64,000 nt of DNA, taken from Gemmatimonadaceae bacterium (lineage in GTDB: Bacteria > Gemmatimonadota > Gemmatimonadetes > Gemmatimonadales > Gemmatimonadaceae). Shown in pieces: positions 1 to 64,000 of this stretch. Positions within the stretch are counted from its first letter, which is position 1, and every line of letters begins with the position of its first letter. Location: the NCBI GenBank assembly GCA_035606695.1, contig DATNEW010000026.1, forward strand, positions 186,001 through 250,000. Direction: 5' to 3'. Made by a program: the position numbers and the translations under genes. Below the pieces are notes generated by a model that searched no databases, was not told the origin of the DNA, and saw only the letters and a list, made by a program, of their open reading frames with translations.

Positions 1-2510
1 TCTACGCGCCGTCGTGGCTCGTTGAAGGACTCGCGGTCTACGAGGAATCGAAGCTCACCGGCGCGGGACGGATCGAGGGCTCCGAGCATCGCATGATCGC
101 GCGCGCCGCGGCGGTCGATCACCAATTTCCGGGCATCGGCGCTCTGAGTCTCGCGCAGGGGCGCTTTCCGTTCGGCGAGTACGCATACGGCTACGGTTCG
201 CTCTTCGTCGATTATCTCGCGCGCACGCGCGGCGAGTCGCGCGTCCGCGACTTCGTCGACAAGGAAAGCGCCGACATCATTCCGTATCTGATGGACGTGC
301 CCGCGAAACAGGGCTTCGGCGTTTCCTTCTCGAAAGCGTGGAAGGAATTTGCCGATTCCGTCGTTCGGTCGGTTGGCCCCGAACAAGCGCCGGTTCCAGG
401 TTGGCGCGATCTCACGCGCGACGGCGTCTTCGTGTTCGCGCCGCGCTGGACGAACGACAGCACCATCGTCTACAGTGGCGCGCCGGGACGTGAGAGCTTT
501 GGGGCGTATCGCGTGGATCTCAACGGGAAGCGTACGCGCGTCGGCCGGCGCAACTCCCGTTCGGCCAACGTGCAGATCGCGCCCGGCCAGTATTTGTATT
601 CTCAAATAGACTTCGTCAATCCGTACCAGCAGCGTTCCGACCTCTGGATTCAACGCGGCCGCCACGAGCGCCAGCTCACGTTCGGCCAGCGCCTGACCAC
701 GCCGGACGTACGCCGCGACGGTCTCATCGTCGCGGGACAGATCACTCCCGGCGCGACACGTCTCGCGCTCGTCTCGCCCGACGGCAAGCGCATCACGCCG
801 ATCACGTCCGGCAGCTACGACGAGCAATGGACGGAGCCGCGCTGGTCGCACTCGGGCACGTACATCGCCGCGTCGCGGTGGCTGCGCGGCAACATCTCGC
901 AGATCGTCGTCATCGACACCACGGGACGCATCGTCCACATCGTGTCGAGCGGCCACTCCATCGAGACGACCCCGAGTTGGTTGAACGACGACACGGGGAT
1001 CGCGTATAGCTCGGATCGGAGCGGCTCGACCGAGATCTACGTCGAGCGATTCAACGCGCCGCTGCGCTTTGCCGGTGCCACGACCTTCCGCGCGAGCAAC
1101 GCCGTCACCGGTCTCTTCGAGCCGAACGCCAGCCCGAACGCGCGCAAGCTCGCGGCGGTGATCTTTCGATACGACGGATATCATCTTGGCGTCGGCGACT
1201 GTTGCCCGCTGTCGCCCGACATGCCGATCGCCGCGTCGCTCGCGCCCGTGGCAGCGATGCTCGACACGATCCCGGCGCGCGATCTCGCGCCGATCGTCGC
1301 CGACTCGAGCCCCGTGGTGCGCTACAATCCGTGGCGCACGTTCCTGCCGCGCTACTGGCTGCCGACGGTGGATCAAGGCGCGAAGAGCGGATATCGCATC
1401 GGCCTGAGAACGAGCGGTGCCGACGTCGTCGGCCGCCACACGATGACCGCGACGTTCGAGGTGCCGACCGACAACACGGGCGTCGTCGGCAACATCGTGT
1501 ACCAGTATTCAGGCTTCGGCCTGCCGATCATTCAGGCCGACGCGGCGCAGGATTGGGAATGGCTCGGCAGTGTCTTCTCGCGCGACGCCAGTCGCACCGT
1601 GCTCGGCGACGTCTTTCGCCGCACGTGGACGGGCGACCTGCTCGCGACCTGGCTGCGCCAGCGCTATCGCACGCTCGTCACGTTCACGAGCGGCTTCGGC
1701 ATCGAGCATCGCACGCACACGACGACGGCGAATCTTCCGCTGGCGAGCCTCGACTCGATCGGCGTGTTGGGCTCGCCGACGTATCCGACCTTCATCGCCG
1801 CGGTAGGATTCTCTAATTACCAGCGGCCGCCGTACAGTATTTCGCCCGAGGATGGCGTCATCATCAACGTGACGGCGCGCGACCGATTCAACAGCGGCCC
1901 ATCGGGCAACGGCGGCGCGAGCTACAGCGCGGTGACGTCGGCATCGCTCTACAAGTCGATCGACCTGCCCGGGTTCGCGCATCACGTGATCGCACTGCGC
2001 GGCTCGGCGGGTGTGGCCGACGATCGCGCCGCGGGATACTTCTCCGTGGGCGGCGTGAGCGGCTCGACGTTCGACGTCATCCCCGGCTATACGATCGGCG
2101 AAGGCCGCAAGACATTTCCCGTGCGCGGCTTCGCGCCGGGCACGCTGATCGGCACGCGCGCGTTCACCGGATCGGCGGAGTATCGCGTGCCGCTGTTCCT
2201 GACGGGCAACGCGCCGGGCGTGTTGCCGTTCTTCATCGATCGCAGCTCGCTCACGCTGTTCGGCGACTGGGGCACCGCGTGGTGTCCGAACATCGTGATC
2301 GGGCGAGACGTCTGTAATCAGCCGAGTCCGATATTGACGGGCCGGCTGAAGATTGCGTCGGTGGGTGGGGAGCTGAATTTGAATCTCGGTGTGCTGTCGT
2401 GGGATTCGCCGACGCATTTGCGGTTTGGTCTCGCGGTGCCGACGCACGATCGCGCGATCTTCGCGCGCTCGGCGACGCAGTTCTATGTGGTGGCGGGGTT
2501 GTCGTTTTAG
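1..2510 (+). CDS. Partial TolB-like propeller / outer-membrane barrel protein with peptidase-MA-like N-terminus
   Basis: The reading frame is open from the first bases of the window (codons begin at position 3), so the 5' end lies outside. The first visible residues read PSWLVEGLAVYEES, the usual context of the third zinc ligand (EGLAxYxE) of gluzincin peptidase-MA-like domains; the HExxH motif would lie upstream. Next come WD40/PD40-like repeats such as YSSDRSGSTEIYV, typical of a TolB-type propeller. The last 350 or so residues look like a surface-antigen (Omp85-type) beta barrel and end in a terminal Phe (VVAGLSF), as outer-membrane proteins do. The combination suggests a surface-exposed protein anchored in the outer membrane. 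Its substrate is unknown, and without the HExxH part activity cannot be judged. Confidence 0.75.
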   Translation, partial: YAPSWLVEGLAVYEESKLTGAGRIEGSEHRMIARAAAVDHQFPGIGALSLAQGRFPFGEYAYGYGSLFVDYLARTRGESRVRDFVDKESADIIPYLMDVPAKQGFGVSFSKAWKEFADSVVRSVGPEQAPVPGWRDLTRDGVFVFAPRWTNDSTIVYSGAPGRESFGAYRVDLNGKRTRVGRRNSRSANVQIAPGQYLYSQIDFVNPYQQRSDLWIQRGRHERQLTFGQRLTTPDVRRDGLIVAGQITPGATRLALVSPDGKRITPITSGSYDEQWTEPRWSHSGTYIAASRWLRGNISQIVVIDTTGRIVHIVSSGHSIETTPSWLNDDTGIAYSSDRSGSTEIYVERFNAPLRFAGATTFRASNAVTGLFEPNASPNARKLAAVIFRYDGYHLGVGDCCPLSPDMPIAASLAPVAAMLDTIPARDLAPIVADSSPVVRYNPWRTFLPRYWLPTVDQGAKSGYRIGLRTSGADVVGRHTMTATFEVPTDNTGVVGNIVYQYSGFGLPIIQADAAQDWEWLGSVFSRDASRTVLGDVFRRTWTGDLLATWLRQRYRTLVTFTSGFGIEHRTHTTTANLPLASLDSIGVLGSPTYPTFIAAVGFSNYQRPPYSISPEDGVIINVTARDRFNSGPSGNGGASYSAVTSASLYKSIDLPGFAHHVIALRGSAGVADDRAAGYFSVGGVSGSTFDVIPGYTIGEGRKTFPVRGFAPGTLIGTRAFTGSAEYRVPLFLTGNAPGVLPFFIDRSSLTLFGDWGTAWCPNIVIGRDVCNQPSPILTGRLKIASVGGELNLNLGVLSWDSPTHLRFGLAVPTHDRAIFARSATQFYVVAGLSF

Positions 2511-2577
2511 CGGTTAGCGACCGGCGGGAAACAGCGCGAGCGGTAAGAAACGCTGAGAGTGGGGGTAGGAAAGAGCT

Positions 2578-2706
2578 GTCATCCCGAGCGAGCGAGCGTA
2601 GCGAGCGAGTCGAGGGACCCCCTTCTCAGCGGAGCGCTGCATGTGGCTCCTCCGCCGGGACGGGGGTCCCTCGACTTCGGCGCTTCGCGCCTTCGCTCGG
2701 GATGAC
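2578..2706. repeat. Palindromic hairpin element, family 3 copy 1
   Basis: A 129-bp imperfect palindrome starts with GTCATCCCGAGCGAGCG and ends with CGCTCGGGATGAC. Inner arms are GAGTCGAGGGACCCCC and GGGGGTCCCTCGACT, and the loop side carries CCTCCGCCGGGACG. It lies between the barrel-protein stop and the next gene. A second copy, in the opposite orientation, is at 56596-56708. It could fold as a long RNA hairpin and act as terminator or mRNA stabiliser, or it could be a non-autonomous mobile element; neither is shown by the sequence. Confidence 0.85.
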
Positions 2707-2750
2707 TTGCGGGCGGTCTCGCACGGATTCTGCAATTCGCTGGGCTCGCC

Positions 2751-4022
2751 ATGCCTCGCACGTTCCCAACGACAATTTCCGCAATCGCCCTCACCGCCCT
2801 GATCGCCTGCGGCGGCGGCCACAGGACCGCGACCACGTCGGCCACCGGCGGCTGCGACCCCAGCATCAAGCTTCCGCCTGGTTTCTGCGCCACGGTCTTT
2901 TCCGATAGCGCCGGCCCGGCGCGCCATCTCGTCGTGCGAAAAAACGGCGACGTCATCGTCGGCGTGCTGAATCAACGCCGGCAGCCGGGTGGCGTGCTGG
3001 TGCTGCGCGATACGAATCACGACGGGCACGCCGATCTCGAGGAGCGCTTCGGCGACGAGGGCGTACACGGTGTCGCGCTCGCCGGCGATTCCACGCTGCT
3101 CGTCTCGACCGCGTCGCAGGTGCTGCGCTACCAGTTCGTCGACTCGATGACGCCGAAGAAGCGCGTCGACACCGTGATCAGCGGTCTCATCGCTCGGCCG
3201 ATCCCCTCGCACAGCCTCGCGATCGACATCCGCGGCAACATCATCGTGAACATCGGCGCGGTCTCGAATGGCTGCGCTGCGAAGGAGGGCGTGCAGGCAC
3301 CGGGGCGCGATCCCTGTCCCGAGCTCGAGAACAGCGGCGGCATCTGGAGCTTCAAGTCTGACCGGAACAATCAAACGATGAAGGACGGGACGCTCATCGC
3401 GACCGGATTGCACAACGCGGTGGCGCTCGCGGTGAATCCGCGCGACACGATGATCTACGCCGTCTCGCACGACCGGGACGGCCTGCACGATCTCTGGCCG
3501 AATCTCTACACGGCCGAAGAGAACGCGACCCTTCCCGCGGAGGAGATGATCCGCATCGCGTCCACGCGTCCGAACTTCGGCTGGCCGTACTGTTATTATG
3601 ATTATCTAAAGCAGCAGCGCGTGATGGCGCCCGAGTATGGCGGCAACAAGCAGGACATCGGCCGCTGCGACCGGTTGATTCAGCCGCTCACGACGTATCC
3701 GGCGCACTGGTCGCCGATGTCGATGCTGTTCTATACCGGCAAGATGTTTCCGCCCCAGTACACGACGGGCGCGTTCATCGCCTTCCACGGTTCGGCGTTT
3801 CGCTCGCCGATGGCGGAAGAGGGCTATCAGGTGATTTTCCAGGAATTCAAGGAGGGCGTGGCGGCGGACTACACGCTGTTCGCGACGGGCTTCGCGGGCG
3901 GCGGCATGACGCCGACGAGCGCCGCGCATCGCCCGGTGGGCCTGGCGCAGGGCCCCGATGGCGCCTTGTATCTGAGCGACGACCGCGGCGGCCGGATTTG
4001 GAAGATTACATATAAGAAGTAG
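2751..4022 (+). CDS. Sorbosone dehydrogenase-like (PQQ-dependent type) lipoprotein
   Basis: The 423-residue protein begins with a lipoprotein signal (MPRTFPTTISAIALTALIAC, lipobox LIAC), so it should be tethered in the envelope. The mature part looks like the soluble glucose/L-sorbosone dehydrogenase propeller family: GVHGVALAGDSTLLVSTASQ, FGWPYCYYD, HWSPMSMLFYTGKMFPPQY, AFHGS and the closing DRGGRIWKITY. Family members oxidise sugars or aldehydes with PQQ; the cofactor is assumed, and no PQQ biosynthesis genes lie nearby. No clear ribosome site precedes the ATG, but the lipobox fixes the start well. It follows the palindromic element at 2578-2706, which may separate it from the upstream gene. 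Confidence 0.8.
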   Translation: MPRTFPTTISAIALTALIACGGGHRTATTSATGGCDPSIKLPPGFCATVFSDSAGPARHLVVRKNGDVIVGVLNQRRQPGGVLVLRDTNHDGHADLEERFGDEGVHGVALAGDSTLLVSTASQVLRYQFVDSMTPKKRVDTVISGLIARPIPSHSLAIDIRGNIIVNIGAVSNGCAAKEGVQAPGRDPCPELENSGGIWSFKSDRNNQTMKDGTLIATGLHNAVALAVNPRDTMIYAVSHDRDGLHDLWPNLYTAEENATLPAEEMIRIASTRPNFGWPYCYYDYLKQQRVMAPEYGGNKQDIGRCDRLIQPLTTYPAHWSPMSMLFYTGKMFPPQYTTGAFIAFHGSAFRSPMAEEGYQVIFQEFKEGVAADYTLFATGFAGGGMTPTSAAHRPVGLAQGPDGALYLSDDRGGRIWKITYKK

Positions 4023-4190
4023 AATATTCGCCGTAGCGCCGTTCTGACGCAGTTAGTATCACCCCGCGAAGAAACCCGATGTCAACGGTTACACTTCGCG
4101 CCTCATCTCAAAAATTTCTCGCGCATTCCCTGTCAAGGAATAGCGCGACGTTTGAAGCGCGATAGGTTGCACACTCGGCGCATGGTCTAC

Positions 4191-4223
4191 CGCCCAGCGC
4201 CCATCGCCCATCGCCCATCGCAT
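4191..4223. repeat. Heptamer repeat CGCCCAT, shared with 55442-55468
   Basis: Three to four tandem copies of CGCCCAT run directly into the ATG of the following gene. A 26-bp stretch is identical to the reverse complement of sequence inside the DUF1592 gene, where it encodes a linker after the signal peptide. The same repeat therefore sits once in a leader and once in a coding linker. Confidence 0.7.
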
Positions 4224-4704
4224 GATCGACCCATCCGCCTACATCCACCCCTCCGCGATCGTGACCGGCAACGTCACGCTCGGCCGCCGCGTGAGCGTGT
4301 GGCCGACCGCCGTGATTCGCGGCGACAGCGACACGATCGAGATCGGCGACGACTCGAACGTGCAGGATGGAACGGTGGTGCACGTCGATCACGGGGTGCC
4401 GACGCGCGTCGGCAAACGTGTGGCGATCGGCCATCGCGCCATCGTGCACGGTGCAACGGTCGAAGATGATTGCCTCATCGCGATGGGCGCGATTCTCCTG
4501 AACGGTGTGCACGTCGGCTCGGGTTCGATCGTCGGCGCCGGCGCCGTCTGTCGCGAAGGCATGAAGATTCCGCCCAACTCACTCGTGCTCGGCGTTCCGG
4601 GCCGTGTGGCGCGCGAGACGACCGCCGAGGAGCGCGACCGCATTCGCCGCACGGTCGAGAGCTACCTGGAGCTGCAACAGCAATACAAGGAAGGGAAGCA
4701 GTAG
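4222..4704 (+). CDS. Gamma-carbonic anhydrase family hexapeptide-repeat protein
   Basis: The 160-residue protein consists of left-handed beta-helix hexapeptide repeats (IHPSAIVTGNVTLG, VWPTAVIRGDSDTIEIGD, NVQDGTVVHVDHG, IGHRAIVHG) followed by a C-terminal helix, the layout and length of YrdA/PaaY-type gamma-carbonic anhydrases. Candidate zinc ligands are the histidines in VHVDHG and GHRAIVHG. Such proteins form trimers and may hydrate CO2, but many lack measurable activity. The start follows a CGCCCAT repeat with no clear Shine-Dalgarno; the MIDPSAYIHPSA opening matches the family. It is probably cytoplasmic and monocistronic. Confidence 0.9.
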   Translation: MIDPSAYIHPSAIVTGNVTLGRRVSVWPTAVIRGDSDTIEIGDDSNVQDGTVVHVDHGVPTRVGKRVAIGHRAIVHGATVEDDCLIAMGAILLNGVHVGSGSIVGAGAVCREGMKIPPNSLVLGVPGRVARETTAEERDRIRRTVESYLELQQQYKEGKQ

Positions 4705-4757
4705 TTGAAGTAGCAGTAGTCGAAGCGGACGCCACTTTTTCGCTCACACATCACAGC

Positions 4758-4793
4758 GGATCTGGTCAGATCTTGTCAGATTCGGTCGTTGTA
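4758..4793. repeat. AGATCT decamer element, family 1 site A (half copy)
   Basis: Three 10-bp units (ATCTGGTCAG, ATCTTGTCAG, ATTCGGTCGT) match the right arm of the full inverted-repeat element at 34195-34279. The left arm is missing here. It lies downstream of the gamma-carbonic anhydrase gene. Confidence 0.7.
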
Positions 4794-4845
4794 TCAGTCA
4801 TATTCCGGCCCTGATTATGCACGTGATTCCGAGCAAGCCGTAACG

Positions 4846-4935
4846 TTTCAGTCGCCGTTCCGTGACTCACGGAAGACGCAAACCGGGCTCCGCAGCCGGT
4901 GCCGCGACACGAAGTCAGGTGTTATCAAGTTGTTG
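4846..4935 (+). ncRNA. Candidate structured leader RNA (c-di-GMP-I-like?)
   Basis: The segment contains a small hairpin CCGTGACTCACGG, then AAGACGCAAACC, then a second stem ACCGG...CCGGT followed by GCCGCGACACG. The GACGCAAA block between two stems recalls the conserved core of class-I cyclic-di-GMP riboswitches, and AGCCGGTGCCG loosely resembles their receptor side. The upstream GGGCAAACC block is missing, so the match is partial. It precedes a possible 40-codon frame and lies about 420 bp before nrdJ. A covariance-model search would decide. Confidence 0.3.
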
Positions 4936-4937
4936 CC

Positions 4938-5060
4938 ATGAAGGAGCTTACGGATGTTCCCACGCCTCGCCGCCGTGCCCGACCAGTTACTCCAAACGCA
5001 GTTGTCGACACGGACCTGGTCGTTTTCAACGCACACGATGGCACCCATGCACCTTCGTGA
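4938..5060 (+). CDS. Possible 40-residue peptide downstream of the candidate RNA
   Basis: An ATG three bases after the candidate structured RNA opens a frame for a 40-residue, Pro/Arg/Val-rich peptide that begins MKELTDVPTPRRR and ends NAHDGTHAPS. There is no strong Shine-Dalgarno and I recognise no family. It is listed only because its position right after a possible regulatory RNA is suggestive; it may be chance. Confidence 0.2.
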   Translation: MKELTDVPTPRRRARPVTPNAVVDTDLVVFNAHDGTHAPS

Positions 5061-5356
5061 TGTTGATTTCGTAAGCCGTTGCTGTGAATGGCGTTATATT
5101 ACTACTGGCGCGGAATCACGAACCCCTGTATTCTGCCGCCCCGCATCAAAAGCATTAGAACGACTCATACGTTCGACCCGCACGTCCCACGGATTCACAA
5201 CGAGCCCTCCGACTCGTCGTGACCGCGATTGTAACACGCGTAACGAACTGACGGGCCGTCTGAGCTAGCGAACCAGCCGAACTAGCAGCGCCCCCGCCCG
5301 CACGACCCTCCGACAATCGATTCACCGCACCACCACCGCTCAGGAGTTCTGTCGCC

Positions 5357-7894
5357 ATGCCTCTTCCGATCAACCCCCCGTCGGGGCCTGTTTCGCTCTC
5401 CGCCAATGCGCGCACCGTGCTCGAGAAGCGCTATCTGGTGAAGAACGAAAAGGGCAAGCCGGTGGAGCAGCCCGAGGATCTCTTCTGGCGCGTGGCCACC
5501 GTGGTGGCCGAGGCGGATCGAAAGTACGGGGCGAGCGATGCGGCGGTTGAGCAGCAGGCGGCGGACTTCTATTTCCTGATGACGCAGCGCCGGTTCGAGC
5601 CCAACTCGCCGACGCTCATGAACGCCGGTCGTCCGTTGGGCCAGCTGAGCGCGTGCTTCGTGCTGCCGGTCGAAGATGCGCTCGCCAACGGCAAGAACGG
5701 CATCTACGACACGCTGAGCGCCATGGCGCTCATTCATCAGAGCGGCGGCGGCACCGGCTTCTCGTTCTCGCGCCTGCGCGCGAAGGGATCGATGGTGCGT
5801 TCGACCACGGGCGTCGCGTCGGGCCCGGTGTCGTTCATGAAGCTCTACGATGCGTCGACCGACGCCGTGAAGCAGGGCGGCACGCGCCGCGGCGCGAACA
5901 TGGGCATTCTGCGCGTCGATCACCCCGACATCATGGACTTCATCACCTGCAAGGAAGACCTGACGCAGGTGACGAACTTCAACATCAGCGTCGCGATCAC
6001 GCGGAAGTTCATGGAAGCGGTGAAGGCGGGCGCGTCGTACGATCTCATCGATCCGTCCACCGGTCAGGCCACGGGCAAGCAGGACGCGCGCACCATCTGG
6101 GACAAGATGATCCTTGGCGCCTGGCGCACGGGCGAGCCGGGCGTGTTCTTCATCGACGAAGCCAACCGCTACAACCCCGTGCCGCACCTCGGCAACTACG
6201 AGGCGACGAATCCGTGCGGCGAGCAGCCGCTCCTGCCATATGACGTTTGTAATTTGGGTTCTATCAACGTCGGCCACTACGTGACGAACGGCCAGATGGA
6301 TTGGGACGCGTTCCGCGCGGACATCCATCTGAGCACGCATTTCCTCGACAACATCATCGACGTCAACAAGTATCCGTTGCCGGCCATCGACAACCTCTCC
6401 AAGCGCATTCGCCGCATCGGGCTTGGCGTCATGGGCTTCGCGGACGCGCTCGTGCGTCTGGGCATCGCGTACGATACGGATGCCGGCGTGGAGTTCGGCC
6501 GCAAGGTGATGGAGTTCGTGGACGTCGAGGGCAAGAAGGAATCGAGCCGCCTGGCGGCCGAGCGTGGTCCGTTCCCCGAGTGGGCAAAGAGCATCTGGGG
6601 CCCGGACGATACGTGTGCCCGCGATGCGAGCGGCCAGCGCATTCGCCCCATGCAGCTCCTGCGGAACTGCAACGTGACGACGGTGGCCCCGACCGGTACC
6701 ATTTCCATTATTGCAGGATGCTCATCGGGTCTCGAGCCGCTGTTCGCCGTGGCGTTCATGCGCAATCAGGCCGGCGTGATGATGCCGGACGTCAATGAGG
6801 ATTTCGTCAACATCGCGAAGGCCGAGGGCTGGTATTCGGACGAGCTGATGGAGCGGATCGCGAAGACGGGCAGCGTGGCGCACGCCGAGATCCCGGACAA
6901 GTGGCAAAAGGTGTTCGTGACGGCGAATCAGATCGCGCCGGAATGGCACATCAAGATGCAGGCAGCCTTCCAGGAGCACTGCGACTCGGCCATCTCGAAG
7001 ACGACGAACTTCAGCCACGCCGCCACGATGGACGACGTGCGCGAGATTTACGAGCTCGCGTACGACATGCATTGCAAGGGCGTGACGGTGTATCGCGACG
7101 GCAGCCGCGACAATCAGGTGCTGAGCACGGGCGCGACGGAGAAGGCGAAGGAAGCGCGCGACGGCAACTCCAATCCGCGGCGCGAGGAGGATCGCGCGCT
7201 CCTGGCGGATCTCAGAAGCGAGATCGCCGAGAAGGATGCGGAGATGGAGCGCCTGAAGAAGGCGCTGTACGATGCGGAAGCCGAGAATCTTCAGCGCCGC
7301 GCGAAGCGCAGCCGCCCCGACAAGCTCCGCGGCACGACCATTCGCAAGGAAACGCCGCTCGGCGTGATGTTCGTGAACATCACGGAAGACGACAAGGGCC
7401 AACCGTTCGAGGTGTTCATCACGCTGGGCAAGGCGGGCGGCTCGGCAATGGCGGATGCGGAGGCGATGGGCCGTCTGATTTCGCTGGCGCTGCGGTCGGG
7501 CATTCCGATCATGGAGATTCGGAAGCAGCTGCGCGGGATCTCGTCGGATCGCGCGGTCGGGCTGGGGCCGAACAAGGTGCTATCGGTGCCGGATGCAATT
7601 GGTATCGCGATCGAGGAGTGGCATCGGGACCGCGTGGTCGGTGTGCAGCAGGAGTTGATGCCGCCGTCGGTGACGGAGGTTGGCGGGCCGCCGGCGTCGG
7701 AGATGATTACGAGCATGACGCATCAGGTGCCTGCGGCATTGCGAGGGCAGGGGGGCGCCGAGCTCGAGATGCAGTATGGGTTACATCATGCGGCTGAGGC
7801 GTATATCGGGACGTGTCCGGATTGTGGGTCGCAGATGGAGTATGCTGAGGGGTGTGTGAAGTGTCATGTTTGCGGATTCAGCGAGTGTGGATGA
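5357..7894 (+). CDS. nrdJ: Vitamin B12-dependent (class II) ribonucleotide reductase
   Basis: The 845-residue enzyme reduces ribonucleotides to deoxyribonucleotides using adenosylcobalamin, in the cytoplasm and independently of oxygen. The core shows SACFVLPVED, GGGTGFSFSRLR, the active-site NPCGEQPLLPYDVCNLGS (Asn, Cys and Glu of the radical site) and PTGTISIIAGCSSGLEP. After residue 600 a short coiled coil (EIAEKDAEMERLKKAL) leads into a TSCPD-type domain, and the C-terminus carries CPDCGSQ...CHVCGFSECG, a cysteine-rich tail likely to serve re-reduction. No N-terminal ATP-cone is visible. CAGGAG 11 bases upstream supports the ATG. A strong terminator follows at 7923, so it is probably a single-gene unit. 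Confidence 0.95.
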   Translation: MPLPINPPSGPVSLSANARTVLEKRYLVKNEKGKPVEQPEDLFWRVATVVAEADRKYGASDAAVEQQAADFYFLMTQRRFEPNSPTLMNAGRPLGQLSACFVLPVEDALANGKNGIYDTLSAMALIHQSGGGTGFSFSRLRAKGSMVRSTTGVASGPVSFMKLYDASTDAVKQGGTRRGANMGILRVDHPDIMDFITCKEDLTQVTNFNISVAITRKFMEAVKAGASYDLIDPSTGQATGKQDARTIWDKMILGAWRTGEPGVFFIDEANRYNPVPHLGNYEATNPCGEQPLLPYDVCNLGSINVGHYVTNGQMDWDAFRADIHLSTHFLDNIIDVNKYPLPAIDNLSKRIRRIGLGVMGFADALVRLGIAYDTDAGVEFGRKVMEFVDVEGKKESSRLAAERGPFPEWAKSIWGPDDTCARDASGQRIRPMQLLRNCNVTTVAPTGTISIIAGCSSGLEPLFAVAFMRNQAGVMMPDVNEDFVNIAKAEGWYSDELMERIAKTGSVAHAEIPDKWQKVFVTANQIAPEWHIKMQAAFQEHCDSAISKTTNFSHAATMDDVREIYELAYDMHCKGVTVYRDGSRDNQVLSTGATEKAKEARDGNSNPRREEDRALLADLRSEIAEKDAEMERLKKALYDAEAENLQRRAKRSRPDKLRGTTIRKETPLGVMFVNITEDDKGQPFEVFITLGKAGGSAMADAEAMGRLISLALRSGIPIMEIRKQLRGISSDRAVGLGPNKVLSVPDAIGIAIEEWHRDRVVGVQQELMPPSVTEVGGPPASEMITSMTHQVPAALRGQGGAELEMQYGLHHAAEAYIGTCPDCGSQMEYAEGCVKCHVCGFSECG

Positions 7895-7922
7895 CGACGG
7901 CGCGCTGAGGTGAGAACGAGAG

Positions 7923-7950
7923 AAAGGCGGCGCGAGAGCGCCGCCTTTGT
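7923..7950 (+). terminator. Intrinsic terminator after nrdJ
   Basis: The sequence AAAGGCGGCGC-GAGA-GCGCCGCCTTT forms an 11-bp stem with a 4-base loop, symmetric enough to work in both directions. It lies about 30 bases after the nrdJ stop and just before the accessory region. Confidence 0.85.
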
Positions 7951-8094
7951 CCATTGTTGAGGTTTGGAATCGCTTTCCGAGTTGCTCACGCTAGGCGGCG
8001 GTGTTTCGTGGTTGACAAAACAGCAATATTATACAACTGTCATATTGCGCCGGCGTAGATCAAAGTTGATACTGGTTTGTTGGTCAAGTTCGCT

Positions 8095-8112
8095 GTCTAA
8101 CTGGTGTTAGGC
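8095..8112 (+). other. attI-like or degenerate attC junction at the start of the cassette array
   Basis: GTCTAAC and GTTAGGC stand five bases apart, giving an inverted core pair like the simple attI of class 1 integrons, where CCTAAAACAAAGTTAGG has the same layout. The second core fits the GTTRRRY consensus, and the first cassette gene follows. No left-hand long arm is visible, so it is either an attI remnant or the surviving end of an older attC. No integrase gene adjoins it. Confidence 0.45.
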
Positions 8113-8133
8113 AACACCCACGCATCTCCCCTC

Positions 8134-8688
8134 ATGTACCAGAAGACGGTCAGCGCACTGCGGCCCGACTCCGTCGGCCACCTGGTCGATTCATTGCGAT
8201 CGGCAAGCGCCGCGGCACAGGGAAAGGCCTCAGCATTAGCCTGGGGCGGTCTTGCAGTTGCGTTCGTCGCGTTGTTCGTCGGCCCGTTTGTGCAACTACG
8301 CATTGCTAAGAGCCAGATACGCGCGACTGTGTTGTCAGCCAATCGCCAGAAATGGATCGACTCTCTGCGCTCGCAGGTAGCGGCCTTTCTTGCGCTCGTT
8401 GTCGAGACGAACATTAGGACTGCGGGCCTGCGTGGCTCGGCGGGCTATCATGAAGCTGTGAAGGACAGCCTTTCCAAGCTTCGTGCCATTGAGTTCAATA
8501 TCATCCTTGCGCTAAATCCCAAAGAATCGGATCACGAGCAACTCGCCACCGCATTGCGTGACCAGATCCAATGGTTCATTCCAATAGATCTGCCAGGAAA
8601 AGACGTGAAGGATTTCCTCGATCAGATTCGTGATTTGTCGCGATCGATTTTCAAACGCGAGTGGGAACGCGTCAAATCCCTCACATAG
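8134..8688 (+). CDS. Cassette 1: membrane-anchored protein of unknown function
   Basis: The 184-residue product has one clear membrane segment near residues 35-58 (ALAWGGLAVAFVALFVGPF) followed by a mostly helical cytoplasmic part (ANRQKWIDSLRSQVAAFLAL, ALNPKESDHEQLATALRDQI). I do not recognise a named family; similar small one-helix proteins with an RQKWID patch are common cargo in mobile regions. I chose the ATG at 8134 because an in-frame GTG at 8104 lies inside the recombination core. The attC site starts four bases after the stop, which is normal for a cassette. A defence or stress role is possible but not shown. Confidence 0.75.
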   Translation: MYQKTVSALRPDSVGHLVDSLRSASAAAQGKASALAWGGLAVAFVALFVGPFVQLRIAKSQIRATVLSANRQKWIDSLRSQVAAFLALVVETNIRTAGLRGSAGYHEAVKDSLSKLRAIEFNIILALNPKESDHEQLATALRDQIQWFIPIDLPGKDVKDFLDQIRDLSRSIFKREWERVKSLT

Positions 8689-8692
8689 TGTT

Positions 8693-8791
8693 GCTTAACG
8701 AACGCTCAAGCTGACAAAGGCTTTATTGAACTGTGCATGCTTCGCATGCACTCTTATATGATCCCTTTCCGGCTCAGCTCGGGCGTTAGGC
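8693..8791 (+). repeat. attC recombination site 1
   Basis: The site starts with GCTTAAC (RYYYAAC) and ends with GTTAGGC (GTTRRRY), 99 bp in all. Inner arms pair: CTCAAGCTGACAAAGG with CCTTTCCGGCTCAGCTCGGG, leaving extrahelical bases as in folded attC bottom strands. The central hairpin is GTGCATGCTTCGCATGCAC. Position right after the stop of cassette gene 1 fits exactly. Confidence 0.8.
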
Positions 8792-8819
8792 GTCTTATCG
8801 GCCCCTCATCCGCTACTTG

Positions 8820-9773
8820 ATGGCCATCGTCAGAGACCGCGAACGCGCCGACTACTTCCGCAAGCGCATCGAGCACCTGTTCTACGCGTCGACGGTCGGT
8901 GACGCGCCGCATTCTATTCGTTTCATTTCGGAGTATTGTCGATATCTAGCGTCCGGCATCGATCAGCGCGGCGCCATCGTCATTCCTCCCGACCTACTCG
9001 GTTCATTCGAGTCGGTATACCTCTGGCTATCCGATCGTATCAAGGGATATCCCGACGGTGTCAAGAACCAGGTCAAACAGATCGTTGACGGAGAGAAATT
9101 GTGCGATCGGTTCGCGAGACTCGCGAGTCTTTCCGAACATGAACTGGAACACTATCGACGTCGGCGCACGGGTGCGTCGGTCAAAGTGGATCTTGTCGGC
9201 ATGCTTCTCCGCCCGAGTTTCGGCTACGAAGATGGGACACTCAGTAGAAGTGAGCTCTTCGACATCCGAACAGCTCTGGGTCGCCTCGCTCAGGTACTCA
9301 CGTTCACTGCCTCGATCGAGCCAGTCGACTATGATGAGGCGCTGGTCGACTCGACCGATCATTTTGACCCGAACCTCATTGATCGAAATCGGTTAGCCGC
9401 ACTCATTGCAATTCTTCGCATTCAGGCCGCTGAGATCCCTGATGCTGCCAATAAACAACGGATAGGCGAGACGGTAGACCGGCTCGAGACGGAGTTGAAG
9501 CGACCAAAGGTGCGTTGGGGGATTGTGATCTCGACCGCGTTCGTGCTTTTTGGTTTTCTCGCCGACCTCAAGACGATTAGTCCCGAGACCTATGAAGCAG
9601 TGCACCGCACCGCAGAGACAATTGTCTCGGTCCTTCACCATGAAGGCCAGGTGCAGAAGGCGACCAACGCCAAACTCGGTAAGGAAGCGCCGCCGCGGCA
9701 TAAGTCACCGGCGGCTCCAGATCAGTATCTCCTCTTGACCGATGGCGTGGTACGTCAGAACGACGACGAATAG
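8820..9773 (+). CDS. Cassette 2: unknown protein with C-terminal membrane segment
   Basis: The 317-residue protein has a largely helical N-terminal domain (DYFRKRIEHLFYASTVGD, RFISEYCRYLASGIDQRG), an Asp/Glu-rich middle, and one likely membrane helix near residue 235-255 (WGIVISTAFVLFGFLADL), then a hydrophilic tail. No catalytic motif or family is recognised. A TTG three bases earlier is also possible; the ATG at 8820 is preferred. It lies between two attC sites and is therefore a complete cassette. Base composition is more AT-rich than the chromosome around it, supporting acquisition. Confidence 0.8.
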   Translation: MAIVRDRERADYFRKRIEHLFYASTVGDAPHSIRFISEYCRYLASGIDQRGAIVIPPDLLGSFESVYLWLSDRIKGYPDGVKNQVKQIVDGEKLCDRFARLASLSEHELEHYRRRRTGASVKVDLVGMLLRPSFGYEDGTLSRSELFDIRTALGRLAQVLTFTASIEPVDYDEALVDSTDHFDPNLIDRNRLAALIAILRIQAAEIPDAANKQRIGETVDRLETELKRPKVRWGIVISTAFVLFGFLADLKTISPETYEAVHRTAETIVSVLHHEGQVQKATNAKLGKEAPPRHKSPAAPDQYLLLTDGVVRQNDDE

Positions 9774-9794
9774 ACGACTATCTTCCTCGAGGGT

Positions 9795-9881
9795 GCCCGA
9801 CGAACGCTGATGCTGGCGAGCGATATTAGGAATTTCGCATGCTTCGCATGCGCTCTTATTGTACTCGCCCGCAACTTAGCC
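9795..9881 (+). repeat. attC recombination site 2 (degenerate cores)
   Basis: The arms GATGCTGGCGAG and CTCGCCCGCAAC pair well, and the centre is the perfect palindrome GCATGCTTCGCATGC seen in site 1. The outer cores are GCCCGAC and CTTAGCC, each one base off consensus (RYYYAAC, GTTRRRY). The site may therefore recombine poorly now. It starts about 20 bases after the stop of cassette gene 2. Confidence 0.7.
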
Positions 9882-9921
9882 AAGTCGATACGCGGCTGAT
9901 CAACTTTCTTCGCGTCAAACA

Positions 9922-10938
9922 ATGCCCCGCTGTATCTATTGCGGCCAAGACAAGCCGATCGGCGGTTTCAATCGGGAGCACGTCATCAACGCCGCGTTCG
10001 GCGGTTTCGAGGGCGCTCTAACCCTCGTCTCGCCCTACGATCCGGGCGTGTGCGCAGATTGCAACACCGAGTTCAGCTCAACGATTGACTTGGCGATTAC
10101 GCGTGACTCGATGGAAGCGATGCTCCGCCTCGACGTAGGGCTGAAGTCCCCTGCGGAAGTTGCCAACTTGTTTCGCCAACGTGTGCGATTCCGGTTGCCG
10201 TCCGACAACGAGATGGGACTTGGACCGTTGTACTTAGATATGGTGCCGTCCGATGACGGCACTGAGTATCGCGTCGTCCCCGTTCCACAAGTTCGGTTTC
10301 GCACGGCAAACGACGAATTCAAGTCACTGACTGAGGAAATGCTGAAAGGTAAAGATCCGCGGCTCGATCCAGACATAGATCTGAGCAGGAAACGGGATCT
10401 CTTCTGGCCGTCGCATGATGAGGATGCTCCGTCTCGCCTGATCTCGTTGCTAGAGCGCTATGACATCGCGTTCAAACCTGGCAATCCGTTCGTCCCTCCA
10501 CCAAACCAGGAAATGGACTTTGAAACGCTGGCTTTCGCGGATAAATACATCGCGCGTGCCGTCGCGAAGACCGCAATGAATTATCTTGCAAAGACCAGTG
10601 GCGAGTCGGACCAGTCGTTCGTTCACGACTCGATGTTCGATCCTGTCCGGAGGTTCATTCGATATGGCGAGGGCCGAGGCGGACAATTCGTCCAGGTCTG
10701 GCAGATGCCGACCAGCATCGTTGGGCTAACGGAGGCGGGCGCTTTCAATGGGCACCTGCTTCACGTGAAGTGGGAAAAGGGTGCCGGAGAGCATATCTTG
10801 GCGTTCGTTCGCCTATTCGGAGTTATCGAGTACGTCGTACGTCTTGCAAAGAACCCGACTGCTCCTTGGCGCGATCTTTCAATCGCGCACGAATACGACT
10901 TGGTGAGTATGAAGGTCCGTCGACTCAAGAGAGGTTGA
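9922..10938 (+). CDS. Cassette 3: HNH-type nuclease-like protein
   Basis: The 338-residue protein opens with CIYCGQDKPIGGFNREHVIN and continues with PGVCADCNTEFS. Two CxxC pairs that could hold zinc flank an EHVIN motif, the layout of small HNH endonuclease domains. The C-terminal 250 residues are of unknown fold and contain no membrane segment. Such proteins are frequent in cassette arrays and defence islands, which fits the position after attC site 2. No attC is convincing downstream, so this may be the array end. DNA cleavage is inferred from the motif only. Confidence 0.75.
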   Translation: MPRCIYCGQDKPIGGFNREHVINAAFGGFEGALTLVSPYDPGVCADCNTEFSSTIDLAITRDSMEAMLRLDVGLKSPAEVANLFRQRVRFRLPSDNEMGLGPLYLDMVPSDDGTEYRVVPVPQVRFRTANDEFKSLTEEMLKGKDPRLDPDIDLSRKRDLFWPSHDEDAPSRLISLLERYDIAFKPGNPFVPPPNQEMDFETLAFADKYIARAVAKTAMNYLAKTSGESDQSFVHDSMFDPVRRFIRYGEGRGGQFVQVWQMPTSIVGLTEAGAFNGHLLHVKWEKGAGEHILAFVRLFGVIEYVVRLAKNPTAPWRDLSIAHEYDLVSMKVRRLKRG

Positions 10939-11267
10939 ATAACGTCGGCTTCTTGCGCTGAACAGCCGGGATGATGGGTAACCCAAGTGTCCGGGAACGT
11001 TGGCAACACTTCTGCGAGTGCGATTAGCCAGAATGATATAATCGCGTTCGTCAACGTCGCGAGGAAGACGCTGGTGGAGACCACGTCGCGAGCGATCGCT
11101 CCTTTGCAACGAAATTGTGCGCTCAGACATGACTTGAAACCCTCCTCCCCGCCTTCCGTCTTATAGCCACACCAACATTCGATATTGATCCACTCTTGGC
11201 CGGTCGGGCGGGCGCCCCGACCGGCCGTTTCTTTCGCGCCCCGTTCTTACTTCTTCAGGAGCGTTTC
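10939..11267. other. Gene-free stretch after the cassette array
   Basis: No supported gene lies here. A TTAGCC core at 11021-11026 resembles the end of attC site 2, but I could not find pairing arms. A strong hairpin at 11198-11234 closes the stretch. AGGAG at 11257-11261 is the ribosome site of the next gene. Confidence 0.5.
11198..11234 (+). terminator. Intrinsic terminator-like hairpin before the gene at 11268
   Basis: GGCCGGTCGGG and CCCCGACCGGCC form an 11-bp stem, followed by GTTTCTTT. It would stop read-through from the cassette array, or attenuate transcription into the gene at 11268. Confidence 0.7.
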
Positions 11268-12026
11268 ATGAACCACCGGCAGGGAAGCACCATCAACACC
11301 TTGCACGCGATCGAGACCTTTCTCGACGCGAACGAATTGTTCGCGCCGTTGAAAGACTCCGTCGCGCGCAAGAACATCGACGCGGCCATCACCGCGCTCG
11401 ATCGGTTCGGCGCACTGCAGTCGGGCGGCCGGCAAGCCGCCAGGCTGGAGACCGCGAACCGGCGCAACCTGCGGCTCGCGCTTCGCATCTATCATATGGA
11501 TGCGATCGAGCACGCCGCACGCATTGCGTTGCCGAACTCGCCCGACCTGGCGGAGCTCAGCGTTCCGCGAGGCAAGGTGTCCGCGCAGCAGCTGCTCAAG
11601 GCCGCGGCGGGCATGAGTGAGGCAGGCACGACGCACAGTGCCACGCTGATCGCCGCCGGCGTTCCGGCGAATTTCGTCGCGGAGCTCGACGCGGCAGCCG
11701 CCGCACTCGCGGCATCGCTCGCCGAGCGGAATGGGCATCAGAATCGACGGACGGTGGGAACCGCGGGTCTCAAGAACGCGGAGCAGGGCGCCATGAAAGC
11801 CATTCGGTTGATCGACACGCAGGTGCGGCCGTTGATCGATCGGGCGAAAGACGCGAGCTTGCTCGCCGGATGGAATGCTGCCAAGAAGATCGCGGCCAAG
11901 CCCGGACTGCCGCGCGGAGCGGTCGGTGCGGCAGCAGGTGTGGATGCGGGGACGCAGCAAACACAGACAGCAAGTACGGGAGCAGCCAGTGCATCACCGG
12001 ACGCGGTGATGCACCCGGCGGCGTAG
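11268..12026 (+). CDS. Conserved-looking helical protein of unknown function
   Basis: The ATG at 11268 is preceded by AGGAGCGTTTC, a good ribosome site; the in-frame upstream extension reads through a terminator and is rejected. The 252-residue product is almost all helical (NTLHAIETFLDANELFAPL, KNIDAAITALDRFGALQSGG, ATLIAAGVPANFVAELDAAA) and ends in a low-complexity Ala/Thr/Ser tail. There is no signal peptide or membrane segment. I do not recognise the family; similar helical proteins may be phage- or transposon-associated. The 18-bp hairpin at 12069 probably ends its transcript. Confidence 0.75.
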   Translation: MNHRQGSTINTLHAIETFLDANELFAPLKDSVARKNIDAAITALDRFGALQSGGRQAARLETANRRNLRLALRIYHMDAIEHAARIALPNSPDLAELSVPRGKVSAQQLLKAAAGMSEAGTTHSATLIAAGVPANFVAELDAAAAALAASLAERNGHQNRRTVGTAGLKNAEQGAMKAIRLIDTQVRPLIDRAKDASLLAGWNAAKKIAAKPGLPRGAVGAAAGVDAGTQQTQTASTGAASASPDAVMHPAA

Positions 12027-12068
12027 GAGAGTGCGGCGCGGCGAGCGACGGTGACGTTGCAGGATGTC

Positions 12069-12108
12069 GTTGCGCGAACGGCCACCCACTGGTGGCCGTT
12101 CGCGCAAC
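12069..12108 (+). terminator. Perfect 18-bp hairpin with 4-base loop
   Basis: GTTGCGCGAACGGCCACC and its exact complement flank the loop CACT. No T-tract follows, so it may act as a processing or stabilising hairpin rather than a classic terminator for the gene ending at 12026. Confidence 0.6.
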
Positions 12109-12169
12109 ATCAATTGACGCTCGTTTACATCGCACCTCAGCGCATGAGCGAACATCGATCGAGATCAAG

Positions 12170-12198
12170 AGCCCAGTGTGGGCGATTCACTGGGCTTT
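12170..12198 (+). terminator. Terminator-like hairpin
   Basis: AGCCCAGTG and CACTGGGCT pair across a 9-base loop and are followed by TTGCTC. The short T-run makes it a moderate candidate. Confidence 0.4.
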
Positions 12199-12474
12199 GC
12201 TCGAGCCCGAGCGCGCAGGTCGCGAACGAACCGTGCATGTCGCGACGCGAAATGTTCCAGTCCCGGCGTGAACCGGGCACGTCACGGCCAACAGATGGCT
12301 TGGCTCCGCGCTGAATCTCCTCTGCCTTCCTTAGAGAAAAGATCGCCGCCGATGAACATGCCGCTCCAGCCGCGAAGCTCCGTGCGCCTGCGAACTTCCC
12401 GACGCCGATGACCAGATCACCGCGGAGTGATTGTAATGTTCAGAAGTCGTCGTATGCGGCGGAAGCGCGACGTG

Positions 12475-12732
12475 CTAGCCGCCATACGTGAGGATGACGA
12501 GAATGATCACCAGGAACAACACACGGATTACCACGGTGCGCGTCGAACGCCGGCCCTCGCGGCTGCGCACGGCGCCCGCCAGGATCGCGGAGACAAGCCC
12601 AAGCGAGCCCAGATCCTTGTGCCAGGCCGGACGAGGCGGGGCCATGAAGTGCTGCGCGACAAACACCGCGAGAAAGAGAATGCTCAGGACGATCAAAGCA
12701 TTGGCTATCATGTTGCGCGTTCGTGGCGTCAT
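12475..12732 (-). CDS. Small two-helix membrane protein
   Basis: The 85-residue product starts with MTPRTRNMIANALIVLSILF and has two membrane segments: residues 9-28 and 66-84 (VVIRVLFLVIILVILTYGG). GGAGAACGA directly before the ATG is a good ribosome site and decides this start over the longer frame. The central loop is basic. No family is recognised. It is divergently oriented to the methyltransferase at 12947. Confidence 0.65.
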   Translation of the reverse strand: MTPRTRNMIANALIVLSILFLAVFVAQHFMAPPRPAWHKDLGSLGLVSAILAGAVRSREGRRSTRTVVIRVLFLVIILVILTYGG

Positions 12733-12946
12733 TCGTTCTCCGTAGGATATGTGTGCGACCTGCGCGGTCAGGGAGCAACGCGTCGACAAAGTCGTGCTGC
12801 GCTCGGGACTCCGCAAGGCGCGAACTGGCCGGCCGAATGCCCGCTCGTCAGCCACGTCCAAGGGATTGCGAACGCCGCGCGTTCGCTCTTACCTGACTCG
12901 TTCGCAGCTGAGCTACGACGTACGGACGCCATCACGCATCGGCGCA

Positions 12947-13687
12947 ATGCAGCCTGTTGACTACGACGAGATTGCGTCCGCATACGATCGGCGGTACGCG
13001 GTCAATTCTTTCGACGGTATCGAGCGCTGTCTTCGAGCCTTCATCGGCCAAGCTCGCACGGTCGCCGAGCTCGGATGCGGAACGGGCCACTGGGTGCGGT
13101 TCGCGAGTGAGCTCCCACATCGACCGTCGGCAGTTGGACTCGATCGTTCTTCGGCCATGCTCGCCGAATGCCATCGGCTGGGACCAACGACGCCGCTGGT
13201 CCAGGCCACCGCCGACCGTCTTCCGTGGCGCACCGCGTTCGACCGCGTGTTTTGCGTCAACGCGTTGCATCATTTTCCGAACCATAGCCTCGTCTTTCGC
13301 GAATGCTCGCGTGTCCTGCACGCCGAGGGGGCGTTCCTCACCATCGGCCTCGATCCGCATCGCGGTGTGGACCAATGGTGGATCTACGTCTATTTCCCTG
13401 AAGCGCTGACAGCCGACCGCTCACGATATCCGGGTGCCGATGTTATCCGCCGCGGTTTGACTTCCGCGGGATTTCAACGGACAGAAACTATCGTCGCGCA
13501 ACACATTCCAGCGCGCATTCCGTTCGCCGAAGCGATGGCGAAAGGGATACTGGATCGCCAATCGACCTCTCAACTGCTCGTGATCGGCGATACGGCCTGG
13601 GAAGCGGGGATCGCGAAGCTACGCCGCGATCGGCCTGAGTTGCGCGCTGACCTCCGATTGTACGCGACGATCGGCTGGCGAAGCTAG
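12947..13687 (+). CDS. Class I SAM-dependent methyltransferase
   Basis: The 246-residue protein starts MQPVDYDEIASAYDRRY, a typical opening of small-molecule methyltransferases, followed by motif I VAELGCGTGHW, GLDRSSAMLAE, and the FDRVFCVNALHHFPN motif IV region. The fold is the UbiE/Methyltransf_11 type; the substrate is not predictable. The ATG at 12947 is preferred over the long upstream frame, which shows no family similarity. It lies directly before arr (44 bp gap) on the same strand, so the two may be co-transcribed within the accessory region. Confidence 0.85.
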   Translation: MQPVDYDEIASAYDRRYAVNSFDGIERCLRAFIGQARTVAELGCGTGHWVRFASELPHRPSAVGLDRSSAMLAECHRLGPTTPLVQATADRLPWRTAFDRVFCVNALHHFPNHSLVFRECSRVLHAEGAFLTIGLDPHRGVDQWWIYVYFPEALTADRSRYPGADVIRRGLTSAGFQRTETIVAQHIPARIPFAEAMAKGILDRQSTSQLLVIGDTAWEAGIAKLRRDRPELRADLRLYATIGWRS

Positions 13688-13731
13688 CATGCGCGTGGCG
13701 CACCAATTTCCCCGCGGATCAGGAGCGCTGC

Positions 13732-14184
13732 GTGCAGGATGATATCGAGTGGACGCCCGTCACTTTCGAGAATTGTCATTCCATCCATGGCCCTTTCTAC
13801 CACGGAACCGCCGCCGAGCTCCATGCGGGCGATCTGCTGGTTCCCGGCTACGCCTCCAACTATCAGAAGGGACGCATCTCCAACCACGTCTATTTCAGCT
13901 TGACCGTTGCGAGCCTGGCAGCGCAGATGGCCGCGGCGTTGACGGGGGTCGAGGGCCGAGGGCACGTATACATCGTCGAGCCAACCGGTCCGTTCGAAGA
14001 TGACCCCAACGTCACGAACAAGCGATTCCGCGGCAATCCCACGAAGTCGTACCGGACGAGGCATCCGCTCCGGATCATCGCTGAGGTGACCGACTGGGAG
14101 GAGCACAGCCCGGAGACCATCAAGGGCATGCTCGAGCGACTCGCGGCGCTCAAGGAGAAGGGGCTGGACCTCATCGAGGACTAG
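13732..14184 (+). CDS. arr: Rifamycin (NAD+) ADP-ribosyltransferase
   Basis: The 150-residue protein matches the compact Arr family, which inactivates rifampicin-type antibiotics by ADP-ribosylating the ansa-chain hydroxyl with NAD+. Visible signatures are FYHGTAAELHAGDLLVPGY (catalytic-site His), NHVYFSLTVASLAAQMA (conserved Tyr), then YIVEPTGPFEDDPNVTNKRF with the conserved Asp, then GNPTKSYRT and VTDWEEHSPE. Length is standard. A GTG start at 13732 is chosen because AGGAG lies six bases upstream (13721-13725). Arr occurs both in soil chromosomes and as integron cassettes; here no attC follows it, so it is probably intrinsic or immobilised. Confidence 0.93.
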   Translation: MQDDIEWTPVTFENCHSIHGPFYHGTAAELHAGDLLVPGYASNYQKGRISNHVYFSLTVASLAAQMAAALTGVEGRGHVYIVEPTGPFEDDPNVTNKRFRGNPTKSYRTRHPLRIIAEVTDWEEHSPETIKGMLERLAALKEKGLDLIED

Positions 14185-14283
14185 GGGCCCCGCAGCTTCT
14201 CTGTGCTCGAAGGACCGAGGCTCGCGTCGCGTTCGCCGTTCGCCGTCCGCCAGGACAGCGATACGGTGCCAGTCTACTGCGGC

Positions 14284-14640
14284 CTACTGCGGCTGCAATG
14301 CGACGGTCAGCACTTGCGTCACCGGCCGATTGCACGAGCCAGAGTCAGGCACTCGTACTCCATCCTGGACGTAGTCCCGGTAGCCGGCCTTGCGTACGAC
14401 GATCGTATACGTGCCCGGACGATCGCCTACCTGGAACGCCGAGACGGACATGGTCGTAACGCTGTCATAGGAAGGGCCGCGCGCGACAACGGTGACGCCC
14501 GAGGTGAGCGGTTGACCAGAATTCGCATCGGTGACTTTCACCGCCAAGGCGACCGATTGGATCGTGTCGCAATCCTCGCTCGAGAGGCCGCACGAAGCCA
14601 TGGAGAAGAAGAGAACCGGGACTAACCAGCGGAATGGCAT
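14284..14640 (-). CDS. Short lipoprotein with carboxypeptidase-regulatory-like domain
   Basis: The 118-residue product has a lipoprotein signal (MPFRWLVPVLFFSMASCG) and one beta-sandwich domain of the carboxypeptidase regulatory type (VTDANSGQPLTSGVTVVARG, GTYTIVVRKAGYRDYVQDGV). GGAGAGGCA before the ATG supports the start. Its role is unknown; such proteins are abundant envelope components in this kind of genome. A similar lipoprotein lies at 18593. Confidence 0.8.
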   Translation of the reverse strand: MPFRWLVPVLFFSMASCGLSSEDCDTIQSVALAVKVTDANSGQPLTSGVTVVARGPSYDSVTTMSVSAFQVGDRPGTYTIVVRKAGYRDYVQDGVRVPDSGSCNRPVTQVLTVALQPQ

Positions 14641-14765
14641 TGCCTCTCCGGTCAGTGATTCGCCTGGGCCGTCCGGCGAACGAGAAGTCTACGGTGGCGT
14701 GATTGGTATGGTCAGCGATCGACCGACCCCTGGGATCTCTTCCGGTTTCGAGGTCAACAGCTGTT

Positions 14766-14966
14766 TCATCCACGCGGCGCTCCTTTCCACGTACTGACTT
14801 GTCTGCCTTGCCGGCGGGACCCTTTGTATTTGTAGTTGTATGGCGCCGCGAGGACGATGGCTCGCGAAATCACCGCCGATTGGCTCTGTGCCGCGGCTCC
14901 CGATACCGCGACTCCAATCGCGAGAGCCCAGGCAAATCCTGAAATACCGCTGAGCATGTAGGTCAT
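14766..14966 (-). CDS. Possible short secreted peptide
   Basis: A 66-residue frame begins MTYMLSGISGFAWALAIG and reaches SGAAAQSQ, which reads as a signal peptide with an AxA cleavage site. The remainder is short and basic. GGAG lies about ten bases upstream of the ATG. No family is known and the gene may not be real. Confidence 0.3.
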   Translation of the reverse strand: MTYMLSGISGFAWALAIGVAVSGAAAQSQSAVISRAIVLAAPYNYKYKGSRRQGRQVSTWKGAPRG

Positions 14967-15175
14967 ATATAGACCGCTCCGTTTCGGAGGCGCCGCCACC
15001 CAGCGCATACTATAAGCCTTCGCGCCCGCTGCTGTGGAGAGCTGGCCAGACGATCCATACAATGTCATCTTCGAATCATGCGCCGCTACGCCGTCGCCGC
15101 GGCGCTGAACGCGAGCGAGTCCATCTATGCGGAACGCGTCCCGGCATCATGGGGCGAGATCTTCGCGCCGATCGC

Positions 15176-15379
15176 ATGCTCGAGGTGGAAGCCATTATCG
15201 CGGCGCGTGAGCTGACGCAGGCTGAAGCAGCGCGACTCTTTCACGTCACCCAGCCGCGCGTTTCCGATCTCGTGCGTGGGCGCATTGACCGCTTCAGCAT
15301 TGATACGCTCGTCGACATGCTGGCGCGCGCCGGCGCTGGTGTTACAGTGAAGGTTCGCGGTGGCAAGCACGCAGCATAG
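15176..15379 (+). CDS. Short XRE-type helix-turn-helix protein, possibly truncated antitoxin
   Basis: The 67-residue product is a helix-turn-helix domain of the HigA/MqsA-like XRE type: LTQAEAARLFHVTQPRVSDL is the recognition unit and DRFSIDTLVDMLARAGA the following helix. Typical family members are longer and start with an F-x-D-L-G patch that is absent here. Full-length relatives usually act as antitoxin-repressors next to a RelE-like toxin, but no toxin gene is present. It is followed immediately by the broken acetyltransferase, so it may be a remnant. The start at 15176 is the first Met in the domain and is uncertain. Confidence 0.6.
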   Translation: MLEVEAIIAARELTQAEAARLFHVTQPRVSDLVRGRIDRFSIDTLVDMLARAGAGVTVKVRGGKHAA

Positions 15380-15383
15380 CTGA

Positions 15384-15920
15384 GGCCGCACTCAGACCCG
15401 CCGTCGTGGTGAATTCGTCTCGCTGATCGACTCGGGCGCCACAATCGCGCGCGTCCGTCGCCTGGTCGCCGGTGGTGTCGATCTCGCGCGCGAGCTCTCC
15501 GCCATGATGGCCGACGTCTTCAAGGAAGCTGCGACGCGGCTGAACGACACCTACCTGATCCCACTTCTGACCCGCGACATCTTCTGGGCAATTGCGGCCC
15601 TGAGCGAAGGCGGCGAAGTCGTCGGCGGCCTCACCGCCCACACGCTCCCAATGACACGAGCCGAATCGTCAGAGCTCTTCATCGATGATCTCGCCGTCCG
15701 CGCCACCCACCAACGGCAAGGCATCGGCCGCCAACTCGTCACCGCCGCTGCGGAGCAGGGCATCGACGAAGTCTTCGTCGCCGCCGACGTCGCCGGTTTC
15801 CACGCCCTCGACTTCTACCGCGCCCTCGGCGGCGCTGCGCTGACCGCTCGGCAGAAGTGTCAACTTAGGGAATACCGGCGACGCCTGCTATTGCGAACGA
15901 CGATCGTCTCAGACAGCTAG
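15384..15920 (+). pseudogene. Broken AAC(3)-I-like GNAT acetyltransferase, copy 1
   Basis: The frame encodes a GNAT domain resembling aminoglycoside 3-N-acetyltransferase I: GGEVVGGLTAHTLPM, ELFIDDLAVRATHQRQGIGR (acetyl-CoA loop) and GFHALDFYRALGG. Family-like residues (RRLVAGGVDLARELSAMM) begin upstream of the first Met at 15504, but no start codon lies between the stop at 15381 and 15504, so the true beginning is lost. After YRALGGAA the sequence departs from the usual PVTMFTF ending that is intact in copy 2 at 18186. A product from 15504 (138 residues) could still be made. Acetyl-transfer to aminoglycosides is family knowledge, not shown here. Confidence 0.65.
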
Positions 15921-16414
15921 GGCCCACGAATAACAAACGGACGAGAGGTCCTCGCGTCGGTCGCTACCAAGTCATCCGAACCGGCCGCCGCTGCGGCTCC
16001 TCGGGTCGTGTAAGCCCGGACGGCAATTCGAACCACTCCCGTTGGCAACCTGGATGGGGCGCCGACGAGAGCCGTATCGACGAACTCAGCTCCGGGACCC
16101 AACTCGATTGGTGGGACAGCGTTCGCAGGACATTCAAACTCAAACGCCGTGCTCCATCGAAGCACTTGGCGCTCTTCGAGAATCCAAGCGGGCCGGTCAC
16201 CGCACCGCGTGACAAAGACCGTGTCGGACGAAGAATTGCGAAACTGGTATGGCAGCCGCGCTGGCGCAGCAGAGCCGTGCGCGCTCGATAGCTGAAGCAC
16301 TGACGACGTCGGTGAGGGAATCAACAACATCGTCGAATCAGTCAGCGGTCGGCTCGGAGCATTCGAGCACCCTAGCGCGATTATGATACAGGAAAGCCGC
16401 ACGGTTTTCTGCAT
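15917..16414 (-). CDS. Lipoprotein of unknown function, partner of the protease
   Basis: The 165-residue product starts with a lipoprotein signal (MQKTVRLSCIIIALGCSN). The rest looks like a single beta-sandwich (LPYQFRNSSSDTVFVTRCGD, VVRIAVRAYTTRG). No family name is known to me. It follows the serine protease gene by 15 bases on the same strand, so the two are probably one transcript and may act together at the cell surface. Its end overlaps the broken acetyltransferase by 4 bases on the opposite strand. Confidence 0.75.
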   Translation of the reverse strand: MQKTVRLSCIIIALGCSNAPSRPLTDSTMLLIPSPTSSVLQLSSAHGSAAPARLPYQFRNSSSDTVFVTRCGDRPAWILEERQVLRWSTAFEFECPANAVPPIELGPGAEFVDTALVGAPSRLPTGVVRIAVRAYTTRGAAAAAGSDDLVATDARTSRPFVIRGP

Positions 16415-16429
16415 GCTCGACTCCGACAG

Positions 16430-17854
16430 TTACGGGGCAACCAAGTTCAATCCGTGATTCGTCGCACTGAGTTCATAAATCACGTTAAACGATGGGCTGA
16501 AATAGTAGTAGTTACTCGATGGTGAGACTGGAACAGTGCTCAGAATCCCCTCCCACATTGCCGAAGACTCCGATCCGCTGAACACCGATGCGCCACTGTC
16601 CCCATGCCACGCAACTAGTACGGTCGGATAAATGCCATTCACTCGGACTTGGCATAGGAATTCGTGGCCATTGCTCAAGAAGACGCTGACACACGTGTTA
16701 CCGACTGTTCCCGTCGTCAGGCCTGTCGTTCGCCCAACCTTAAACACGGTGGTGTTGGATGCGATCCACGCCAAGGGAATGGCGCGCATCGACGTAATCT
16801 TGATGCCGGCAGGATTCGCAATCCACTTGGCCTGTGTCGTATCCGGGTCGTCCATAGAAACGGGCTGAGCGATATAGCCCTGCGAATATGACGGACCGAA
16901 AGCGTCGAACTCCGCGAACTGAGCATCTGACTGTCGACACGAGTATCCGGCGCTACACCCGCTCATGAACGGATTAAACGCGGGATCGATTGCCTTACGG
17001 GCGACAGGTGATGTCACACCGTTGAAATACCCTTGGTAAAACAGGGTGCTGTCGGGCGCACCACCGGTGATGGTTGAACAGTGCCCCGCCGTGACAAATC
17101 CAAGAACCGATCCGAAGTCTGTACCAACAGCGCCGATTGTGCATAGACCCATGTGGCCGCTGTTGCTGTCCAAGTATTCAGTTTGGAGCCCTCCCACAAG
17201 CGGTCGGTTATACCCCTGGAGCCCATCACCCGGCCCCGTCCCGGTCGCGTCGGCGTCTGCGGGTTCAGCATTGTCTGTGAGATACGGCGCGATCTCGGTG
17301 ACGATCGCTGCTCGAGGGATGCCGCGAGACGCCAACACTGCATTAAGCGTGGCGATGTCCGACGCAGCGTGTATCCCGACCCGGACTCGGTTGGCGACCT
17401 CGTCGACGTCAAGGAAGGTTCCGTTGAACGCCTTTACGTCACGAGCGAGCAAGTCAAAGTAGCCCTTCAACTCACTAAAGCCGTAGTCAGCTGTCTCCCA
17501 ACGCGCGCGGTGGCCGCTGAAACGGTTCGCGTGTCTCGCCGCAAACTGTTCCATCACGCCGGGGGCGGGAATCTCACCGCGCACGCGAACAACAATCTCT
17601 CCTGTGTTCCGGTCCAGGAATGATCCGGCGTATCCGATCAATTCTTCGCGGTCAATGCGGGCATCTTCATCATCGGGATTGAGTGTCGCCACACTCCCCG
17701 GCGTGGCCCCTGTGCCGAGCGCGGCCGTCGAGCTACGCGCTCTCTTCGCCGAGCCTTCGTCAAGCGAGGTTGGTTCGCCGGCGCACGCAGTCAAGTTCAC
17801 GATGGCGACAAACGCTAGCGTTGCGACTATGAGTTTTCGGTTCTGGTGCTGCAT
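16430..17854 (-). CDS. Secreted trypsin-fold serine protease (lipoprotein)
   Basis: The 474-residue protein has a lipobox (FVAIVNLTACAG), a pro-region of about 180 residues like those of alpha-lytic-type proteases, then a trypsin-like (S1) domain: FVTAGHCS carries the catalytic His, SDAQFAEFDAF the likely Asp, and WHGDSGASVFSG the catalytic Ser with oxyanion glycine. Cysteine pairs around LCTIGAVG and CVSVF suggest disulfides. It probably acts outside the cytoplasm. GGAG ten bases before the ATG is a plausible ribosome site. It is followed by a lipoprotein gene and lies in the accessory region. Confidence 0.85.
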   Translation of the reverse strand: MQHQNRKLIVATLAFVAIVNLTACAGEPTSLDEGSAKRARSSTAALGTGATPGSVATLNPDDEDARIDREELIGYAGSFLDRNTGEIVVRVRGEIPAPGVMEQFAARHANRFSGHRARWETADYGFSELKGYFDLLARDVKAFNGTFLDVDEVANRVRVGIHAASDIATLNAVLASRGIPRAAIVTEIAPYLTDNAEPADADATGTGPGDGLQGYNRPLVGGLQTEYLDSNSGHMGLCTIGAVGTDFGSVLGFVTAGHCSTITGGAPDSTLFYQGYFNGVTSPVARKAIDPAFNPFMSGCSAGYSCRQSDAQFAEFDAFGPSYSQGYIAQPVSMDDPDTTQAKWIANPAGIKITSMRAIPLAWIASNTTVFKVGRTTGLTTGTVGNTCVSVFLSNGHEFLCQVRVNGIYPTVLVAWHGDSGASVFSGSESSAMWEGILSTVPVSPSSNYYYFSPSFNVIYELSATNHGLNLVAP

Positions 17855-18185
17855 GATGTTACTACTCCATCAAACGGCGTTTGCCTCGTTCGTCGCATAG
17901 CGATGCGAACGGGCGCTTTTTGGTGGGGTGCCACTTCGCAACCCTTCGCGGGGCACAGGCTGCACGCCGGCGCCGAGTCGTTAGGGGGGTTAGCTCGGTC
18001 GCGCAATGCATCTGCGTCGATCAAACTCGCGTTCGGATGTTTAGCCGGACAAGGGGAATTGATCAGAATTTACATATTAAAATGACTTTAATACTGTCGC
18101 ACTGACATATCGCGCTGAGCAAGGCGAGTTCGGCTCGCTCGATGCCAACGCGTCCCCGCGACGTCATCGCTCGTGGCCGCCCGCG
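17855..18185. other. Gene-free AT-variable stretch
   Basis: No supported gene. The right part is AT-rich (TTTACATATTAAAATGAC near 18069), unlike its surroundings, and could hold a promoter or mark a recombination joint next to the truncated acetyltransferase at 18186. A GTTAGGGG at 17980 recalls an integron core but lacks arms. Confidence 0.4.
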
Positions 18186-18443
18186 ATGCGACGCGAATTG
18201 TCGGAGTTGTTCATCTACGACCGCGCCGTCCGCTCCGCCCACCAACGCCAGGGCATCGGCCGAGCGCTCGTCACCGCTCTGCTCGCCGCCGCTGCCGCGC
18301 AGGGCATCGACGAAGTCTTCGTCGCCGCTGACGTCACCGATCTCCACGCCCTAGACTTCTACCGCGCCCTCGGCGGCGCTCCGGCACCCGTAACGATGTT
18401 CACATTCTCGCAAGCCACCGAGAACGAACAAAACCATAGCTGA
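18186..18443 (+). pseudogene. 5'-truncated AAC(3)-I-like GNAT acetyltransferase, copy 2
   Basis: The 85-residue frame contains only the C-terminal half of the domain: ELFIYDRAVRSAHQRQGIGR, then QGIDEVFVAADVTDLHALDF, then YRALGGAPAPVTMFTF. It closely parallels copy 1 at 15384-15920 but keeps the normal C-terminus and lacks the N-terminal half. The two broken copies 2.3 kb apart point to duplication followed by decay, or to two acquisitions. A functional enzyme is unlikely. Confidence 0.65.
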
Positions 18444-18592
18444 CGGCCTATTTAAAGTTTACCCAATATGCTGATGATGGACTCCGACAGCACGCGGATG
18501 CCGCCCGGCATTTCCCGGTTGGGCTGCCGACCTCACCGTCGAATTCAAGTTCGACGAGCAACCGTCCATGTGCTCGCGTTGAAGGAGGCCCA

Positions 18593-19018
18593 ATGAAGCG
18601 CGCAATCCTCATCTCGCTAGTGTCCGGCACGTTCTTGACTGCCGCGTGTGCCAGTTCAACGGCGCCTAGCCGTTTGTGGACCGCACAGATCGGTGGCGCC
18701 GTTCACGACGCTTCTGGCCGCGCGGTGGCCGGTGCCTCAGTCACGATTCAAACACTCTTGTTGGGTGATAGCCCCAAGGATGTGCGTGGGAATTGCGCCG
18801 GCGCGCTCAATGCCCCCATCTCCACAACGTCGGGGCAAGACGGGCGCTATCGCGTCACCGTGACAGGCGCGGCGCGTCCGATCGTCGCATGCCTCTTCGT
18901 TGAGGCGACGTCGGCTGCCGCGGGGACGAGCATGCACGACCTCGTCGAGCGTGACTCTGTGGTCATTGGCCCGCCGCCCGTCGACTCACTCGAAGTCAAT
19001 CTCGTCGTTCGACCATGA
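18593..19018 (+). CDS. Lipoprotein with carboxypeptidase-regulatory-like domain
   Basis: The 141-residue product has a lipoprotein signal (LISLVSGTFLTAACASS) and a beta-sandwich domain (IGGAVHDASGRAVAGASVTI, TSGQDGRYRVTVTGA). AAGGAGGCCCA before the ATG is a very good ribosome site. Function is unknown; the domain type is common in surface proteins and can bind carbohydrates or act as a spacer. It is similar in build to the lipoprotein at 14284. Confidence 0.8.
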   Translation: MKRAILISLVSGTFLTAACASSTAPSRLWTAQIGGAVHDASGRAVAGASVTIQTLLLGDSPKDVRGNCAGALNAPISTTSGQDGRYRVTVTGAARPIVACLFVEATSAAAGTSMHDLVERDSVVIGPPPVDSLEVNLVVRP

Positions 19019-19118
19019 TCGAACGCCATCGCACCGTCCGGTCCGAACTCCTCGTGGTCAATCTCGAGTCGTTTTGCCGGACGGTGTGCAGCACGATGCA
19101 CAGTGAGTCAAGGCCACC

Positions 19119-20138
19119 TCACGGCAACCGGTTCAAGGTCGCCTGCACCTGCGTCCCGCGCACCGTGAACGTCAAATAATTATGAAACCCGCCATCCTTG
19201 GGTTTCCCCGTCAACTTCGCCCCCGCCCCACCTGAGATCAGATAGTAGGGCGGACTGGTCGACGGATCCGTCCGCCCCGGCGGCGACGTCGTATCCCTGG
19301 TCTGCACGTTGTAATACAAATGCTCGTGCGACGCGAGCACATACGAGATGTTCGCGTGCTTGCCCAACAACGCCAACACCTTCGCCGCGCTCGCCGTGTC
19401 GAGCGCCATGTCCGCCTTGAGCGCGTGCAACGGGTGATGCATGAACACGAACGTGTGCAGCGACGTATTGCTGTCGAGCACTTGGCCAAGCCACGCCAAC
19501 TGTTGCGCCGAGACGTAACCCGGGTCGAGCTTCACCGTCGCCGACGCCGTCGCGAACGCGGCGCGCGACACGCTCGGCGCCGGGATCTCCTCGCTGTTCA
19601 ACAGGATGAAGCGCGAGTTGCCATACGTGAACGTGCCGTAGATCGGCGTGCTGTCCGCGAGCGCGAACGCCTTGCGATAATACTGCTGCATCGTCGCGTT
19701 GCCGACTTCGATGGTCGTATCGCCCAGCTTGTGCTTCACATCCATCTCGTGATTGCCCGGCGCCGCGAATACCGGCACGGTCGCCCGCTTCGCGAGCTTG
19801 AAGAATCCCTTGTACTGCGCGGCGAGCGCTGACGGATTCGTCGAGTCGAGCCCGTAAATCATGTCGCCGGTCCAGACCACGAACGCCACGTGCCGCGCGG
19901 CGGCCGAGTCGAAGATGTGCTTCGGCGTCTTGGGCTGCGAATCAGCGGCCGACGCGGGACGATTATCGCCGGCGACGATGAAGCTGAACGTGTCCGACGG
20001 CGCGGCACCGAGCGTCCCGGTGCCCGGAATGGGCGACATCGACGATAGGGGCGCCGTCGTGGTGCTGATCGCAAAGCTCAGAAACGTGACGAACGTTACG
20101 GCGGCCAACGCGACTGCAAGGGAAAGTCGGCGGGTCAT
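19119..20138 (-). CDS. Exported calcineurin-type metallophosphoesterase
   Basis: The 339-residue protein has an N-terminal signal/anchor segment (LAVALAAVTFVTFLSFAIS) and all metal-binding blocks of the calcineurin superfamily: IVAGDNRP, WTGDMIYGLD, APGNHEMD, FMHHPLHA and LASHEHLYYN. It resembles purple-acid-phosphatase-like hydrolases of about this size and probably works in the periplasm on phosphoesters. It stands alone, divergent from no close neighbour. The start at 20138 has no clear Shine-Dalgarno. Confidence 0.88.
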   Translation of the reverse strand: MTRRLSLAVALAAVTFVTFLSFAISTTTAPLSSMSPIPGTGTLGAAPSDTFSFIVAGDNRPASAADSQPKTPKHIFDSAAARHVAFVVWTGDMIYGLDSTNPSALAAQYKGFFKLAKRATVPVFAAPGNHEMDVKHKLGDTTIEVGNATMQQYYRKAFALADSTPIYGTFTYGNSRFILLNSEEIPAPSVSRAAFATASATVKLDPGYVSAQQLAWLGQVLDSNTSLHTFVFMHHPLHALKADMALDTASAAKVLALLGKHANISYVLASHEHLYYNVQTRDTTSPPGRTDPSTSPPYYLISGGAGAKLTGKPKDGGFHNYLTFTVRGTQVQATLNRLP

Positions 20139-20211
20139 GGGCCGGAGGGTGAGAGAAGATCGATATTATACGATCATCTCAGCTTGTGCGCACCGGCCGC
20201 GGCTCACTCTC

Positions 20212-20772
20212 TCATAAACGCCAGCGCCCCATCAACAATTCCAACCCGACTCCAGCGTACGACTTCGCCGTATTCAGACTTCCGTATCCCGTCAGCCCAA
20301 TTCCCCCGCCATATCGATGTCCAAAGCGCAACGCCACATCGCCGGCGGCGAAAATTCCGACACCCCACTGAGTCGGCCCGAGCCCGCGCGGCGTGTCCGA
20401 GAAGGCCGTACACCCTCCCGCGCAGTTCTGCGCCTTGATCACACTCGGCCCGAACGAAATGGCCGAATACCCGACGCCCCGCGACGCCGTGCCTTTCCCC
20501 ACGAGGAGCGAGAGCGACTTGGCGTCGAAGTCGCCGAGCCCACCCATGAATTGTGGGCGCGCACTGTAGACCGTGGAGCCTCGCTGCACGTCGAGCTCGA
20601 GTGAAGCGACCGGCGCGCCGTGGCGAATGAGTGCGCGCGTGCCCACTGCGCCCAGAGACGCGGCAAGCCACACGCCGTGGTTGGCGTTGCTGCTGTCCGC
20701 CTGCGCGCGGGCCGTCGATGCCGCCAGGAGCGGAGCACTCGCCGCCACCAATAGTTGTTTCATCAATCGCAT
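20212..20772 (-). CDS. Exported protein of unknown function, outer-membrane-like
   Basis: The 186-residue product has a signal peptide (MKQLLVAASAPLLAASTARAQ) and then alternating, glycine-rich strands (GVWLAASLGAVGTRAL, GVGIFAAGDVALRFGHRYGG, YAGVGLELLMGRWRL), as in small beta-barrels. A CAGGC pair could form a disulfide. No family is recognised. The start could also be the Met three residues later, which removes MRL from the signal. Confidence 0.65.
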   Translation of the reverse strand: MRLMKQLLVAASAPLLAASTARAQADSSNANHGVWLAASLGAVGTRALIRHGAPVASLELDVQRGSTVYSARPQFMGGLGDFDAKSLSLLVGKGTASRGVGYSAISFGPSVIKAQNCAGGCTAFSDTPRGLGPTQWGVGIFAAGDVALRFGHRYGGGIGLTGYGSLNTAKSYAGVGLELLMGRWRL

Positions 20773-20903
20773 GCTTCAAACTACCGCTGAGAACGGCGAA
20801 AGGTCCCTGCGCGGGGCTGCGTCCCTACACATGATCTATATTGCAGTTGACGGCCGACGCAGTGTTCAGGCGGCATGGATGAGCATAGTGGAATGCCAGT
20901 TTC

Positions 20904-21308
20904 ATGAATAAGCATCGCTCGGCCCGCCTGGGCTGGACGCTCGCGACGCTGATCTTCGTCATCGGCGCGGCCTACGTCCTCGGCGGCAACGACGAGCTGC
21001 GGCAGCTCAACCGGAGCATCCGCCGCTGGATGGATCCACCGACACAAGCGCAGATGCAACGCGCCGTGGCTGCCGAGGCGCAGCAGGCGTCGATCGATTC
21101 GATCACACGGGCCGATACGGTCGGACGTCACGCCGACGCGCCGGCTTCGCCCAGATTCATCCTGGCGACGTTCAGCATCGCGTTCGCCGTCGTCGCGGCG
21201 ACATTCCTGGCGTCCATTCGATGGACGATTTCCGTGCCGAGGGCTACACAAGCGGCTTCTCATCATCCTCGCGAGCGAGCCACGCGCGAGTCTCTTCGGT
21301 CCCGCTGA
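20904..21308 (+). CDS. Small two-helix membrane protein
   Basis: The 134-residue protein has a membrane helix near residues 10-27 (GWTLATLIFVIGAAYVLGG), a helical loop (LRQLNRSIRRWMDPPTQAQM) and a second helix near 90-107 (FILATFSIAFAVVAATFLA). Its last 22 codons overlap the convergent zinc-ribbon gene, so the C-terminus may be unconstrained. No family is known. Confidence 0.5.
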   Translation: MNKHRSARLGWTLATLIFVIGAAYVLGGNDELRQLNRSIRRWMDPPTQAQMQRAVAAEAQQASIDSITRADTVGRHADAPASPRFILATFSIAFAVVAATFLASIRWTISVPRATQAASHHPRERATRESLRSR

Positions 21309-21549
21309 CGTCCAGACGGTCGCGCAGGTCGACCGGGTCGAGCATCGTCCATACGAGACCGCATTCACTGCACGCGCGCACGACGCGTTGAATCGAGGTC
21401 CGGCCGGTGCGCCGTTCGGAGTACCGCAACCCGGTGGGGACGAACGCGACGGACGAATCGCCGCCGCTCAACTGGCCCGCCACGCTGCGTTCGCTGCCGC
21501 AGCTCGGGCAGTGGGCTTGAACTTCGATTGATCTCAGCACGAGCGACAA
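21244..21549 (-). CDS. Small zinc-ribbon protein
   Basis: The 101-residue product contains CPSCGSE near residue 14 and CSECGLVW near residue 60, a four-cysteine zinc ribbon. No other domain is visible and there is no signal peptide. Its function is unknown. It overlaps the end of the membrane-protein gene on the other strand by 65 bases, and its start lies 42 bases before the divergent ABC-F gene. Confidence 0.6.
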   Translation of the reverse strand: MSLVLRSIEVQAHCPSCGSERSVAGQLSGGDSSVAFVPTGLRYSERRTGRTSIQRVVRACSECGLVWTMLDPVDLRDRLDVSGTEETRAWLAREDDEKPLV

Positions 21550-21591
21550 GCTATCCGGCGCGCGGGATTTGGACAGGAGCTACCGTTCGTC

Positions 21592-23502
21592 ATGTCCTTG
21601 CTCACGCTGCAAGACGTTTCCATTGCGTTCGGCGGACCGCTGGTCCTCGACCACGCCACCCTCTCCATCGAGCGCGGGGAACGCGTCTGCCTGCTCGGCC
21701 GCAACGGTGCGGGGAAGAGCACCATCATGCGCCTGCTCGACGGCACCATGACGCCCGATGCCGGCGACGTCGTTCGTCAAACGGGAATCACGGTCACGCA
21801 TCTCGAGCAGGAAGTTCCAGGCGACGTCGACGGCTCCATCTTCGACGTCGTTGCCGCTGGACTGGGCGAAGCCGGGTCGCTGCTCTCGCGCTATCACGAA
21901 GCCAGTCACCGCGTGTCGACCGACAACAGCGACCGCGCGCTGCGCGAGCTCGATCGGCTGCATCACGCGCTCGACGCCGCGAGCGCGTGGGAGATGCAGA
22001 CGCGCGTCGACACGGTCCTCTCGCATCTGGGCCTCGATCCCGACGCCGGGTTCGCCAACGCGTCCGGTGGACGCAAACGACAAACGTTGCTCGCGCGCGC
22101 GCTCGTGCGACAGCCCGACGTGCTGCTGCTCGACGAACCGACGAACCACCTCGACATCGAGGCGATCGAGTGGATGGAATCGTTTCTCATCGAGCGCGGC
22201 ACCACGCTGGTATTCGTCACGCACGACCGCGCGTTCCTCAGGCGGCTGGCGACGCGCATCGTCGAGCTCGATCGCGGGCGACTCGTCGATTGGGGCGGCG
22301 ATTACGACGCGTACCTCCAGCGCAAGGAAGTCGCGCTCGCCGCCGAAGCGAAAGAATGGTCGGAGTTCGACAAGAAGCTGGCGCAGGAAGAAGTGTGGAT
22401 TCGCACCGGCATTCAGGCGCGTCGCACGCGCAATGAAGGGCGCGTCCGCGCGCTCGAAGCATTGCGCGTCGAGCGCAGCCGGCGCCGAGAGCGCGTCGGC
22501 GCGGTCAAGCTCCAGACACAGGAGGCGGAGCGTTCGGGGCGACTGGTGGTCGAAGCGCGCGACGTCAACTTCTCCTATGGCGAACGTCGAATCGTACGCA
22601 ACTTCAGCACGACGATCGTGCGCGGTGATCGCGTGGGACTCATCGGACCGAACGGTTCCGGCAAGACCACGCTACTTCGCCTGCTACTCGGCGACCTCGC
22701 ACCGGACGAAGGTACGATCCGCCTTGGCACGAACCTCGAGCTCGCGTACTTCGATCAGTTGCGCGAGCAGCTCGACCCGGAGCGGAGCGTGTTCGACAGC
22801 ATCGCCGACGGCGCGGACTTCATCGAGTTGCAGGGCAATCGCAAGCACGTGCTCAGCTATTTACAGGACTTTCTATTTCCGCCCGATCGCGCGCGGACGC
22901 CGGTCCGCGCGCTGTCGGGCGGCGAGCGGAATCGTCTGCTGCTCGCGCGACTGTTCACGCGCCGCTTCAACCTGCTCGTGCTCGATGAGCCGACGAACGA
23001 TCTCGACATCGAGACGCTCGACCTGCTCGAGGAGCTGCTCCTCGAGTTCTCGGGGACGCTGATTCTGGTCAGTCACGATCGCGCGTTCCTCGACAACGTC
23101 GTCACGAGTACGCTGGTGCTCGAGGGCGGCGGTCGAGTCGGTGAGTATGCCGGCGGGTACACGGATTGGGTGCGCCAGCGCAAGACGGTCGAATCACCGA
23201 AGGTCACCGCGCCGAAACCGGTCGCAACGCAGGGTCCGCGCGTGCGCAAGGATCGCAAGGATCGCAAGGATCGCAAGAAGCTGAGCTTCAAGGAATCCGC
23301 GGAGCTCGCGGCGTTACCCAACCACATCGACGCGCTCGAGCGAGAGCGCGATGTGATCTATGCATCGCTTGGCGATCCCGCATTTCTGCGCGACGGCGGC
23401 GCTGTCGTCGAGGCAAAGGCGCGCCTGGCGAGCATCGAGACGGAGCTCGAGACCGCGATGGCTCGCTGGGAAGAATTGGAGCTCGCCGCGAACGAGAACT
23501 GA
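21592..23502 (+). CDS. uup: ABC-F family ATPase, Uup-like
   Basis: The 636-residue protein has two ATPase domains without membrane segments: Walker A GRNGAGKS and GPNGSGKT, signatures ASGGRKRQ and LSGGERNR, Walker B LLLDEPTNHLD and LVLDEPTNDLD. After a short Lys-rich stretch of three KDR repeats comes a C-terminal coiled coil (LPNHIDALERERDVIYASLG), the hallmark of Uup. ABC-F proteins act on the ribosome. The length equals that of E. coli Uup. AGGAG lies 12 bases upstream of the ATG, slightly far. It converges with the permease gene, with only three bases between. Confidence 0.88.
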   Translation: MSLLTLQDVSIAFGGPLVLDHATLSIERGERVCLLGRNGAGKSTIMRLLDGTMTPDAGDVVRQTGITVTHLEQEVPGDVDGSIFDVVAAGLGEAGSLLSRYHEASHRVSTDNSDRALRELDRLHHALDAASAWEMQTRVDTVLSHLGLDPDAGFANASGGRKRQTLLARALVRQPDVLLLDEPTNHLDIEAIEWMESFLIERGTTLVFVTHDRAFLRRLATRIVELDRGRLVDWGGDYDAYLQRKEVALAAEAKEWSEFDKKLAQEEVWIRTGIQARRTRNEGRVRALEALRVERSRRRERVGAVKLQTQEAERSGRLVVEARDVNFSYGERRIVRNFSTTIVRGDRVGLIGPNGSGKTTLLRLLLGDLAPDEGTIRLGTNLELAYFDQLREQLDPERSVFDSIADGADFIELQGNRKHVLSYLQDFLFPPDRARTPVRALSGGERNRLLLARLFTRRFNLLVLDEPTNDLDIETLDLLEELLLEFSGTLILVSHDRAFLDNVVTSTLVLEGGGRVGEYAGGYTDWVRQRKTVESPKVTAPKPVATQGPRVRKDRKDRKDRKKLSFKESAELAALPNHIDALERERDVIYASLGDPAFLRDGGAVVEAKARLASIETELETAMARWEELELAANEN

Positions 23503-23505
23503 ACA

Positions 23506-25914
23506 TCACCCGCTATCGCGCATCGCTGACGCCGGGTCGATTTTCGCGGCGCGCAGCGCGGGAATCACGGTCGCCACCGCCGCCGCGGCACTGAGCACGA
23601 TCACCGCGGTGGCCAGCGTCACCGGGTCGAGCGCCGCGACGCCGAATACCAATGTCCGGAGCTCGCGCTGCGCCGCCACGGTCAGCAAGAGTCCCACGAC
23701 CGCGCCGCCCGCGAGCAGCCAGCCGACGTGCGCGGCGACTTCGCCCACTACTCGCCGCGGTGACGCGCCGAGTGCGATGCGAATGCCGATCTCGCGGCGG
23801 CGCGTGGCGACGGCGAGTGCGACGAGGCCATACAACCCGATTACCGCCAAGGCGACAGCGGCGAGACCAAAGGCCGCGATCACCGTCGTCTGAAGCCGCG
23901 TCTGATCCAGCGTGTCGTCGAGATCGTCCTGGAGCGTCATGAGACCGAACACGGCGCGCGCGGGAGCGACATCGTGCACCGCGCCCCGAATGGCCGCGAG
24001 AAGCGCCCGCGGGTTCCCGTTCGTGCGCACGACGTACTCCGGATCGGGCCAGCCGCCGGCGACTATGCAAGAATACACATACGGCACGGCGGGCGTGCGG
24101 AGATTGTCCTCTCGAACGTCGTCGACCACGCCGACGATCTCGCTTGCCGGCATCGTCGGACGGTCCGTCGTCCAGTGCATGAGCTGCCCGACGACGTTCC
24201 GCCCTCCAGCATACTCTTGCACGAATCGCCGATTCACGAGCACCTTGGGCGCGTTCGCCTGTACGACCGCGAGATTGGGACACGTAGTGCCGGCGGCCAT
24301 GTGCGCGCCCAACGCCGGGAGATACCCGTCGGTGATGCTTCGCTCACCGACGGTGAGATGGTCGCGGCCATTCGCTCGATCTGACGCAGCGCCGGCGCCA
24401 AGATCGACCTGATAGCGAATCGTCGCGTTGGACGCCGGCAGAAAGTTCGCGAATCCCGCGTTCGTCACCCCGGGGATGTTGCGAAACGCATTCAGGAGCT
24501 CGAGCTGCATGCGCGCGACCGCGGCGCGATCCTCACCCCAGCCCGCGCCGACGTGAAACGTCACGCTGCGTCCGGCGTCGAAGCCGGGATCTTCGTGCGT
24601 CAGGTTGTGATAGCTGCGAAGCATGAGCGCGGTGCTGCAGAGGAGAACCGTCGCGACGGCGATCTGCCCGCCCACGAGCGCGCGCTGCGACCGGCTGTCG
24701 GAGGACGTCCCTCGCCCAATGCGCGTGACGGTGGCGGCGATACCGCGCCGAGTCGCGCGCCACGCGGGCAGCGCACCGCACACCACCGCCGCGCACATCC
24801 CACACAGCGACGCCACGATGAGCGCGCGCCAGTCGATCGCAAGCTCGGACGCGCGCGGCAGCGACGCCAGCGATGCTCTCGCCATTCTGAGCAGCACCAC
24901 GTCGGTGACGCTTGCCAACACGACGGCCGCCGCGGCGATGATGAGTATTTCCTGAACGACCGCCGCGACCACCTGGAGGCGCGTTGCGCCGAGCAAGCCA
25001 CGAATCGCCAATTCTGTTTCGCGCCGCTGCAGATGCGTGAGCATGAGGCCCGCGGTGTTGGCGAGCGCGATCAGCAGCAGCATTCCGACGGAACCGAGAA
25101 TGAAGAGCAGCGGCTGGCGCACCTGCGCCGTGCGCGCGCCTTTGAGATCCGTCAGCTGCGCCGACCAGTCCTTGTCCGTTCTTGGAAATGCCTGGCCGAG
25201 CTCCGCTTGCACGCGCGAGAGATCTCGTTGCGCGGCGGCCAGCGTCACACCGGGCTTCATCCGGCCGATGCCGGTGAGGAAGCGTGCATCGCGTGCCGCG
25301 AGCATGCCGGGCGCGAACTGCGCCGGAATCCACAGGTCGACTCCGGCGCCTCCGACGGCGAAAGTCGCCGGCATCACGCCGACGATGGCATAGCGCTGGC
25401 CGCCGAGCATGAGATGCTGGCTCGTGACGTCAGCGCGTCGTTGAAAGCGCCGCGCCCAGAATCCGTCGCTGATGACGACGGCCGACGGGCCGCCGAACGC
25501 TTCTTCCTCCGAGGTCGGCGTTCGCCCGACGGCGGCGTGCGTCGCGTACACGCTGAAGAAGCGCGGCGCGACGCGCAGTGCCGGCAACCGCTCCGGCAAA
25601 TCACCGCTCGTCTCCGTCATGTTCTCGTTATAGCTCCCGGAGATCGCGCTGAAGCTGCGGTTCAGGCGATTCCAATCCTCTAATCGCACCGGGGCGAGCA
25701 GTCCGGCGGCGTCGCTCTTGGCCGTGTTGGCCTCGAGCACCATGACCAACCGGTCGGGATTGGGATAGGGCAGCGGCCGAAGCACCGCGGTGTCGACGAC
25801 GGAGAATACGCCGGTCGTGGCGGCGATACCGGCGCCGAGGATGAGAACAGCCGACAGCGTGAACCAGGGGCGACGGGCGAGACGTCGCGCGGCTTGGGTC
25901 CAGGAGCGGAGCAT
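23506..25914 (-). CDS. ADOP-type FtsX/MacB-like permease
   Basis: The 802-residue protein opens with a membrane helix (WFTLSAVLILGAGIAATTGV), followed by a large periplasmic MacB_PCD domain, then three helices including QPLLFILGSVGMLLLIALAN, then a second copy of the periplasmic/FtsX unit ending in LVALAVATRRREIGIRIALGAS and PALRAAKIDPASAM. This duplicated layout is that of the acidobacterial-type orphan permeases, which usually lack an adjacent ATPase, as here. Function is presumed to be export or mechanotransmission in the inner membrane; the substrate is unknown. A second member is at 59426. Confidence 0.88.
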   Translation of the reverse strand: MLRSWTQAARRLARRPWFTLSAVLILGAGIAATTGVFSVVDTAVLRPLPYPNPDRLVMVLEANTAKSDAAGLLAPVRLEDWNRLNRSFSAISGSYNENMTETSGDLPERLPALRVAPRFFSVYATHAAVGRTPTSEEEAFGGPSAVVISDGFWARRFQRRADVTSQHLMLGGQRYAIVGVMPATFAVGGAGVDLWIPAQFAPGMLAARDARFLTGIGRMKPGVTLAAAQRDLSRVQAELGQAFPRTDKDWSAQLTDLKGARTAQVRQPLLFILGSVGMLLLIALANTAGLMLTHLQRRETELAIRGLLGATRLQVVAAVVQEILIIAAAAVVLASVTDVVLLRMARASLASLPRASELAIDWRALIVASLCGMCAAVVCGALPAWRATRRGIAATVTRIGRGTSSDSRSQRALVGGQIAVATVLLCSTALMLRSYHNLTHEDPGFDAGRSVTFHVGAGWGEDRAAVARMQLELLNAFRNIPGVTNAGFANFLPASNATIRYQVDLGAGAASDRANGRDHLTVGERSITDGYLPALGAHMAAGTTCPNLAVVQANAPKVLVNRRFVQEYAGGRNVVGQLMHWTTDRPTMPASEIVGVVDDVREDNLRTPAVPYVYSCIVAGGWPDPEYVVRTNGNPRALLAAIRGAVHDVAPARAVFGLMTLQDDLDDTLDQTRLQTTVIAAFGLAAVALAVIGLYGLVALAVATRRREIGIRIALGASPRRVVGEVAAHVGWLLAGGAVVGLLLTVAAQRELRTLVFGVAALDPVTLATAVIVLSAAAAVATVIPALRAAKIDPASAMRDSG

Positions 25915-26079
25915 GGGGAGCCGGGTTTATGAGTTGGCGATCGACGCGGACCGATCCTGCATAGACACGCGCCGGTCGCGCAGGGTTGGGTAGGCGCTCC
26001 GGACCGGGGAAGCGAGCTCACCGAATCGTTGGGTGCGTTCGCGTGTAGATTCTGCGTACCCACAAACCCTCGCAGGGAC

Positions 26080-28125
26080 ATGACTCCTACCTCCAAGACC
26101 CCCAAGGCTTTGGCGGCCGTCGCCCTTTTGGCGCTTCCCGCCATCGCCTCCGCCCAGAAGCAGCAGGGAACCACCCGCGCTCTCGGCATCGACACCGCGA
26201 ACTTCGACCGCTCCGTTCGCCCGCAAGACGATTTCTTCCGCTTCGTGAACGGCACCTGGCTCGCCAAGACGGCCATTCCGGCCGATGCATCGTCCTGGGG
26301 CGCGTTCAACGAGCTGACCGAGAAGAGCCGCAACGCGCTCCACGGCATTCTCGAGGACGCCGCGAAGGCCAATGCGCCCGCGGGCAGCCCCAAGCGCAAG
26401 GTCGGCGATCTGTATGCCAGCTACCTCGACTCGGCGCGCGTCGAACGGCTCGGCCTCACGCCGCTCAAGCCGGAGCTCGCGAAGATCACGGCGCTCACGT
26501 CGAACGCGCAGCTTCCCGCGACGTTCGCGCACTTCGCCAAGCTGGGCATCGCGAATCCGTTCGGCGTTGGCGTGCGGCAGGATCCCAAGATCTCGACGGT
26601 CAACATCGTCGCGATCTCCCAGTCCGGGCTCGGGCTTCCCGACCGCGACTACTATCTGCGCAAGGATGCGGCGATCAGCGCGACGCGCAACGCGTACGTC
26701 GCGTACATCACGCGGCTGCTGACGCTGGCGAACCAGCCCGATCCTTCCGGCGCCGCGCAGCGCATCGTGGCGCTCGAGACGCAGATCGCGACGCCGCAGT
26801 GGGAGCGCGCGAAGAGCCGCGATCGCAACCTCACGTACAACAAGATGTCGGTGGCGGATCTCGCCGCCGCCACGCCTTCATATGACTGGCATGCGTACTT
26901 GAACGCCGCCGATCTCGGGGCCGCAAAGGACGTCATCGTCGCGCAGCCGGACTACGTGAAGGCGATGAATTCCATTATCTCGAGCACGCCGGTCTCGACG
27001 TGGCGCGAGTATCTCACGTTCAAGCTGCTCGACGAGTACGCGAACGACCTGCCGGCCGCGTTCGTGAACGCCCGCTTCGCGTTCCGCGATTCGACGCTCA
27101 GCGGCGCGCAGCAGATCTCTCCGCGCTGGAAGCGCGGCGTCGCGACGGTCGAAGGCGCGCTCGGCGAAGCGGCCGGTGAGCTCTACGTCCAGAAGTACTT
27201 CCCGCCCGAGGCGAAGGCGCGGATGGATGCGCTCGTGAAGAACATCCTGGCGGCGTACAAGGTCGGCATCGATTCGGTGCCGTGGATGAGCCCCGAGACC
27301 AAGAAGGCCGCGCAGGACAAGCTGGCGCACTTCACGGTCAAGATCGGCTATCCGAACAAGTTTAAAGATTACTCAAAGCTCGCCATCACGCGCGACGACC
27401 TCCTCGGCAACGAGGTGCGGAACGCCGAATTCCGGTATGAAGACATGGCGAGCCAGCTGGGCAAGCCGGTCGATCGGACGCGCTGGGGCATGACGCCGCA
27501 GACGGTCAACGCGTATTACAACGCCTCGAACAACGAGATCGTCTTCCCGGCCGCCATTCTGCAGCCGCCGTTCTTCGACATGAACGCCGACGATGCGGTG
27601 AACTATGGCGCGATCGGCGCGGTGATCGGGCACGAGATCGGTCACGGCTTCGACGACCAGGGCTCGAAGTCCGACGGTCTGGGCAACCTGCGCGACTGGT
27701 GGTCGCCGTCGGACGCGGCCGCGTTCAAGGAGCGCACGCAGAAGCTCGGCGCCGAGTATGCGGCGATCAATCCGATTGATGATTTGCACATCAACCCCGG
27801 TTTGACGATGGGCGAGAACATCGGCGATAACAGCGGGTTGATGCAGGCGTATCGCGCGTATCGGATCTCGCTGCACGGCAAGGAAGCGCCGGTGATCGGC
27901 GGCCTCACGGGCGACCAGCGGTTCTTCATCGGGTTCGCGCAGATCTGGCGCACGAAGTTCCGCGACGCGGCGCTGCGCAACCAGCTGCTCACCAATCCGC
28001 ATTCGCCGGGCATGGCGCGCGCGTTCGTGCCGCTCACGAACAACGATGCGTTCATGAAAGCATTCAACGTGAAGCCGGGCGACAAGATGTATCGCGCGCC
28101 GGCGGACCGCGTGAAGATCTGGTGA
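26080..28125 (+). CDS. M13 family zinc metallopeptidase (neprilysin/PepO type)
   Basis: The 681-residue protein has a signal peptide (ALAAVALLALPAIASAQ) and the complete M13 set: NAYYNASNNEIVFPAAILQP, VIGHEIGHGFDDQGS (HExxH with the following GFDD) and GENIGDNSGL (third zinc ligand Glu). The length is typical. It cleaves oligopeptides outside the cytoplasm. The ATG at 26080 is chosen because the signal peptide begins there; the earlier in-frame Met would put 17 residues before it. GCAGGGAC gives a weak ribosome site. It stands alone. Confidence 0.95.
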   Translation: MTPTSKTPKALAAVALLALPAIASAQKQQGTTRALGIDTANFDRSVRPQDDFFRFVNGTWLAKTAIPADASSWGAFNELTEKSRNALHGILEDAAKANAPAGSPKRKVGDLYASYLDSARVERLGLTPLKPELAKITALTSNAQLPATFAHFAKLGIANPFGVGVRQDPKISTVNIVAISQSGLGLPDRDYYLRKDAAISATRNAYVAYITRLLTLANQPDPSGAAQRIVALETQIATPQWERAKSRDRNLTYNKMSVADLAAATPSYDWHAYLNAADLGAAKDVIVAQPDYVKAMNSIISSTPVSTWREYLTFKLLDEYANDLPAAFVNARFAFRDSTLSGAQQISPRWKRGVATVEGALGEAAGELYVQKYFPPEAKARMDALVKNILAAYKVGIDSVPWMSPETKKAAQDKLAHFTVKIGYPNKFKDYSKLAITRDDLLGNEVRNAEFRYEDMASQLGKPVDRTRWGMTPQTVNAYYNASNNEIVFPAAILQPPFFDMNADDAVNYGAIGAVIGHEIGHGFDDQGSKSDGLGNLRDWWSPSDAAAFKERTQKLGAEYAAINPIDDLHINPGLTMGENIGDNSGLMQAYRAYRISLHGKEAPVIGGLTGDQRFFIGFAQIWRTKFRDAALRNQLLTNPHSPGMARAFVPLTNNDAFMKAFNVKPGDKMYRAPADRVKIW

Positions 28126-28171
28126 GCTGGGCGGTGGTATGACCACGGTATTACTCCGGTATACCCGTGCT

Positions 28172-28855
28172 ATGAAGCGAGCATTCTGGAGTGTGCTGAT
28201 CGCACTGCTCACTGGCGTGACGGCCAGAGCGCAGGTCTGCACCGGCGCGGCATCATTCGGCGCCGGTGCACTGCGGGCCGGCGCGGGGATCGATCGCGCC
28301 GACGCACGCAATACGAAGACTCTATCCTTTGCGGCGGGCGCCGGCCCCTCTGCATTCCTCGAGGGCGCGTTTTCCTGGCGGGACGTCGACGACCTCTCGG
28401 CGCCGAGCACGCGCACCGTTGCTGGAAGCGGGGGATATGAGCTCGGCGTGGGCGCGACAGGCGCACTGCGAGTTTGCCCGATGGCGCGCCTTGCCTACAC
28501 GTTCACGTCGCAGGACGTGGTCACCCCCGGGTTCGGCAACGCGTCCGCCAACGCCAGCCAGACCATGCTCATGATCGGCGCCGGCATCGGCCAGGCGATT
28601 CATTCGGGCGGCGAGTCTGGCTTCGCGCTCGTGCCTTCGATTGCCGTATGGGTGGTAACCGCGCCACGCCAAACGGGCGATGCCGCTTCAGACATCACCT
28701 ATGGCCGGCTCGACCTCGCACTCGGCGTGGTCTTCGCCGGCCGCGTCACGATCGCCCCGCATGCGGCCTACAACGGCGCACGATCGGACCTGACCCGCTA
28801 TTCGCGCTACGCCGCCGGCGTTCGTGTGGGTGTCAACTTCGGCGATACGCCGTGA
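28172..28855 (+). CDS. Exported protein of unknown function, barrel-like
   Basis: The 227-residue product starts MKRAFWSVLIALLTGVTARA (signal peptide) and continues with glycine- and alanine-rich strands (GALRAGAGIDRADARN, ALVPSIAVWVVTAPRQTG, RYAAGVRVGVNFGDTP), like small outer-membrane barrels. The Met at 28172 is preferred to 28139, which adds 11 residues ahead of the signal. No family is recognised. Confidence 0.65.
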   Translation: MKRAFWSVLIALLTGVTARAQVCTGAASFGAGALRAGAGIDRADARNTKTLSFAAGAGPSAFLEGAFSWRDVDDLSAPSTRTVAGSGGYELGVGATGALRVCPMARLAYTFTSQDVVTPGFGNASANASQTMLMIGAGIGQAIHSGGESGFALVPSIAVWVVTAPRQTGDAASDITYGRLDLALGVVFAGRVTIAPHAAYNGARSDLTRYSRYAAGVRVGVNFGDTP

Positions 28856-29007
28856 CCGCAAAGATTAGCGCTTTCTCATAAACATCCATCACCAAAAATT
28901 TGAGTGGCTTGTCGGCACGAATGCGCTATACTCTGCGCGTCGCGCCGCCGCCGGTGCGTCCCCACCTCCCGCAGTACCCTTGGCGCATCGACGCGAGGAC
29001 CTCTCTG

Positions 29008-29295
29008 ATGCCATTCGTCTGGCGGATCAGCATCAACAAAACACCCGGCGGTATCGGCTATACCTACGACCCGAACCCGCTGAACAACGTCGCGACGGGC
29101 GACCAGATCATCTGGACGAACAACGACGACAAGCCGCACTGGCCGGGCGTCAAGGACAATCCCACGTATTTCATGCAGACGCAGATCGCGCCGAACTCGC
29201 CCTCGTCGACGTTCGTTCCTGGCGTCAACGGCACCGTGGTCTACGTGGATTCACTCGACCCGAACGGGCCGGCGGGAACGATCAACGTCGTGTGA
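29008..29295 (+). CDS. Cupredoxin-like domain protein lacking the copper cysteine
   Basis: The 95-residue product resembles a plastocyanin/cupredoxin fold: a WRISINKTPGGIGYTYDPN strand pair, NVATGDQIIWTNNDDKPHWP with a His in the first-ligand position, and a final strand PAGTINVV. No cysteine is present, so a type-1 copper site of the usual Cys-His2 kind cannot form. There is no signal peptide from this start. It lies 47 bases before the multicopper oxidase and is probably in the same transcript, which suggests an accessory role. Confidence 0.6.
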   Translation: MPFVWRISINKTPGGIGYTYDPNPLNNVATGDQIIWTNNDDKPHWPGVKDNPTYFMQTQIAPNSPSSTFVPGVNGTVVYVDSLDPNGPAGTINVV

Positions 29296-29342
29296 GCCCC
29301 GTGCTCGCCATCACCAACATCCAGCACAATCCCGGAGGGCGT

Positions 29343-31649
29343 ATGACGGTGCGCGATCCAAGGCGCGGCGGCTTCGGCCGCGCCGCGCTTCTCACGTCGT
29401 TGATGTCGTTCATGTCGTTCATGCTGTTCGTGGTATTCACGGCGGTGCCGAGCGGAGTCGTTCACGCCCAGAATCCGCAACCAGTGGCGTGTCCGGCGGA
29501 GCAGCTCCCGCTGATCACCATCCCCGAGATCAAGAGTGTCGACAAGCATCTGCGCGCCACGCTCAAGCTCGTGGACGGCGTGCGCACGATGTGGGGATCG
29601 ACCGGCGACAACCGCTGCGCGACGCAGAATCTGCGCTACTTCATGGGATACGATCCCGCGCACCGGACGCCGTGGCCGACGGGCCCCGAGCCCATTCCCG
29701 GTCCCACGTTCCGCGCCCAGGTCGGCGATCTCGTCGAGATCACGTTCTTCAACCAGATCAACGTCAACAACTTCGCGGGCTCGCTCGACCACGCGGACAT
29801 GGGCGACATGTCGGCGTGCGATCAGTACAGCACCAGCACGTCGCGCTCGCAGAGTCGCATGATCTACGGCGGTTCCTCGGGCCCCGACTCGATGCCGAAC
29901 TGCCTGCACGGCTCGAGCACCACGAACATCCATTTCCACGGCACGCACACCACGCCGTCGACCACGGGCGACAACGTTCTTCTGTTCATTCGTCCGTCGC
30001 TGCGCAGCAAGAGCGGGGTGTTTTCCCCAAGTGAGACACAGGTCGACGCGATGCTGGCCGGGTTCTATTCGACATGCGAAGCCAAGGGGCCGCCGACCAA
30101 CTGGGCACAAATGCCGGTCGCCTGGCGGACACTTCAGAAGAATCTCATTCAAACTTACGATAAGACCGCGCCCTACCAGGGAAAGAACGGTGCATTGCCG
30201 GCGAGTATGCGGCTGTGGCCCGTCGACTCCATGGAAATCGCGCGCGGCTTGTGGCCGCAATATCAGCTCGGCGCCAACCCGTATTGCTTCCCGCTGCCGA
30301 ACTACAATCCGGCGACCATGCGCATGGGCCAGGCGCCCGGAACGCACTGGTATCATGCGCACAAACACGGATCGACGGCGCTGAACGTGGCGAATGGCAT
30401 GACGGGCGCGTTCATCATCGAAGGGCAGTACGACGTGGATTTGCATCGCTACTATCCCAACCTCGTCGAGCGCGTATTGATGCTCCAGCAGCTGTCGACG
30501 GCGCCGTTCCCGCTCACGACGCCGAGCACGCGCGGGCCCGGCGCGGCACGCCCGCAGATCTCGGTCAACGGTCGGCTCGATCCCGTCGTCACCATGCGGC
30601 CCGGTGAAGTGCAGCTATGGCGCACGATCAACGGCGCCTTCCGCGATGCGGTCGAGTTCATGTACACGCAGGGTCCGCCGGCGCAGAACAGACGACTGTG
30701 CGACAGCGTGAACGCGCCCGCGACGAATCCGGTGCAGTGGCGTCAGATCGCGCAGGACGGCGTGCAGTTCAGCCTCGCGAACTATCAGCAGGTTGGGACA
30801 GCCAACGCGAAGGTGAATCTCGCGCCGGCGAACCGCGCCGATTTCCTCGTCAGCGCGCCGAGCCAGCCCGGGACGTACACGGTGTGCATCGTGCGCAACA
30901 GCGCGCTATTCGTGCAGCCCGGCGCACCGGCGCCGCCGGATCGGCCGAGCGTGCTCCTGACCGTGAACGTGACCGGCAACGCGATCGTGCCGGCGCAGAC
31001 GTTCATTCCGGACGCGCAGTTCCCGACGTTCCCGCCCTTCCTGACGGACATCACGCCGGGCGAGATCAAGAACCATCGCGAGCTCGTATTCGGCCCGGGC
31101 AACAGCACCATCAACGGAAAGATGTTCCAGGACACGACCGTCGATCAGGCCATGCTCCTGAACACGGCGGAAGAATGGGTCGTGAAGAACCAGGCGAACG
31201 ACAAGTCGCACCCGTTCCACATCCACATCAATCCGTTCCAGATCATCGAGATGTTCGAGCCGAACGCGCCGGAAGCGCTGAATCCGTCGAGTCCGTGCTA
31301 TGTGAATCCCGCGGATACGACGACGTTCAAGCCGTGCGCAACACGCCAGCCGAAGGCGCCGTGGGTGTGGTGGGACACGTTCGCGATTCCAACGGGGCGG
31401 CAGGTCACACTGAGCTGCACCAAGCTCGAGGACTGTCCGGCACAGCTGCGGCCGTTCACTGAATGCACCACACAGAACGGCACGACGACCTGTGTCGAAT
31501 TCATTCCCGGCTGGTTCAAGATGCGCTCGCGCTTCGTCGACTTCACCGGCATGTACGTGTTGCACTGCCACATTCTCATTCACGAAGATCGAGGAATGAT
31601 GCAGCTCATCGAAGTCGTTCCGAGCACGACACCGTACCGGCATCGATGA
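29343..31649 (+). CDS. Exported multicopper oxidase
   Basis: The 768-residue protein starts at an ATG preceded by GGAGGGCGT and has a signal segment (LMSFMSFMLFVVFTAVPSGV then VHAQ). All copper motifs are present: NIHFHGTH near residue 196, HWYHAHKHGS near 335, HPFHIHINPF near 622 and HCHILIHEDRGMM near 740, the last supplying the type-1 Cys-His-Met site and the trinuclear ligands. Such enzymes oxidise metals or phenolics with reduction of O2 to water. Insertions make it larger than CueO-type enzymes. The stop overlaps the start of the TonB receptor gene, so the two are coupled. Confidence 0.92.
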   Translation: MTVRDPRRGGFGRAALLTSLMSFMSFMLFVVFTAVPSGVVHAQNPQPVACPAEQLPLITIPEIKSVDKHLRATLKLVDGVRTMWGSTGDNRCATQNLRYFMGYDPAHRTPWPTGPEPIPGPTFRAQVGDLVEITFFNQINVNNFAGSLDHADMGDMSACDQYSTSTSRSQSRMIYGGSSGPDSMPNCLHGSSTTNIHFHGTHTTPSTTGDNVLLFIRPSLRSKSGVFSPSETQVDAMLAGFYSTCEAKGPPTNWAQMPVAWRTLQKNLIQTYDKTAPYQGKNGALPASMRLWPVDSMEIARGLWPQYQLGANPYCFPLPNYNPATMRMGQAPGTHWYHAHKHGSTALNVANGMTGAFIIEGQYDVDLHRYYPNLVERVLMLQQLSTAPFPLTTPSTRGPGAARPQISVNGRLDPVVTMRPGEVQLWRTINGAFRDAVEFMYTQGPPAQNRRLCDSVNAPATNPVQWRQIAQDGVQFSLANYQQVGTANAKVNLAPANRADFLVSAPSQPGTYTVCIVRNSALFVQPGAPAPPDRPSVLLTVNVTGNAIVPAQTFIPDAQFPTFPPFLTDITPGEIKNHRELVFGPGNSTINGKMFQDTTVDQAMLLNTAEEWVVKNQANDKSHPFHIHINPFQIIEMFEPNAPEALNPSSPCYVNPADTTTFKPCATRQPKAPWVWWDTFAIPTGRQVTLSCTKLEDCPAQLRPFTECTTQNGTTTCVEFIPGWFKMRSRFVDFTGMYVLHCHILIHEDRGMMQLIEVVPSTTPYRHR

Positions 31650-33691
31650 TGTTTCTCCGTCGCATTCTGCTTCCGGTCGCCGTCGTCATCGCGACCGGAG
31701 CACAGGCGCAGTCGCCCAAACCTGCGCAGTCTCGTGACACGACGTACCGCTTGCCGGTCGTCGTGACTGAGGGCGTGCGGCCCATCGCCACGAGCGACGG
31801 CGGCAGCGCGCTCGACATTCGTCTCGACTCGCTGCCGTTGCCCGCGGCGTCGAATCTTGATCGCGCCCTTCGCGACGTGCCGTTCATGCAGATACGCACG
31901 AACCCGCGCGGCGAAGCGTACTTCGCGCTGCGCGGTTCGAGCTTCAGTGCGCGCGAGGTCGCGGTGCTCGTCGACGGCGTACCGGTGAGTCTCAACTTCG
32001 ATCACCGCGCGGATCTGTCGCTGCTGCCGGTGGCGGGAATTCAAACGCTCACGGTCGTGCGCGGACTCCCCTCGCTGCTCTATGGGCCCAACGTCCTTGG
32101 CGGCGTCATCAACCTTGGGCTCGCGCGCGTCCCGCTCGACGCCGCGGCGAAGCCGTCCGCGCGGTTCGAGTCGGGAATCGATCAGACGGGCGCGTACGGT
32201 GTGGCGTCGTCAGTGAGCGTGCCGCAGCGAGTCGGCGCGGGCGAGCTGCTCGTCCGCGCGGGCGGCGGGTACAATCGCAGTCTTGGATTTCCGTTGCCGC
32301 CGAGCGTGCACGAGCCTGCACCGTTCGGCGATGGTGACTTGCGCCTCAACTCATATCACGAGCAGGGCGACGGCTTCGCCGCGCTCCGGTACGAGTCCGA
32401 CGGAGGGCGGTGGATGTCGCTGTCGTCGTCGGGCTACTCGATGCGCCGCGGCGTACCGGCCGAGTTGAATTCGAAAACGCCGATGCTCGCGGCATATCCC
32501 GCCGAGCGACGCGCGTTCTCCGTGCTGTCGCTCGGCACAGGCGATGTGAGCTCTCTCCTCGGCGGCCAGGCCGCGCTGCAGGCGAACGTGGGCTACGACG
32601 GCGGACGCACGGAGCTGCTCGGCTTCACGACACGCACCTACGACGTGGTGAAAACGCGCGAGGCCGACGACGATCACAATGTCACCGCACGCGTCGTCGC
32701 CGATCAGACCGTCGCCAGCAACGGCGACCTTCACGCGGCGATCACCTACGGCAGCGTGCGCCGGCACGAGGCGCTCGCGCCGGGCGCAACGTCGGACTAC
32801 GGCCAGCGGCTCTGGAGTGGTGCGACGGATTTCGGCTGGCTCCTGCCCGACGCCCTTGGACTCTCGGCGCTGCGCGCGAGCGCGGGTGCCGCGATCGATG
32901 CCGCCGACACGCCGGACACCGCTGGAAAGCCGGCCGTTGGAGAGATGCGCACGTGGGGCGGTCGTCTCGGGCTCGCGGGCCGCGCGGGCGATCGCATGCT
33001 GCTGCACGTCGGTGTCAATCGCCGCGTGCGCTTTCCGTCGCTCAGAGAGTTGTACTCGTTGGGCGGACAGGTACAGCCGAATCCGAACCTGCGTCCCGAA
33101 ATGATGGTCGCCGGCGAAGCGGGAACGACCGTGTCGTTCGCTCACGCGCAACTTCAGGCCGTGGCGTTTCACAATTTGATAAAGGACGAAATCGTCCAGA
33201 GTACCACGCCGCAGAAGAAGGTGCAGCGCATCAACCGCGATCGCACGACGGCGACGGGACTCGAGCTGCTCGGTGCGCTGCCTATCGGTCGCGCGAGCTT
33301 TACCGCGGACTTGACGGCGCAGAATGTCGGCGGCCGCAATCCCACGACGGCAACAGACTTTCGCGCCGAGTACCAGCCCAAGTTCGCGGGCGGCGCGAGC
33401 GTGACGGCGCCGATTGCGTTCGGGACGGCGCTCATCGCATCGACGCGCATGGTCGGCGCGCAGTATTGCGTCGACGCCGCCAGCGCCGCGGGCTACGACC
33501 ACCTGTCCGCAACGGCGCGCACGAGCGTCGAGCTATCGCGCCGTTGGAGACTTGCGTCTCGAGGCAGCGGATGGTTCTCGGGATTCGAAACCGCGGTGGC
33601 CGCGGACAACGTCGGCGCGGAGGCCGTCTACGACCAGTGCGGTCTGCCCCAGCCCGGGCGCATCGTTCGATTCGAGATGAAGTTCCGATAG
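31646..33691 (+). CDS. TonB-dependent outer-membrane receptor
   Basis: The 681-residue protein begins with MMFLRRILLPVAVVIATGAQ and an AQA cleavage site. A plug domain follows (NLDRALRDVPFMQIRTNPRG, FALRGSSFSAREVAVLVDG, VVRGLPSLLYGPNVLGGVIN) and then a barrel ending in RIVRFEMKFR. It imports a ligand using TonB energy; with the multicopper oxidase upstream, a metal or metal complex is plausible. Start and upstream stop overlap as ATGATGA at 31646-31652, indicating translational coupling. No TonB or ExbBD gene lies in the window. Confidence 0.9.
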   Translation: MMFLRRILLPVAVVIATGAQAQSPKPAQSRDTTYRLPVVVTEGVRPIATSDGGSALDIRLDSLPLPAASNLDRALRDVPFMQIRTNPRGEAYFALRGSSFSAREVAVLVDGVPVSLNFDHRADLSLLPVAGIQTLTVVRGLPSLLYGPNVLGGVINLGLARVPLDAAAKPSARFESGIDQTGAYGVASSVSVPQRVGAGELLVRAGGGYNRSLGFPLPPSVHEPAPFGDGDLRLNSYHEQGDGFAALRYESDGGRWMSLSSSGYSMRRGVPAELNSKTPMLAAYPAERRAFSVLSLGTGDVSSLLGGQAALQANVGYDGGRTELLGFTTRTYDVVKTREADDDHNVTARVVADQTVASNGDLHAAITYGSVRRHEALAPGATSDYGQRLWSGATDFGWLLPDALGLSALRASAGAAIDAADTPDTAGKPAVGEMRTWGGRLGLAGRAGDRMLLHVGVNRRVRFPSLRELYSLGGQVQPNPNLRPEMMVAGEAGTTVSFAHAQLQAVAFHNLIKDEIVQSTTPQKKVQRINRDRTTATGLELLGALPIGRASFTADLTAQNVGGRNPTTATDFRAEYQPKFAGGASVTAPIAFGTALIASTRMVGAQYCVDAASAAGYDHLSATARTSVELSRRWRLASRGSGWFSGFETAVAADNVGAEAVYDQCGLPQPGRIVRFEMKFR

Positions 33692-33708
33692 CGCGCCTTC
33701 AAACGCGA

Positions 33709-34149
33709 TCAGTCGCGCCCTTCCAACCATCCACGCTTGAGCTTTTCGGCCGGCACGCTCGACAAATATGGCTTGATGTCCGCGATCGGCGTTCCGTCGA
33801 GCATGTCGACGCCGCGCACACGGAGCTTCGTCCCCTCGCGCCCGAGTAATTCGACCACCGTCAGCCCGATGGGATTGGGTCGCCGCGGCGATCGCGTGGC
33901 GAAGACGCCGTGCGGCTTGTCGTCGGACGGCGGGTAGGCGGTGAGGTCATAATCTCCGGCGCGATGAAAGATCCACAGCACGAAGAGGTGTGAAAACCCT
34001 TCGATGTCGGCGAGACCGGGCTCGAGGTCCGCGCGAAGCTCGAGGACACCTTCCTCATCGTGTCTGGCTCCCGGGCCCTTCGGAATCTGCTTCGTCTCTG
34101 TGAATGGACTGTGGACGACGCCAATCGGGGTGATGGTGAATGTCTGCAT
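33709..34149 (-). CDS. trmO: tRNA (N6-threonylcarbamoyladenosine37-N6)-methyltransferase
   Basis: The 146-residue protein is a TsaA/YaeB-type domain: FTITPIGVVHSPFTETKQIP at the start, GFSHLFVLWIFHRA in the middle and FATRSPRRPNPIGLTVVELL, the SAM-binding signature. TrmO methylates t6A37 in tRNA. It is shorter than the E. coli enzyme, which has an extra C-terminal domain; single-domain versions are common. The Met at 34149 fits the family start; an upstream Met at 34194 falls in the palindromic element and is rejected. Confidence 0.88.
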   Translation of the reverse strand: MQTFTITPIGVVHSPFTETKQIPKGPGARHDEEGVLELRADLEPGLADIEGFSHLFVLWIFHRAGDYDLTAYPPSDDKPHGVFATRSPRRPNPIGLTVVELLGREGTKLRVRGVDMLDGTPIADIKPYLSSVPAEKLKRGWLEGRD

Positions 34150-34194
34150 GGATTCAGTTTCGCTCGGGGACTGGTGCTGAACAACGGCTCGCAA

Positions 34195-34279
34195 AACGAC
34201 AAGATCTGACCAGGTCCGACAAGATCGGTTTACGGACGTGGTGAGATCTTGTCAGATCTTGTCAGATCTGGTCGTTGTT
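34195..34279. repeat. AGATCT decamer inverted-repeat element, family 1 site B
   Basis: The left arm (34195-34230, starting AACGACAAGATCTGACC) is the imperfect complement of the right arm (34241-34279, ending CAGATCTGGTCGTTGTT). The right arm is built of 10-bp units GTGAGATCTT, GTCAGATCTT, GTCAGATCTG, GTCGTTGTTC. It sits between the divergent trmO and membrane-protein genes, where it could affect both promoters. Confidence 0.8.
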
Positions 34280-34331
34280 CCCCAAGATATAGCGCACGCC
34301 CACCGACCTTGTCGCACGCAGGAGCGAAACA

Positions 34332-34832
34332 ATGCTCGCCCGCCGAATTAGTTTCGTCGTCGCTGTCGCCGCGTGCTGGGCCGTTTCCATGAATGTCATC
34401 ATGCTCGTGATGATGTTCTTGATATGGAGTGGAAGCAACGGCCTGCCCAGTACATGGACGATCGGCGACACGATCGACACGCTGAAATTCACAAGCGGCG
34501 GCACCGCGTTCGTCGGCGCGCTCTTCGCGACCATCACGCTGGTTGCCGAGCGCGGCAAGCGGTTTCTCGACATCTGGCCCGGCCGTATCGCGCGCTGGGG
34601 GGCGATCGCGGGTGTGCTGGCGATGACGCCCATCGAAATCAGTTCGCGCATCGCCCACGGCCCGGTCAAGGGCTGGGTCGAGGCGCTCATGATGATCGCC
34701 GTCGCCGGAATGGGCGGCGCCGGCTTTGCGCGCGAAACGCAGACGCTCGCGGCGTGGTGGGAGCGCCGGAAGCGCGCTCGCGCGGGCGTCGAGGTCGACG
34801 AGGCGCCGCGGGACGCCGTGGGCCTGGATTGA
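34332..34832 (+). CDS. Four-helix membrane protein of unknown function
   Basis: The 166-residue protein has membrane helices near residues 5-35 (VVAVAACWAVSMNVIMLVMM), 55-72 (GGTAFVGALFATITLVAE), 88-105 and 115-135 (GWVEALMMIAVAGMGGAGF), followed by a basic tail. GCAGGAGC eight bases before the ATG is a good ribosome site. I recognise no family. It lies 67 bases upstream of the sigma-factor gene on the same strand and may belong to its transcript. Confidence 0.7.
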   Translation: MLARRISFVVAVAACWAVSMNVIMLVMMFLIWSGSNGLPSTWTIGDTIDTLKFTSGGTAFVGALFATITLVAERGKRFLDIWPGRIARWGAIAGVLAMTPIEISSRIAHGPVKGWVEALMMIAVAGMGGAGFARETQTLAAWWERRKRARAGVEVDEAPRDAVGLD

Positions 34833-34899
34833 TCCGAGGATCGGCCGCGTGGGTTTTTCAGACGCCGTGTGTCATACTATCGAAGACACGGAGCTCGAG

Positions 34900-35430
34900 A
34901 TGCCGCGTGCCGCGACCGAGGACGACATCCGTCGGATCTACCGCGAGACCATTGACGACCTCTATGGGTTCGTCTCGCGTCGCTGCGACGGCAATCGCGA
35001 CCTCGCCGAGGACGTAGCGCAGGACACGTGGCTTCGCGCAGTGCGTGCATGGAGTGTGGACGGGGTGCCCGACCGCCCGCTCGGCTGGCTCACGACCGTC
35101 GCCGCTCGGCTGTTGAGCAATCATCGCCGGCGGCCGTACACCGACCATCTCGACGCGGCGGCCGAACCTGCCGTCGATGCCGACGACACGATGATCGATG
35201 ATTCAGAGAATCGTCAATCGATGCTGCACCGTGCGCTCGCGCGTCTGCCGATGCCGCAAAGTCGACTGCTGCACGCATTTCACTTCGAGAAACAACCGGT
35301 GGGCGACATCGCCGCCGCCGCGGGATTGACCGAGCGGGCGGTAGAGGGGCGTCTGCGCCGCGCGCGACAGAATCTGCGCCGCGAAGTCGAAGCCGATCTC
35401 GCGACCGAACGAGAAGGAGAGAAACGATGA
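34900..35430 (+). CDS. ECF-type RNA polymerase sigma factor
   Basis: The 176-residue protein shows region 2 (YGFVSRRCDGNRDLAEDVAQ, DTWLRAVRAW, PLGWLTTVAARLLSNHRRR) and region 4 (LHAFHFEKQPVGDIAAAAGL, TERAVEGRLRRARQNLRREV). The size and two-domain layout are those of extracytoplasmic-function sigma factors. The Met at 34900 begins the family-like part. The stop overlaps the start of the next gene as ATGA, so it is coupled to a membrane protein that may be its anti-sigma factor. Confidence 0.9.
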   Translation: MPRAATEDDIRRIYRETIDDLYGFVSRRCDGNRDLAEDVAQDTWLRAVRAWSVDGVPDRPLGWLTTVAARLLSNHRRRPYTDHLDAAAEPAVDADDTMIDDSENRQSMLHRALARLPMPQSRLLHAFHFEKQPVGDIAAAAGLTERAVEGRLRRARQNLRREVEADLATEREGEKR

Positions 35431-36371
35431 CGATCGACGACATGCATTCCCCGAGTCCCGAGTTTCGCGCGAGTCTCGAGCGCGAGGTGCTCGCGGCATA
35501 TCGAAGCGAAACCTTCGTGCGGAGCGAGCGGCGATATCGCGCGCCCGGGTGGTGGCGCGCCGCCGCGGTCGTGCTGATTTCCATCACGCTCGGCACCACG
35601 GCCGGAATCGCTTCAGGCCAGATCCGCGACAGCGCACGGCGCGACTCGCTGCTCGCGTCGGCGCGGGCCGACGCGCAGGTCGCGAAGGTGAAATTCGATC
35701 TCGCGAATCAACGCGCGGACGACGCATTGAAGCAGTTCAACTCGGGCGGGCTGATGCACTCGTCGCTGCTCGACGTGCAGGCGGATCGCCGCGCGGCGTT
35801 GGCGGCGCTCGTGCGCGCGCAAGACAACATCGACGAGATCACGGCCTCGTCACAGGCGGTGCGTGATGATCTCAGTGCGCCGCTCGTCGGCGGGAAGGAC
35901 TTCGTCGGCAACCGGCTTCAGCTCGACCTGAGTGCGGCGCACGATCGATTGGCCGCGGCCGAGGAAGCGAAGGACGAAGCCGATCGTCGCGTACGTCTGG
36001 GCGCCGCGGCCGAGATCACCGGCCTCGAAGCCGCCGCGCAGCTGGCGCGCGCGCAGGCCGACTTCAACACGCTGGCGGAACGCTACACGCTGCGGCGGGA
36101 GTTTCTCGCGAAGGGAACACCGGCCGATCAACTCGCGAGGCGTCTGGCCGAGGCACAGCTCAAGTTCGAGGCGACGGCCGCCCAGCAGTCGTATGAGCTG
36201 GCAAAGCAGCGGCTGGACTTGCTCGAGCGGCGGCACGCGTTGGGTTCCGCAGAGGATATCGAGGTGCTCAAGGCGCGCGTGGAGCTTGCGGAACGCCAGC
36301 TGGATCTGCAGCGTCTATCGGCGCAGCTGCGCCGGCAAGGCGTGAGCCCACGCGATACCATACCGAAATGA
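35427..36371 (+). CDS. Membrane-anchored coiled-coil protein, candidate anti-sigma factor
   Basis: The 314-residue protein has a short cytoplasmic part with RASLEREVLAAYRSETFVRS, one membrane helix (WWRAAAVVLISITLGTTAGI) and a long periplasmic region of heptad-like helices (ADAQVAKVKFDLANQRADDA, YELAKQRLDLLERRHALG) resembling the hairpins of TolC-type proteins. The position and ATGA overlap with the ECF gene suggest an anti-sigma or sensor role, but the usual zinc-binding anti-sigma HxxxCxxC motif is absent. Its own stop overlaps the next start in the same manner. Confidence 0.7.
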   Translation: MTIDDMHSPSPEFRASLEREVLAAYRSETFVRSERRYRAPGWWRAAAVVLISITLGTTAGIASGQIRDSARRDSLLASARADAQVAKVKFDLANQRADDALKQFNSGGLMHSSLLDVQADRRAALAALVRAQDNIDEITASSQAVRDDLSAPLVGGKDFVGNRLQLDLSAAHDRLAAAEEAKDEADRRVRLGAAAEITGLEAAAQLARAQADFNTLAERYTLRREFLAKGTPADQLARRLAEAQLKFEATAAQQSYELAKQRLDLLERRHALGSAEDIEVLKARVELAERQLDLQRLSAQLRRQGVSPRDTIPK

Positions 36372-36742
36372 CGAAATCTGATCCGCTGGTCCGAGTCCGC
36401 GCGATTGCCATGAAACTCCCCGATGTCGAGGAAGGCACGACGTTTGGTTTCCCCGCCTTCAAGGTCGGCGGCAAAACCTTCGCCTGGTTTCCAAAAAAGA
36501 AAGAGGTCGAAGCCGGCTCGCTCGGCGTTCGGATGAGTATTCTTGAACGAGAATATCGTATCGGCGCCGAGCCGTCGGTCTATTATGTGACGCCGCATTA
36601 CAAGGACTATCCGTCGGTGCTCGCGCGCGTCCCCGCGATGCCGGACAAGGCGCTCCGTGAGCTCCTCGAGTCGGGACACGAGTTCATGACCGTGTCGGCG
36701 AAATCACGAGCAGGGAAGCGCCCCGCGAAAAAACGCCGCTGA
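36368..36742 (+). CDS. MmcQ/YjbR family protein
   Basis: The 124-residue protein has the CyaY-like MmcQ/YjbR fold: VRAIAMKLPDVEEGTTFGFP, AFKVGGKTFAWF, VYYVTPHYKDYPSVLARVPA and ELLESGHEF. The tail is rich in Lys and Arg (RAGKRPAKKRR), which fits nucleic-acid binding suggested for some members. The start overlaps the upstream stop (ATGA), making it the third gene in a coupled row with the ECF sigma factor. Its relation to that pathway is unknown. Confidence 0.85.
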   Translation: MTKSDPLVRVRAIAMKLPDVEEGTTFGFPAFKVGGKTFAWFPKKKEVEAGSLGVRMSILEREYRIGAEPSVYYVTPHYKDYPSVLARVPAMPDKALRELLESGHEFMTVSAKSRAGKRPAKKRR

Positions 36743-36759
36743 CATCTGGCTCAACGACG

Positions 36760-37665
36760 TCAGCGATTGGCGCGCTCTTTCGCCGCGCGTTCCGCGACTC
36801 CCTTGCGGGCATCAGCAACGAATTCCTTGCAGAGCCGCGGATTGACGACCGCGGTATCGCCCACGGCAACGCGCTCGAACAATCGGGATGCGCCCGGATG
36901 CGGCGTCAGCAACACATCGCAGGGCAGGCGCTCGAGCGTCGCCAGCCCGCGGGCGAAGTCGGCCAGCGCGTCAGGATACGCGGTGCTCAGCGTGAAATAG
37001 AAGCCGTCGGCCGAGACGGCGGTCTGGCTGTCGGCGTACAACACGTTCACGCACTTCGCACCCTCGCACGACCGCCACGTCCAGCTCGTGCCCCCGGGCG
37101 TATGCCCCGGCGTGAAATGCGCGGTGAGTGCCAGCGGCCCCACACGAAGCGTCTCCCCGTCGTGAATGACGCGCACGTCATGCACCGGCGGATATGGATT
37201 GAGAATGCCGAACTGCGGATCACGCCGATCGGATTCTCCCTGCTCGAGCGTCTTCGCGCTCCACTCGCTTGCGGCAACGCGCGCGCCGGACGCCGCTTGC
37301 AGCGCGGCGATTCCACCCGCGTGATCGGAGTGGGCGTGCGAGTTCAGAATGAGCTTCACGTCCTCGACGCGAAAGCCAAGCGCCTTGATGTTCGCGATGA
37401 TGCTCGGCGCGGACATCGGCAGCGCCCCGTCGATGAGCACGTGACCCCGGTTCGACGTGATGAGAATCGACGCAAGCCCCTGTGGTCCGACGTAGTACGT
37501 ATTGCCGAAGATGCGAAACGGCTTCTGCGGTGCGTTCCACACCGCGCAGTTGGCGCAGCGCGACGGCGGATAGTCGACTCGAATGGTGTCCAGCACTTGC
37601 GCCGAGAGCGCAACGTTCGCGAGCGGTGCCGCGGCGAGCGCTGCGACGACCGCTCGCGAAAGCAT
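36760..37665 (-). CDS. Class B3 metallo-beta-lactamase-like hydrolase
   Basis: The 301-residue protein has a signal peptide (VVAALAAAPLANVALSAQ) and the B3 zinc-ligand set: NSHAHSDHAGGIAALQ (HxHxDH), FTPGHTPGGTSWTW (third His) and LLTPHPGAS (last His). B3 enzymes work in the periplasm, many hydrolysing carbapenems; other activities in this superfamily cannot be excluded. The Met at 37665 begins a true signal peptide, so the much longer in-frame extension is rejected. Its ATG shares a base with the stop of the histidine kinase gene (TGATG), so the two are translationally coupled. Confidence 0.87.
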   Translation of the reverse strand: MLSRAVVAALAAAPLANVALSAQVLDTIRVDYPPSRCANCAVWNAPQKPFRIFGNTYYVGPQGLASILITSNRGHVLIDGALPMSAPSIIANIKALGFRVEDVKLILNSHAHSDHAGGIAALQAASGARVAASEWSAKTLEQGESDRRDPQFGILNPYPPVHDVRVIHDGETLRVGPLALTAHFTPGHTPGGTSWTWRSCEGAKCVNVLYADSQTAVSADGFYFTLSTAYPDALADFARGLATLERLPCDVLLTPHPGASRLFERVAVGDTAVVNPRLCKEFVADARKGVAERAAKERANR

Positions 37666-39455
37666 CAGGGCGCCTTCGTGGCGTGAAGCGCGGGCAGCGT
37701 CACCGTGAACTCCGATCCGACGTCCGGTGTGCTCGTCACGACGATGTCGCCACCCATCGCGCGCGCGAGATCGCGGCTGATCGCAAGGCCCAATCCCGTG
37801 CCTTCGGCAGAGGCGGTGAGCGTGCGGCCGACCTGCACGAACGGCTCGAAGATCGTCTCGATTTGTTCGTTGCTGATGCCGATGCCGGTGTCGCGCACCG
37901 AGATCGACACGCGTTGAGCCGCGTCGAGGATGCACGACAGCGTGATGGTCCCGCCGCTCGGCGTGAACTTCACGGCGTTCGACAGCAGGTTGAGCACGAT
38001 CTGCTCGACCTTCGCGCGATCGGCCCATGCCGTGAGGCCTTCGTCGCACCCGGCATCGACGAACGCGATGCCTTTCGCCAGCGCCTGTGGCGAGATCATG
38101 TGCGTGACCGACGAGACCACCTCCTGGATCGGTACGGCGGCCAGGTCGTAGCTCAATTGCCCCGCTTCGATGCGGCTGAAGTTGAGGATGTCGTTGATGA
38201 TCCCCAGCAGGTGCGCCTGGCTGCGCTTGATGCGCTCGAGCTGGTCCTTCTGCCGCGCCGTGACGGGCCCCGAGAGTCCCATGTTGATGAGATCCGCGTA
38301 GCCGCCGATGGCATTGAGCGGTGTGCGCAGCTCGTGCGACATCGCGGCGAGAAACTGACTCTTCACGCGATTTGCTTCGTCGGCGCGACGCCGCGCATCG
38401 TCCGCGCGATGCCGAGCTTCCTCGGCCTCGCGCGTGCGAGCCTCGAGCTCTTCGGTCTGTCGTTTGAGCCGATCGGTCACTTCGCGCAACTCCGCCGCTC
38501 TCGCTTCAGCGGCGAGTCGCGCGCCTTGCTCCGTCGCAACGCGCCGCGCGTCGTCGAGCGCACGCTGCTCCGACGCGTGTCGTTCGGTGAGATCGCGCGT
38601 CACTTTTGCGAACCCGATCAATTCACCGGCGCGGTTGCGAATGGCCGTAATGAGGACGCTGGCCCAGAACATCGAGCCGTCCTTGCGTACGCGCCACCCT
38701 TCCTCTTCGTACTTGCCCGTGCGCGTCGCGATTTCCAGCTCGCGCGCCGGCTTTCGCGCATCCTTGTCGACCTGCGGATAGAACTTGGAGAAGTGCTGTC
38801 CAATGATCTCCTTCGCCCGGTAGCCGTTGATGCGCTCGGCCCCGTCGTTCCACGTGGTGACCAGTCCCGTGGGATCGAGCAGGAAGATGGCGTAGTCTTT
38901 CACGCCCTCGACCATGAGGCGGAATCGCTCTTCGCTTTCACGCAGTGCTTCTTCCGCTTCGCGGCGTTCGGTGAGGTCGCGCGTGACCTTGCCGAAACCG
39001 AGCAATTTCCCGTTTCGGTCGCGCAGGGCGGTGATCACGACGTTTGCCCAGAACCGCGATCCATCTTTGCGAATGCGCCAGCCTTCGTCCTCGAAGCGCC
39101 CGGTATTCGCCGCCGTCAGCAGCTCGAATTGGGGAAAGCCCTGTTCGACGAGATCCCGCGGATAGAAAATCGAGAAATGCTTCCCGATGATTTCTTCGGC
39201 CTTGTAGCCCTTGAACCGCTCGGCGCCGGCATTCCAGCTGAGGATGTAGCCCGCCGGGTCCAGCGCGAAGATGGCGTAGTCCTGAACGCTTTCGACGAGC
39301 AGCCGGTGGAGATCGCCTATTTCCGCGGCAATTCCACTCTTCGTGCCCGCACCTTCGTCGCCGGAGTAGTTCTTGGGCGACGGCGGGGACGCTGAGGGCG
39401 CATCGTTCGGCGGGGTTCGGCTCGACGACGTCGAACGCTTGGGCTTATCGGCCAA
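37665..39455 (-). CDS. Double-PAS sensor histidine kinase
   Basis: The 596-residue protein carries two PAS domains (VESVQDYAIFALDPAGYILS and VEGVKDYAIFLLDPTGLVTT), then a coiled coil, a HisKA box FLAAMSHELRTPLNAIGGYA with the phospho-accepting His, and an HATPase_c domain (NLLSNAVKFTPSGG, VRDTGIGISNEQIETIFEPF, GTGLGLAISRDLARAMGG). No membrane segment is visible, so it is a soluble sensor. The PAS domains are close duplicates of each other. No response regulator gene is adjacent; downstream, coupled by TGATG, is the metallo-beta-lactamase. Confidence 0.92.
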   Translation of the reverse strand: MADKPKRSTSSSRTPPNDAPSASPPSPKNYSGDEGAGTKSGIAAEIGDLHRLLVESVQDYAIFALDPAGYILSWNAGAERFKGYKAEEIIGKHFSIFYPRDLVEQGFPQFELLTAANTGRFEDEGWRIRKDGSRFWANVVITALRDRNGKLLGFGKVTRDLTERREAEEALRESEERFRLMVEGVKDYAIFLLDPTGLVTTWNDGAERINGYRAKEIIGQHFSKFYPQVDKDARKPARELEIATRTGKYEEEGWRVRKDGSMFWASVLITAIRNRAGELIGFAKVTRDLTERHASEQRALDDARRVATEQGARLAAEARAAELREVTDRLKRQTEELEARTREAEEARHRADDARRRADEANRVKSQFLAAMSHELRTPLNAIGGYADLINMGLSGPVTARQKDQLERIKRSQAHLLGIINDILNFSRIEAGQLSYDLAAVPIQEVVSSVTHMISPQALAKGIAFVDAGCDEGLTAWADRAKVEQIVLNLLSNAVKFTPSGGTITLSCILDAAQRVSISVRDTGIGISNEQIETIFEPFVQVGRTLTASAEGTGLGLAISRDLARAMGGDIVVTSTPDVGSEFTVTLPALHATKAP

Positions 39456-39723
39456 GATTGAGCGGGGTCAGCAATAGAACGACGGCGGCGCTATCTAAGC
39501 GCCGTCAGGAGAGTTGCCGGCTTACACCGCTAATCCGGGGCCACGGCGCCGAACACGGCGAAATAAGTCGGGCAGCTATGAAACGTAGAGTCCCAAAGGT
39601 GGACCGCAACACCCAATTGACCCCAAGCGTACCTAGGGCATATTCCCGCTGCACCCGCCGCCATCTGGCGGTACCTGGCAGTATCCGACTGCGTCCGCTG
39701 CATCGTGGTTTCCGGAGGTTTTC

Positions 39724-40761
39724 GTGCGTCGTCCCGCCCTGGTTTCGCTCCCCAACGCTGACTCCACTCTCGCGATCGCCGCCGCGCTGGTTTCTCTGGC
39801 CGGCGCGGCGCCTCGCGTTTCGGCCCAGGCGCGGCAACAGGCCTCGTCGGCCATGCAGGCGACCCGGATTCCGCGCGCCGACCTCGAGACGTTCGCGCAG
39901 GCCGCGGTCGCCATCGCCGCGGCGCGCGACTCCATGCAGGCCCAGATCTCCGCGCCGAAAAACGCCAAGACCTCGGCCCAGCAGGAGATCCGCGCGCACT
40001 TCCAGTCACAGGTCGCCGAGATCCTGCATCACGCGGGGTTGAGCGAGGCGGACTTCGATAAGAAGACCTACATCGTCAGCGCCGACTCCACGACGCGGCA
40101 CGCCTACGACAGCCTCGTCGCGAAGATCAGCGGCCAGCCGATTCCGAGTGTGTACGTGCCGGCCAATCTCGGTCCCCAGGTGAAGGTGCCGGCCACCGCG
40201 GCGGGCATGCACATCGGCCATGTCGTGAACACGTTCAACGACACGCCCGATTCGAAGGGCCTGTTGCCGATCGCGCTCTCCGATGCGCGTGTCGCGGCGC
40301 AGCACGCGCAGCTCGCGGCGCGGAATCCGACGAATCTCGACGCGATCAAGCTGCATGCGGGTCACGTGCTCAATGCGCTCGATCCGTCCATCGTGCCGAC
40401 CGGTCCGGGCTCGGGGTACGGGCTCAAGAAAGCCGCGGCCGGCATCGCGACGCACATCGAGCTCGCCGCCAAGGCCGCGGGCGCGACGCCGAATATCGAG
40501 ACGCACGCGGCGCACATCGCGACGGCCGCGCGCAATACGGTGACGCGCGCCGATCAGTGCATCGCGCTCGCGAAGGAGATTCAGGCCGCGACCACCGCCG
40601 ACGACGCGATGAAGTTGTTGAATCAGCTCATCCCGTTGACGCAGCAGCTCACCGCCGGCGCCGACACGAACAACGACGGCAAGGTGAGCATCGACGAAGG
40701 CGGGCTGCAGATGGCGCAGGAACACGTCACCTTGATGCTCGCGGCGGAGAAGCTGCCCTGA
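39724..40761 (+). CDS. Exported helical protein with one EF-hand-like loop
   Basis: The 345-residue product starts at a GTG preceded by GGAGG with six bases spacing. A signal-like segment (LAIAAALVSLAGAAPRVSAQ) comes first. The rest is helical and Ala-rich, with repeated histidines in GHVVNTFND and HAGHVLNAL. Near the C-terminus GADTNNDGKVSIDEGG is a calcium-binding EF-hand-type loop. No family is recognised; the His and EF-hand features suggest metal binding. A B3 lactamase/kinase pair lies on the other strand upstream. Confidence 0.7.
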   Translation: MRRPALVSLPNADSTLAIAAALVSLAGAAPRVSAQARQQASSAMQATRIPRADLETFAQAAVAIAAARDSMQAQISAPKNAKTSAQQEIRAHFQSQVAEILHHAGLSEADFDKKTYIVSADSTTRHAYDSLVAKISGQPIPSVYVPANLGPQVKVPATAAGMHIGHVVNTFNDTPDSKGLLPIALSDARVAAQHAQLAARNPTNLDAIKLHAGHVLNALDPSIVPTGPGSGYGLKKAAAGIATHIELAAKAAGATPNIETHAAHIATAARNTVTRADQCIALAKEIQAATTADDAMKLLNQLIPLTQQLTAGADTNNDGKVSIDEGGLQMAQEHVTLMLAAEKLP

Positions 40762-40809
40762 GCGCGATCTGACGATCTGACGGGAGCGCGGATTGCGAGC
40801 AGAGGCTGA

Positions 40810-42021
40810 GTGAACACGTTCGCGTCGCTCAGGCACCGCAACTTTCGGCTGTTCTTCGTCGGGCAATCGATCTCGAACACGGGCAATTGGCTCACCAACG
40901 TTGCCCTGACGCTGCTCGTGCTCCGGATTACGGGCAGCGGTTTCGCGGTGGGCGTGAGCGCGGCGTGCCAATACGGTCCGATTCTGATCATCACGCCGTG
41001 GGCGGGCGCGGTCGCCGATCGCTCGAACAAGCGGCGCGCGCTGCTGCTGACGCAGGTGCTGGAGATGATGCAGTCGTCGGGGCTCGCGGTGCTGGCGTTT
41101 CTCGCGCATCCGCCGCTGTTCGGATTGTACGCGCTCGCGCTTGCCGGCGGTGTCGTGCTCGCGTTCGACAATCCGCTGCGGCGATCGTTCGTCACGGAGA
41201 TGGTGCCGAAGGAAGATCTTGCGAACGCGGTGGTGCTCTACAGCACGATCGTCAATGTCTCTCGCATCTTCGGGCCCGCGCTGGCCGGACTGCTCGCCAC
41301 CACGCTCGGCTACGGGTGGTGCTTCACGATCGACGCGGCGACCTACCTCGCCGTGTTGTTCTGCCTCTGGCGCATGCGCGACGAGGAACTGCACCGTGAG
41401 CGGCATGATGACGCGGCGACGTCGAGCGTGCGCGACGGCGTGCGGTATCTCCTCTCGGTGCCCGTGCTCTGGATCAGCTTCGCGATGCTCGCGGCCGTCG
41501 GTATGCTCGCCTACAACTTCAATGTGGCGCTTCCGCTGTTCGTGACGCGCTCGCTGCACAGCAGCGAGGCAACGTTCACAATTCTCTATTCGGTGTTCAG
41601 CGTCGGCGCGGTCGCGAGCGCGTTGATCGTCGCGAATCGGCGGATGGTGCAGCTGCGGCACGTCGTGATCGGCGCCGTGGCGATGGGCGTGGCGATGCTG
41701 CTCCTTGCCGCGGCGCCCGGCGTGATGCTCGCCCTGCCTGCGGTGTTCCTCGTCGGGATGGGGAGCATTCTCTACATGACGTCGACGACGTCGATCGTGC
41801 AGGTGCGCTCGCGCCGGGAGATGCACGGCCGGCTGCTCGCGCTCCAGACGGTGTTCGTCGCGGGGACGGGCGTGATCGGCGGTCCGCTGTGCGGCTCGCT
41901 CGCCGATTGGCTTGGCGGGCGGGCGCCGATCATCCTTGGCGGGATCGTGTGCCTGGCGGCTGCCGTGTTTGGAGCCCTGGCATCTCAGACCGTAGGTGAA
42001 GGGGTAGGGTCAAAACAATGA
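40810..42021 (+). CDS. MFS transporter (EntS-like MFS_3 type)
   Basis: The 403-residue protein has about 12 membrane helices and the opening FRLFFVGQSISNTGNWLTNV characteristic of MFS_3 exporters. Motif-A-like GAVADRSNKRR follows helix 2, and NPLRRSFVTEMVPKEDLANA is the usual helix 4-5 loop. Relatives export siderophores, macrolides or other small molecules; substrate here is unknown. It starts at GTG 40810. The stop codon TGA at 42019 forms the first bases of the palindromic element that follows. Confidence 0.85.
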   Translation: MNTFASLRHRNFRLFFVGQSISNTGNWLTNVALTLLVLRITGSGFAVGVSAACQYGPILIITPWAGAVADRSNKRRALLLTQVLEMMQSSGLAVLAFLAHPPLFGLYALALAGGVVLAFDNPLRRSFVTEMVPKEDLANAVVLYSTIVNVSRIFGPALAGLLATTLGYGWCFTIDAATYLAVLFCLWRMRDEELHRERHDDAATSSVRDGVRYLLSVPVLWISFAMLAAVGMLAYNFNVALPLFVTRSLHSSEATFTILYSVFSVGAVASALIVANRRMVQLRHVVIGAVAMGVAMLLLAAAPGVMLALPAVFLVGMGSILYMTSTTSIVQVRSRREMHGRLLALQTVFVAGTGVIGGPLCGSLADWLGGRAPIILGGIVCLAAAVFGALASQTVGEGVGSKQ

Positions 42022-42280
42022 CCACGGATTGTGAACGGCGACAAACGCGGACGGGCACGGAGACGGCGTCAACGGCCGTCAACAGCCGTTAACTGCTGTC
42101 AACGACAAGAAGAAAAAATCCTCGGCCCGCTTCGACATCGACTCGGCCGAGGGCTTGTTATTCTTGTTTTCTAAATACCAGAATAATCACGGCTTCGCGC
42201 TCGACCGAAGTTGACTGCGGTCGACAGCAGTTCACGCCGTCTCCGTGCCTGTCCGAGCATGTCGCGGTTCACGGTCCGTG
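42019..42280. repeat. Long inverted-repeat element, family 2 copy 1
   Basis: The left arm (42019-42069) contains GGCACGGAGACGGCGT and the right arm (42234-42280) its complement ACGCCGTCTCCGTGCC; the arms match at most positions over about 50 bp. Inside lie 10-bp units (CAACGGCCGT, CAACAGCCGT, TAACTGCTGT) and a bidirectional terminator. It separates two convergent genes. A second copy is at 51430-51648. Confidence 0.85.
42111..42169. terminator. Bidirectional terminator inside the family 2 element
   Basis: CCTCGGCC (42120) and GGCCGAGG (42145) form a stem with AGAAAAAAT on its left and GCTTGTTATTCTTGTTTT on its right. On the minus strand it is a textbook terminator (stem plus six T) for the gene at 42308; on the plus strand it would end the MFS gene. 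Confidence 0.75.
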
Positions 42281-42307
42281 CTCCCTTTTTTTTCTCGCAC
42301 CCTCTCT

Positions 42308-42826
42308 CTACGGCTTCCCGACTCTCGGCAACGAATCGGTCACAAACTGCCCGCCCACTTCTCGCCCCGCGACGTCCGTGACATCGATCATCGCCAGCCG
42401 AATCCGCGCATCCTCGCTCGCGCTACGCCGCGCGACGGTCAGCCCGAGCACCGCGCCGGACTGAATCCCCTCCGACGCCACGCCCGCGAACGACACTCGC
42501 CCGGCCACGGTGGTGTTCTCGATGCGTGTTCCACCGCTCGGTCGCTCTACGCGCACGACGCGGATCGAGACCGGCAGCGTCAGCTCGCCGTGATAGCCCC
42601 CCACGCGCAACCGCGGCGCATCGCTCACCAGGCAGATCGTGATCGTCGCCAGCGTGTCCGTCGCGGTGACGCGGTCCACCACGGCGAACGCGTGGGCCGC
42701 CGGTCCTCCGCCGCCCGCGCACGCATTCAACGCCGGTGCGGCGGGCGCGGGGAAGTGCGCATGGACGAGCCAAAGGAGCGAGCCAAGAAAGCGAAGCACG
42801 TGAAATTCGGGTGAGTTCGACCGCAT
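42308..42826 (-). CDS. Exported protein of unknown function
   Basis: The 172-residue product has a hydrophobic N-terminal segment (LRFLGSLLWLVHAHF) and then PALNACAGGGG, which may be a lipobox or simple cleavage region. The mature part is a beta-sandwich (ITICLVSDAPRLRVGGYHGE, LPVSIRVVRVERPSGGTRIE), reminiscent of cohesin-like folds. No family is named with confidence. It ends at the bidirectional terminator inside the palindromic element. Confidence 0.6.
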   Translation of the reverse strand: MRSNSPEFHVLRFLGSLLWLVHAHFPAPAAPALNACAGGGGPAAHAFAVVDRVTATDTLATITICLVSDAPRLRVGGYHGELTLPVSIRVVRVERPSGGTRIENTTVAGRVSFAGVASEGIQSGAVLGLTVARRSASEDARIRLAMIDVTDVAGREVGGQFVTDSLPRVGKP

Positions 42827-42930
42827 ATTACGCGCGCGCGGTAAAATCTTCGTGACTCGCCGGTTAACCCATGGTAAACTGACTGCTGCTTTGCTCTTGC
42901 GGGTCCGCGTCCAGGCGATAACCTCTCCCC

Positions 42931-45852
42931 ATGAATGTGCCCGCCGACGCCGAACGTGTGATCACGCTGCTGGGCGGCGCCGGCATTCACGCCGGCGCCA
43001 CGCCAGTCAGCGGGCGCGCCACGCACCGGCATCCGCTGGCGCTCATCGCGTTTTTGATCGTCAGCGCCGGCCGTGGCGTCACGCGGGACAAGCTCATCGC
43101 GCTGCTCTGGCCCGAGCGCGACGCCGAGTCGGCGCGCAATCTCCTTAAGGTCAACGTGCACGAGTTGCGCAAGGAGCTTGGCGACTCCGCGATTCGTTCC
43201 ATCGGCGATCAACTGAGCGCTGATCTCTCACAGCTCTCGTGCGACGTCATCGATTTCCACGCGGCGATCGCGCGCGGTGACGATGCATCCGCCGTGGCGG
43301 TGTATCACGGTCCGCTCCTCGACGGATTCTTCATCAAGGACTCACCCGAGTTCGAGCAGTGGGTGGATCGCGAACGCACGCGTCTCGCCGCGACGTACGG
43401 CGCGGCGCTCGACCGGCTCGCGACCGCCGCCGAATCGCGCGGCGATCTCGAAGCGGCCGTGAAGTGGCGCCGTGCGCACGCGACTCACGATCCCTATCAT
43501 CCCGACGTCGCGCATCGTCTCGTCCAAACGCTCGCCGCGGCGGGCGATCGCACCGGCGCGATTCAATTCGCCGAGGCGTACGTGGAGCGCCGCAAGCGCG
43601 ACTTCGATCTGAGCGACGAGCACGAGATCGTGGCGATCGCCAGGCAATTGCGGAGCGCGTATTCACCGCCCGCGCCGGCGGCGAAGCTGGCAACACCCGC
43701 AACACCCGCATCACCCGCAACACCCGCATCACCCGCAACACCGGCATCACCCGCAACACCGGCAGCAGCGACCGCGCTGCCGATGGCGGAGCCTGCGTCG
43801 CAACCGCTTGTCCTCGCGCCGCGCGCGACAAACCGGCGACGGCTCGTCGCGCGCGGCGCGACGGGCATCGTCACCCTCGCCGCGGTTGTTGGCGTCGTGC
43901 TGCTCGCGCGTTTGGGCGGACGAGCGAAGCCGGTGATGCGCGGCGGCCCCGCGCTCGTTGCAGTCGTGCCGTTCCACGTCGTCGGTCGCGACTCCGCGTT
44001 GCGCGACGGACTGTTCGATTTGCTGTCGTCACGCTTCACGGGCGAAGCCGGGCTCACGTCGATCGATCCACGCCTGGTCGCCCAATCGTGGAACGCCGCA
44101 TCGAAGTCCGGGCCGCCGTCGGTCGACGAAACGCTTCGGTTGGCGCGAGGACTCGGCGCGGCGCGCGTGGTCGCCGGCGAGATCGTCAGCGCGAGTGATT
44201 CAACGGCGATCGCCGCGCGACTCTACGACGTCGCGACGGGCAAGGTCGTCGCCGCGGCGCGCGCGGATGCATCGCTCGCCAGCTCGCCGAGCGGGATCGC
44301 CGATCGACTGAGCATCGAGTTGCTCGCACGTGCGGCGGGCGAGCCGGACGACCGCATTCCCGAGCTCGTGAATCGGCCGCTGATCGCGGCGCGCAAATAT
44401 GTCGCCGCGCAGCTCGCGTACAAGTCCGCGCGCTACGCCGAGGCGGAACGTCTCTACGCGCAGGCGCTCGACGCGGACTCGACGTTCGGCGCGGCGGGCC
44501 TCGGGTTGGCGATGGCGAACAGCTGGACGGTCATCAACGATCACTACGGGCAGGGCCGCGACGCGGCGATGCATCATCTTGCCGCGATGAGCGATCGCGA
44601 TCGCGCGTTCGCGATCGCGTTCTTCGGGCCCGATCCCGCGCTTGGGCCCGCGCAACCGGCGCCCGTGTATCTCAAGCGCTGGGAAGATCTCGTCGAGAAG
44701 TATCCCGATTGGACCGAGGCCTGGTACCAACTCGGCGATCGCTACTATCACTACGGCGGGCTGTCCGGTCTTGCCGATGCACCCGACCGCGCGCTCACCG
44801 CGTTCCGTCGCGCGCTCGCGCAGGACTCGACGTTCGCGGCGCCGTTGCATCATCTCGTCGAGTTGTACGCGGCGCACGGCGATCTTTCGAGTTTACGAAC
44901 AGTCGGCGCGCGATACTTCGCCGCGAATCCCACCGTCGATCGCGACCGATCCGCCATCGGGTGGGAAATGGCGACGGCGTTGGGCGACGCGGGTTGGCTG
45001 CGGCGCATCCGCGCGAACGTCGACAGCATGCCGCGCGAGGATCTGACGCGCATCGTGTGGGTGACCGACGCGAACGGCTGGCCGGCCGCCGACGCCGAGC
45101 GTGCGGCCACGCTCGTCGATCGAAAGGCCGGCACGGTAAGCGAGCACGAACACGCGGCGATCCTGCTGTTCGCCTTGAGCATGAATCGCGGACATGAGCA
45201 GGAGGCGCGTGTGGCTGCCGCCGCACTCGGCGCACAGTTTCCCGATCGTCCGGTGAGCGCGCTCTGGGACCTGTACGGCGCGATGTTCGGCGACGGAGAC
45301 ACGGCGCTCGCGGCTGACGCCGCGCGACGTCTCGAGGAGTTCGCGCGCGCGTCGAACGCGGGCGATCACGTGCGGCGGGATCAACACGACCAGGCGGCGT
45401 GTCTGCTCGGCGTCTATCGAGCGACGCGCAACGATCTCGCGGCCGCGCGCACGGCGTTCGATCGGGTGACGGCGGATGCGCGCGCCGAAGACAATAATTT
45501 CGCCAAGCGAAACGCCGACGTGTGCCTGGCGATGCTGTCGGCGACGATCGCGACGACGGCCAGAGCGTCCGATGCACGGCTCGAGGTCGCGCGACTCGAC
45601 ACGATTCTCCTGCGCGAGCGCGTGCCGCCGCACGTCATTCTCGAGGCGGGTACGCTCCTCGCGGCGCGTCTGCACGCCGCGCTCGGCGATACGGCCGCGG
45701 CGCTCGTTGCCGCGCGGCGGCGCGAACATCTCACGGGCGAGCCGCTGTTTCTCTCATCGGAGCTGCGGCTCGAGTCTCAGTTCGCGCGAGCGACTCGCGA
45801 CACCGCCGATGCGACGCGCGCGGCGGCGCGGCTGGCGGCGTTGCGGCGTTAG
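42931..45852 (+). CDS. BTAD regulator fused to a membrane segment, TolB-like domain and TPR repeats
   Basis: The 973-residue protein begins with a winged-helix DNA-binding domain (RDKLIALLWPERDAESARNL, LKVNVHELRKELG) and a BTAD-type helical domain (YHGPLLDGFFIKDSPEFEQW, AVKWRRAHATHDPYHPDVAH). A Thr/Pro/Ala linker made of 9-residue-scale repeats precedes a membrane helix (GIVTLAAVVGVVLLARLGG). Behind it lie a TolB-N-like domain (VAVVPFHVVGRDSALRDGLF) and a long TPR-like region. This layout is frequent in Gemmatimonadota and implies a membrane-bound sensor-regulator. No operon partner is obvious; a large inverted repeat follows at 45901. Confidence 0.88.
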   Translation: MNVPADAERVITLLGGAGIHAGATPVSGRATHRHPLALIAFLIVSAGRGVTRDKLIALLWPERDAESARNLLKVNVHELRKELGDSAIRSIGDQLSADLSQLSCDVIDFHAAIARGDDASAVAVYHGPLLDGFFIKDSPEFEQWVDRERTRLAATYGAALDRLATAAESRGDLEAAVKWRRAHATHDPYHPDVAHRLVQTLAAAGDRTGAIQFAEAYVERRKRDFDLSDEHEIVAIARQLRSAYSPPAPAAKLATPATPASPATPASPATPASPATPAAATALPMAEPASQPLVLAPRATNRRRLVARGATGIVTLAAVVGVVLLARLGGRAKPVMRGGPALVAVVPFHVVGRDSALRDGLFDLLSSRFTGEAGLTSIDPRLVAQSWNAASKSGPPSVDETLRLARGLGAARVVAGEIVSASDSTAIAARLYDVATGKVVAAARADASLASSPSGIADRLSIELLARAAGEPDDRIPELVNRPLIAARKYVAAQLAYKSARYAEAERLYAQALDADSTFGAAGLGLAMANSWTVINDHYGQGRDAAMHHLAAMSDRDRAFAIAFFGPDPALGPAQPAPVYLKRWEDLVEKYPDWTEAWYQLGDRYYHYGGLSGLADAPDRALTAFRRALAQDSTFAAPLHHLVELYAAHGDLSSLRTVGARYFAANPTVDRDRSAIGWEMATALGDAGWLRRIRANVDSMPREDLTRIVWVTDANGWPAADAERAATLVDRKAGTVSEHEHAAILLFALSMNRGHEQEARVAAAALGAQFPDRPVSALWDLYGAMFGDGDTALAADAARRLEEFARASNAGDHVRRDQHDQAACLLGVYRATRNDLAAARTAFDRVTADARAEDNNFAKRNADVCLAMLSATIATTARASDARLEVARLDTILLRERVPPHVILEAGTLLAARLHAALGDTAAALVAARRREHLTGEPLFLSSELRLESQFARATRDTADATRAAARLAALRR
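43691..43765 (+). repeat. Tandem repeat encoding the Pro-Ala-Thr linker
   Basis: Nine-base units of the type ACACCCGCA and TCACCCGCA alternate about eight times and encode repeated TPA/SPA in the linker before the membrane helix of the BTAD regulator. Unit number is likely to vary between strains. Confidence 0.85.
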
Positions 45853-45900
45853 GGTCCGGCGCGCGTCCGGACAGATCCCGGCGCGGCGGTCAAGCGGGAC

Positions 45901-45976
45901 GGTGCCCGCCGCGGCAGCGAGTGCAATAGTGCCGATACTGCCGGGCACTATTGCCACGCCTGCCGCTCTGGGCACC
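45901..45976. repeat. 33-bp-arm inverted repeat
   Basis: The arms start GGTGCCCGCCGCGGCAG and end with GCAATAGTGCC; the right arm is the imperfect complement (about 27 of 33 positions), with a 10-base loop. It lies 48 bases after the BTAD regulator stop and may act as a terminator or stabiliser. No T-tract follows. Confidence 0.7.
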
Positions 45977-46021
45977 GTTCCGCCTCCTCGCATCGGGCCA
46001 CGTCGGCCCGACGCCACTATT

Positions 46022-46147
46022 TCATCTGCGGTCGCGGCCCGAGCCGATCGCGACGCCCGCGTCGAAGGTGTTGCCGCCGGCGAGCAACCGTGCCAGTTCG
46101 TGTCCTACTTGCCGCTTGAGCTCCGGGACCGGATCGACGTAGCGCAT
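46022..46147 (-). pseudogene. Possible remnant of a helix-turn-helix protein
   Basis: A 41-residue frame starts MRYVDPVPELKRQVGHELAR and ends shortly after LLAGGNTFDAGVAIG. The ELKRQVGHELARLLAG part looks like the first helices of short XRE/HigA-type proteins, with the DNA-recognition helix missing. Evidence is weak. Confidence 0.25.
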
Positions 46148-46229
46148 GCGCGGACGATATGCGTAACACGCGGGCCGGACGTCAGCGTTTGAACGCCCGT
46201 ACAACTCATTCGCCGCAAAGAGGCAAGGA

Positions 46230-46257
46230 GCGCGGGGCGGGCACGCCCGCCCCGCGC
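46230..46257. terminator. Perfect GC-rich hairpin
   Basis: GCGCGGGGCGGGC and GCCCGCCCCGCGC flank the two-base loop AC. There is no T-tract. It lies between the convergent BTAD and LVIVD genes. Confidence 0.4.
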
Positions 46258-46283
46258 GACTCGGGCGCGACCACAGCGAGAAT

Positions 46284-46314
46284 GCAAAACGGGCCGGCGC
46301 AGAACGCCGGCCCG
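46284..46314 (-). terminator. Intrinsic terminator of the LVIVD operon
   Basis: On the minus strand CGGGCCGGCG and CGCCGGCCCG pair around a 5-base loop and are followed by TTTTGC. It lies 25 bases past the stop of the last operon gene. Confidence 0.75.
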
Positions 46315-46338
46315 CATGCACTGCGCACTTACAAAGGC

Positions 46339-48357
46339 CTAGTGCGACGAAGCCAGATCCCGGAGCGACTGCGCCAGCCATTGCACGCGCTGAGGATCCG
46401 TCGAGCCGCTCTCGTACTCTCTGACCTTGCCGGCTAGCGCGTTCAGCGCCGCACTGCGCGCCGACCCGGACGCGGCCTCGGCGCTCGTCAGCGCACTCCG
46501 AACCGACGCGACCTGGTCCGCCGAGAGCCCGTGCCACCGCTCGAGCTGGTCGGTGTACGAGCGCGACAGCGCGAACGACGCCGGCCACACGAACTTCGGC
46601 TGGTCCTGCACGTTCAGGAACTCGAAGTGCACCGACTTCGCCGCATCGATCTCGTTCTGGCTGATCGCCGGGCTCGGCGTCAGTTCGAACACGTCGAGGC
46701 CGCGCTGCATCTCCGAGCCGATGATGTGGCCGTTGTACCAGTACGCCGACCAGTAGCCGCCGCCGCGCAGGCGCGTCGGATCGTTCGGGCCGCGGTCGAA
46801 GAACGCGATCTCGTGCGGATGGCGCGGATCGGTCCATTCGAACACGCTCATGCCGCCCTGATACCACGCCTGCACCATGATCGTGCGGCCCGGGATCGGG
46901 ATGAGCGAGCCGTTGTGCGCCACGCAGTTCTCGTACTTGGTCTGTGGCGCCGGCAGCTTGTAGTAACTCTGAAATACCATTTGCTTATTCACGATCTTGA
47001 AAATCGCGTCGGCGCCCCAGTTCTTCGGGTCGCCGGCACGGCAGTAGGCCGCGCCGCCGCCGCCCCACTCGTCCGAGAACAACACCATCGAGCCGTCGTT
47101 CGAGAACGTGGCCGAGTGCCAGAACGAGAAGTTGGAGTCGGCCACCGCCGCGATACGCTGCGGATGCGCCGCGTCGTGAATGTCGAGCAAGAGACCCATG
47201 CCGGCGCACGCGCCGCCCGCCAGACCAACGTCCGGGTACACCGTGATGTCGTGGCACTGCGTGAGCACGCGCGGCGCGAACGGCGACGCCACACCGTACT
47301 GCTTCGCGAGGTCGGTGACCTTCGCCCGGTACGGCACGCTGTCGGCCGCCGTCATCGGCTTCGGCAGCGCGTTCATCGCGTTCTGGAAATTCACTCGCGC
47401 CGAATCCTCGCGCGTCACCGGCGGTCCGTTGTTGCCGCGACCGCGGCCGCCGCGGCCACCCCGGCCGGCGTTCGCGTCGAGCAGGCCCTGTCGGATCGAA
47501 TCGGCACGCGCGCGATTCGCCGCCGTATCCGCCGGCGAATCACCATGCGCGCGGATGTACGGCAGTCCGCCTTCCTCGCCGTTCGCCGAGAAGATGCGCG
47601 GCGACGTCACGATGTGCGCCTGCTCCGGATGCGCCAGCGGGATCTGAATCACTTCGATGCGGAATTCCGCCGTGTTCGGATCGTTCGGGTTCGAGACGCA
47701 CCCCGGCAGCTCCTCGGCCGGACGCACGGTCGACGTCCCCGAGATGTACACGTAGATGTTGTTCGGATCGTGCGGATCGTGCACCACCGTATGCGTGTGC
47801 GAGCCGCGGCACGTCTGCACGTTGGCCAGATATCTCGGATGCGAGATATCCGAGATGTCGAAGATGCGAAGCCCGCGAATGCGCTCCTTGCTCACCGGCG
47901 CGGTCGGCGCCTGCGTGCCGCAGTCGAGGCGCGCGGTCGGCGCTTCGGCCGAGACGAACAGCAGGTTCTTCCAGACGGAGACGTCGCTCTGCGACGCCGG
48001 ACACAGCGTCGCATCGCGCAGGCGCGGCTGCGCCGGATTCGAGATGTCCCAGATCTGGAAGCCGTTGTAGTTGCCCTGAATGACGTCGGTGCCGCTGAAC
48101 GCCAGATCGGAGTTGGTGATGCCGGCGAATCCTTCGGGCGCCGGCGTGTGCGAGACCATGCGCATGTTCCAGATCGCCTCGCCGGCGTCCTGGAGACCGC
48201 CCTTGAGATCGACGCGCGGATCGGGCGACGGGGCGACGACGAGCGGCGCCGACATGTCCGGACCCGTCGACCCGGACTGCATGACCGACGTGGACGATGT
48301 CTTCGTGCACGCCGCGGCGACGAAGACGGCGGGAATGAGAATGCGGAGTGACTTCAT
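46339..48357 (-). CDS. LVIVD-repeat lipoprotein
   Basis: The 672-residue protein has a lipobox (LIPAVFVAAACTK) and LVIVD-type beta-propeller repeats: YNGFQIWDISNPAQPRLRDA, GLRIFDISDISHPRYLANVQ, GGMSVFEWTDPRHPHEIAFF and GLDVFEL. A Gly/Arg-rich insert (GRGGRGGRGRG) sits in the middle. Two histidine-rich patches (GSHTHTVVHDPHDPNN, LTQCHDITVYPD) may bind metal. The C-terminal 70 residues are helical. It is the last gene of a tight minus-strand operon with DUF305, FmdB and ankyrin genes; its role is unknown but is envelope-located. Confidence 0.85.
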   Translation of the reverse strand: MKSLRILIPAVFVAAACTKTSSTSVMQSGSTGPDMSAPLVVAPSPDPRVDLKGGLQDAGEAIWNMRMVSHTPAPEGFAGITNSDLAFSGTDVIQGNYNGFQIWDISNPAQPRLRDATLCPASQSDVSVWKNLLFVSAEAPTARLDCGTQAPTAPVSKERIRGLRIFDISDISHPRYLANVQTCRGSHTHTVVHDPHDPNNIYVYISGTSTVRPAEELPGCVSNPNDPNTAEFRIEVIQIPLAHPEQAHIVTSPRIFSANGEEGGLPYIRAHGDSPADTAANRARADSIRQGLLDANAGRGGRGGRGRGNNGPPVTREDSARVNFQNAMNALPKPMTAADSVPYRAKVTDLAKQYGVASPFAPRVLTQCHDITVYPDVGLAGGACAGMGLLLDIHDAAHPQRIAAVADSNFSFWHSATFSNDGSMVLFSDEWGGGGAAYCRAGDPKNWGADAIFKIVNKQMVFQSYYKLPAPQTKYENCVAHNGSLIPIPGRTIMVQAWYQGGMSVFEWTDPRHPHEIAFFDRGPNDPTRLRGGGYWSAYWYNGHIIGSEMQRGLDVFELTPSPAISQNEIDAAKSVHFEFLNVQDQPKFVWPASFALSRSYTDQLERWHGLSADQVASVRSALTSAEAASGSARSAALNALAGKVREYESGSTDPQRVQWLAQSLRDLASSH

Positions 48358-48380
48358 TGGAATGGGGAGGGAGGAGGGAA

Positions 48381-49037
48381 CTATCTGCTTCCGGCCTTCA
48401 TGGCGTCCAGCATCTGCTGCATCCGATCGATCTCCGTCGACTGATCGGCCTGTACGTCATTCGCAAACTTGAATACGATCTCGTCCTGCGCCGCCGCCGG
48501 CGTGGCCAGCAACGTATCGACCATCTGAATCGCGCCGCGGTGGTGCTGAATCATGTAGGTCAGGAAGAGACGGTCGAACTCGGGACCGCGCGCGGCGTCG
48601 AGCTGCTTCATCTGCTCCGGCGTCAACATGCCGGGCATGATGTGGCTCTGCATCCCGGACATTCCCGACATGCCGGGCATGCCGCCCATGTCGTCGGCGT
48701 CGGGATTGGGCACCGGCTGATTGCGATCCCTCAACCAGTCCGACATCAACCCGATCTCGGCGGTCTGCGCCATGGCGACGCGGCCGCAATAGATCTGGAG
48801 CGCCGGACTCGCGCCGTGCGACGGCGCCCAGTTGGCCATCTTCACGGCTTGCGCGTGATGGTAGATCATGCCCGACATGAACCCGATGTCGGCCTTGGTG
48901 TACGGGCGGCGAATGCTGTCCTGGCGTGCCTGCTCGACGCCGGACATCGGCGCCTGCGCATCGGCCGCTCGTGGGAGCGCCCAGGTGACGAGAACGAGCG
49001 CGCAGCCGGTGGCGGCGCGAAAGAGGAGCGGGAACAT
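48381..49037 (-). CDS. DUF305 domain protein, exported
   Basis: The 218-residue protein has a signal peptide (CALVLVTWALPRAADA). The DUF305 four-helix domain shows its paired histidine motifs: GFMSGMIYHHAQAVKMANWA and FLTYMIQHHRGAIQMVDTLL. A Met/Gly-rich stretch (GGMPGMSGMSGMQSHIMPGM) between them resembles copper-binding sequences. DUF305 proteins are often linked to copper handling. The Met at 49037 begins the signal peptide; the longer frame runs back through the FmdB gene and is rejected. The gene lies 11 bases after FmdB and 23 bases before LVIVD. Confidence 0.87.
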   Translation of the reverse strand: MFPLLFRAATGCALVLVTWALPRAADAQAPMSGVEQARQDSIRRPYTKADIGFMSGMIYHHAQAVKMANWAPSHGASPALQIYCGRVAMAQTAEIGLMSDWLRDRNQPVPNPDADDMGGMPGMSGMSGMQSHIMPGMLTPEQMKQLDAARGPEFDRLFLTYMIQHHRGAIQMVDTLLATPAAAQDEIVFKFANDVQADQSTEIDRMQQMLDAMKAGSR

Positions 49038-49048
49038 GATATGCCTGC

Positions 49049-49291
49049 CTAGTCGTGATTCAGTTCGTACTGCCGTTGCGCGTGCTCGCGCTCCTTGCCC
49101 TGCGCCTTGTCCCGCGCGCGTGCGGCACGCATCGCCTTGTCGTGCGTGCCTTGGGACTTGATGGCCGGAAGCGAAAACTGCTTCTCGAGCTCCTCGCTTC
49201 CGCACTCGGGACACGACGGGATCTTCGCGCCCCGAATGAAGACCTCGAACGCGTGCGAGCAGGAACGACAGCGATAATCGAAGATGGGCAT
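49049..49291 (-). CDS. FmdB-type zinc-ribbon protein
   Basis: The 80-residue product starts MPIFDYRCRSCSHAFEVFIR and carries CxxC pairs in YRCRSCS and PSCPECGSEELE, the FmdB/CxxC_CxxC_SSSS ribbon. The tail is a charged helix (KAMRAARARDKAQGKEREHA). Members are thought to be regulatory or assembly factors. It lies 22 bases after the ankyrin gene and 11 before DUF305 in the operon. Confidence 0.85.
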   Translation of the reverse strand: MPIFDYRCRSCSHAFEVFIRGAKIPSCPECGSEELEKQFSLPAIKSQGTHDKAMRAARARDKAQGKEREHAQRQYELNHD

Positions 49292-49313
49292 GCTTCCGAG
49301 TTACCTCGTTACC

Positions 49314-51416
49314 TCACCAACAAGATACACAATGGTGCGTGTTCTTTGCGCCCAGCTTCTCGAGCAGCTTGATCGTGTCGGGAATCGGGCTGAGTCGCTG
49401 CACCGGGCCGTTCGCCATGTCGAGCGTCGTGCGCCCGTTGCGCGCGACCGCGCGCACATCGGCGCCGTGCGCCACGAGATACAGAATCATCTCGTTGTCG
49501 CCGCGCGCCGCGGCGTGATGCAGCGGCGTGTAGCCGTTGTTGTCGCGCGCGTTCACGTCGGCGTGCAACTCTTCGACGAGATACCGCATCGCCGGCATCC
49601 AGCCATCGGGCGCGTGACGATGCGAGTTGCCGGCGAAACCGTTGCCGTAGCCGACGCCCGCCGCCGCGTGAATCGGATACACGCCGATGCCGGGCGGGAC
49701 GGCCTTCGCGGCTGAATCGATCTCGGGATCGAGAATGGGTGCCGCAATCTGTCCGCGGCCGCCTCCACCACCGCGCGGCGCGCGCGCCGCACCGCCGGCC
49801 GAATCACCGGGCGCGCCGCCGCCGCCGCCACCGCCACCGCCGCCACCACGACGTCCGCCGCCGCCACGCCCGCCGCGGCCACCCGCCGCCGCGACACGCT
49901 GGCTGGGCAGATTCGGATCCGCGCCGTACTTCACGAGCAGTTTCATCGCGTCGACGTCGACGGCGTACGCGGCGCGCCAGAACGCCGTCGTGCCCTCGAT
50001 GTTCTCGAGGCCGCAGTTGGCGTTGCCACAATTGTTATATGCGAAGTACCACGGCTGCGCGGTCAACCGCATGTTGGGATTCGCCTTCGCGTCGAGCAGC
50101 GCCTTCATGAGCTCCAGGTACGACGTCTTCTGCACCTGGATCGCTTCGGGCTGCGGATAGCGGGACTTGGGCGCCCACTGCGTGTTGATCGCCGCGTAGA
50201 GCGGTGTCATGCCGTTCGTCGCCGCGAGGTTCGGATCGGCGCCGCGCTTGATCAGCTCCATCGCCACGTCGAACTGGCCGTTGATCACCGCGAGATTGAG
50301 CGGCGTCGTGTGATCGACCACCGTCGCATCGTTGATGTTCGCGCCGCCATCGAGCAGCGCGACGACCGACGCGAGATTGCCCTGGCGTACCGCGTGATCG
50401 AGCGCCGACAATCCACCGACGCCGCCGACCGCGTTCGCGAATCCGGCGACGCCGCCGTTCAGCGTATCGACCTGCTCGACCGCCGGGCCCTTCGCCGACT
50501 TGGGATCGAGCAGCACGGTGCGGCCCGAGTCGATCGCGATCTGAATCTGCGACGGCGTGAACGGTCCTTTGGGTTGCGGGGTGCGCGGTCCGCGGCCAAA
50601 CGAAACGCGCGCCTGTTGCTGGACCGCATTGCCGTAGCCGGAATTGGCCGCATCCTGCGCCGCGGTGGCTTGCTGCGCGACCTGCGCGGCCGAGTCTCGC
50701 TTGAACGCGTTCATGATCGAATCGCGCACGGCCTTGGGCTCGAACGAGAGCAGCACCTCGTTCCGCTTTTTCTCCGCGGCCTGCTCGCGCGCCGTTTCTT
50801 CCTGCACGCTTTGCACGCGGGTGTGCACCGAGACGTCCGCGCCGTTCTTCAACAGCACCTTGATGGCGTCGGCGCGGTTGAACTCCGCCGCGAAGACGAG
50901 CGGGGTCTGCCCCCACGCGGCTTCCTTGAGGTTGGGATCGGCGCCGGCCTTGATCAGCAACTCCACCGCTTCGGGATTGCCCGCCGCCGCGGCGAAGTGG
51001 AGCGCGGTCGCCCCCGTCGCGGTCATCGCCTTGGCGTCGCTGCCGGCCTCGAGCAGCTCGTTGATGACGTTCGGGTTGCCGGACTTGGCCGCGATGTGCA
51101 GCGGCGTGTACGCGCCGATGCGCGTCGTGGCCTTGAGGCTCGCGTGCGCCTTGATCAACGCGCTCGCGAGCTCGGCATCGCCATGCTCGGCGGCCCAGTG
51201 CAGCGCCGTCATGCCGTCGCCCTGCGCGACGTTCACGTCGGCGCCCTGCGCGATGAGCTTCTTCACCGCGCCGTCGTCTCCGCGCATGGCCGCGTCGGCA
51301 ACCGCGGACGTCTTCGGCGCGGGAAGCTTGAGGGACATGGCCTTCCGGGTGTCCTGACCATGAACGGGACCGGCCGCAACGATGCAGATGAGCGCGGCTA
51401 GCTGCGTACGATTCAT
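49314..51416 (-). CDS. Exported ankyrin-repeat protein
   Basis: The 700-residue protein starts MNRTQLAALICIVAAGPVHG (signal peptide) and holds at least eight ankyrin repeats in two blocks: DGMTALHWAAEHGDAELASA, TPLHIAAKSGNPNVINELLE and ATALHFAAAAGNPEAVELLI in the first, VDHTTPLNLAVINGQFDVAM and GYTPLHHAAARGDNEMILYL in the second. A poly-Gly/Arg tract lies near residue 560. Ankyrins bind proteins; an exported one suggests a periplasmic scaffold. The upstream Met at 51464 lies in the palindromic element and is rejected. This is the first gene of the operon with FmdB, DUF305 and LVIVD. Confidence 0.88.
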   Translation of the reverse strand: MNRTQLAALICIVAAGPVHGQDTRKAMSLKLPAPKTSAVADAAMRGDDGAVKKLIAQGADVNVAQGDGMTALHWAAEHGDAELASALIKAHASLKATTRIGAYTPLHIAAKSGNPNVINELLEAGSDAKAMTATGATALHFAAAAGNPEAVELLIKAGADPNLKEAAWGQTPLVFAAEFNRADAIKVLLKNGADVSVHTRVQSVQEETAREQAAEKKRNEVLLSFEPKAVRDSIMNAFKRDSAAQVAQQATAAQDAANSGYGNAVQQQARVSFGRGPRTPQPKGPFTPSQIQIAIDSGRTVLLDPKSAKGPAVEQVDTLNGGVAGFANAVGGVGGLSALDHAVRQGNLASVVALLDGGANINDATVVDHTTPLNLAVINGQFDVAMELIKRGADPNLAATNGMTPLYAAINTQWAPKSRYPQPEAIQVQKTSYLELMKALLDAKANPNMRLTAQPWYFAYNNCGNANCGLENIEGTTAFWRAAYAVDVDAMKLLVKYGADPNLPSQRVAAAGGRGGRGGGGRRGGGGGGGGGGGAPGDSAGGAARAPRGGGGGRGQIAAPILDPEIDSAAKAVPPGIGVYPIHAAAGVGYGNGFAGNSHRHAPDGWMPAMRYLVEELHADVNARDNNGYTPLHHAAARGDNEMILYLVAHGADVRAVARNGRTTLDMANGPVQRLSPIPDTIKLLEKLGAKNTHHCVSCW

Positions 51417-51429
51417 AAAGTCCTCAATG

Positions 51430-51648
51430 ACCACGGACGACGTCGGACGTCCACGGATCGGCACGGAGACGGCGTTAAAACGGGTGAAGGGCGTTTGAAG
51501 TTCAAAACTCTTTTTTTAGAAAACCCTCAAGACGCTTCGCGCCGAGGGGCATCATGAGGGTTTTCTTAAAAAAGTCTTCCGACGGCAGTTGACGACAGTT
51601 CACGCCGTCTCCGTGCCCGTCCGTGGACGTCCCGATGTTGTCCGTGGT
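51430..51648. repeat. Long inverted-repeat element, family 2 copy 2
   Basis: The left arm (51430-51475) starts ACCACGGACGACGTCGGACG and ends GGCACGGAGACGGCGT; the right arm (51602-51648) is nearly its complement. Inside is a second stem (terminator at 51505-51580) and 10-bp units on the right (GACGGCAGTT, GACGACAGTT). It stands between the DUF1592-DUF1552 pair and the ankyrin operon, all on the minus strand. Confidence 0.85.
51505..51580. terminator. Bidirectional terminator in family 2 copy 2
   Basis: AGAAAACCCTCA (51518-51529) and TGAGGGTTTTCT (51555-51566) form a perfect stem; flanking CTTTTTTT on the left and AAAAAAGTCTT on the right extend it and give T-runs in both directions. It would end the DUF1592-DUF1552 transcript. 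Confidence 0.8.
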
Positions 51649-51684
51649 ACGCTTTTGTCGTTGTACACTCTCTCTCGTCAACAC

Positions 51685-53085
51685 CTAGCCGTTCAACGAG
51701 AACGCTCCGGTGCTGTCCCCGAACTGCTTCACGTCATCGCACCCGAGCTGGTGCATCAACGACACGAACACGTTCGCCATCGGCGTGCCGTCCGGCGCCT
51801 TGAGATGCGTGTTGCTCGGCATGCCCACGTTCTTGCCGCCCATCAGAATCAATGGGCAGCGGCGATGGTTGTGCACGTTGCCATCCGCCATCGGCGAGCC
51901 GTACATGACGACCGTGTTGTCGAGCAGGTTCGAATCGCCGTCCGGCGTGTTCTTGAGCTTCTCGAGCAGATACGGCAGCATGCCGACGTGATAGCGATTG
52001 ATCTTGTTGAAATCCATGATGTTCGCTTCACGCCCGCCGTGGTGCGACGCGGGATGGAATCCCTTGTCCGTGCCGCTCTCCGGATACGAGCGGCTCGACG
52101 CGTCGCGACCCGTCTTGAACGAGAACACGCGCGTCATGTCGCTCTGCAGCGCGAGCACCTGGAAGTCGAACATCAACTGCATGTGCTCGGCGAATGAATC
52201 CGGAACGCCGATCGGCGCTTCGGGCAGCTCGCGCGCTTCACCGCTCGAGTTGCGCGCCTCGACCGTCTGAATGCGGCGCTCCAGCTCGCGGACGTCCTCG
52301 AGATACTTGTCGATGCGCTGGCGATCTTCCGGCCCGACCTGCCGCTTGAGATCGTTCGCCTCGGAGGCGACCCAATCGAGAATGCTGCCCTTCGCCTTGC
52401 GACGCACCGCGCGATCGGCGTTGTTGTCGCCCGCGCCGAACAACAGATCGAACGCCGTGCGCGGATTGCGAATCATCGGCAGCGGCTCGCTCGGACCCGC
52501 CCACGAAATCGTGTCGGTGTAGGCGCACGCGTAGTTGTAATCGCAACCGCCGCCACGATCCAGGTTCTCGATGCACAGCTGCATCGACGGAATCGCCGCG
52601 TCATGCCCAATGCGCCGCGCGATGAGCTGATCCATCGACGTGCCGACGTACACGTCCGAGCCCTGCGTCTGCTTCGGATGCGACTGCGTCAGGAACACCG
52701 CGCTCGACCGGAAGTGGTCGCCGCCGATCTCGCTCGCCTCGAACGCCTCGGCCATGCGGACGTCGGTGTTGCTGATGATCGCGAGATTATTGCGCCACGG
52801 CTCCAGCGGCTTGAGCGCCGAGTCGGCGACGAAGTCGAAGCTCGACCCGGTGCCCTGCGGCGCCCAGAGGTATTTGCTCGAGCCCCACAGGTTGGAGCCC
52901 GCCGCGCCATGCACCGATTCGATCGCGATGAACCGCGTTTTCGCGCCCGCCGCGGCCGACTCACCGAGCCGGCTGAGATTGCGAAACGCCGGGACCATCG
53001 CGTCGAGGTAGGGCAGCGCGACCATCGCGCCCATTCCCCGAAGGAACGTGCGCCGCGGAAGGCTCTTACCGGTGATGATTTCCAT
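51685..53085 (-). CDS. DUF1552 protein with Tat signal
   Basis: The 466-residue protein starts with a twin-arginine signal (RRTFLRGMGAMVALPYLDAM). The rest fits DUF1552: KTRFIAIESVHGAAGSNLWG, DHFRSSAVFLTQSHPKQTQG, YVGTSMDQLIARRIGHDAAI, GFHPASHHGGREANIMDFNK and NNVVMYGSPMADGN-like blocks near the end. It is exported folded, suggesting a cofactor or metal. GGGGAG eight bases upstream supports the start. It lies 22 bases after DUF1592, the usual partner, so they are one transcript. Confidence 0.9.
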   Translation of the reverse strand: MEIITGKSLPRRTFLRGMGAMVALPYLDAMVPAFRNLSRLGESAAAGAKTRFIAIESVHGAAGSNLWGSSKYLWAPQGTGSSFDFVADSALKPLEPWRNNLAIISNTDVRMAEAFEASEIGGDHFRSSAVFLTQSHPKQTQGSDVYVGTSMDQLIARRIGHDAAIPSMQLCIENLDRGGGCDYNYACAYTDTISWAGPSEPLPMIRNPRTAFDLLFGAGDNNADRAVRRKAKGSILDWVASEANDLKRQVGPEDRQRIDKYLEDVRELERRIQTVEARNSSGEARELPEAPIGVPDSFAEHMQLMFDFQVLALQSDMTRVFSFKTGRDASSRSYPESGTDKGFHPASHHGGREANIMDFNKINRYHVGMLPYLLEKLKNTPDGDSNLLDNTVVMYGSPMADGNVHNHRRCPLILMGGKNVGMPSNTHLKAPDGTPMANVFVSLMHQLGCDDVKQFGDSTGAFSLNG

Positions 53086-53107
53086 TATTGATCTCCCCGT
53101 GACATGC

Positions 53108-55594
53108 CTACTGTTTCTCCGCGTCGGCCGTCTGGGCCTCGGCGCGCTTCATGTGGAACGCCGGACTCTTCACGATTCCCATCACGAACGACGAGAACTT
53201 GTAGTCATTCCGCGCGGCATCACGCGCGATGGCGCGCACCGTCGGCTGATCGAAGTCCTCGACGCGGCGGCCGATCGCGTAGGCCATGAGATTCTCCGTG
53301 AACGTGCGCACGAGCGGAATCGGTCGCTTGAGCAGCGCGTTCATGAGCTCCGTCGGACTCGCGACCTGCGTGCCGTCGTACAGCTTGCCCTGCGTGTCGA
53401 GCAACACGCCGTTTTCGCGATACCGCCACCGTCCCGTCACGTCGAAGTTGTCGAGCGACAGGCCGATCGGATCCATGAACTGGTGGCACGCGTTGCACGT
53501 CGGATTGCGGCGGTGGATCTCCATGCGCTCGCGCGTCGTGAGCTGATGGCCGTCCTTGCCGTCGGCCGTCTCGTCGAGCGTCGGTATGTTCGGCGGCGGC
53601 GGGGGCGGCGGCGAGCCAAGCAGCACCTGCATCACCCACTTGCCGCGCAGCACCGGCGACGTGCGGTTCGCGACGGACGTTTGCACGAGCATCGAACCCT
53701 GCCCGAAAATGCCGCGGCGGTTGGAGTCCGGATACTGCACCATCCGGAAGTCCTCGCCCGACACGTTGGGAATTCCATAGTGCTCGGCCAGCCGTTCGTT
53801 TACAAAAGTATAATTAGCGTTATATAAATCCATCATGCTCTTGTCGCGGTGCACGATGTCCGCGAAGAAGAGCTCCGTCTCGCGCCGCATGTCGTCGGCC
53901 AGCTGCTGCGTGAAATCCGGGAACCAGAACGGATCGGGCCGCACCTTGTCGATGTCCGAGAGCCTGAGCCACTGGCCGGCGAACCGCGTGGAGAGCGAAT
54001 TCGCGGCGCGCGGATCGGCCAGCATGCGCTTGGCCTGCTTCTCGAGCATCGCGGGGTTCGACAGCTGATGCTTGGCGGCGAGCGCCAACAACGTATCGTC
54101 GGGAATGCTCGACCACAGGAAGAACGAGAGCCGGGAGGCGAGCTCGTAGTCGCTCAGCTCGTAATTCGTCCCGCTCGTGACGTTCAGCGGCGCCGTCTCG
54201 ATGCGGAACACGAAGTAGGGGCTCGCGAGCAGGGCCTGCAGCATCGAGCGAATGCCTTCCTCGAAGCCGCCGCCGTCCGGATTGCTCTTCGCCGCGCCCT
54301 TCGTGTAGAACGACATCAAGCCGTCGACGTCGTGCTTCGTCAACGGACGGCGATACGCCTTCATGCCGAGCCGGTTGACGATCTGCTGCGCGCACGCGGT
54401 CTCGCTCAACTTGGCCGACGGGCGACACGAGAAGATGATCTTCCGGCTCGGCGTCTCGGACAGGCCGACGGTCTTCTGCGGCCCGATCACCGACAGGTCG
54501 AGCAGATGCGGCGGCGCGGTGGTGCCGGCGCTCGCGGTGCCGTTCGACGCCAGCGACCATTCGTGCGGACGAATGAGATCTTCGTACGGCCCCTCGAAGC
54601 GACGCACGAATGCCGCGGACACTTTCTGCTGGCCCGCCTTCACGAGGATCGGCTCGGTGACGAACTTGTCGACGCCCAGCGGCAGATCCGCCGAGTTCAC
54701 GGACTTGTCGACGTTGCGCTCGTACTTGATGAGCGAGACACGCTGGCCGTCGATCGAGACGTCGACGTCCTCCAGCTCCATGCCCACGCCGCCTTCGATG
54801 TTGATCTTGAACTGGTAATAGCCGTCGGCGGGGAAGACGTGATCGGCGACGATGCCGCCGCGCGTGCCGTACGGCGTTCCCTCGATATGATCCCAGGGAT
54901 GCTGCGAGATGTAGGACGACACGGGATACGTCGTCTGCGCGACCGCGGCCTTCGTGTCGCCAACGGCCAAACGGCTCACCGCGGATGCGGCATTCAAGTA
55001 CGACTCGAGCAGCGTCGGCGACAGCGCCTGAACGTCGGCGATGTTGTCGAAGTTCGCGCTCTTGGTATCGAGCGGCAGATAATCGCCGGCGTTGATGTCG
55101 ACGCCGAGCAGATCTTTTACAGCATTCTCATACTCGTCGCGGTTGAGCCGCTGGAACGGACGCGTGCCGGCGTTCACCGGCGCACCGTGGTCGATCACGT
55201 TCTCGATCGTCTCGACGAGCGAGAGCAGCGTGTCGCCGCCCGGACGCGGCACACCCGGCGGCGGCATCATCTGCGCGCGCAGCTTGCGAATCATCAGCTC
55301 GCCGACGTCGCGGCGGGCGACGATCTTGTCGACGTCGAAATCGTCGAGCGAGAGATTGCCGGTCATGTCACTCGAGTTGTGACACACGGAGCAATACTGC
55401 GCGACGACTTGATTGAGCGCGGCGGAGGAGACGCGCGACGGGCGATGGGCGATGGGCGCTGGGCGATGAACGGCCGAAGGCGCAGGACCCGCCGGTGCGA
55501 AGAACGAATGCGCGGGGTTGCCGCCGATCGCGGTGCCGACGCGAAATGCGAGAACGGCCGTACTGGCCGCGACGATCGCAAAGAGGACCTTCAC
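53108..55594 (-). CDS. DUF1592/DUF1588/DUF1585 protein with cytochrome-like CxxCH
   Basis: The 828-residue protein starts at a GTG with GGAGGAAGG upstream and has a signal/anchor segment (LFAIVAASTAVLAFRVG). Near residue 72 VAQYCSVCHNSSDMTGNLSL holds a CxxCH heme-c-type motif. Domains of the planctomycete-type DUF1587, 1592, 1588 and 1585 family follow, including RLNRDEYENAVKDLLGVDIN, RLSFFLWSSIPDDTLLALA and a second CxxCH, NPTCNACHQFMDPIGLSLDN. It is probably a periplasmic heme-binding redox protein working with DUF1552. A CGCCCAT repeat encodes the linker after the signal. Confidence 0.88.
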   Translation of the reverse strand: MKVLFAIVAASTAVLAFRVGTAIGGNPAHSFFAPAGPAPSAVHRPAPIAHRPSRVSSAALNQVVAQYCSVCHNSSDMTGNLSLDDFDVDKIVARRDVGELMIRKLRAQMMPPPGVPRPGGDTLLSLVETIENVIDHGAPVNAGTRPFQRLNRDEYENAVKDLLGVDINAGDYLPLDTKSANFDNIADVQALSPTLLESYLNAASAVSRLAVGDTKAAVAQTTYPVSSYISQHPWDHIEGTPYGTRGGIVADHVFPADGYYQFKINIEGGVGMELEDVDVSIDGQRVSLIKYERNVDKSVNSADLPLGVDKFVTEPILVKAGQQKVSAAFVRRFEGPYEDLIRPHEWSLASNGTASAGTTAPPHLLDLSVIGPQKTVGLSETPSRKIIFSCRPSAKLSETACAQQIVNRLGMKAYRRPLTKHDVDGLMSFYTKGAAKSNPDGGGFEEGIRSMLQALLASPYFVFRIETAPLNVTSGTNYELSDYELASRLSFFLWSSIPDDTLLALAAKHQLSNPAMLEKQAKRMLADPRAANSLSTRFAGQWLRLSDIDKVRPDPFWFPDFTQQLADDMRRETELFFADIVHRDKSMMDLYNANYTFVNERLAEHYGIPNVSGEDFRMVQYPDSNRRGIFGQGSMLVQTSVANRTSPVLRGKWVMQVLLGSPPPPPPPNIPTLDETADGKDGHQLTTRERMEIHRRNPTCNACHQFMDPIGLSLDNFDVTGRWRYRENGVLLDTQGKLYDGTQVASPTELMNALLKRPIPLVRTFTENLMAYAIGRRVEDFDQPTVRAIARDAARNDYKFSSFVMGIVKSPAFHMKRAEAQTADAEKQ
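55442..55468. repeat. Heptamer repeat inside the DUF1592 gene
   Basis: Reverse complement of the CGCCCAT repeat at 4191-4223, identical over 26 bp. It encodes a short Arg/Pro/His-rich linker (HRPAPIAHRPS) between the signal segment and the first domain. Confidence 0.7.
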
Positions 55595-55860
55595 GCTGAG
55601 CCTTCCTCCGCGCTTACGAAGGGGACGAGGGGCGGTACGGCCTTACAAACCACGCGCGTCGATCGACTGCACTTGCCAGAATCGATGGGTGGGACGACCG
55701 GGCCAGAAATCCGCGCAAGTCGCCTCTCGCCATCTATAGTTGCTTCTACGTACAAGCAATGTCCGGCGTTTAAACGGCCATCGCAAGGCGCAGATTGTAT
55801 ACACAACGGGTCAACCAATTGGCCTGAAGCGGCTTGCGGCCCCCGCACGGTCATCCCCGC

Positions 55861-55950
55861 GCTACCGCTCGCTACGCGTTGCTGAACCGTGCTCAATCTT
55901 GCTGCACCTTGCTGAACCTTGCTGGATCTTGCTGGATCTTGCTGGATCCT
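55861..55950. repeat. Decamer array GCTGGATCTT
   Basis: Nine consecutive 10-bp units each begin with GCT; the last three are GCTGGATCTT, GCTGGATCTT, GCTGGATCCT, and divergence grows towards the left. It lies between the LMF-like gene stop and the DUF1592 start, in non-coding DNA (10 is not a codon multiple). The rest of 55595-55979 holds no gene. Confidence 0.85.
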
Positions 55951-55979
55951 GCCGACGCGCGCCGCGCTGTTGGCGCTTG

Positions 55980-57593
55980 CTACCTCGCGCCAATGAACTC
56001 GATCTTTCCGGTGCTATCCCGCTGAACGATGCCCGAGAAGACGCCCAACTCCTGCCGCCGCCACCACGCTCCGGTTCTCCGCTTGGTTGCCCAGTCGGTG
56101 AACCAGTACTGCCACAGCACAGTGCGCACCGCCGCGGGAGGATGCCCTCCGAACGGATCTCGGCGAAACAGCCGCAGCACCGACGGGCTGCCTTCGACCA
56201 ACCGCTCCTGCGCCGCGACCACCCACGGCGACCCCTGCCACGGCCCGAGCGACGCGAACCACAAATTCCACTCGAAGCGCGGCTGATAGGGCGCGTAGAC
56301 GCCCGGCCGCTCCATGACATCCTGCGGCTTGTAGCGGAAGGGATAGACAGTCCATGTCCTTCCGCCGTCGCTCGTGCCCTGAAATTCGATCTCGTAGCGC
56401 GCGACGGTCATCGTGGCGAAGAGGCCATACGCGTTCGCGATGCGGAACGGCTCGAGCGCGCGCTCGGGCGCGGCGAAGAAGCTGCGCGAGCCCGGCGCGA
56501 GGAAGGCCCAGAGCGTGGCGTAGAAGATCCAGGCGAGAAAGAAAGTCTCGGCGACCGCCCCTCGCGTCATCCCGAGCGAGCCTTTCCCCCCTCCTGTCAT
56601 CCCGAGCGAGCGAGCGAAGCGAGCGAGTCGAGGGACCCCCGTCCCGGCGGAGGAGCTCTCCTCGGCGTACGGGGGTCCCTCGACTCGCTGACGCTCGCTC
56701 GGGATGACATACGCTCCCTTACGCCCTCTCAGGGCGACACGTTGCAGCACCCTGTCATCCACCAACAACACCCCGAGCATGAGCACCAGATAATTCAAAA
56801 ACGCATAATTCGCCGTCGCGATGATCCCGATCTGCAACAACGTCGTCCCGAACGCGCACCACAGCCGCAACCGCCTCGGCAAGAACACCGCCCACACCAC
56901 GAACAGCTCGATGCCGAGCGTCACGCCGACCGTGAACGCGTGATACCAGTGCGGGAAATGCTGGACGTACCAGCCCGGCCACGCCGGCAGCGGACCATTC
57001 TGGTAGTAGTCGTCCATCGCGGTGAAGTTGCGCCAGTGCACGTCGCCGCTCATCAACTTCACGAGCCCTGACTCGAAGTAGATCCGAAACCACTCCCAGC
57101 GGAGCATGAAGAGGCTGATCCGCGACGGCGGATCACCGCCCCCAAGTCCGGGGCGAAGACCGCGCGGCGCGAAGCACACGGCGATCGCGCCGGCCTCCAG
57201 CAGCATCCCGTCCGATTGATACGACGAGAAATCCTGCAGCGTCGTGACACACGACAGAAACAGGAGCGTCGCCACGACGAGACTCAGGCGCGGCCAGATA
57301 TTGAGCACGATCGCGATCGAGCTCACGAGCCCGAGTGCGACGACGATCGTCAGCGCACGGTCGCCGGCGCCGAGCCAGAAGAGGCTCGGCACGTACCAGA
57401 AGCGCGCGGCGCCGGCGGCCGCGGCGACGTCGGTCAAATACTGACCCGCGGGCAGAATGCCCCGCTCGCCGATCAGTCCATGAATCTGAAACGCCAGCGA
57501 GTAGAACGCGGAAAAGAAGATCGCGCCAAGCGCACGCAGAAAAATCCAGCGCGGCCGGAGATATCCGGCACCCGCATCGGCGCGATTGGTCAC
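55980..57593 (-). CDS. Lipase-maturation-factor-like membrane protein with repeat insertion
   Basis: The protein of about 537 residues resembles LMF1: [20 protein letters not shown] at the start, [38 protein letters not shown] in the middle, then a C-terminal beta domain ([40 protein letters not shown]). Several membrane helices are present. Eukaryotic LMF1 helps fold lipases; the bacterial role is unknown. A GTG at 57593 overlaps the YbjQ stop as GTGA and is the likely start. A family 3 palindrome (56596-56708) is inserted in frame, adding about 40 unrelated residues between two helices. Confidence 0.8.
56596..56708. repeat. Palindromic hairpin element, family 3 copy 2, inside a gene
   Basis: The 113-bp element has the same ends (GTCATCCCGAGCGAGCG, CGCTCGGGATGAC) and inner arms as the copy at 2578, in opposite orientation. 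An extra partial end, GTCATCCCGAGCGAG, stands at 56566-56580, so the element may be nested or duplicated at one edge. It lies in the LMF-like gene and is read through in frame. Confidence 0.85.
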
Positions 57594-57952
57594 ACGTCCG
57601 GGGTCCGCATCTTCGGCGCCACGCGAACCGCGGTGCCGTAGCACAGCACTTCGCTCACGCCCTTCATCACTTCGGTCGCGTCATAGCGCACCGCGATGAG
57701 CGCGTTCGCCCCGAGCGCCCTCGCGTGCTCCACCATGGCCTCGAAGGCGTCGGCGCGCGTTCGCTCGCACAGCTCGGTGAGCAAGGTGATGTTGCCGCCG
57801 CCCAAAGTCTGTAGCGAGGCGCCGATGGTGCCGAAAATGGAACGGGAGCGGACGACGATCCCGCGGACGACGCCGAACGTTTGCACGATGTCGTAGCCCG
57901 CGATGTCGTTCGCGGTCGTCGTAACGAAGTCAGGAAGCTCGCGCAGAGGCAT
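57590..57952 (-). CDS. YbjQ family protein
   Basis: The 120-residue protein fits the YbjQ (DUF74) family: [40 protein letters not shown] and [17 protein letters not shown]. Family members form pentamers; a metal role has been suggested. It is slightly longer than usual. The stop overlaps the start of the LMF-like gene (GTGA), so translation is coupled, and the gene is divergent from the zinc-ribbon gene at 57998. Confidence 0.9.
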
Positions 57953-57997
57953 GGTTGGGCTCGGCTGAGGCTGAGAGATCGACTAACTTACCAGGTG

Positions 57998-58309
57998 ATG
58001 GAGCCGTTCGCCGAATCAACGTGTCGGTTGTGCCGCGTCGCGACCGCAAAAGTGCACTTCACCGAGGATAGCCGCGTCATCGACGTGGACTGTCCGAAGT
58101 GCGGAAAATTCCGGGTGGAAATCCCCGGCTATCACATCACGCTCGACGCCCTCTCGGGCGCGCAGCGTCTCGAGATCTCCACGCACATTCAGGCACGGCG
58201 GAAGAAGGGCGAGGCATCGCCGCTCGTCACGCTCGAGTATCTGAACGAGTTGGTGAGCGCCGAAGCACCGCCCAAGTCGCCCGCCGACGAATCGCAGCGG
58301 CCCGCGTAA
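57998..58309 (+). CDS. Small zinc-ribbon protein of unknown function
   Basis: The 103-residue product starts MEPFAESTCRLCRVATAKVH and carries CRLC plus DVDCPKCGKFRV, a four-cysteine zinc site. The rest is a helical domain (LSGAQRLEISTHIQARRKKG). It may bind nucleic acid, but no family is certain. AGGTG directly before the ATG is a weak ribosome site. The stop is followed at once by the 10-bp array. Confidence 0.65.
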   Translation: MEPFAESTCRLCRVATAKVHFTEDSRVIDVDCPKCGKFRVEIPGYHITLDALSGAQRLEISTHIQARRKKGEASPLVTLEYLNELVSAEAPPKSPADESQRPA

Positions 58310-58310
58310 T

Positions 58311-58354
58311 TACGCGTCGTCACGCATCGTCACGCATCGTCACGCATCGTCACG
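58311..58354. repeat. Decamer array CGTCACGCAT
   Basis: Four to five 10-bp units (TACGCGTCGT, CACGCATCGT three times, CACGCGATCC) fill the gap between two convergent genes; the last unit contains the stop codon of the phosphatase gene. Confidence 0.85.
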
Positions 58355-59429
58355 CGATCCATCCGCTCTCCCGCGCATGCCGCGCGACGCCACTCGTATC
58401 CTCGGCCAGCACCAATGACGAACCCGCCGCGCGCACTTCGTCCGCGAGTGCACGCACCGCCGCCGAACGCTCCGCATTCGCGCTGACGTCGCGAATGTAG
58501 ATCGCGAGAATGCGCCCGCGAAATTCATGCGTGATCGCGCGGTAGATCTCCGGATCATGCTGACTGGTGTCGCCGATCAGAATGAACGGCAGCGACGGAT
58601 AGAGCGTCAGGATCTCTCGAATCAACGGCTCCTTGTAGCGCCGCAGCTCTTCGCCATGTAGGGCGTTCATGCTCACGTCCCAATCGCGAAGCAGAATTGG
58701 GCCCGCCGGAATTTCCTTGAGCTCCAGGAATTCGGCGATGACGTCGTACAAGTTCCACGGGCTCGACGAGACATAGAAGATCGGGTTGCGACGCTGGCCG
58801 TCGCCGCCGCGCTCGAGTGCCCGATAGAACGACGCCACACCCTCGAATGGCAATCGCGTGCGCGCATTTCCCAACGCGAGCGCGCGCGCCGCCGACAACA
58901 CATTCGATACGCCGGATTGAATCACGGTGTCGTCGAGATCGCTGATCACGCCGAACGACGCCGTCTCCCGCGGAACGCGAATGTCGGCGGCCGCGAGCAC
59001 GTCCGGTTGATTCGCGCGTAGCGGCGCCAGCAAGCGCAGTCGCGCGCGCTGCCAGTCCTCAGCCGAGACCGGTCGAACGACCTCCATCCATTCGCGAAAG
59101 AATCCTTCGTCGTCGGCGACCACTTCGCGCACGACGTCGTCGAACGTGACTCGCACGCGCGCACGCGGGACGCCCGCGCTGCCGATTCGCTTATAGGTGT
59201 TGATCAGATTGCCGATCGCGCTGTCGCTGTCGCGCGACGGACCGATGTCGCGCGATTCCAGCACGCGACCCTGGACCAGCATGCGTTGGTGCGTGCCGAA
59301 CCCGCGGTACGCCTGAATCTCATACGGCTGCGGACCGGAGCCGGCGAGGATGCGAAGGCCCAAACGTTCGGCCTCGTTGAATACCTCGCCGGCGAGATCG
59401 CCCAGCCGGTCCCGCCAGCCGGGCGTCAC
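58350..59429 (-). CDS. APP1-type (DUF2183) phosphatase-like protein
   Basis: The 359-residue protein ends in an APP1 catalytic domain of HAD type: FGVISDLDDTVIQSGV (DxDxT), FYVSSSPWNLYDVIAEFL and FILIGDTSQHDPEIYRAI. The yeast relative APP1 is a phosphatidate phosphatase; bacterial substrates are unknown. The N-terminal half carries IQAYRGFGTHQRMLVQGRV, usual for DUF2183 proteins. The GTG at 59429 overlaps the permease stop as GTGA and fixes the start; the frame remains open further back inside the permease gene but is not coding there. Confidence 0.85.
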   Translation of the reverse strand: MTPGWRDRLGDLAGEVFNEAERLGLRILAGSGPQPYEIQAYRGFGTHQRMLVQGRVLESRDIGPSRDSDSAIGNLINTYKRIGSAGVPRARVRVTFDDVVREVVADDEGFFREWMEVVRPVSAEDWQRARLRLLAPLRANQPDVLAAADIRVPRETASFGVISDLDDTVIQSGVSNVLSAARALALGNARTRLPFEGVASFYRALERGGDGQRRNPIFYVSSSPWNLYDVIAEFLELKEIPAGPILLRDWDVSMNALHGEELRRYKEPLIREILTLYPSLPFILIGDTSQHDPEIYRAITHEFRGRILAIYIRDVSANAERSAAVRALADEVRAAGSSLVLAEDTSGVARHARESGWIA

Positions 59430-61918
59430 TCGTAACGCAACGCCTGGATCGGATCGATGCGCGACGCCCGCAAGGCCGGCACGTACCCCGCCGCGAACGC
59501 GACGATGAGCAGCGACAACGCCGCCATTCCGAATACAAGCGGGTCGGTGCCCTTCAATTGATAGAGCAGCGACTGCGCGCTCTTGCCAAGCGCGATCGCG
59601 CCCGCGAGTCCGATGATGCCGCCGATCAGCGTCATCACGCCGACTTGCCGAAGCACCATCGAGCGCACGCGCGAGCCGTCGGCGCCGAGCGCCATGCGAA
59701 CGCCGATCTCGCGGGTGCGCTGCACGACCGAGTACGCGAGCACGCCGTAGAGACCGATCGCCGCGAGGATCGTCGCCAGCACGGCGAACGCCACCGACAT
59801 CGTGCTGATCATCCGATCGAGGAAGACGTTGTCGCGCACTTGCTGCGGCATCGTCTTGAGCTCCTCGATCGGCAGGTTGGGATCGATGCTGTGCATGGAC
59901 GAGCGAATCGCCCGCACGATTTGATCCGTCGGCAGCGCGCTGCGCAGATAGAACGTCATGTTCGGGACACGGCCCACCTGACGATACGGAAGCACGTAGA
60001 CGGGGGGAATCTGATCCTTGACCTCCGAGTACTTTGAATCCTTCGCGAGCCCGATGATCTCGATATTGAGCGAGTCGTTGCCGACGGACATGTGCTTGCC
60101 GACCGCGTTGCGGCCGAGGTTGAACTTCTTGGCGAACGCCTCGTTGACGATCGCGACTTGCTGGCCGGTGCCGTCGCTCGCCGTGAAGTCGCGACCCGAG
60201 AGCAGCGGCACGCCCAGGACTTTGAAGTAGTTCTGGCCGACCGCATTGAATCGCGAGTTGTCGTCCGTGTCGGGATCCTTCTTGAATCCCTCGACGGACA
60301 CTCCGTTGCCCCAGTTGTTGCCGGCAAGAATTGGAACCATCGCCGTCGTCACGCCCGAGACGCCCGGCAGCGACTGCATGACGTCTTCGATGCGCGCATA
60401 CAATGCCGTGCCGCGCGTGCTGTCGTATCCGCTGAGTCCGGGCGAAATGCCAAACGTCACCATGTTGTCCACCGTGATCCCCAAATCCACACGGCTCACG
60501 TTGCGCAAGCTCTTGATGAATAGCCCCGCGGCGATGAGCAGCGCCATGGAGAGCGCGATCTGCGCCGTGACGAGCGACGTACGAAAGCGCGCGGCGCCGC
60601 GGCCGCCCGACAACTTGCCGGAGTTGTTTCGCAATTCGGTGACGAGATCGGGCCGCGTGCTTTGCAGTGCCGGAACGAGCCCGAACAGAATGCCCGTGAT
60701 GAGCGAGACGACCGCCGTGAACGCGATTGCGGCACCGCTCAACGTGAACGGCATCGTCGACGTCACCTCGGGCGGCAGCATCGCGGTCATGCCGCGCAGC
60801 GTCCAGACCGCGACGCCAATTCCCACGAGGCCGCCCATCACGGCGAGGAGCACCGACTCGGTGAGCAGCTGCGTGATCAGCTGTCGCCGAAGCGCGCCGA
60901 GCGAGAGGCGGACCGCCATCTCCATCGAGCGGTTTGCCGCGCGCGCCAGCAGCAAATTGGCGATGTTCGCGCACGCGATGAGCAGTACGATGCCGGTGAT
61001 CGAGAAGAGCAGCAGCAGCGGCGTCTTCGATTCCTTGATGATCGAGCTCTGCCCCTTGCGGCCGTCCGTCAGCTTCAACGTCTTCGCGCGAAATCGCGAC
61101 AACGTGGCGGCGCTCATTCCTTTTTGCAACGGCGCCTCGACGTCGTCGATGATCGGCTTGTAGACGGTATTGCCCGCGTTCGTCGCCTGTTCGATCGACG
61201 CGCCGGGTTTGAGTCGCGCGAACAGATACACCCAGTAGTTGCGGCGGTTCTCAAAACCATGGAAGCCGCCGTCGATCGCGGTGCGCATGCTGATCGGGAT
61301 GTACAGGTACGGACGCGCACCCATCGTCGTTCCGTTGAAGCCGCGCGGGCCGACGCCGACGATCGTGAACTGCTGTCCGTTCACCGTCATCTTCTGCCCG
61401 AGCACGTTGGGATTCGAGCCGAGCTGGTTTTCCCAGTAGGCATAGTTCAGCACGGCGACGTAGTTCGCGCCGATGGTCGCATCATCCTCGGGCGCGATGA
61501 GCCGGCCGATCGTCGGCTTGATGCCGAGGACGTCGAAGTACGATCCGGAGACGAGCATCAACTCGCCGTTGAGCGGCGTCTGTCCGGGCATCGCGACGTT
61601 GGCGCTCATCAAGCGATGCGCCGCGAGGCCGGAGAACGCGGTCTTTGCCTTCTCGAGATCGCGGAACATCGGATAGCTGAAGATCTCGTCGCAGCCGCCC
61701 GCCTGATTGCACGAGTTCGAGCCGTACTGCGGTCCGGGGTTCCCCAGATTCACCAGCCGCTCCGGATGCGGAACCGGAAGCGGCCGTTGAAGAATCTGAT
61801 TGAACATCGAGTAGATCGCCGCATTCGCACCGATGCCGAGCGCCAGCGACAGAATGGCGACGACGGTGACGAAGGGCGTCTTGAAGAGCGTCCGAAAAGC
61901 GAGCTTCAGATGGCGCAT
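59426..61918 (-). CDS. ADOP-type FtsX/MacB-like permease, second copy
   Basis: The 830-residue protein starts MRHLKLAFRTLFKTPFVTVV with the first membrane helix (AILSLALGIGANAAIYSMF). Two periplasmic MacB-like domains and two FtsX units follow, e.g. LFSITGIVLLIACANIANLL, MEMAVRLSLGALRRQLITQL and VVQRTREIGVRMALGADGSR, ending in ALRASRIDPIQALRYE. It differs clearly from the copy at 23506, with longer periplasmic parts. No ATPase is adjacent. It is coupled to the APP1-type gene by a GTGA overlap, suggesting a joint envelope or lipid-related function. Confidence 0.9.
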   Translation of the reverse strand: MRHLKLAFRTLFKTPFVTVVAILSLALGIGANAAIYSMFNQILQRPLPVPHPERLVNLGNPGPQYGSNSCNQAGGCDEIFSYPMFRDLEKAKTAFSGLAAHRLMSANVAMPGQTPLNGELMLVSGSYFDVLGIKPTIGRLIAPEDDATIGANYVAVLNYAYWENQLGSNPNVLGQKMTVNGQQFTIVGVGPRGFNGTTMGARPYLYIPISMRTAIDGGFHGFENRRNYWVYLFARLKPGASIEQATNAGNTVYKPIIDDVEAPLQKGMSAATLSRFRAKTLKLTDGRKGQSSIIKESKTPLLLLFSITGIVLLIACANIANLLLARAANRSMEMAVRLSLGALRRQLITQLLTESVLLAVMGGLVGIGVAVWTLRGMTAMLPPEVTSTMPFTLSGAAIAFTAVVSLITGILFGLVPALQSTRPDLVTELRNNSGKLSGGRGAARFRTSLVTAQIALSMALLIAAGLFIKSLRNVSRVDLGITVDNMVTFGISPGLSGYDSTRGTALYARIEDVMQSLPGVSGVTTAMVPILAGNNWGNGVSVEGFKKDPDTDDNSRFNAVGQNYFKVLGVPLLSGRDFTASDGTGQQVAIVNEAFAKKFNLGRNAVGKHMSVGNDSLNIEIIGLAKDSKYSEVKDQIPPVYVLPYRQVGRVPNMTFYLRSALPTDQIVRAIRSSMHSIDPNLPIEELKTMPQQVRDNVFLDRMISTMSVAFAVLATILAAIGLYGVLAYSVVQRTREIGVRMALGADGSRVRSMVLRQVGVMTLIGGIIGLAGAIALGKSAQSLLYQLKGTDPLVFGMAALSLLIVAFAAGYVPALRASRIDPIQALRYE

Positions 61919-62033
61919 TGGAGTCGGTGATGGCCCATGGCCGTACGCGATCGGCGGGACGAGAGTTCCACGGTATCTGACAGCCCGGAACACGTATGGG
62001 TTGGGTCGGCCGACTCCAGTCGCCGTACAACGA

Positions 62034-62420
62034 CTACTTCACGGCGACGTCCAGCGCGGTTCCGCTCGTCCGACGCGCGGCGAGGTTCCATTCCTTCTTG
62101 CCATCGACGATGGAGCCCGCGATGCCGGATGGAGTGAACCGAAGGGTGACCTTCGCCATGCCGTTCGACACGCGAAGCACGCCGGTGAGCACGCCGTCGT
62201 TCACCGCGAGGTGATCGATGATCGCGGGACCCGCGTCGTCGGTGAGCATCGTCGCCTCGAGACACCCTTCGATGTTCTCGAGCACGATCATGCCGATCTT
62301 GGCGTTCGTGCTGTCCTTGGTGAGCGCGGTGAATCGATAGGTGCCGGTTTGTGTCGGCGTCGGACACGCGTTCGACGGAGCGGCGAGCAGCGAAGCGGCG
62401 AGCAGCGCGGAGAACAACAT
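62034..62420 (-). CDS. Small exported protein of unknown function
   Basis: The 128-residue product starts with a signal peptide (MLFSALLAASLLAAPSNACP). The mature part looks like a lipocalin-like or small beta-barrel domain (TGTYRFTALTKDSTNAKIGM, LRVSNGMAKVTLRFTPSGIA, GSIVDGKKEWNLAARR). GAGAGAGGTG before the ATG supports this start over the longer frame. No family is certain. It is divergent from the kinase-like gene. Confidence 0.7.
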   Translation of the reverse strand: MLFSALLAASLLAAPSNACPTPTQTGTYRFTALTKDSTNAKIGMIVLENIEGCLEATMLTDDAGPAIIDHLAVNDGVLTGVLRVSNGMAKVTLRFTPSGIAGSIVDGKKEWNLAARRTSGTALDVAVK

Positions 62421-62924
62421 GGTGCACCTCTCTCTCTCTCTGAGAATAACGGACGTCCTGCAGTGACCTCTTCTACGTGATGAGACACACGCGAGGTTCA
62501 ATGAGGATGTTCAGATGATGTACGTCTTCGGTGGGCGGACCGAGTCTGTTTCGTCACGACTGTGCACGCGCGCGGAGAGGCGTGTTGCGGTATGAAGCCG
62601 AGTCGTGGCCGAGCGCTGTCGCGTGGTCCCTCGAGGAGGGCCGCTTGGAACCGTGACAGGCTGGCGGTCGGTGCATGAACGCGAAAAAAACGACAATGAC
62701 AGACCAGATCTGACCAGATCTGAGAAAACCACAACAGCACAGCAAGCTGTTTTCAGATCTCGTCAGACGTGGTCCGTGGTTGCTGTTTCCCTGCTGTTCT
62801 TCGCCGATGGTATCCCCGCCCGAGTCCGGCAGCGCCGGACCTTGTCCACGGCCCACTTCGCCGCGGCACGGATTCCGCACTTCTCTCCGCGCGGGACCCC
62901 CACCGTCTGACTGGAGTGCGCTCG
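62421..62924. other. 504-bp intergenic region between divergent genes
   Basis: No supported gene. It contains the AGATCT inverted-repeat element (62702-62774) and, close to the kinase-like gene, GGAG at 62912-62915. Promoters for both neighbours must lie here but none is clear. Confidence 0.55.
62702..62774. repeat. AGATCT decamer inverted-repeat element, family 1 site C
   Basis: The left arm GACCAGATCTGACCAGATCT (62702) continues to GAGAAAAC and pairs with the right arm ending CAGATCTCGTCAGACGTGG at 62773; about 24 of 28 positions match. The left arm is made of 10-bp units (TGACAGACCA, GATCTGACCA, GATCTGAGAA). Confidence 0.8.
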
Positions 62925-64000
62925 ATGAGCGAAGGGCAGAACACGGCCGAATTGCGCGGGCTGGATCAACGCTACGAGGTGCTTGGCGAGCTCCGCGGCA
63001 CCGACGCCGTTCGTACATATATCGGCAGGATGAAAGACCCCGCGGCCGAGGTCGCCATCATGGTGGTCCGCGCGCCGGGGCAGAACAACGAGCTGTCACA
63101 CCTCGCGTCCGACGCACGCATGCTCGTGAACATGTCGCACCCCGGCATGATTCGCGTGATCGACGGCTGCTGGCTCGGCACCACCGCGTTCGCCGTCGTC
63201 ACCGATCGGGTGAACGGCGACTCGCTCGGTGAACGGCTCGAGCGCGGCGAGCAATTCAGCAGCCCGCGCATCGCCGCCATTCTCGAGGACGTGAAGGCCG
63301 TGCTCGACTGGGCCCGCGACAAAGGCGTAGTGCATCGCGGCGTCACGCCCGACACATTGATCTTCGAGCAGGGCAGCGATCGTGTCCGTGTGTCACTGGG
63401 GCCGACGCCGATTGCCATGAGTGGAGTGCCCGACGGCGCGGGCGACGCGCGCACGATCGCCATGCTGGCCTGGGCCATGTACGCCGGCAAGCCGTACGGC
63501 GAAAGCGACTCGGTCGAGCCGCTCGCCTCGCTCGCGCCGAACCTCGCGACGCGCGTGACCGACGCCGTGACCAAGATGCTCGCGGCCAAGGACCACGCGG
63601 CTGCCCCCGACGTCGCGACCTTCATCGCGACGATCGCCGCCGCCGACGTGCTCAAGCAAGCCGAAGTCGAGATCGCCGCGATGAAGGAAGAGTACGACGA
63701 ACAGCACGCGCGCGAGCTCCAGAAGTGCGAGGTGCAGCGTCAGGAGACCGAGCAGCACGCGGCCGAGCAGGCATCGATTCTCGCGGGAGAACGCGAGGAA
63801 TTCGATCGCATCATGTCGGACGAGCGCGCCGCCATCGAGGCCGAGCGCACCGCGATGGCATCTGAGCGCGCCGAGTTCGATCGCTTGATGAAGGAGCGCA
63901 AGGACAAGCTCGCGGCGGTGCGCGCCGAGCTCGATCAACAGCGTGCCGATCTCGAGCGCCGCTTGTCGGAGCTCGAAGCGTATCGTCTCGAAGTCGAGCG
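62925..64000 (+). CDS. Partial protein: degenerate Ser/Thr kinase-like domain followed by coiled coil
   Basis: The frame is open to the window end (358 codons visible). The first 245 residues have the build of a Hanks-type kinase, but key residues are gone: the beta-3 lysine site reads VAIMVV, the catalytic loop reads VVHRGVTPDTLIF (HRD changed to HRG, Lys and Asn replaced by Thr), and the DFG position reads SLGPTP. From residue 250 on there is a continuous charged coiled coil (EEYDEQHARELQKCEVQRQE, SERAEFDRLMKERKDKLAAV). It is therefore likely a pseudokinase scaffold. GGAG eight bases before the ATG supports the start. Confidence 0.75.
   Translation, partial: MSEGQNTAELRGLDQRYEVLGELRGTDAVRTYIGRMKDPAAEVAIMVVRAPGQNNELSHLASDARMLVNMSHPGMIRVIDGCWLGTTAFAVVTDRVNGDSLGERLERGEQFSSPRIAAILEDVKAVLDWARDKGVVHRGVTPDTLIFEQGSDRVRVSLGPTPIAMSGVPDGAGDARTIAMLAWAMYAGKPYGESDSVEPLASLAPNLATRVTDAVTKMLAAKDHAAAPDVATFIATIAAADVLKQAEVEIAAMKEEYDEQHARELQKCEVQRQETEQHAAEQASILAGEREEFDRIMSDERAAIEAERTAMASERAEFDRLMKERKDKLAAVRAELDQQRADLERRLSELEAYRLEVE

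Follow-up and report, generated by a model that had tools for sequence, protein, structure and literature searches.

Architecture of the two elements in the window

The window, by which we mean the whole 64,000-nucleotide stretch that was analysed, contains two copies of a palindromic element, here called family 2, both of which are intergenic and gene-less. Copy 1 adjoins an MFS-like ORF of 403 aa (40810–42021). The features are listed below; arm coordinates in the window equal the position in contig C26 minus 186000.

42019–42284, no strand: family-2 palindromic element, copy 1, whole (fold z = −11.3; both arms matched by arm model R1)
42019–42021, + strand: left end of copy 1, TGACCACGG, forming the TGA stop of the MFS-like ORF (ORF list)
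42021–42088, + strand: left arm of copy 1, ~10-bp units CACGGA..CGAC..CGGAC.. and then GGCACGGAGACGGCGT (model R1, E = 2.2e-13)
42070–42103, + strand: inner ~10-bp units of copy 1, AACGGCCGTC AACAGCCGTT AACTGCTGTC (sequence; profile over all copies)
42104–42169, no strand: core hairpin of copy 1, GACAAGAA..CCTCGGCC..GGCCGAGG..TTCTTGTT, terminator-like (fold)
42214–42284, − strand: right arm of copy 1 (model R1 match at 42215–42280, E = 2.0e-13)
42286–42293, + strand: T8 tract directly 3′ of the long stem of copy 1, possible intrinsic terminator (sequence)
51424–51652, no strand: family-2 element, copy 2 (arms at 51430–51491 and 51583–51648)

Both copies are real palindromes, as a preliminary description of this DNA had claimed. 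The motif GGCACGGAGACGGCGT occurs exactly in each arm of copy 1 (42054–42069, + strand; 42234–42249, − strand) and of copy 2 (51460–51475, + strand; 51602–51617, − strand). The predicted fold of copy 1 (42019–42284) has an energy of −155.9 kcal/mol, and the z-scores relative to shuffled sequence are −11.3 for copy 1 and −11.4 for copy 2. The last codon of the MFS-like ORF is the TGA at 42019–42021, that is, the first bases of TGACCACGG, which bears out the earlier statement that the palindrome starts exactly at this stop codon. The element ends in this family commonly take one of two forms, TGAC or TTAC, so the stop of the gene is supplied by copy 1 itself. The inner 10-bp units described for copy 1 are present as well. 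Two further claims held in part: copy 1 does contain an inner hairpin whose sides are A-rich and T-rich, but the core hairpin is different in most other copies, and copy 2 has the same layout in its arms but only roughly so in its core. A terminator scan of copy 1 matched at 42263–42280 plus tail, and the copy shows the intrinsic-terminator pattern of a GC-rich stem followed by a T-run (the T8 tract).

Elsewhere in the window, a 50-bp stretch (45912–45961) recurs with 96–98% identity at C31:60015, C26:170408, and C13:57898 of the same genome; possibly this is another short interspersed repeat.

A genome-wide family of inverted arms

In the genome that contains the window (5.9 Mb, 99% complete), GGCACGGAGACGGCGT was found 97 times at up to one mismatch (49 forward and 48 reverse matches, nearly always as inverted pairs), against 0 matches for the reversed control, so the palindrome is not limited to the two copies first noticed. 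An arm profile built from 66 arms detected 122 arms at E ≤ 0.01, or about 60 elements. The arm consensus consists of ~75 bp of decamers, starting with T(T/G)ACCACGGAC and running from ACCACGGAC to GGCACGGAGAC; in full, it reads T(T/G)ACCACGGACGAACGTCGGACAACGGCGGACAGGCACGGAGACGGCGT, followed by pseudo-palindromic 10-mers (AACTGCAGTC AACTGCCGTT), with conserved letters every ~10–11 bp. A search of named genomes for the exact paired 16-mer pattern gave no match.

As is typical of MITEs, the elements are gene-less and mostly 110–280 bp long, with inverted arms. Most measure 200–280 bp and have a strong core hairpin, about nine measure 109–126 bp and are without it, and some have two core hairpins. 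In one element (L030), GGTGTTAGC is repeated four times in tandem between the core hairpin and the right arm. No k-mer of 2–8 bases was common to both outer flanks above chance among 49 elements whose ends may be off by a few bases, and hence no target duplication was seen.

The possibility that the arms form a conserved RNA stem was considered and rejected. At outer positions, the two arms of an element agree somewhat better than arms of different elements (0.67 within versus 0.57 between). Agreement of the inner units is 0.35 within versus 0.40 between elements; these units therefore do not form a simple conserved stem.

Absence at matching sites in relatives

Genus mates contain 1–17 arms each, all matching the arm profile weakly. 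Relatives G004 and G005 both lack window copy 2 and the copy at C16:75.0 kb at the syntenic place, and G005 also lacks the copy at C16:73.5 kb at its syntenic place. The junctions of these missing sites are not base-exact because the flanks are only 70–80% identical. Deletion in the relatives could formally also account for the absences; we take the three absent elements to indicate recent spread of the family in this lineage. In G003, the MFS gene beside copy 1 is present, and the right side is non-syntenic.

Two genus mates have palindromes of their own. Those of G002 (L061–L067) carry the arm motif inside out, with GTCACGCCGTCTCCGCGCC outermost and CACGGA innermost, and G004 has CACGGAC decamer palindromes (L167, L168), for example one ending in TAGCACGGAC/GTCCGTGCTA.

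Location relative to genes

When genes were called from codon usage, every intact gene-less element of this genome fell outside them. For 60 of the 73 gene stops directed towards an element, the distance is at most 40 bp, and the share of convergent neighbours at elements (22 of 58) is twice that among all neighbours (34 of 183). On their outer sides, the elements have an A-rich left flank and a T-rich right flank. Such positions, flanks, and strong hairpins would suit a composed terminator or insulator that is selected at 3′ ends and multiplied by ordinary recombination, without a dedicated mover. We consider this an improbable origin of the family: three matching sites in relatives are without the element, the decamer arms far exceed the length needed for termination, the inner arm units pair no better within than between elements, and one copy encloses a nuclease gene (see below). 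The preliminary description had left the choice between a composed termination unit and a transposable palindrome, and copy number, restriction to the lineage, and the missing sites in relatives all favour the latter. Given the hairpins and the asymmetric flanks, the elements plausibly also end transcription, probably as a secondary role.

Association of inverted arms with GxxExxY genes

Only one of the ~60 copies carries a gene. At C29:82801–83377, arms ~500 bp apart (model R1, E = 1e-13 and 6e-13) enclose an intact ORF for a GxxExxY protein (TIGR04256, E = 6e-29) in which the D..ExK residues are present. MITEs have ends in common with an autonomous transposon; in family 2, the candidate for such a partner is this copy, whose GxxExxY ORF lies between arms of the family. 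It served as the starting point for a wider test of GxxExxY genes.

For 34 GxxExxY genes of the same taxonomic family, comparison of the two 350-bp flanks gave a mean inverted-repeat score of 44.9, with 22.4 for shifted controls. Gene-less pairs of the pattern CCACRGAG-N(1-3)-CACRGAG occur dozens of times per genome in many genomes of the taxonomic family, with a control near 0. This pattern lies ≤300 bp from a GxxExxY gene at 10 of 36 loci (0.4 expected). Of these 36, 16 were already familiar when the pattern was selected; the remaining 20 accounted for 4 cases. Palindrome-rich genomes have a GxxExxY gene in 30 of 33 cases versus 95 of 143 for other genomes (Fisher p = 0.003, uncorrected for phylogeny), the gene being absent in three repeat-rich genomes.

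The association extends to 80 GxxExxY loci of named organisms from Acidobacteriota, Proteobacteria, Planctomycetota, Chloroflexota, Bacteroidota, Verrucomicrobiota, Armatimonadota, and archaea. Among the 77 scorable loci, 70% exceeded the 99th percentile of shifted controls (Mann-Whitney p = 9e-30), and inward arms on both sides were found at 36 of 69 loci versus 0 of 394 shifted windows. At one locus (L190), near-identical inverted arms tightly enclose the GxxExxY ORF. The gene-flanking arms read TCACCAC(A/G)GAGACAC(A/G)GAG and are composed of ~10-bp CAC(A/G)GAG units.

The class of elements that we propose is defined by inverted ~10-bp CAC(A/G)GA units and a GxxExxY gene in at least one copy, and family 2 has both. 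Its arms (CACGGAC..GGCACGGAGACGGCGT) resemble those at gene loci elsewhere (CACAGAG) in unit style and motif; in sequence, only the single copy with a gene in this genome comes close. Since the family-2 arms share their construction with the inverted repeats on either side of GxxExxY genes, the GxxExxY nuclease is a candidate mover of the elements.

The GxxExxY protein

We take the GxxExxY family (TIGR04256/PF13366) to be small PD-(D/E)XK nucleases. The predicted structure (mean pLDDT 93) has a PD-(D/E)XK fold, and is nearest to the Cas4/RecB-like protein SSO0001 (Z = 9.4); it is also near the Hjc Holliday-junction resolvases (Z = 6.8), although similarity at that level may be one of fold alone. 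Among the weak Foldseek matches of model m37384c2003a7 is XisH (2okf, E = 0.29), which likewise has to do with DNA excision, as excision controlling factor of the fdxN element. Sequence searches against solved structures gave nothing meaningful (best E = 0.6, RelE), and an alignment of diverse GxxExxY proteins contained no stretch conserved enough to serve as a search query. The open-access journal literature searched on the repeat motif, PF13366/PDDEXK_3, and IVP repeats contained neither a report linking such arms with GxxExxY nor a description of these elements.

Inverted flanks of IVP genes and alternative movers

Genes for IVP (23S_rRNA_IVP, PF05635) are likewise flanked by inverted arrays of tandem units, here of 7–13 bp. 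At 33 IVP loci (L080, L081, L082, L114–L142), the mean inverted-flank score was 61.4 versus 21.7 for shifted controls, and 73% of the loci were above the mismatched 99th percentile; the unit sequences vary from locus to locus. The four IVP genes of the genome under study lie away from the window copies. At C9:157220–157856 (L083), an IVP gene is found ~100 bp from a family-2 palindrome.

As IVP genes have similar inverted flanks and are nuclease-free, the inverted architecture may be independent of the nuclease. Because these flanks, made of other units, occur without a nuclease, an alternative stays alive in which the palindromes are moved by an enzyme other than GxxExxY, either a TIR-associated Y1 transposase or one not yet known, and GxxExxY is a passenger or homing parasite. 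The T(T/G)AC ends of family 2 and the failure to find a target duplication fit such an enzyme, for IS200/IS605-type elements have such ends and make no target duplication. We nevertheless judge this alternative to be rather unlikely. The GxxExxY–arm link spans many phyla and is seen in 0 of 394 shifted controls, which argues against a passenger. A precedent exists in the REP and TIR repeat families that Y1 transposases mobilise (PMC3733652), but the GGGGWSAS of such TIRs (PMC3733652) was not seen in the family-2 arms, and Y1_Tnp had no match in this genome in a search that was positive in 5 of 14 control genomes.

The elements are also palindromic, extragenic, species-specific, and located at gene 3′ ends, as would be expected of REPIN-like doublets whose RAYT mover has since been lost. 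This origin is very improbable, as the ~75-bp arms are unlike GTAG-tagged REPs of 20–40 bp and no Y1 gene was found. With 0 matches to RAYT (Y1_Tnp, PF01797) at E ≤ 0.001 in a genome that is 99% complete, a RAYT/Y1 transposase was rejected as the mover.

Comparison with known systems

Family 2 is similar to bacterial MITEs (Correia/NEMIS, ERIC, RUP, Nezha) in consisting of short gene-less TIR palindromes between genes that are species-specific and absent in relatives. What sets it apart is that ~10-bp units in arrays make up its arms, a target duplication was not found, no parent IS is known, and the candidate parent encodes a PD-(D/E)XK nuclease rather than a DDE transposase. In TIRtrons and TIR repeat families, long inverted repeats enclose one small gene, for a Y1 HUH transposase (Di Nocera et al. 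2013, PMC3733652). Family 2 has in common with them that one small enzyme gene lies within long inverted repeats and that the genome also contains these repeats in gene-less form; a Y1 HUH enzyme was, however, not found here, and the enclosed gene is GxxExxY. Since neither this enzyme nor a target duplication was found, we do not file the element under MITEs or TIR repeat families.

REP/REPIN-RAYT systems also show palindromes at gene 3′ ends, lineage-specific expansion, and a possible terminator role, but family 2 has no RAYT, no GTAG tag, and much longer arms. Finally, the mobility of 23S rRNA IVS with IVP (S23) genes has long been suspected and is unproven (PMC4990558). In both these and the gene-bearing form, a long hairpin of inverted repeats carries a small ORF at its tip, whereas IVP is a four-helix bundle and classical IVS lie in rRNA, family 2 being intergenic and having another protein.

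Proposed mechanism and implications

On balance, we slightly favour the reading that copy 1 is a MITE-like mobile palindrome, a gene-less derivative of a GxxExxY-nuclease element class, with the nuclease as its mover. In its coding form, this class has a GxxExxY nuclease gene between arms of inverted ~10-bp CAC(A/G)GA(G/C)-type unit arrays. The nuclease would act in trans on the arms, either as duplex or as an extruded hairpin or cruciform, and would cut or resolve donor and target, after which repair would copy the arms into the target. Copies would persist mainly just 3′ of stop codons, where the long hairpin and the T-tract could terminate transcription. Against the nuclease as mover stand the presence of its gene in 1 of ~60 copies, the target duplication that was not found, and the three repeat-rich genomes without GxxExxY.

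More broadly, and as a tentative proposal that we hold with less confidence than the reading of copy 1, GxxExxY proteins may be the mobilisers of widespread decamer-array elements, the source of gene-less palindromes across bacterial and archaeal genomes, and may act on hairpins or cruciforms without classical transposase chemistry. TIGR04256 is a common family without known function, named by just two papers in the literature searched, and it thereby gains a testable role. The result would account for the interspersed palindromes of one class that many genomes contain, and it suggests mobile elements of a kind whose sole gene encodes a PD-(D/E)XK nuclease. It is also relevant to the long-standing problem of how IVP/IVS elements, whose inverted flanks are similar, move.
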